Assembly (NCBI GenBank): GCA_947575475.1
Contig: CANPNN010000014.1
Coordinates: 1-16,121, forward strand
DNA length: 16,121 nt
From: an uncultured Pseudoflavonifractor sp.
GTDB lineage: Bacteria > Bacillota_A > Clostridia > Oscillospirales > Oscillospiraceae
Direction: 5' to 3'
The notes beneath the pieces were generated by a model, which worked only from the letters and a program-made list of their open reading frames with translations, was not told the DNA's origin and did no database searches. Positions 1-16,121 of the stretch are shown piece by piece. Both the position numbers and the translations under genes were made by a program. How positions within the stretch are numbered: the stretch's first letter is position 1; every line of letters begins with the position of its first letter.

Positions 1-91
1 CCCAGCCGCCGCAGCAGCACAGAAGCAGGATGATGATCAGAATGATCCAGCAGCAACCGCCGCCCCAACCGTTGTTGTTCCCACAGCACAT
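1..91 (-). CDS. Small Cys/Gly-rich single-span membrane protein (partial, 3' end outside window)
   Basis: The minus strand opens with an ATG at 91 and reads 30 codons off the left edge of the window without a stop. The residues begin MCCGNNNGWGGGCCW, then a short hydrophobic run (IILIIILLL, about residues 16-24), then CCCGGW. This is a Gly/Asn/Cys-rich head, a short membrane-spanning segment and another Cys/Gly cluster. Seven of the 30 visible residues are Cys. A GAGGTG ribosome site lies 8 bases upstream of the ATG on that strand, which supports the start. Tiny proteins of this composition are common in Clostridia and are usually left unnamed. I do not assign a function; metal binding or spore association would be guesses. 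The gene is divergent from mltG. The overlapping + frame at 30-248 has no family resemblance and is not called. Confidence 0.6.
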   Translation of the reverse strand, partial: MCCGNNNGWGGGCCWIILIIILLLCCCGGW

Positions 92-228
92 AGAAACTTC
101 ACCTCGTTGTTTATTTGACGCCCCGGAGATATGGAACCGTCTCCGTTTCGCCATCCGCAATATCCTATGCGTCTGCCCCACTTCTGGTTCCATTTCTCAG
201 GATGTTAAAATGTCAGGAGTGATTCCTC

Positions 229-1449
229 ATGCCTCAAGAAGCTTATGAACGCCGCCCCGCATCCTCCCATTCCAGCCCCCCCAGAGGAGGGGCCGGAAGT
301 GCTCCCCGCCGCCGCAAACGCCGCAGGAGGAGGATGAACCCTCTGCTTTACATTTTGCTGGTGGTAGCGACTTCCGCCCTGCTGGCCGGACTGGCCTGGC
401 TATGGGCCGGAGATGTGTTCGCTCTTAACAAGGAACCCGCTTCGGCTACCATCACCCTGCCTGAGAGTATTTTTACCCAACACGAGGAAACTGTGGAGGT
501 AAAAAAAGACGGGGAACCAGAAAAAGTCGTCCAAACTGTGTCCACGGCAGACATGGGCTATGTTGCCGACCTATTGAAGGAAAACGGCCTTATCGAATAT
601 AAATTTCTGTTCAAAATTTTTTCCTCTATCGCCCACGCCAGCCGAAAGCTGACCCCCGGCACATACGAGCTCAACACCGATATGGATTATAACGCCCTGG
701 TAAGCTCCATGTCCGCTCGCTCCGGAAGCCGGAAAACAGTCAGCGTTACCATCCCCGAAGGGTATACTTTGGACCAGATCTTTAATCTCCTTGTCCAAGA
801 AGGAGTCTCCACCCTCTCCACTCTTCAGAAAGTAGCCGCTGAATACGACTTTAAATTCTCTTTCCTTCAGGGGGTTTTGCCCCTGGGCGACTATCATCGG
901 CTGGAGGGCTATCTCTTTCCAGACACCTATGAGTTCTATATGGGCGGTGGAGAAAGCGATGCGGTACAGGTGCTGAACAAGATGATCCTGCGCTTTGACC
1001 AACAGTTTACCGATGAACTGCGGCAAAAGGCCGCTGACATGGGGTATACCGTCCATCAGATAGTCACCATCGCCTCCCTTATCGAAAAAGAAACCGACGG
1101 CGCCGACCAGACTGCTGTGGCCTCGGTCATCTACAATCGTCTGGAGCGCCCCACCGACGAGACGGTGGGCTTCCTGAACATTGACGCCTCCCTGGTGTAC
1201 GCCGCCGGGCGGCCTATCTCTCAGGAGGACTATCAGACTCTCCAAAGCCCGTACAACACCTATCTCAACAAGGGTCTGCCCCCCGGCCCCATTGCCAGCC
1301 CCGGCATGGTGGCCCTCAACTCCGCCCTGAACCCCCAGAGCACGAACTATTATTACTATGCCGTAGGCACTGACAACCTCCACCACTATTTCCGCACCAA
1401 CTCCGAGTTCCAGAGTTATCTGGCCGCCCTGGGAAACGGCAATGGGTAA
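229..1449 (+). CDS. mltG: Endolytic murein transglycosylase MltG (YceG family)
   Basis: Membrane-anchored lytic transglycosylase that cuts nascent peptidoglycan glycan strands on the outer face of the membrane and so limits strand length. The 406 residues comprise an Arg-rich cytoplasmic tail (RRRKRRRRR, 27-35), one membrane span (about 36-60) and the extracellular YceG domain. Family landmarks are IPEGYTLDQI (175-184), LEGYLFPDTY (225-234), the catalytic block IASLIEKET (281-289, catalytic Glu at 286) and SPYNTYLNKGLPPGPI (340-355). A charged insert (about 84-107) follows the span. The start at 229 has AGGAG 10 bases upstream. A second ATG at 334 sits directly behind AGGAGGAGG and would give a protein without the basic tail, so the start is probable rather than certain. 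The gene overlaps the next one by 8 bases. A mltG-U32 neighbourhood is usual in Firmicutes (B. subtilis yrrL to yrrO). Confidence 0.95.
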   Translation: MPQEAYERRPASSHSSPPRGGAGSAPRRRKRRRRRMNPLLYILLVVATSALLAGLAWLWAGDVFALNKEPASATITLPESIFTQHEETVEVKKDGEPEKVVQTVSTADMGYVADLLKENGLIEYKFLFKIFSSIAHASRKLTPGTYELNTDMDYNALVSSMSARSGSRKTVSVTIPEGYTLDQIFNLLVQEGVSTLSTLQKVAAEYDFKFSFLQGVLPLGDYHRLEGYLFPDTYEFYMGGGESDAVQVLNKMILRFDQQFTDELRQKAADMGYTVHQIVTIASLIEKETDGADQTAVASVIYNRLERPTDETVGFLNIDASLVYAAGRPISQEDYQTLQSPYNTYLNKGLPPGPIASPGMVALNSALNPQSTNYYYYAVGTDNLHHYFRTNSEFQSYLAALGNGNG

Positions 1450-2653
1450 GGCCATAGAACTCCTCTCCCCTGCCGGCGATATGGAGCGGCTCCAGATGGC
1501 GGTGGCCTATGGGGCGGACGCAGTGTACCTGGCGGGGCAGATGTACGGAATGCGCTCCTTCGCAGGGAACTTCAGCCGGGAGGAGCTGGAGCAGGCAGTC
1601 AGACTGTGCCGCCGCCATGGGGTGAAGGTCCATGTGACCTGCAACACCATGCCCCGAAATGAGGAGCTGGCCGGACTGCCTGACTACCTCTCTTTCCTGC
1701 AGGAGTTGGGGGTGGATGCCCTGATCATTGGCGATGCGGGGATACTGTCTCTCGCCAAACGCTATGCCCCCTCTCTCCCCGCCCATATGTCCACCCAGAT
1801 CGGCATCACTAACTATGCCGCTGCCCAGTTTTGGTATGATCAGGGGGCCCAGCGGGTCATCCTGGCCCGGGAGCTAACACTGGAGGAGATCCGGGAGATC
1901 TGCGCCAAGCGCCCCCAGGGGCTGGAGGTGGAGGCCTTTGTCCATGGGGCTATGTGCGTCAGCTTCTCCGGGCGCTGCGTTCTCAGCAACTACATGGCAG
2001 GCCGGGACGCCAGCCGCGGCTCCTGCGCCCAGCCCTGCCGGTATAAGTACGCCCTTATGGAGGAGCAGCGGCCTGGAGAGTTCTTTCCCGTGGAGGAGGA
2101 CGACCGGGGCACTTATATCTTTAACTCCAAGGATATGTGTATGATCGACCACATCCCGGAGCTTTTGGAGTCGGGGCTGGACAGCCTGAAGATCGAGGGC
2201 CGGGCCAAGTCGGCCTACTATGCCGCCATCGTCACCGGCGCCTACCGCCGGGGTATTGACGCCGCTTTGGCTGGAGAGCCGCTGGACCCGGTGTGGCGGA
2301 CCGAACTGGATAAGGTGAGCCACCGTCCCTATTCCGAGGGCTTCTACTATGGACGCCCCGAGCAGTACGTGGGAGACGCCCGGTACATCCGGGACTGGCA
2401 GGTATCCGCCATAGTCACCTCCTGCGCCCCTAACGGGCAGGCGGTCTGTTCTCTGCGGAACAAATTCCGCCAGGGCGAGACCCTGGAGCTGGTTGGACCT
2501 GGGGTACGCCCAGTTTCCTTTGTGGTGGAAGACCTGACGGATGGCAATGGCTTCCCCATAGAGGAAGCCCGGACGCCCCAGATGGCTCTGCGGCTCACGC
2601 TGCCCTGTCAAGCCTCTCCCCTTTCCATCCTTAGAAAGCAGGTGGAGCCATGA
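1442..2653 (+). CDS. Peptidase U32 family protein, TrhP-like tRNA uridine 5-hydroxylation protein
   Basis: Member of the U32 family. Its studied bacterial members (E. coli TrhP/YegQ, B. subtilis YrrN/YrrO) take part in prephenate-dependent 5-hydroxylation of uridine 34 in tRNA; RlhA does the same for 23S rRNA. The peptidase name is historical. The N-terminal half is a TIM-barrel-like domain starting with ELLSPAGDMERLQMAVAYGA. The U32 signature spans residues 164-182 (EAFVHGAMCVSFSGRCVLS), followed by RGSCAQPCR. Cysteines 172, 179, 195 and 199 are the likely iron-sulfur ligands. SLKIEGRAKS (248-257) is another family block. At 403 residues it is close to YrrO-type proteins. The ATG overlaps the mltG end by 8 bases, and its own stop overlaps the next start as ATGA, so translation is probably coupled. 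The exact RNA substrate is inferred from homologues. Confidence 0.9.
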   Translation: MGKAIELLSPAGDMERLQMAVAYGADAVYLAGQMYGMRSFAGNFSREELEQAVRLCRRHGVKVHVTCNTMPRNEELAGLPDYLSFLQELGVDALIIGDAGILSLAKRYAPSLPAHMSTQIGITNYAAAQFWYDQGAQRVILARELTLEEIREICAKRPQGLEVEAFVHGAMCVSFSGRCVLSNYMAGRDASRGSCAQPCRYKYALMEEQRPGEFFPVEEDDRGTYIFNSKDMCMIDHIPELLESGLDSLKIEGRAKSAYYAAIVTGAYRRGIDAALAGEPLDPVWRTELDKVSHRPYSEGFYYGRPEQYVGDARYIRDWQVSAIVTSCAPNGQAVCSLRNKFRQGETLELVGPGVRPVSFVVEDLTDGNGFPIEEARTPQMALRLTLPCQASPLSILRKQVEP

Positions 2654-3762
2654 AAAACCGCCGATACGACTACGATGTGCTCCGGGTCTGCTCCATGCTG
2701 GGGGTCATCTATCTCCATGTGGCGGCAGGGGCTTTGCGGAGCTGGAATTATCCTGTACTTTGGAACTTTTCCAATTTTTTTGCCTGCCTTTCCACCCCGG
2801 CGGTACCTCTGTTTTTCATGATGTCCGGAGCCCTGCTCCTAAAGGAAGAAAAAACCGCCGACCTGGGTCTGCTTTTTCGAAAGCGGATCCCCAAGGTTTT
2901 GGTCCCTCTTTTGACCTACTCAGCGGTGACCCTCCTTTATAGTGTGGTCCGGAACAATGCCGCCGGCGCCCTTGAAAGTCTTTCCCGGCTGCTGAATACC
3001 CCCGTCTCGGTCCCCTACTGGTTCCTCTACGCCCTCATCCCCATGTACCTCATCTCCCCCATGCTGAAGAAGATGGTGGATGGGCTGAGCGACGCCCACT
3101 GGAACTACATGATGGCCCTGTGGGTGGTCCTCACATTGGGACTCTATACCGTCCGCACCTTTGTCCCGGCGGAATATGAGCTGGTGTTTACCGAGCACTG
3201 GACCCTGAACCTGAATATGATCGGGGGCTATCTGGGCTACTTTCTGCTGGGAGCCTATCTGGAACGGTGGGAAAGGCTCCCCTCCCGAAAAATCCTGGTG
3301 GTTATTATTGCCGCCACTCTGGCGGTGAGCGTTCTGGGGACCCGGTGGGATACCTATACCAAGCTGATGTATCTGGACCGGTTCACCAACTATCTGACCC
3401 TCTTTACCTTCCTGCTCTCCGCCGCCATCTTCCTGCTGGCAAAATCCTGCCTGCGGGGTAAGGAGGAAAAGGGAAAGCTGCTGCCCCTTCTGTCCGGGGT
3501 ATCCTTTGCGGTCTATCTGCTCCATCCCCTTGCCATAGGGGCGGGAGAAAAGCTGTGGACCCTGCTTTTCGACACCATGGGACCGGCAACAGTTCTTCAG
3601 CAGTTGGGGTTCTATGCCGCCATCACCCTGGTCTGCATCCTTTCGGCGGTGATCCTGGCCTCCATCCCGGGGGTGTGCTATCTCTTTACTGGGCAGACCT
3701 ACGCCACCGCCTGCAAAAGCTGTAATCTGCAGGCTCTTTTTAGAAAGAAGGATATGATTTGA
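2650..3762 (+). CDS. Acyltransferase family 3 membrane protein
   Basis: Integral membrane O-acyltransferase of the OafA/WecH superfamily. These enzymes move acetyl or other acyl groups across or onto surface sugars and polymers. The 370 residues carry about ten hydrophobic segments. The first contains the family's R-x10-H pattern (Arg12 and His23 in LRVCSMLGVIYLH), His23 being the probable catalytic residue. PAVPLFFMMSGALLL and GVSFAVYLLHPLAIG are further typical AT3 blocks. The ATGA overlap with the upstream U32 gene and the TTGA overlap with the downstream lipoprotein gene place it inside a coupled operon headed by mltG. That context makes a cell-envelope acceptor plausible, but the sequence does not show which one. 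The last 15 or so residues (TACKSCNLQALFRKKDMI) form a short cytoplasmic tail. Confidence 0.88.
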   Translation: MKNRRYDYDVLRVCSMLGVIYLHVAAGALRSWNYPVLWNFSNFFACLSTPAVPLFFMMSGALLLKEEKTADLGLLFRKRIPKVLVPLLTYSAVTLLYSVVRNNAAGALESLSRLLNTPVSVPYWFLYALIPMYLISPMLKKMVDGLSDAHWNYMMALWVVLTLGLYTVRTFVPAEYELVFTEHWTLNLNMIGGYLGYFLLGAYLERWERLPSRKILVVIIAATLAVSVLGTRWDTYTKLMYLDRFTNYLTLFTFLLSAAIFLLAKSCLRGKEEKGKLLPLLSGVSFAVYLLHPLAIGAGEKLWTLLFDTMGPATVLQQLGFYAAITLVCILSAVILASIPGVCYLFTGQTYATACKSCNLQALFRKKDMI

Positions 3763-4580
3763 ATCAGAGAAAAGGGATCATTCCTCTTTTTTTGACAGGC
3801 CTTATCCTTCTGTTGACCGCCTGCTCCCCCCAACCTGTTGAGCTGGAGACCGCCTCTCCCCCTCCATCCCCCACTCCTACCTCCATTCCGGAGGAGACCG
3901 ACCCACCGGCCTGGACTGGACAGGCGGCAGATTTTACGGGAGAGTGGCACCGGACAGAGGGGTATATCGCTTGCCCCTCCACTATTGAGATCGCCAATCA
4001 GACCGAAACCGGCTTTGATTTCTCTGTAGAAGCCTATCACTACAGCCATACGGGCATGGCAGGTGGGGCCGCCTATTTTACCAGTGAAAACACCGCCTTT
4101 TGGCGCAATGACGACCCTTTTGACGACATCGCCACTGGCTGTCTTCTTTTCACCATGGAAAACGGCAGTCTGCAAATGGATGAGCTGGGCTGGCTCCCCT
4201 TTGGTATGAATGTTTCCACTTACGGAACTTACACTCTGGGCGAACCATCTTACTACACCAACGGCGTGATCGAGTCTCTTGGCCCGGACCGCATCTCTCT
4301 TTTGCAGGGTGTGGTTGGGGAGGATTATGAAACCTGCGTCGGTTTTCCTCTCTCCATCGGTTCTTTTGAGTTTTCAGAGGTAGAGAGTCCCAACGGTTCC
4401 GGCCTTTTTCTGGAGGGCTTTGTCCCCACCATGGGATATCAGCAGAAAATCTATTTCCGGGACGACGGGGCCGTCTGGGTCCAGTTTGCCCCTCTCGTCT
4501 ATTCCGGGAAATGCTATACCAACCGCCCCGGAGAGGATATCCCTGATTTTTTGTTGTTTGAAGCGGGGGAAAACAGTTGA
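3759..4580 (+). CDS. Predicted lipoprotein of unknown function
   Basis: A 273-residue exported lipoprotein. After a short basic start (MNQRKG) comes a hydrophobic signal and the lipobox LLTAC, placing the lipidated Cys at residue 22. A Pro/Ser/Thr/Glu-rich spacer follows (about 23-50). The mature part is rich in Tyr, Phe, Trp, Gly and Thr, and begins FTGEWHRTEGYIACPSTIEI, which looks like a beta-strand-rich barrel or sandwich; two internal repeats of this style cannot be excluded. I recognise no catalytic motif. The start is a TTG at 3759 whose last base overlaps the acyltransferase stop (TTGA), with AGAAAGAAGGA upstream at 3742-3752. No ATG in this frame lies near enough to include the signal peptide. 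It is the last gene of the mltG operon, so an envelope role is likely but unproven. Confidence 0.8.
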   Translation: MNQRKGIIPLFLTGLILLLTACSPQPVELETASPPPSPTPTSIPEETDPPAWTGQAADFTGEWHRTEGYIACPSTIEIANQTETGFDFSVEAYHYSHTGMAGGAAYFTSENTAFWRNDDPFDDIATGCLLFTMENGSLQMDELGWLPFGMNVSTYGTYTLGEPSYYTNGVIESLGPDRISLLQGVVGEDYETCVGFPLSIGSFEFSEVESPNGSGLFLEGFVPTMGYQQKIYFRDDGAVWVQFAPLVYSGKCYTNRPGEDIPDFLLFEAGENS

Positions 4581-4604
4581 CATCCCCGGAAAATGTGATA
4601 CAAT
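4577..4604 (+). promoter_or_regulatory. Sigma-A type promoter for the alaS T-box transcript
   Basis: A perfect -35 box TTGACA (4577-4582) is followed after 16 bases by TACAAT (4599-4604) with a TG extended -10 element at 4596-4597. Transcription would start near 4611, just before the T-box leader. The -35 box overlaps the TGA stop (4578-4580) of the upstream lipoprotein gene. Confidence 0.85.
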
Positions 4605-4610
4605 GATTTC

Positions 4611-4842
4611 CGCAATGACGAAGTCAAGTCCGTTATGCCGCGCATAAGCGAGAGGGGACGGTGAGAGCCCTCGGCGACACAGGCAGACAAGCCACTTCCG
4701 AGCGTTCCGGGAGACCGGAGGGCCCATCCCCCTTACCCGATGCAAATGAGATGCCCTGCCCTTCGGCATGGCAAATCAGGGTGGTACCGCGGAGCCGTCT
4801 ATCACGCTTCGCCCCTGAACCGACAGGGGCGGAGCGTTTTTT
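4611..4842 (+). promoter_or_regulatory. Alanine T-box leader (tRNA-sensing transcription attenuator)
   Basis: The leader contains the T-box core AGGGTGGTACCGCGG (4778-4792). Its TGGT can pair with an uncharged ACCA 3' end, matching the A discriminator of tRNA-Ala. Stem I can close by GAAGT (4620-4624) with ACTTC (4694-4698). A GCC alanine codon (4691-4693) lies directly 5' of that closing strand and is the likely specifier. AGAG and GGTGAGAG motifs (about 4651-4667) fit the distal part of stem I. An intrinsic terminator follows. Uncharged tRNA-Ala should stabilise the antiterminator and raise alaS expression. The 5' boundary is estimated from the promoter. Confidence 0.95.
4805..4842 (+). terminator. 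T-box attenuator terminator upstream of alaS
   Basis: The arms 4805-4817 and 4824-4836 form a 13-bp stem (one G-T pair) with the loop AACCGA, followed by six T (4837-4842). It sits directly after the T-box core, so it is the conditional terminator of the leader and not an operon end. Confidence 0.92.
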
Positions 4843-4881
4843 GTTGCCCACCCCACATTTTTGATTGGAGGTATCTTCACC

Positions 4882-7550
<2,669 letters not shown>

Positions 7551-7554
<4 letters not shown>

Positions 7555-7727
7555 CCCTTCCCCAGGACCCTTTCATTCTTCTCAGCTATGTGAACACCCA
7601 GCTCCGGGACAATTTCTCCTCTCTGGAGGCCCTCTGTGACGATGCCGGGGTTCCGGTGGCCGAGGTGGCCTCCAAACTGGAGCAGGCCGGATTTCAGTAT
7701 GATCCGGAGCTTGGACAATTTCGATAA
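7551..7727 (+). CDS. DUF4250 domain-containing small protein
   Basis: A 58-residue protein starting MTLPQDPFILLSYVNTQLRD and ending QAGFQYDPELGQFR. The opening LPxDPFxLLSxxNTxLRD, a central LCDDAGV helix-turn-helix-like stretch and the closing Y-D-x-E-L-x-Q-F-R match the DUF4250 family of short Firmicute proteins, whose function is unknown. The length is typical for the family. The ATG overlaps the alaS stop as ATGA, and the alaS 3' end (AGAAGGTGGGAA) supplies a GGTGG ribosome site, so the two are probably translated together. The stop is directly followed by a strong terminator, making this the last gene of the alaS unit. The helical pattern VAEVASKLEQAGF resembles a small winged-helix or DprA-type fold, but DNA binding is only a guess. 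Confidence 0.9.
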
Positions 7728-7770
7728 CAGAGAGCGGCGGAGGCTTTTGCTTCCGCCGCTCTCTGTTTTT
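7728..7770 (+). terminator. Rho-independent terminator of the alaS-DUF4250 unit
   Basis: Arms 7728-7744 and 7749-7765 form a 17-bp stem (one G-T pair) with a TTTT loop and a T5 tail (7766-7770). It begins on the base after the DUF4250 stop codon. Confidence 0.95.
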
Positions 7771-7830
7771 CCTCCTTCGGCATAAAATAGGGATGGTTTA
7801 GTCAACATAGCGGTAAAGGAGGAATGACTG

Positions 7831-8805
7831 ATGTGTACAGCGGCGACTTACCTTACCAAGGATTTCTATTTCGGACGGACTTTGGACTATGATTTTTCCT
7901 ATGGGGAAGAGCTGGCGGTGACCCCCCGGCGTTACCCCTTTCTTTTCCGGCAGGCCGATCCCCTGTTCCGGCACTACGCCATCATCGGCATCGCCCACCT
8001 GGAGGACGGCATCCCCCTCTTCTACGACGGGATGAACGAGAGGGGGCTGTGCATGGCGGGGCTCAATTTTGTGGATAACGCGGTCTACCACGACTCCCTC
8101 CCTGGCAAGGACAACATCGCCAGCTTTGAGTTTATTCCCTGGGTGCTGGCCCAATGCGCCTCGGTAAAGGAGGCCCGGCGGCTGCTGGAGCGGATCAACC
8201 TGACCCCCGAGGCTTTTCGGAAGGACCTTCCCCCCGCTCAGCTCCACTGGATGATCGCCGACCGGGAGGAGGCCATCGTGGTGGAGTCGGTCCGGGCGGG
8301 GGTCATGGTCTATGACAATCCCGTGGGGGTCATGACTAACAATCCCCCCTTCCCCGACCAGCTCTTTGCCCTGAACAACTTCATGGCCATCTCCCCCAGG
8401 GCCCCCAGCAATCACTTTTCCGACAAGCTGGACCTGCGGACTTACAGCCGCGGCATGGGGGCCCTGGGCCTGCCCGGGGACCTGTCCTCCCAGTCCCGGT
8501 TCGTCCGGGCCGCCTTCACCCGCCTCAACTCCCAGTCCGGCCCCTCCGAGGAGGAGAGCGTCAGCCAGTTCTTCCACATCCTGGGCTCAGTGGCCCAGCA
8601 GCGGGGCTGCTGTCAGCTGGACAACGGCAGCTATGACGTCACCCTATACACCTCCTGCTGTAACGCCTCCAAGGGCATCTACTATTACACCTCCTACGAA
8701 AACTGCCAAATCTCCGCCGTGGACCTCCACCGCTGCGAGCTGGACAGCGGTGGGCTGATCCGCTTTCCTCTGGTGACAGGCCAGCATATTCTCTGGCAGA
8801 ATTGA
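7831..8805 (+). CDS. Choloylglycine hydrolase family protein, probable bile salt hydrolase
   Basis: N-terminal-nucleophile hydrolase (linear amide C-N hydrolase), most likely splitting glycine- or taurine-conjugated bile acids in the gut. The start is fixed by chemistry: Met1 must be removed to expose Cys2 (MCTAATY), and AAAGGAGG lies 8 bases upstream. Expected active-site residues are visible: Cys2, Arg16 and Asp19 in FGRTLDYDFSYGE, Asn79 in AGLNF, Asn170 in GVMTNNP, and Arg223 in GLPGDLSSQSRF. YTSCCNASKGIYYYTSYEN (273-291) closely resembles the equivalent stretch of clostridial bile salt hydrolases. The 324 residues match the family. No signal peptide is present, as expected for a cytoplasmic enzyme. 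Penicillin V acylase activity in the same superfamily is the main alternative; the GLPGDxxxxSRF and YTSC blocks favour bile salts. A TAAAAT -10-like box (7783-7788) lies upstream without a convincing -35. The gene seems to stand alone after the alaS terminator. Confidence 0.88.
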   Translation: MCTAATYLTKDFYFGRTLDYDFSYGEELAVTPRRYPFLFRQADPLFRHYAIIGIAHLEDGIPLFYDGMNERGLCMAGLNFVDNAVYHDSLPGKDNIASFEFIPWVLAQCASVKEARRLLERINLTPEAFRKDLPPAQLHWMIADREEAIVVESVRAGVMVYDNPVGVMTNNPPFPDQLFALNNFMAISPRAPSNHFSDKLDLRTYSRGMGALGLPGDLSSQSRFVRAAFTRLNSQSGPSEEESVSQFFHILGSVAQQRGCCQLDNGSYDVTLYTSCCNASKGIYYYTSYENCQISAVDLHRCELDSGGLIRFPLVTGQHILWQN

Positions 8806-8817
8806 GCCCCTCTCCCC

Positions 8818-8846
8818 TTGCATTTTCCCCCCTCCCTGGTTAAAAT
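8818..8846 (+). promoter_or_regulatory. Candidate promoter for the lipoprotein/cupin pair
   Basis: TTGCAT (8818-8823), 17 bases, then TAAAAT (8841-8846). It lies in the 70-base gap after the bile salt hydrolase gene, with a likely transcription start near 8853, ahead of the AGAGGGG ribosome site of the next gene. The boxes match at 4 of 6 and 5 of 6 positions. Confidence 0.5.
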
Positions 8847-8875
8847 AGAGAAAACAGGCAAAAGAGGGGATCTTT

Positions 8876-9608
8876 GTGAAGAGGTTTTTGACTGCGGCGC
8901 TGTGTCTTCTTCTCCTGACCGGCTGTGCGAAACAGCCAGACAAGGCGGCGGAGACCCCGGCTTCCACCCCCTCCCCATCCCCTGTTCCCATTTCCAGTAC
9001 TACCCCCTCTCCCAGCCCCTCCGCCCAGCCCTCCCCGGAACCCACGCTCCTTCGCCGCCCTGCTGGCGGGGGATACTTCCGGCATCCTGGACCCGGAGGA
9101 CCGAAAGCATGTGGACTGGCTGTTCTCCAATGTGACTACCCCCAGCTTCAACCCCATGTTTGAGATCAGTTCCCTCTGGGTCTACACCCTTCTGGACCTG
9201 GATGGGGACGGGGAGGACGAGCTCTTTCTCCACCCCAGGGACGCCCAGTATACCCACCTGATCTTTGACGCCCGACCCGAGGAGTTGGAGCTGGTCGGCC
9301 AAAAAACGATTCGTATGTCTGATTGGACCGATCCCCTGTTGGACGGCCGCATTCTGGAGACCCTGCATTACGACGGGATGTACACCTACACCATCCGGGA
9401 CCTATCCTCACAGGAAGAAAACGTCTGGACCTACCGCTATGAGGACCGCCTCTACTATGTGGGGGAAGAGCCCGAATCCCCCGCCTGGACCCACAACGAC
9501 CAGCCCGTCACCGAGATGGAATTTGAGGATTTTCTTCTCTCCTGTCAGGAGAAAAGAATTCCCTACTGGAATACGGTACATTTTCACTTTGACAAGGAGG
9601 AAAGCTGA
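8876..9608 (+). pseudogene. Lipoprotein gene with an apparent frameshift in its Ser/Pro linker
   Basis: The 5' part, from a GTG at 8876 with AGAGGGG upstream, encodes a textbook lipoprotein start: MKRFLTAALCLLLLTGC (Cys17), then a Thr/Pro/Ser linker to about residue 57. That frame then becomes meaningless and stops at 9163. The natural continuation, SFAALLAGD onward, lies in the next frame (from about 9048) and runs to a TGA at 9606-9608. One surplus base, or two missing bases, explains it. The exact position is ambiguous within 8936-9050 because both frames are open and Pro-rich; C9047 is the simplest candidate. Repaired, the protein would have about 243 residues. The body carries DLDGDGEDE (9195-9221), a calcium-loop-like Asp/Gly motif common in such lipoproteins, and no enzyme signature. 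The cause may be a sequence error, a real mutation or, less likely, programmed frameshifting. The stop abuts the cupin start codon. Confidence 0.75.
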
Positions 9609-9938
9609 ATGAACATCGACTTCAACGCCATCCCGGAAACCGTCATCCCCCACATGCGGGGCGGGGAGAAGGAGGTCCGGGCCCACATGTTCACCGACGA
9701 GCTGGGCAAGATCATGAAGGGCCGCCTCATCCCCGGGGCCTCCATCGGCCTCCACACCCACGAGACCAGCAGTGAGATCATCTACATCCTCAGCGGCACA
9801 GGCAAAATTCTATACGACGACGGCTGCGAGGCCCTCTCCCCCGGCTCCTGCCACTACTGCCCCAAGGGGCACGCCCACAGCCTCATCAATGACAGCGGCG
9901 CCGATCTGGAATTCTTCGCCGTAGTGCCGGAGCAATAA
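9609..9938 (+). CDS. Small single-domain cupin protein
   Basis: A 109-residue cupin_2 protein. Motif 1 fits G(x)5HxH(x)4E(x)6G at residues 43-63, with His49, His51 and Glu56 as metal ligands. Motif 2 is G79(x)5PxGxxH(x)3N, with Pro85, Gly87, His90 as the fourth ligand, and Asn94. These proteins bind a divalent metal and act as small isomerases, dioxygenases or ligand sensors; the substrate cannot be read from the sequence. AAGGAGG lies at 9594-9600 inside the end of the preceding lipoprotein gene, and the ATG follows that gene's stop without a gap, so the two were probably cotranscribed and coupled. Because the ribosome site is strong, the cupin may still be translated although the upstream gene is frameshifted. 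Confidence 0.88.
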   Translation: MNIDFNAIPETVIPHMRGGEKEVRAHMFTDELGKIMKGRLIPGASIGLHTHETSSEIIYILSGTGKILYDDGCEALSPGSCHYCPKGHAHSLINDSGADLEFFAVVPEQ

Positions 9939-10179
9939 GCAGAAACGAGTTATCATCCACCCGCGTAGTCTGTGGTATTTCAGATGCAGGCAAAGCCCTA
10001 TGTTTACGGCGCACAGATGAGGCCCGCAAGTACGCTCTGCCAGTTGCTTAGGCCCGATTCACACAAAATATATCTAACTTGTTTTGTTGCTGACTGCACT
10101 TGGGGAACAAGGGGTCTTTCCCTTCCTTATCGCTGACGCGCTTTTGACCCACCGGTCAGCCAGTGGGTTTCATAGTACA
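9939..10179. other. 240-base stretch with no recognised gene; possible structured RNA
   Basis: No coding frame with a credible start or family match is present. Nested complementarity exists in the left half: GCGTA (9963-9967) with TACGC (10031-10035), enclosing TCTGTG (9969-9974) with CACAGA (10012-10017), the inner arms separated by 37 bases that include GGCAAAGCC. A second hairpin pairs GACCCAC (10146-10152) with GTGGGTT (10163-10169). The stretch ends in the strong terminator at 10180-10211, as a small RNA or an untranslated 3' region would. I checked it by eye against SRP, tmRNA, RNase P, 6S and common riboswitch cores and found no convincing match. Confidence 0.35.
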
Positions 10180-10211
10180 GAAAGGGGGCGCTTTTTTAAG
10201 CGCCCCCTTTC
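10180..10211. terminator. Bidirectional terminator between the cupin region and the YtxH-like gene
   Basis: Arms 10180-10193 and 10198-10211 form a perfect 14-bp stem (GAAAGGGGGCGCTT against its complement) with a TTTT loop. The A3/T3 flanks inside the stem allow use on either strand; on the + strand CCCTTTTA follows. It lies four bases beyond the stop of the minus-strand gene ending at 10216. Confidence 0.8.
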
Positions 10212-10215
10212 CCTT

Positions 10216-10389
10216 TTAGTGCAAACCCATCTCGTCAGACAGGTCCTCCATCACTTGCCCCACCGTCGTCATGGCTTTTTCTGCCGCTCTTTTTACATTG
10301 GTCTTTTTTCGGGGAGCCATTATGACTCCCATAGCCATACCTGCTACGACGCCCATGGTCATACCTTTGGCAAACTCGTGCTGCTTCAT
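10216..10389 (-). CDS. YtxH-like small glycine-zipper membrane protein
   Basis: A 57-residue protein read leftward from the ATG at 10387-10389. It begins MKQHEFAKGMTMGVVAGMAM, then GVIMAPRKK. Residues about 9-25 form a Gly/Met/Val-rich single membrane span ending in the APRKK stop-transfer cluster, followed by an amphipathic helix (VKRAAEKAMTTVGQVMEDL). This layout is that of YtxH-type small membrane proteins of Firmicutes; their role, often linked to stress or the envelope, is poorly known. AGAGGTGG lies about 6 bases upstream of this ATG, which is why the longer frame starting at 10482 is rejected: its extra 31 residues (Arg/Lys-rich, no ribosome site) do not fit the family. It is divergent from the dihydroorotase-like gene and convergent with the cupin region. 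Confidence 0.78.
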   Translation of the reverse strand: MKQHEFAKGMTMGVVAGMAMGVIMAPRKKTNVKRAAEKAMTTVGQVMEDLSDEMGLH

Positions 10390-10464
10390 CTGTTTCCACC
10401 TCTTTTTCTCTTTTTGAGAAGCCTCCGCTCTCACTTTTATTATGACCGAAACTCGGAAAAACCA

Positions 10465-10496
10465 TTGCGAAAATTTGCCCAATATTCTATAATATT
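10465..10496 (+). promoter_or_regulatory. Strong sigma-A promoter for the dihydroorotase-like operon, with AATATT repeats
   Basis: TTGCGA (10465-10470), 17 bases, then a perfect TATAAT (10488-10493); start expected near 10500. The self-complementary hexamer AATATT occurs at 10481-10486 and again at 10491-10496, exactly one helical turn apart and flanking or overlapping the -10 box, a possible operator. Confidence 0.82.
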
Positions 10497-10532
10497 TGTA
10501 GGTACTTGTCTGCGGAAGGAGGATGTGCCGGA

Positions 10533-11810
10533 ATGGGGATCTTGATCCGACGTGGACGGCTGGTAGACCCAGTAAGCGGTATCGGCGGTGTGTTGGATAT
10601 TTTAGTGGAAAATGGAAAAATTGCCGTCATTGGCAGCGACCTTTCCGCTCCGGACTCTCAAGTGATCGACGCTGCCGGGCTCACCGTCTGTGCCGGGCTG
10701 GTGGACCTTCACGCCCATTTGATGGAGCCTGGCTTTGAATACCGGGAAACCATAGCTTCCGGCGCTCGGGCTGCAGCCGCCGGTGGATTCACCTCGATTG
10801 CTTGTATGCCGGATACTATCCCGCCCATTGACGTCCCCGGAGGGATTGCTTACATCAAGAAGGCCGGCTCTCAAGCCGGAGGAGCCCGGGTGATTCCGGT
10901 CGCCGCCTTGTCTAAAGGCCGTCAGGGACAGGAACCCTGTAACTATGAGGAATTGAAGTCCGCAGGAGCGGCGGCTCTCTCTGATGCCGCTCCCATCCGC
11001 AATGCCAATCTGCTCCGGGACGCCATGATCCTGGCCCACCGACAGGGGCTTACGGTGCTTTCCTGCTGCGAGGATCCGGATCTGGGACAAAATTTTTCCA
11101 TCAATGAGGGCCGAGTCTCCCGGCAGCTGCGCATCCCGGGTCGACCCGCTATTGCGGAAGAGCTATATGTCATGCGGGAGGCCATGCTGGCTGAAGAGAC
11201 CGGTGCAGCCGTCCATATTTGCCGGATCTCCACCGCCAAATCGGTATCCATCGTACGGCGATTTAAGAAAAAAGGCGTCCAGATCACCTGCGAGACCTGC
11301 CCCCAGTATTTTACTTTCACCGAGGATGAAGTGCTGCAGCAAGGTCCTCCCGCCCGGTTGGATCCCCCGCTGCGAACTCCCGCCGATGTAGACGGCATCC
11401 TCGAAGGGCTGAAGGACGGCACTATCGACGCCATTGCTTCAGGACATTCTCCTCTGGCCGAGGTCGAGACCTCCCGCCCTCTCGTCCAAGTCCCCGCTGG
11501 GATCTCCGCTTTGGAGACTACGCTGGCCTCCTCCCTCACCGCCCTTTACCACACCGGCGAGATGAATCTTTCTGATATTTTACGGAAACTGACCATCAAT
11601 CCCGCCCACATTTTACGGCTACCCAACGCAGGACGGCTGGCCATCGGGCTGGATGCCGACCTTATCGTTTTTGACCCTGATGAGGAGTGGGTAGTGATCC
11701 CCAAGAACTTCTATTCCTTCGGGCAGAATACTCCCTTTGCCGGAAAGGTCCTGAAAGGCAAGGTCAAATATACCATGGTAGGCGGAAAGTTCGTCCACCA
11801 AAGCAATTGA
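10533..11810 (+). CDS. Dihydroorotase-like amidohydrolase homologue lacking metal ligands and catalytic Asp
   Basis: A 425-residue homologue of class I dihydroorotase (PyrC), which closes carbamoyl-aspartate to dihydroorotate. Framework kept: the small beta domain split across both ends, GLVDLHAHLMEPGFEYRET (55-73) with His60 and His62, the AAAAGGFTSIACMP block (80-93), SD151, and a C-terminal NPAHILRLPNAGRLAIGLDA. Key residues changed: the substrate Arg of HLREPG is Met64, MPNT is MPDT (Asp94), the metal His before CED is Cys178, the His of the CHxST block is Arg231, TPHH is CPQY (256-259), and the catalytic Asp of ATDHAPH is Gly304 in ASGHSPL. Normal dihydroorotase activity is therefore very unlikely. 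The frame is intact and begins at the ATG at 10533, with AAGGAGG 10 bases upstream. It is the first gene behind a strong promoter. A pseudoenzyme acting as a partner subunit, as known for inactive DHOase homologues bound to aspartate transcarbamoylase, is the best analogy; altered chemistry is possible. Confidence 0.85.
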   Translation: MGILIRRGRLVDPVSGIGGVLDILVENGKIAVIGSDLSAPDSQVIDAAGLTVCAGLVDLHAHLMEPGFEYRETIASGARAAAAGGFTSIACMPDTIPPIDVPGGIAYIKKAGSQAGGARVIPVAALSKGRQGQEPCNYEELKSAGAAALSDAAPIRNANLLRDAMILAHRQGLTVLSCCEDPDLGQNFSINEGRVSRQLRIPGRPAIAEELYVMREAMLAEETGAAVHICRISTAKSVSIVRRFKKKGVQITCETCPQYFTFTEDEVLQQGPPARLDPPLRTPADVDGILEGLKDGTIDAIASGHSPLAEVETSRPLVQVPAGISALETTLASSLTALYHTGEMNLSDILRKLTINPAHILRLPNAGRLAIGLDADLIVFDPDEEWVVIPKNFYSFGQNTPFAGKVLKGKVKYTMVGGKFVHQSN

Positions 11811-11822
11811 AAGGGGTCAAAT

Positions 11823-12161
11823 ATGAAAAAAAGTTATCTCTTGGGCGTCTTGTGCTCCCTTCTTCTTGGGTTATTGACCTGGAAGCTTCTCTTTCCTCAA
11901 ATCTCTGGACTGAACGGTATCTACATTTTCTTTCTGGGCTTTTTCTGCCTGTGGACTGCCGTCGCTATTCTTCTGAAGCTCCTCAGCCCCGATACACCCC
12001 GCGCCTACCGTTGGGGGTACGCCGCAATATTCTTTCTGCTGTTTCTCAATCAACTGGTCCAGGCCTTTTTTCACTTTAACTCCTACACCCTGATCAATAT
12101 CTTACTGCTGTCTTTCATCTATCTCCTCCAGCATTTGGAGCATCGTCAGAAAAACGACTAA
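11823..12161 (+). CDS. Small four-helix membrane protein of unknown function
   Basis: A 112-residue hydrophobic protein with four predicted membrane segments, at about residues 5-24, 32-54, 64-83 and 88-105, and short loops. The ends are charged (MKKS at the start, HLEHRQKND at the end), which suggests both termini are cytoplasmic. No motif is recognised; it does not resemble a uracil transporter or any named small family I can place. The ATG lies 12 bases after the stop of the dihydroorotase-like gene with AAGGGG between them, and the next gene follows after 27 bases, so it belongs to the same transcript. Its place between two pyrimidine-pathway pseudoenzymes raises the possibility of a membrane anchor or sensor partner, which is inference only. 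Confidence 0.8.
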   Translation: MKKSYLLGVLCSLLLGLLTWKLLFPQISGLNGIYIFFLGFFCLWTAVAILLKLLSPDTPRAYRWGYAAIFFLLFLNQLVQAFFHFNSYTLINILLLSFIYLLQHLEHRQKND

Positions 12162-12188
12162 ATTTTCTACATAGAAAGGACTGGTCTT

Positions 12189-12971
12189 ATGTCCTTTGAC
12201 CATCTGCAAAGCCTTATCAAAACCACCAAATGTCCTGTTTCCGTGGTGCTGGCTCCCGCCGAAAAAGAAACCGCAGAAACTTTTCAGCCCTTTGCCCTAT
12301 CTCTTATAGATACTCTTCGCGGCGTAGTTCCCGCCCTGCAATTTCCCTTGGGAAACTATATCCGGTTAGGCTGGCGAGGCTTGAAAACTTTGGAGGAACT
12401 TTTGACCCATGCCAAAAAGCAGGGACTTTTTACGATCCTGGATGCCCCGCTTTGTCAGGTCCCTCCCTCCCCCCTGCCCGATTTTTCCGCCGACTGCATC
12501 ATCATCAGCGGTTACTTGGGCGCCGATATTCTGCGCCCTGTGCTGGAGGCGGGAAAACAAACCGATACATGTCTTTTTGTACAGGCCCACACCGTCAATC
12601 CCAGCGCCGGAGAGCTTCAGGATCTGGTGGCAGGAGATCGGCTCGTCTACCAGGTGGTTGGCGACCTTGCCCAGCGGCTGGGCAAAAATGATCTGGGGCA
12701 GCTGGGATATAGCCGGATCGGCATCATGGCCGAAGGCTTATACCCCTCTGACCTTCGTTCCCTGCGAAAACGTTGGGAGCAGAGCTTTTTGATGGTTTCC
12801 GGTCCTTCTGAGGATGTCCGCTATGCCTTTGACAAATATGGGCGGGGAGCTGTGGTCAGTACTGCCGCCCCCATTCAGGCCGCCCGGGAACAAAACGGAG
12901 ACCTCTCCGCCGCCCTGACCAGCCTCAAAGCCCTTCGAGATGAGCTAAAGCAGTACATTACCATCCTCTGA
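12189..12971 (+). CDS. Orotidine-5'-phosphate decarboxylase (PyrF type 2)-like protein lacking the catalytic residues
   Basis: A 260-residue homologue of type 2 OMP decarboxylase, the last step of UMP synthesis. Recognisable blocks in order: MSFDHLQSLIKTTKCPVSVV (1-20), the barrel strand VVPALQFPLGNY (46-57), AKKQGLFTILDA (75-86), GYLGADILRPVLEA (108-121), HTVNPSAGELQDL (134-146), LGYSRIGIMAEGLYP (172-186) and YGRGAVVSTAAPI (217-229). What is missing: the catalytic DxKxxD is D85-A-P-L-C-Q90, so Lys and the second Asp are gone; the Asp of the N-terminal GLD is Ala22; the phosphate-binding PGYGAQGG loop is collapsed to SGPSED; and the Arg of NSSRGI is absent. About 40-45 residues, mainly the active-site loop region, are deleted compared with the usual 300 or so. 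The frame is intact, with GAAAGGA 8 bases before the ATG. Decarboxylation is not expected. Confidence 0.8.
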   Translation: MSFDHLQSLIKTTKCPVSVVLAPAEKETAETFQPFALSLIDTLRGVVPALQFPLGNYIRLGWRGLKTLEELLTHAKKQGLFTILDAPLCQVPPSPLPDFSADCIIISGYLGADILRPVLEAGKQTDTCLFVQAHTVNPSAGELQDLVAGDRLVYQVVGDLAQRLGKNDLGQLGYSRIGIMAEGLYPSDLRSLRKRWEQSFLMVSGPSEDVRYAFDKYGRGAVVSTAAPIQAAREQNGDLSAALTSLKALRDELKQYITIL

Positions 12972-13013
12972 ACCCTATCCCTAAATCATACCAGGAAAGA
13001 AGGGCCCGCCCCT

Positions 13014-14135
13014 ATGACCCGAATCTATCTTATCCGTCACGCCCAGTCCGAGGGCAACCTGTACCGCCGAGTTCTTGGGTGGTATGATGGGCACGTGACC
13101 GGATTGGGCCGAAAACAGATCACCGCCCTGGAAGATCGCTTTCGGGATATTTCTGTCCAGGCCGTCTATTCCAGCGACCTGAGCCGTGCACAGGAGACCG
13201 CACAGGCTATTGCTCTTCCCAAAAACCTTGAACTCCACCCAGATCCCGCCTTTCGCGAGATCCATCTGGGGGAACTGACCAATATCCCGTACGGAGACTT
13301 TACTTACCATCACCCTGATCTCTACAAATCCTTCTTTTCCTTTTCTCCCCATTGGGCTCCCAAAGGCGGCGAGACCTTTCAGCAGGTTGCAAACCGGATC
13401 GCTCCCGCCTTTTTTCGGGTAGCCGCAGACCACCCCGGGGAATCCGTCGCCATTTTCTCCCACGCCATGGCTATCCACTGTCTTCAGGCTGCCATCCGCG
13501 GCAAGCACCCCAGCGAGGTAAAAGAACTTCCCTTGGGCGAGAATACTGCCGTCTCCTGCTATGAGATCCAGGGGGACAGATTCCGAATCCTCTTTGAGAA
13601 TGACGCCTCCCATCTTACTGAAGAGCTTACCTCTGCCAAACAGCGAAGCACACCGCCTTTGGTCTGGTTTCAGGCCTTAGATCTGAGCAAAGCGGAGGAC
13701 GCTGAATTTTACTGTGCCGCCCGCCAGGACGCTTGGTTGGTGGTCCACGGCTCTCTTCAAGGCTTTGATGGTCTCGGTTTCCTCGCAGATGCCCGGGATC
13801 AGCTTCAATGGGATCCCCGGGCTCTTCAGCGGGTCATGTGCCGTGGCCGGACCGTGGGACTGATACAGCTGGATACCCTTCAGGACGTGCAGGAGGATGC
13901 CGGATATATCCCCTTTCTTTATCTTCGGCCCGACTACCGCGGCCAGGGAATCGGAGCGCAGCTTCTGGGGCAGGCGATAAGTGTATACCGCCCTATGGGC
14001 CGCAAGTACTTGAGGCTTCTCTGCGACCCTGCAAATGAGCCTGCCCAGCGGTTCTACCGCCGCTACGGTTTTGTGAAGAAAGGCCAGTCCCCCGGAGCGT
14101 TAGGCCCCTTGGATCTGCTGGAAATGTCCCTTTGA
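13014..14135 (+). CDS. Histidine phosphatase - GNAT acetyltransferase fusion protein
   Basis: A 373-residue two-domain protein. Residues 1-200 are a phosphoglycerate-mutase-like histidine phosphatase: LIRHAQSEGN with the phospho-acceptor His9 after Arg8, Arg58 in SSDLSRAQETA, Glu82 in REIHLGELT, and the second His150 in FSHAMAIH, so the full catalytic set is present. Residues about 215-373 are a GNAT domain: RPDYRGQGIG (305-314) is the acetyl-CoA pyrophosphate loop (motif A), and NEPAQRFYRRYGF (341-353) is the usual motif B end. The linker is about 15 residues. Substrates of either half are unknown; the phosphatase part is closest in style to CobC/GpmB-type enzymes that act on small phosphoesters. 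The start ATG at 13014 has AAGAAGG about 10 bases upstream. It lies 42 bases after the decarboxylase-like gene with no terminator between, so it is the likely fourth gene of that operon. Confidence 0.9.
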   Translation: MTRIYLIRHAQSEGNLYRRVLGWYDGHVTGLGRKQITALEDRFRDISVQAVYSSDLSRAQETAQAIALPKNLELHPDPAFREIHLGELTNIPYGDFTYHHPDLYKSFFSFSPHWAPKGGETFQQVANRIAPAFFRVAADHPGESVAIFSHAMAIHCLQAAIRGKHPSEVKELPLGENTAVSCYEIQGDRFRILFENDASHLTEELTSAKQRSTPPLVWFQALDLSKAEDAEFYCAARQDAWLVVHGSLQGFDGLGFLADARDQLQWDPRALQRVMCRGRTVGLIQLDTLQDVQEDAGYIPFLYLRPDYRGQGIGAQLLGQAISVYRPMGRKYLRLLCDPANEPAQRFYRRYGFVKKGQSPGALGPLDLLEMSL

Positions 14136-14198
14136 CCTCCTCTTTTTCCCCCCGATTTGGCAAAAACAGAGATTTTATATTTTCTTCTTCCTACAGCC

Positions 14199-14227
14199 TT
14201 TACGAATCCTTTCGACTCCTATATAAT
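14199..14227 (+). promoter_or_regulatory. Promoter for the Na/Pi cotransporter gene
   Basis: TTTACG (14199-14204), 17 bases, then a perfect TATAAT (14222-14227); start expected near 14234. It lies downstream of the first in-frame TTG of the long open frame (14157), supporting the later start at 14298. Confidence 0.7.
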
Positions 14228-14297
14228 AGATGCTGACCGTTGGTTCTTTTTCCTTGTGTCCAGCGTTGCCGCATCAGATAATGGGGAGGCCAGGCCC

Positions 14298-16100
14298 TTG
14301 AACGCAACAAATGTGATTTCTATGTTGGGTTCCATTGCACTGTTCCTGTTTGGTATGTCCACCATGACCGACGGTCTGGCCCAGCTTTCCAGCGGACGAT
14401 TAGAGGGCATCCTGGAAAGGCTGACCAACAATGTCTTTAAGGGAGTTCTGCTGGGAGCCCTGGTCACCGCTATTATCCACTCCTCTGCCACCACTACCGT
14501 TATGTGTGTGGGCTTTGTCAATGCGGGAGTGATGAAGCTGGAGCAGACGGTGGGTATCATCATGGGCGCCAACATCGGTACCACCGTTACCGCCCAGTTC
14601 CTCCGTCTGGCCAGTATTTCAGAAAACTCCAATCCCATTCTGACAGCCCTTCAGCCCGCCATTCTGGGTCCGGTGCTGGCTGTTGTGGGCATTATCCTCT
14701 ATATGTTCATCAGCGGAGGAAAGAAGAAAAGCGTCGGCCAAGTAGTCATTGGCATGGGGCTTCTCTTTATCGGCATGAACTCTATGACCTCCGCAGTGGC
14801 CCCCCTTCAAAATGAGCCATGGCTTGCCGATCTGTTCACCGCTTTTACTAATCCCGTACTGGGTATGCTGGTAGGCGCTGTCCTTACCGCCATTTTGCAA
14901 AGCTCCACCGCTTTCACCGGAATCCTCCAGGCCTTGAGTACCACCGGCGTAGTCCGATTCAATATGGCCATCCCCCTCATTATGGGCCAGAATATCGGCA
15001 CTACCCTCACCGCCGTTCTGTCCAGCGCAGGCGCCAATAAAAACGCGAAGCGTACCGCTTTGATCCATCTGTTCTTCAATGTGATCGGTTCGGTATTCTT
15101 TCTGATTTTGTTCTATGCCGGAAACGCCGTCATCCACTTCGATTTTTGGGAAAACATTATGGATATGGGCACCATCGCCAACTTCCATCTGATTTTTAAT
15201 CTTGCCTGTACCACACTGCTCCTCCCCTTCCACAAACACCTTGTTCGTCTGGTGGAAAAGCTGGTTCCTGGCGAAGCCATTGCTCTGAAGGATGTTTCCG
15301 TGTTAGACGAGCGGTTCCTGTCTACCCCCTCGGTGGCTTTGGAGCGCTCTCACGATGCCGTGATCCGCATGGGGACATATGCTCTCAACAACTACCGACT
15401 GGCTGTAGAGCTTTTAAAGCATTATGACCCCAAAAAGCTGGAACGCCTTAATGAGACCGAGGTCGCCCTGGACAAGATGGAAAATGCCTTGGATAACTAT
15501 CTGGTAAAGCTCACCGATCGGGCCCTGAGCCCTCAGGACAGCGCCCATGTCTCTGAGCTTCTCCATACCCTCAGCGACTTTGAACGGATCGGCGACTATG
15601 CCGTTAATGTGGCGGAGAGTGCCACCGCCCTATATAATAAGGGCATCGTTTTTTCCCCAGAGGCCGCCAAGGAGATGGACTCCCTTACCTGTGCGGTAGA
15701 TGAAGCAATTCAGAAGGCTCTGGACTGCTATCGGGAGCGTTCCTTTGACCTGGCAATTCAGGTGGAACCCTTAGAAGAAGTGGTGGACCTGATGAAGGAT
15801 GAGCTTCGGGCACGGCATATAGAACGTGTCAAGACAGGCTCCTGTACCATCGAACAGGGGACCCAGTTCCTGGAACTGCTCATTAATCTGGAGCGGATCT
15901 CCGATCACTGTTCCAACATCGCCATCGTCATTTTGCGGCAGACTGCTCCCAAGGATGACCTGGTCCACACAGATACCCACGCTTACACCCACGAGCTCCA
16001 CCACGGTCATGACCCTCTCTTTGAGCAGATGTATGCAGAAAGCAAGGCCAAGTATTATGCGCCTTTGCAGGAACTTCAGGAATTATCGGTAAAGGAATGA
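14298..16100 (+). CDS. Na/Pi cotransporter family protein with C-terminal PhoU domain (NptA-like)
   Basis: Sodium-coupled phosphate transporter of the NptA/PNaS family, 600 residues. The membrane half (about 1-315) holds two inverted repeats, each with a substrate motif and a Gly-rich signature: HSSATTT (61-67) with GANIGTT (90-96), then QSSTAFT (201-207) with GQNIGTT (230-236). The first repeat has His61 where Gln is usual. The cytoplasmic half (about 345-555) is a PhoU-like helical bundle with the two metal-binding blocks FERIGDY (428-434) and LERISDH (531-537). A His-rich stretch (557-571, six His) follows. I chose the TTG at 14298: GGGGAGG lies 9 bases upstream, the promoter is just before it, and MNATNVISMLGSIALFLFGM matches the family N-terminus. 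The extra 47 residues from a TTG at 14157 would start upstream of that promoter. The PhoU domain suggests phosphate-dependent control of transport. Confidence 0.92.
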   Translation: MNATNVISMLGSIALFLFGMSTMTDGLAQLSSGRLEGILERLTNNVFKGVLLGALVTAIIHSSATTTVMCVGFVNAGVMKLEQTVGIIMGANIGTTVTAQFLRLASISENSNPILTALQPAILGPVLAVVGIILYMFISGGKKKSVGQVVIGMGLLFIGMNSMTSAVAPLQNEPWLADLFTAFTNPVLGMLVGAVLTAILQSSTAFTGILQALSTTGVVRFNMAIPLIMGQNIGTTLTAVLSSAGANKNAKRTALIHLFFNVIGSVFFLILFYAGNAVIHFDFWENIMDMGTIANFHLIFNLACTTLLLPFHKHLVRLVEKLVPGEAIALKDVSVLDERFLSTPSVALERSHDAVIRMGTYALNNYRLAVELLKHYDPKKLERLNETEVALDKMENALDNYLVKLTDRALSPQDSAHVSELLHTLSDFERIGDYAVNVAESATALYNKGIVFSPEAAKEMDSLTCAVDEAIQKALDCYRERSFDLAIQVEPLEEVVDLMKDELRARHIERVKTGSCTIEQGTQFLELLINLERISDHCSNIAIVILRQTAPKDDLVHTDTHAYTHELHHGHDPLFEQMYAESKAKYYAPLQELQELSVKE

Positions 16101-16121
16101 ACAAAAAGAAGTCCCGGGTTT

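Follow-up and report, generated by a model that had tools for sequence, protein, structure and literature searches.

Members of the amidohydrolase superfamily can be used non-catalytically, as are the CRMP (dihydropyrimidinase-related) proteins. In Pseudomonas aeruginosa, an inactive PyrC' chain is required for the activity of aspartate transcarbamoylase (PMC7053772). Neither a dead PyrF nor a dead PyrC-PyrF pair was found in the literature, among the matches listed and as far as titles and abstract openings tell, most subscription papers being outside the coverage; pseudoenzyme, orotidine and decarboxylase combined gave no match. Here we analyze the window, i.e. a whole stretch of 16,121 nucleotides from an uncultured Pseudoflavonifractor sp., in which the initial annotation had proposed two degenerate pyrimidine-pathway homologues side by side. 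The features, with the evidence for each, are as follows.

10216..10482, - strand: YtxH-like small protein, divergent conserved neighbour (match below the Pfam cut-off; synteny)
10465..10493, + strand: sigma-70-type promoter of the module, TTGCGA-17-TATAAT (scan and conservation in the genus)
10533..11810, + strand: pseudo-PyrC, class I dihydroorotase (DHOase) orthologue, 425 aa (ORF, TIGR00857, residue comparison, fold model)
11823..12161, + strand: 112-aa membrane protein of no family (ORF, Kyte-Doolittle scan)
12189..12971, + strand: pseudo-PyrF, type-2 OMP decarboxylase (OMPDC) orthologue, 260 aa (ORF, TIGR02127, residue comparison, fold model)
13014..14135, + strand: histidine phosphatase (branch 1)-GNAT fusion, 373 aa (ORF, domain matches)
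14157..16100, + strand: Na/Pi cotransporter carrying PhoU domains, a conserved neighbour, at most a candidate for module membership (domains, synteny)

The ORF coordinates confirm the annotated order (promoter, DHOase-like PyrC, small membrane protein, OMPDC-like PyrF, histidine phosphatase-GNAT fusion), with all four ORFs on the + strand and intergenic gaps of 12, 27 and 42 bases, and the ORF list of the window, inspected by eye, agrees with the claimed absence of pyrB, pyrK, pyrD and pyrE. An alternative TTG start at 10506 would give a PyrC of 434 instead of 425 aa. The promoter scan of the window yielded 5 sites versus 2.6 +/- 1.6 in shuffles, which is weak by itself; using the pattern T[ATG]GC[GT]A-16..18-TATAAT for the genus comparison, a matching promoter was observed no more than 260 bases upstream of pyrC in 13 of 13 genus sequences examined. 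The four transmembrane segments previously ascribed to the 112-aa protein are not confirmed, as a Kyte-Doolittle hydropathy scan showed three hydrophobic stretches, and the domain profile search matched the protein to no known family. It is present in the sister genomes G010, G011 and G014, with a weakly similar ORF in G002; an essential part for it in the module is not supported, as none was found at the module locus in G001 and its homologues make up 10 database clusters. In the fusion protein, the His_Phos_1 and GNAT domains both scored above their cut-offs, and the gene is full length in 15 of the 16 genus genomes, G017 having the C-terminal part only.

The window PyrC scored 344 bits against TIGR00857 (amidohydrolase/dihydroorotase), above the cut-off of 279, and in the residue alignment three or four of its six class I DHOase metal ligands are missing: one Asp of the SDDG pair is deleted (whether D151 or its neighbour is an alignment choice), and H178C, H231R and D304G are accompanied by R63M, N93D and H308L. 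The residue numbers and roles, including those of D151, H178, H231 and D304 as metal or catalytic ligands, are those that we take to apply from Bacillus-type DHOase. The HxH metal motif (H59, H61) is retained as HAH, as it is in most dead rows. By these residues the window PyrC looks catalytically dead. Among 206 PyrC rows, the 12-residue set is complete in 163; another 38 are dead and 5 are off at one or two positions. The dead proteins form 33 clusters, several almost identical, a count that excludes genome copies and includes the window's own and near-identical clusters. The Asp deletion (100%), G153A (94%) and H231R (91%) are nearly fixed in them, and H178 (C/Y/F/H) and H308 (L/Y/C/F) are variable. 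Six columns are newly conserved, of which only Q43 is polar. Strong relaxation is seen only at 301-325 (the DHAPH loop), where identity is 0.66 versus 0.89 in active proteins, the difference elsewhere being 0.1 or less. In a tree with outgroups, 16 dead rows form a single clade (100/99), and in a wider tree the window lies inside a dead clade of 36 rows. By these phylogenies the death of PyrC happened once, all dead rows sharing an ancestor with the Asp loss and later losing other ligands. The DHOase fold is predicted to be intact, the AF2 model having a pLDDT of 85.8 and its best PDB match in the Aquifex DHOase 3d6n_A (TM 0.92).

The window PyrF, with 260 aa as against about 307 aa for the usual type-2 form, scored 84 bits against TIGR02127 (OMPDC), below the cut-off of 110.6. 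It has neither the DxKRxD catalytic centre nor the PGYGAQGG phosphate loop, and thus also looks catalytically dead, so that the proposal of two dead pyr homologues side by side is supported. Its (beta/alpha)8 barrel is predicted to be intact (pLDDT 86.7, 8 strands; best PDB match OMPDC 3r89_A, TM 0.85).

The genes pyrC-pyrF-pyrK-pyrD were observed in 68 of 80 related loci, followed by the phosphatase-GNAT gene in 66, and the full 12-residue PyrC signature in 76. The phosphatase-GNAT gene directly follows pyrF in three loci only (L001, L002 and L004), all among the four signature exceptions. In the nearest relatives, active and dead loci alike have the order YtxH, promoter, pyrC, pyrF, phosphatase-GNAT and Na/Pi transporter, the YtxH-like neighbour marking the ancestral locus; upstream of it the window deviates, the sigma-like gene of the relatives being absent there. 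The module is present in five sister genomes (G001, G002, G010, G011 and G014), each with one PyrF of the module type, and the second PyrCs that occur among them, in other operons, are 34-40% identical to that of the window. Its recurrence in these genomes, together with the 33 dead PyrC clusters, is more than a chance find. As judged from gene order, the locus is the genus's own orthologous pyr operon in place, minus pyrK-pyrD. The linkage expected by the initial annotation is therefore conserved, and its duplicated pyr segment is rejected on the synteny and on the absence of a second type-2 PyrF in the five sister genomes.

An additional pyr operon lies between rplA and rplJ in G001 and G011; it includes pyrB and a PyrC2 of its own, whose site looks active. 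In G014, the rplA-rplJ distance is 264 bp and the second-operon site is empty, the module being retained; no match to pyrB, pyrD or pyrE rose above cut-off, and a second PyrC was not found. G014 may once have carried the second operon and then lost it. No pyrB match was obtained in G010 and G002, which are draft and possibly incomplete genomes. Since rplA was not found in these two assemblies, G014 is the only firm case without the pathway among the module bearers, and G010 was dropped as a second one; absence of the pathway rests throughout on draft genomes of unestablished completeness. As far as these assemblies tell, the module persists alongside a second pyr operon in G001 and G011, and without a detected pathway in G014. 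G004, an early decay stage of the operon, likewise has no operon at the rplA-rplJ site and no pyrB, pyrD or pyrE above cut-off. Loss without a present replacement thus also occurs, and displacement by the second operon was rejected as the sole cause. In 4 of 16 genus species genes of the pair are gone (both in G009, G015 and G017; G012 has a dead pyrF only), and by this distribution the module is dispensable.

We suggest, with a probability of roughly 0.6, that the locus is the genus's pyr operon, in its original place after losing its pathway role, and that its pseudoenzymes have a non-catalytic role. The ancestral operon would have been pyrC-[membrane protein]-pyrF-pyrK-pyrD-phosphatase/GNAT; by sequence, pyrK-pyrD, metal ligands of PyrC and the PyrF catalytic centre and loops have been lost, the folds being predicted to stay intact. 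Both pseudoenzymes would then work as scaffold or regulatory subunits, folded but non-catalytic, probably by way of surfaces already present on the active enzymes. This older second job would become visible once the catalytic one had passed to other enzymes or disappeared. The phosphatase-GNAT protein would be their first candidate partner, because its gene lies directly after that of pseudo-PyrF in the window and in all five sister genomes.

The non-catalytic role has to be weighed against slow decay of a functionless operon, with genes disappearing and intact ORFs being transient. Such decay would fit the graded series within one genus (intact, early decay in G004, dead, pyrF only, both lost), and dead genes do evolve faster than their active relatives, about 2x for PyrC and 4-5x for PyrF. 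Mean distances relative to the Na/Pi neighbour were 1.44 for dead PyrC (1.06-1.72, 6 pairs) versus 0.65 for active PyrC (0.40-1.30, 10 pairs), and 3.10 versus 0.56 for PyrF; as the phosphatase-GNAT gene shifts too on this yardstick (2.32 at dead versus 1.68 at active loci), the faster rate is partly a yardstick effect. Against decay, the dN/dS of dead PyrC was 0.07-0.25 (15 pairs) over divergence later than the shared Asp deletion, compared with 0.10-0.20 (15 pairs) for active PyrC; purifying selection after ligand loss is about equal to that on active PyrC. For dead PyrF, dN/dS was 0.138, 0.167 and 0.170 in the subclade of the window, G014 and G001, and up to 0.26-0.48 in 12 pairs beyond it. 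When neutral evolution was simulated over 0.25-0.5 substitutions per site, the mean was 4-10 in-frame stops, and 0-10 of 500 runs were free of stops. With 0.5 substitutions per site in each lineage, about 10 stops are expected in PyrC and 7 in PyrF; no gene of the dead group was truncated (0/6 PyrC, 0/6 PyrF). The 33 open-frame PyrC clusters point the same way, as a biased sample from a protein database that lists open frames only. With neither broken frames nor the dN/dS near 1 that the initial annotation had associated with lineage-specific decay, neutral pseudogenes are rejected for PyrC and less firmly for PyrF, and slow decay is rather unlikely. Because dN/dS is low and G014 keeps the module although no pathway was found in it, the pair would be neither pseudogenes nor an obligate scaffold of pathway enzymes; as selection maintains the dead proteins, and a relative without a detected pathway still has them, they probably have a second job.

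The same genome bears on the functions guessed earlier. Scaffolding of the true enzymes is weakened by it, and so is the special case of a PyrC'-type structural subunit for aspartate transcarbamoylase: it would share the fold and the kind of loss, and pyrB is present in the second operon of G001 and G011, but there is no pyrB beside the module, nor a match in G014, G010 or G002 (the latter two possibly incomplete), the second operon has its own PyrC2, and the retained dead PyrF is left unexplained, which makes this highly improbable. Sensing of pathway intermediates is weakened by G014 too, and a ligand sensor for pyrimidine intermediates or nucleotides hardly seems likely; the folds are those that bind carbamoyl-aspartate/dihydroorotate and UMP/OMP, and HxH persists in most dead PyrC rows, whereas R63, N93 and H308, the Lys-Asp centre and the phosphate-binding loop of PyrF are lost, and most lost positions vary among the dead proteins. 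A new catalytic function in remodelled sites might explain the near-fixed PyrC replacements, but the variability of H178 and H308 is as expected of an unused site, and a single polar residue among the newly conserved columns also speaks against it; we consider it very improbable. Overall, the initial annotation holds for the dead pair, its linkage and its purifying selection, and fails on the duplication.

In the non-catalytic reading, two enzymes of one essential pathway have become adjacent pseudoenzymes under selection, and active, half-decayed, dead and lost states within one genus would make catalytic and non-catalytic roles of housekeeping enzymes separable. More tentatively, an old conserved non-catalytic function apart from pyrimidine synthesis may belong to PyrC and PyrF throughout this bacterial family. 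Once a second operon had taken over the pathway, or the pathway had disappeared, catalysis would have been shed, with metal ligands replaced and the catalytic loops of PyrF excised, and the module with phosphatase-GNAT would have been kept. Dead PyrF is also retained outside the window's lineage, in G012 and several metagenome groups, as such a function would predict; if true, the genus would be a natural experiment exposing it. Moreover, automatic pathway calls could err here, because the window's dead PyrC exceeds the dihydroorotase cut-off and a dead relative, P0149, is annotated as dihydroorotase.

Compared with known systems, pseudo-PyrF resembles type-2 PyrF (TIGR02127) in its orthologous locus, barrel fold and common GELQD..GDRLVYQV.GDL block, and differs in the lost catalytic centre and phosphate loop and in its score. 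Pseudo-PyrC is like the CRMPs, human structures of which are among the Foldseek matches of its model, in being a putatively non-catalytic amidohydrolase-superfamily protein; unlike it, the CRMPs are eukaryotic, derived from dihydropyrimidinase and without an OMPDC partner. The PyrC'/pDHO of Pseudomonas class A2 aspartate transcarbamoylase is also an inactive DHOase homologue without zinc ligands, with the fold kept and the protein conserved (PMC7053772). Whereas that protein is described there as tied to PyrB, the module has no pyrB nearby and persists in G014, where no pyrB was found, and it appears to be a native pyr operon past its role, with a dead OMPDC partner.

The module is a real, conserved oddity. 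ORF and promoter scans bore out the four reading frames of the initial annotation, with gaps of 12, 27 and 42 bases, and their promoter:

10465-10493, + strand: promoter, TTGCGA-17-TATAAT
10533-11810, + strand: PyrC-like protein (protein 1)
11823-12161, + strand: 112-aa membrane protein (protein 2)
12189-12971, + strand: PyrF-like protein (protein 3)
13014-14135, + strand: phosphatase-GNAT (protein 4)

In profile searches, protein 1 matched amidohydrolase/DHOase, protein 3 matched OMPDC under the family cut-off, and protein 4 matched His_Phos_1 and GNAT. The membrane protein matched no family in the domain profile search, and a hydropathy scan gave it three hydrophobic stretches, not the four transmembrane segments previously proposed. 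Each of the 13 genus sequences examined has the pattern T[ATG]GC[GT]A-(16-18)-TATAAT no more than 260 bases before pyrC, which is better support for the promoter than a single-sequence scan. Just 3' of the promoter, leaders such as that of locus L003 (upstream of 10001) carry a GC-rich, attenuator-like hairpin with a T run before pyrC. Under a strict rule, it was detected in 9 of 13 genus leaders (all six intact operons, genome G004, and the dead-module genomes G014 and G002) and in 35 of the 69 other loci, against none of 65 shuffled genus leaders; weaker hairpins were seen by eye in G001, G010 and G011, and none of this type was found in the window leader (10494-10532). A strong terminator-like hairpin of 14 pairs (10180-10211, + strand listing) lies immediately beyond the point where the divergent YtxH-like gene ends (3' side).

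Scanning the window PyrC against the genome contigs turned up 254 relatives; the analysis continued with the best 80. Among these best 80, pyrF occurred together with pyrK and pyrD in 68 loci, with the phosphatase-GNAT gene 3' of pyrD in 66 of them; the contig ended 0-481 bases past pyrF in nine of the 80, and phosphatase-GNAT directly followed pyrF in three (L001, L002 and L004; spacing of 50-51 bases versus 42 in the window). The upstream YtxH and downstream Na/Pi transporter genes of L001-L005 and L009 match those of the window; farther upstream, these loci carry a sigma-like gene that is not in the window, where the region holds cupin, bile salt hydrolase and alaS genes (sigma and alaS were named by eye). 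The hydrolase gene (choloylglycine hydrolase, 7831-8805, just downstream of alaS) scored 452 bits against an NCBIfam cut-off of 350. The window thus holds the native pyr operon at its original site, with pyrK-pyrD missing. The claimed linkage was recovered, the module being present in five sister genomes; one PyrF of this type was found in each, hence no duplicate in those five, and the idea of a duplicated pyr segment is not upheld.

States of the native operon in 16 draft, possibly incomplete species genomes of the genus of G001 ("dead", active-site residues lost by sequence)
Native operon intact: G003, G005, G006, G007, G013, G016
Dead module: G001, G002, G010, G011, G014
Early decay: G004 (pyrKD gone from the locus; active-site changes, two in PyrC and three in PyrF)
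Dead pyrF only: G012
Neither pyrC nor pyrF: G009, G015, G017

G004 represents an early stage of the decay process. Its PyrC and PyrF (L004, 4116-6358) are 81-94% identical to active genus members. In G012 (L153, 7294-8202), the native pyrC is lost and a separately decayed PyrF, reading DVQSGD where active proteins have DVKRGD, lies near the phosphatase-GNAT gene. Over the profile cut-offs, pyrB was found in 11, pyrD (TIGR01037) in 12 and pyrE in 12 of the 16 genomes; none of the three exceeded them in G004, G010, G014 and G015, and in G002 only pyrB did not. Weak matches below cut-off exist, such as three pyrB-like ones in G015. The upp gene was over cut-off in 15 of 16 genomes, including those four.

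The PyrC signature comprised 12 positions that bind metal, touch the substrate or adjoin such residues, with numbering and roles after Bacillus-type DHOase; all were identical in 76 of the 80 loci, the exceptions being L001 and L002 (dead), L004 (two changes) and L073 (one). Among 206 PyrC rows, 163 were canonical, 38 dead (at least three changes) and 5 partial; among 204 PyrF rows, 138 were canonical, 64 had at least three changes and 2 were partial. Residue frequencies and regions were compared between 33 dead PyrC and 57 dead PyrF rows (leaving out the five genome copies, G004 and the G004 protein rows) and 90 and 68 active rows, respectively (leaving out locus rows). One Asp of the SDDG pair was lost in all 33 dead PyrC rows, some of them nearly identical, with G153A in 94% and H231R in 91%. 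The window-type dead PyrF has 260 aa versus about 307, with three alignment losses: a segment following GLDP, and both the DxKRGD and the PGYGAQGG loops. The proposal that both proteins are pseudoenzymes is borne out by these alignments, in which both active sites are lost. AlphaFold2 models, whose input alignments included active relatives and are biased toward the ancestral fold, gave pLDDT 86.7, pTM 0.87 and eight strands for PyrF (best PDB match OMPDC 3r89_A, TM 0.85 by query length), and pLDDT 85.8 and pTM 0.89 for PyrC, whose low-confidence segments are 66-70, 184-204 and 273-278 (best PDB match Aquifex DHOase 3d6n_A, TM 0.92).

Pairwise NG86 dN/dS, for which dS was often near or above 1 so that single ratios are rough, was 0.07-0.25 for dead PyrC (15 pairs: window, G014, G001, G010, G011, G002) and 0.10-0.20 for active PyrC (15 pairs). 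Because every dead row shares the Asp deletion, the divergence measured for PyrC arose after PyrC had died. PyrF gave 0.138-0.170 within window/G014/G001, 0.26-0.48 in the remaining 12 dead pairs and 0.075-0.215 in 15 active pairs. Neutral simulation at 0.25-0.5 substitutions per site produced on average 4-10 in-frame stops, with 0-10 of 500 runs stop-free. Relative to the Na/Pi gene (amino-acid distance; 6 dead and 10 active pairs), the mean distance rose from 0.65 (0.40-1.30) in active to 1.44 (1.06-1.72) in dead PyrC, and from 0.56 to 3.10 in PyrF, which counts against full constraint; the phosphatase-GNAT gene also rose (1.68 to 2.32), so part of the increase is a yardstick effect. Regionally, dead PyrC is relaxed mainly at 301-325, and dead PyrF has kept 141-160 (0.83 vs 0.89 in active) and is relaxed in its first half and end. 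At the sequence level, the data show orthology, loss of both active sites, retention of the predicted folds and purifying selection.

When outgroups were added to the tree, the 16 dead PyrC rows sampled grouped in a single clade (100/99), with protein clusters P0192 and P0172 basal, and the G004 protein (P0159) fell among active rows; a wider tree placed the window inside a 36-row dead clade. The losses in G004 and G012 seem to be separate events. Further dead PyrF groups occur in metagenomes (P0058, P0074, P0083, P0087, P0097; P0101, P0117).

Between rplA and rplJ, and on the strand opposite to these ribosomal genes, G011 has a second operon (pyrC2-carB-pyrK2-pyrD2-pyrF1-pyrE2-pyrB2) that includes no carA; its PyrF is of a short type (238 aa). 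In G001, the same genes are split over two contigs and pyrC2 adjoins rplJ. Second-operon loci are L126 (6285-14794), L093 and L081. Synonymous distances between G001 and G011 were 0.52-0.85 for the second operon, 0.75-1.23 for native genes, 0.33 for rplA and 0.30 for rplJ; these near-native values make one insertion before the G001-G011 split likely. The rplA-rplJ gap of 264 bp in G014 indicates an empty site, so that G014 either lost the insertion or never had one; G004, G007 and G012 have an empty site as well. No rplA match was found in G010 and G002, and the pyr genes absent there may therefore reflect an assembly gap. Related operons are present in G009, G012 and G017; neither rplA nor rplJ was found within the operon regions of G012 and G017, which places the operon elsewhere in these two. 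G002 has yet another pyrC-pyrK-pyrD set.

Dead PyrC and PyrF probably have a non-catalytic protein role, for which phosphatase-GNAT is the first candidate partner, since its gene comes next after pseudo-PyrF both in the window and in all five sister genomes. The gene is also present in G009 and G015, which have neither pyrC nor pyrF. In G017 (L156, about 7463-7921), where both are lost, only the C-terminal (GNAT) part was matched. To judge by these three genomes, phosphatase-GNAT does not depend on PyrC and PyrF in every case. The functions initially suggested (sensing pyrimidine intermediates, scaffolding the true enzymes or controlling the fused protein) are partly weakened, sensing and scaffolding by the persistence of the module in G014, where no pyrB, pyrD or pyrE exceeded the cut-off. 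Unlike in the known PyrC' system, dead PyrC is here paired with dead PyrF inside the native operon, and the module is retained independently of the pyrimidine pathway.
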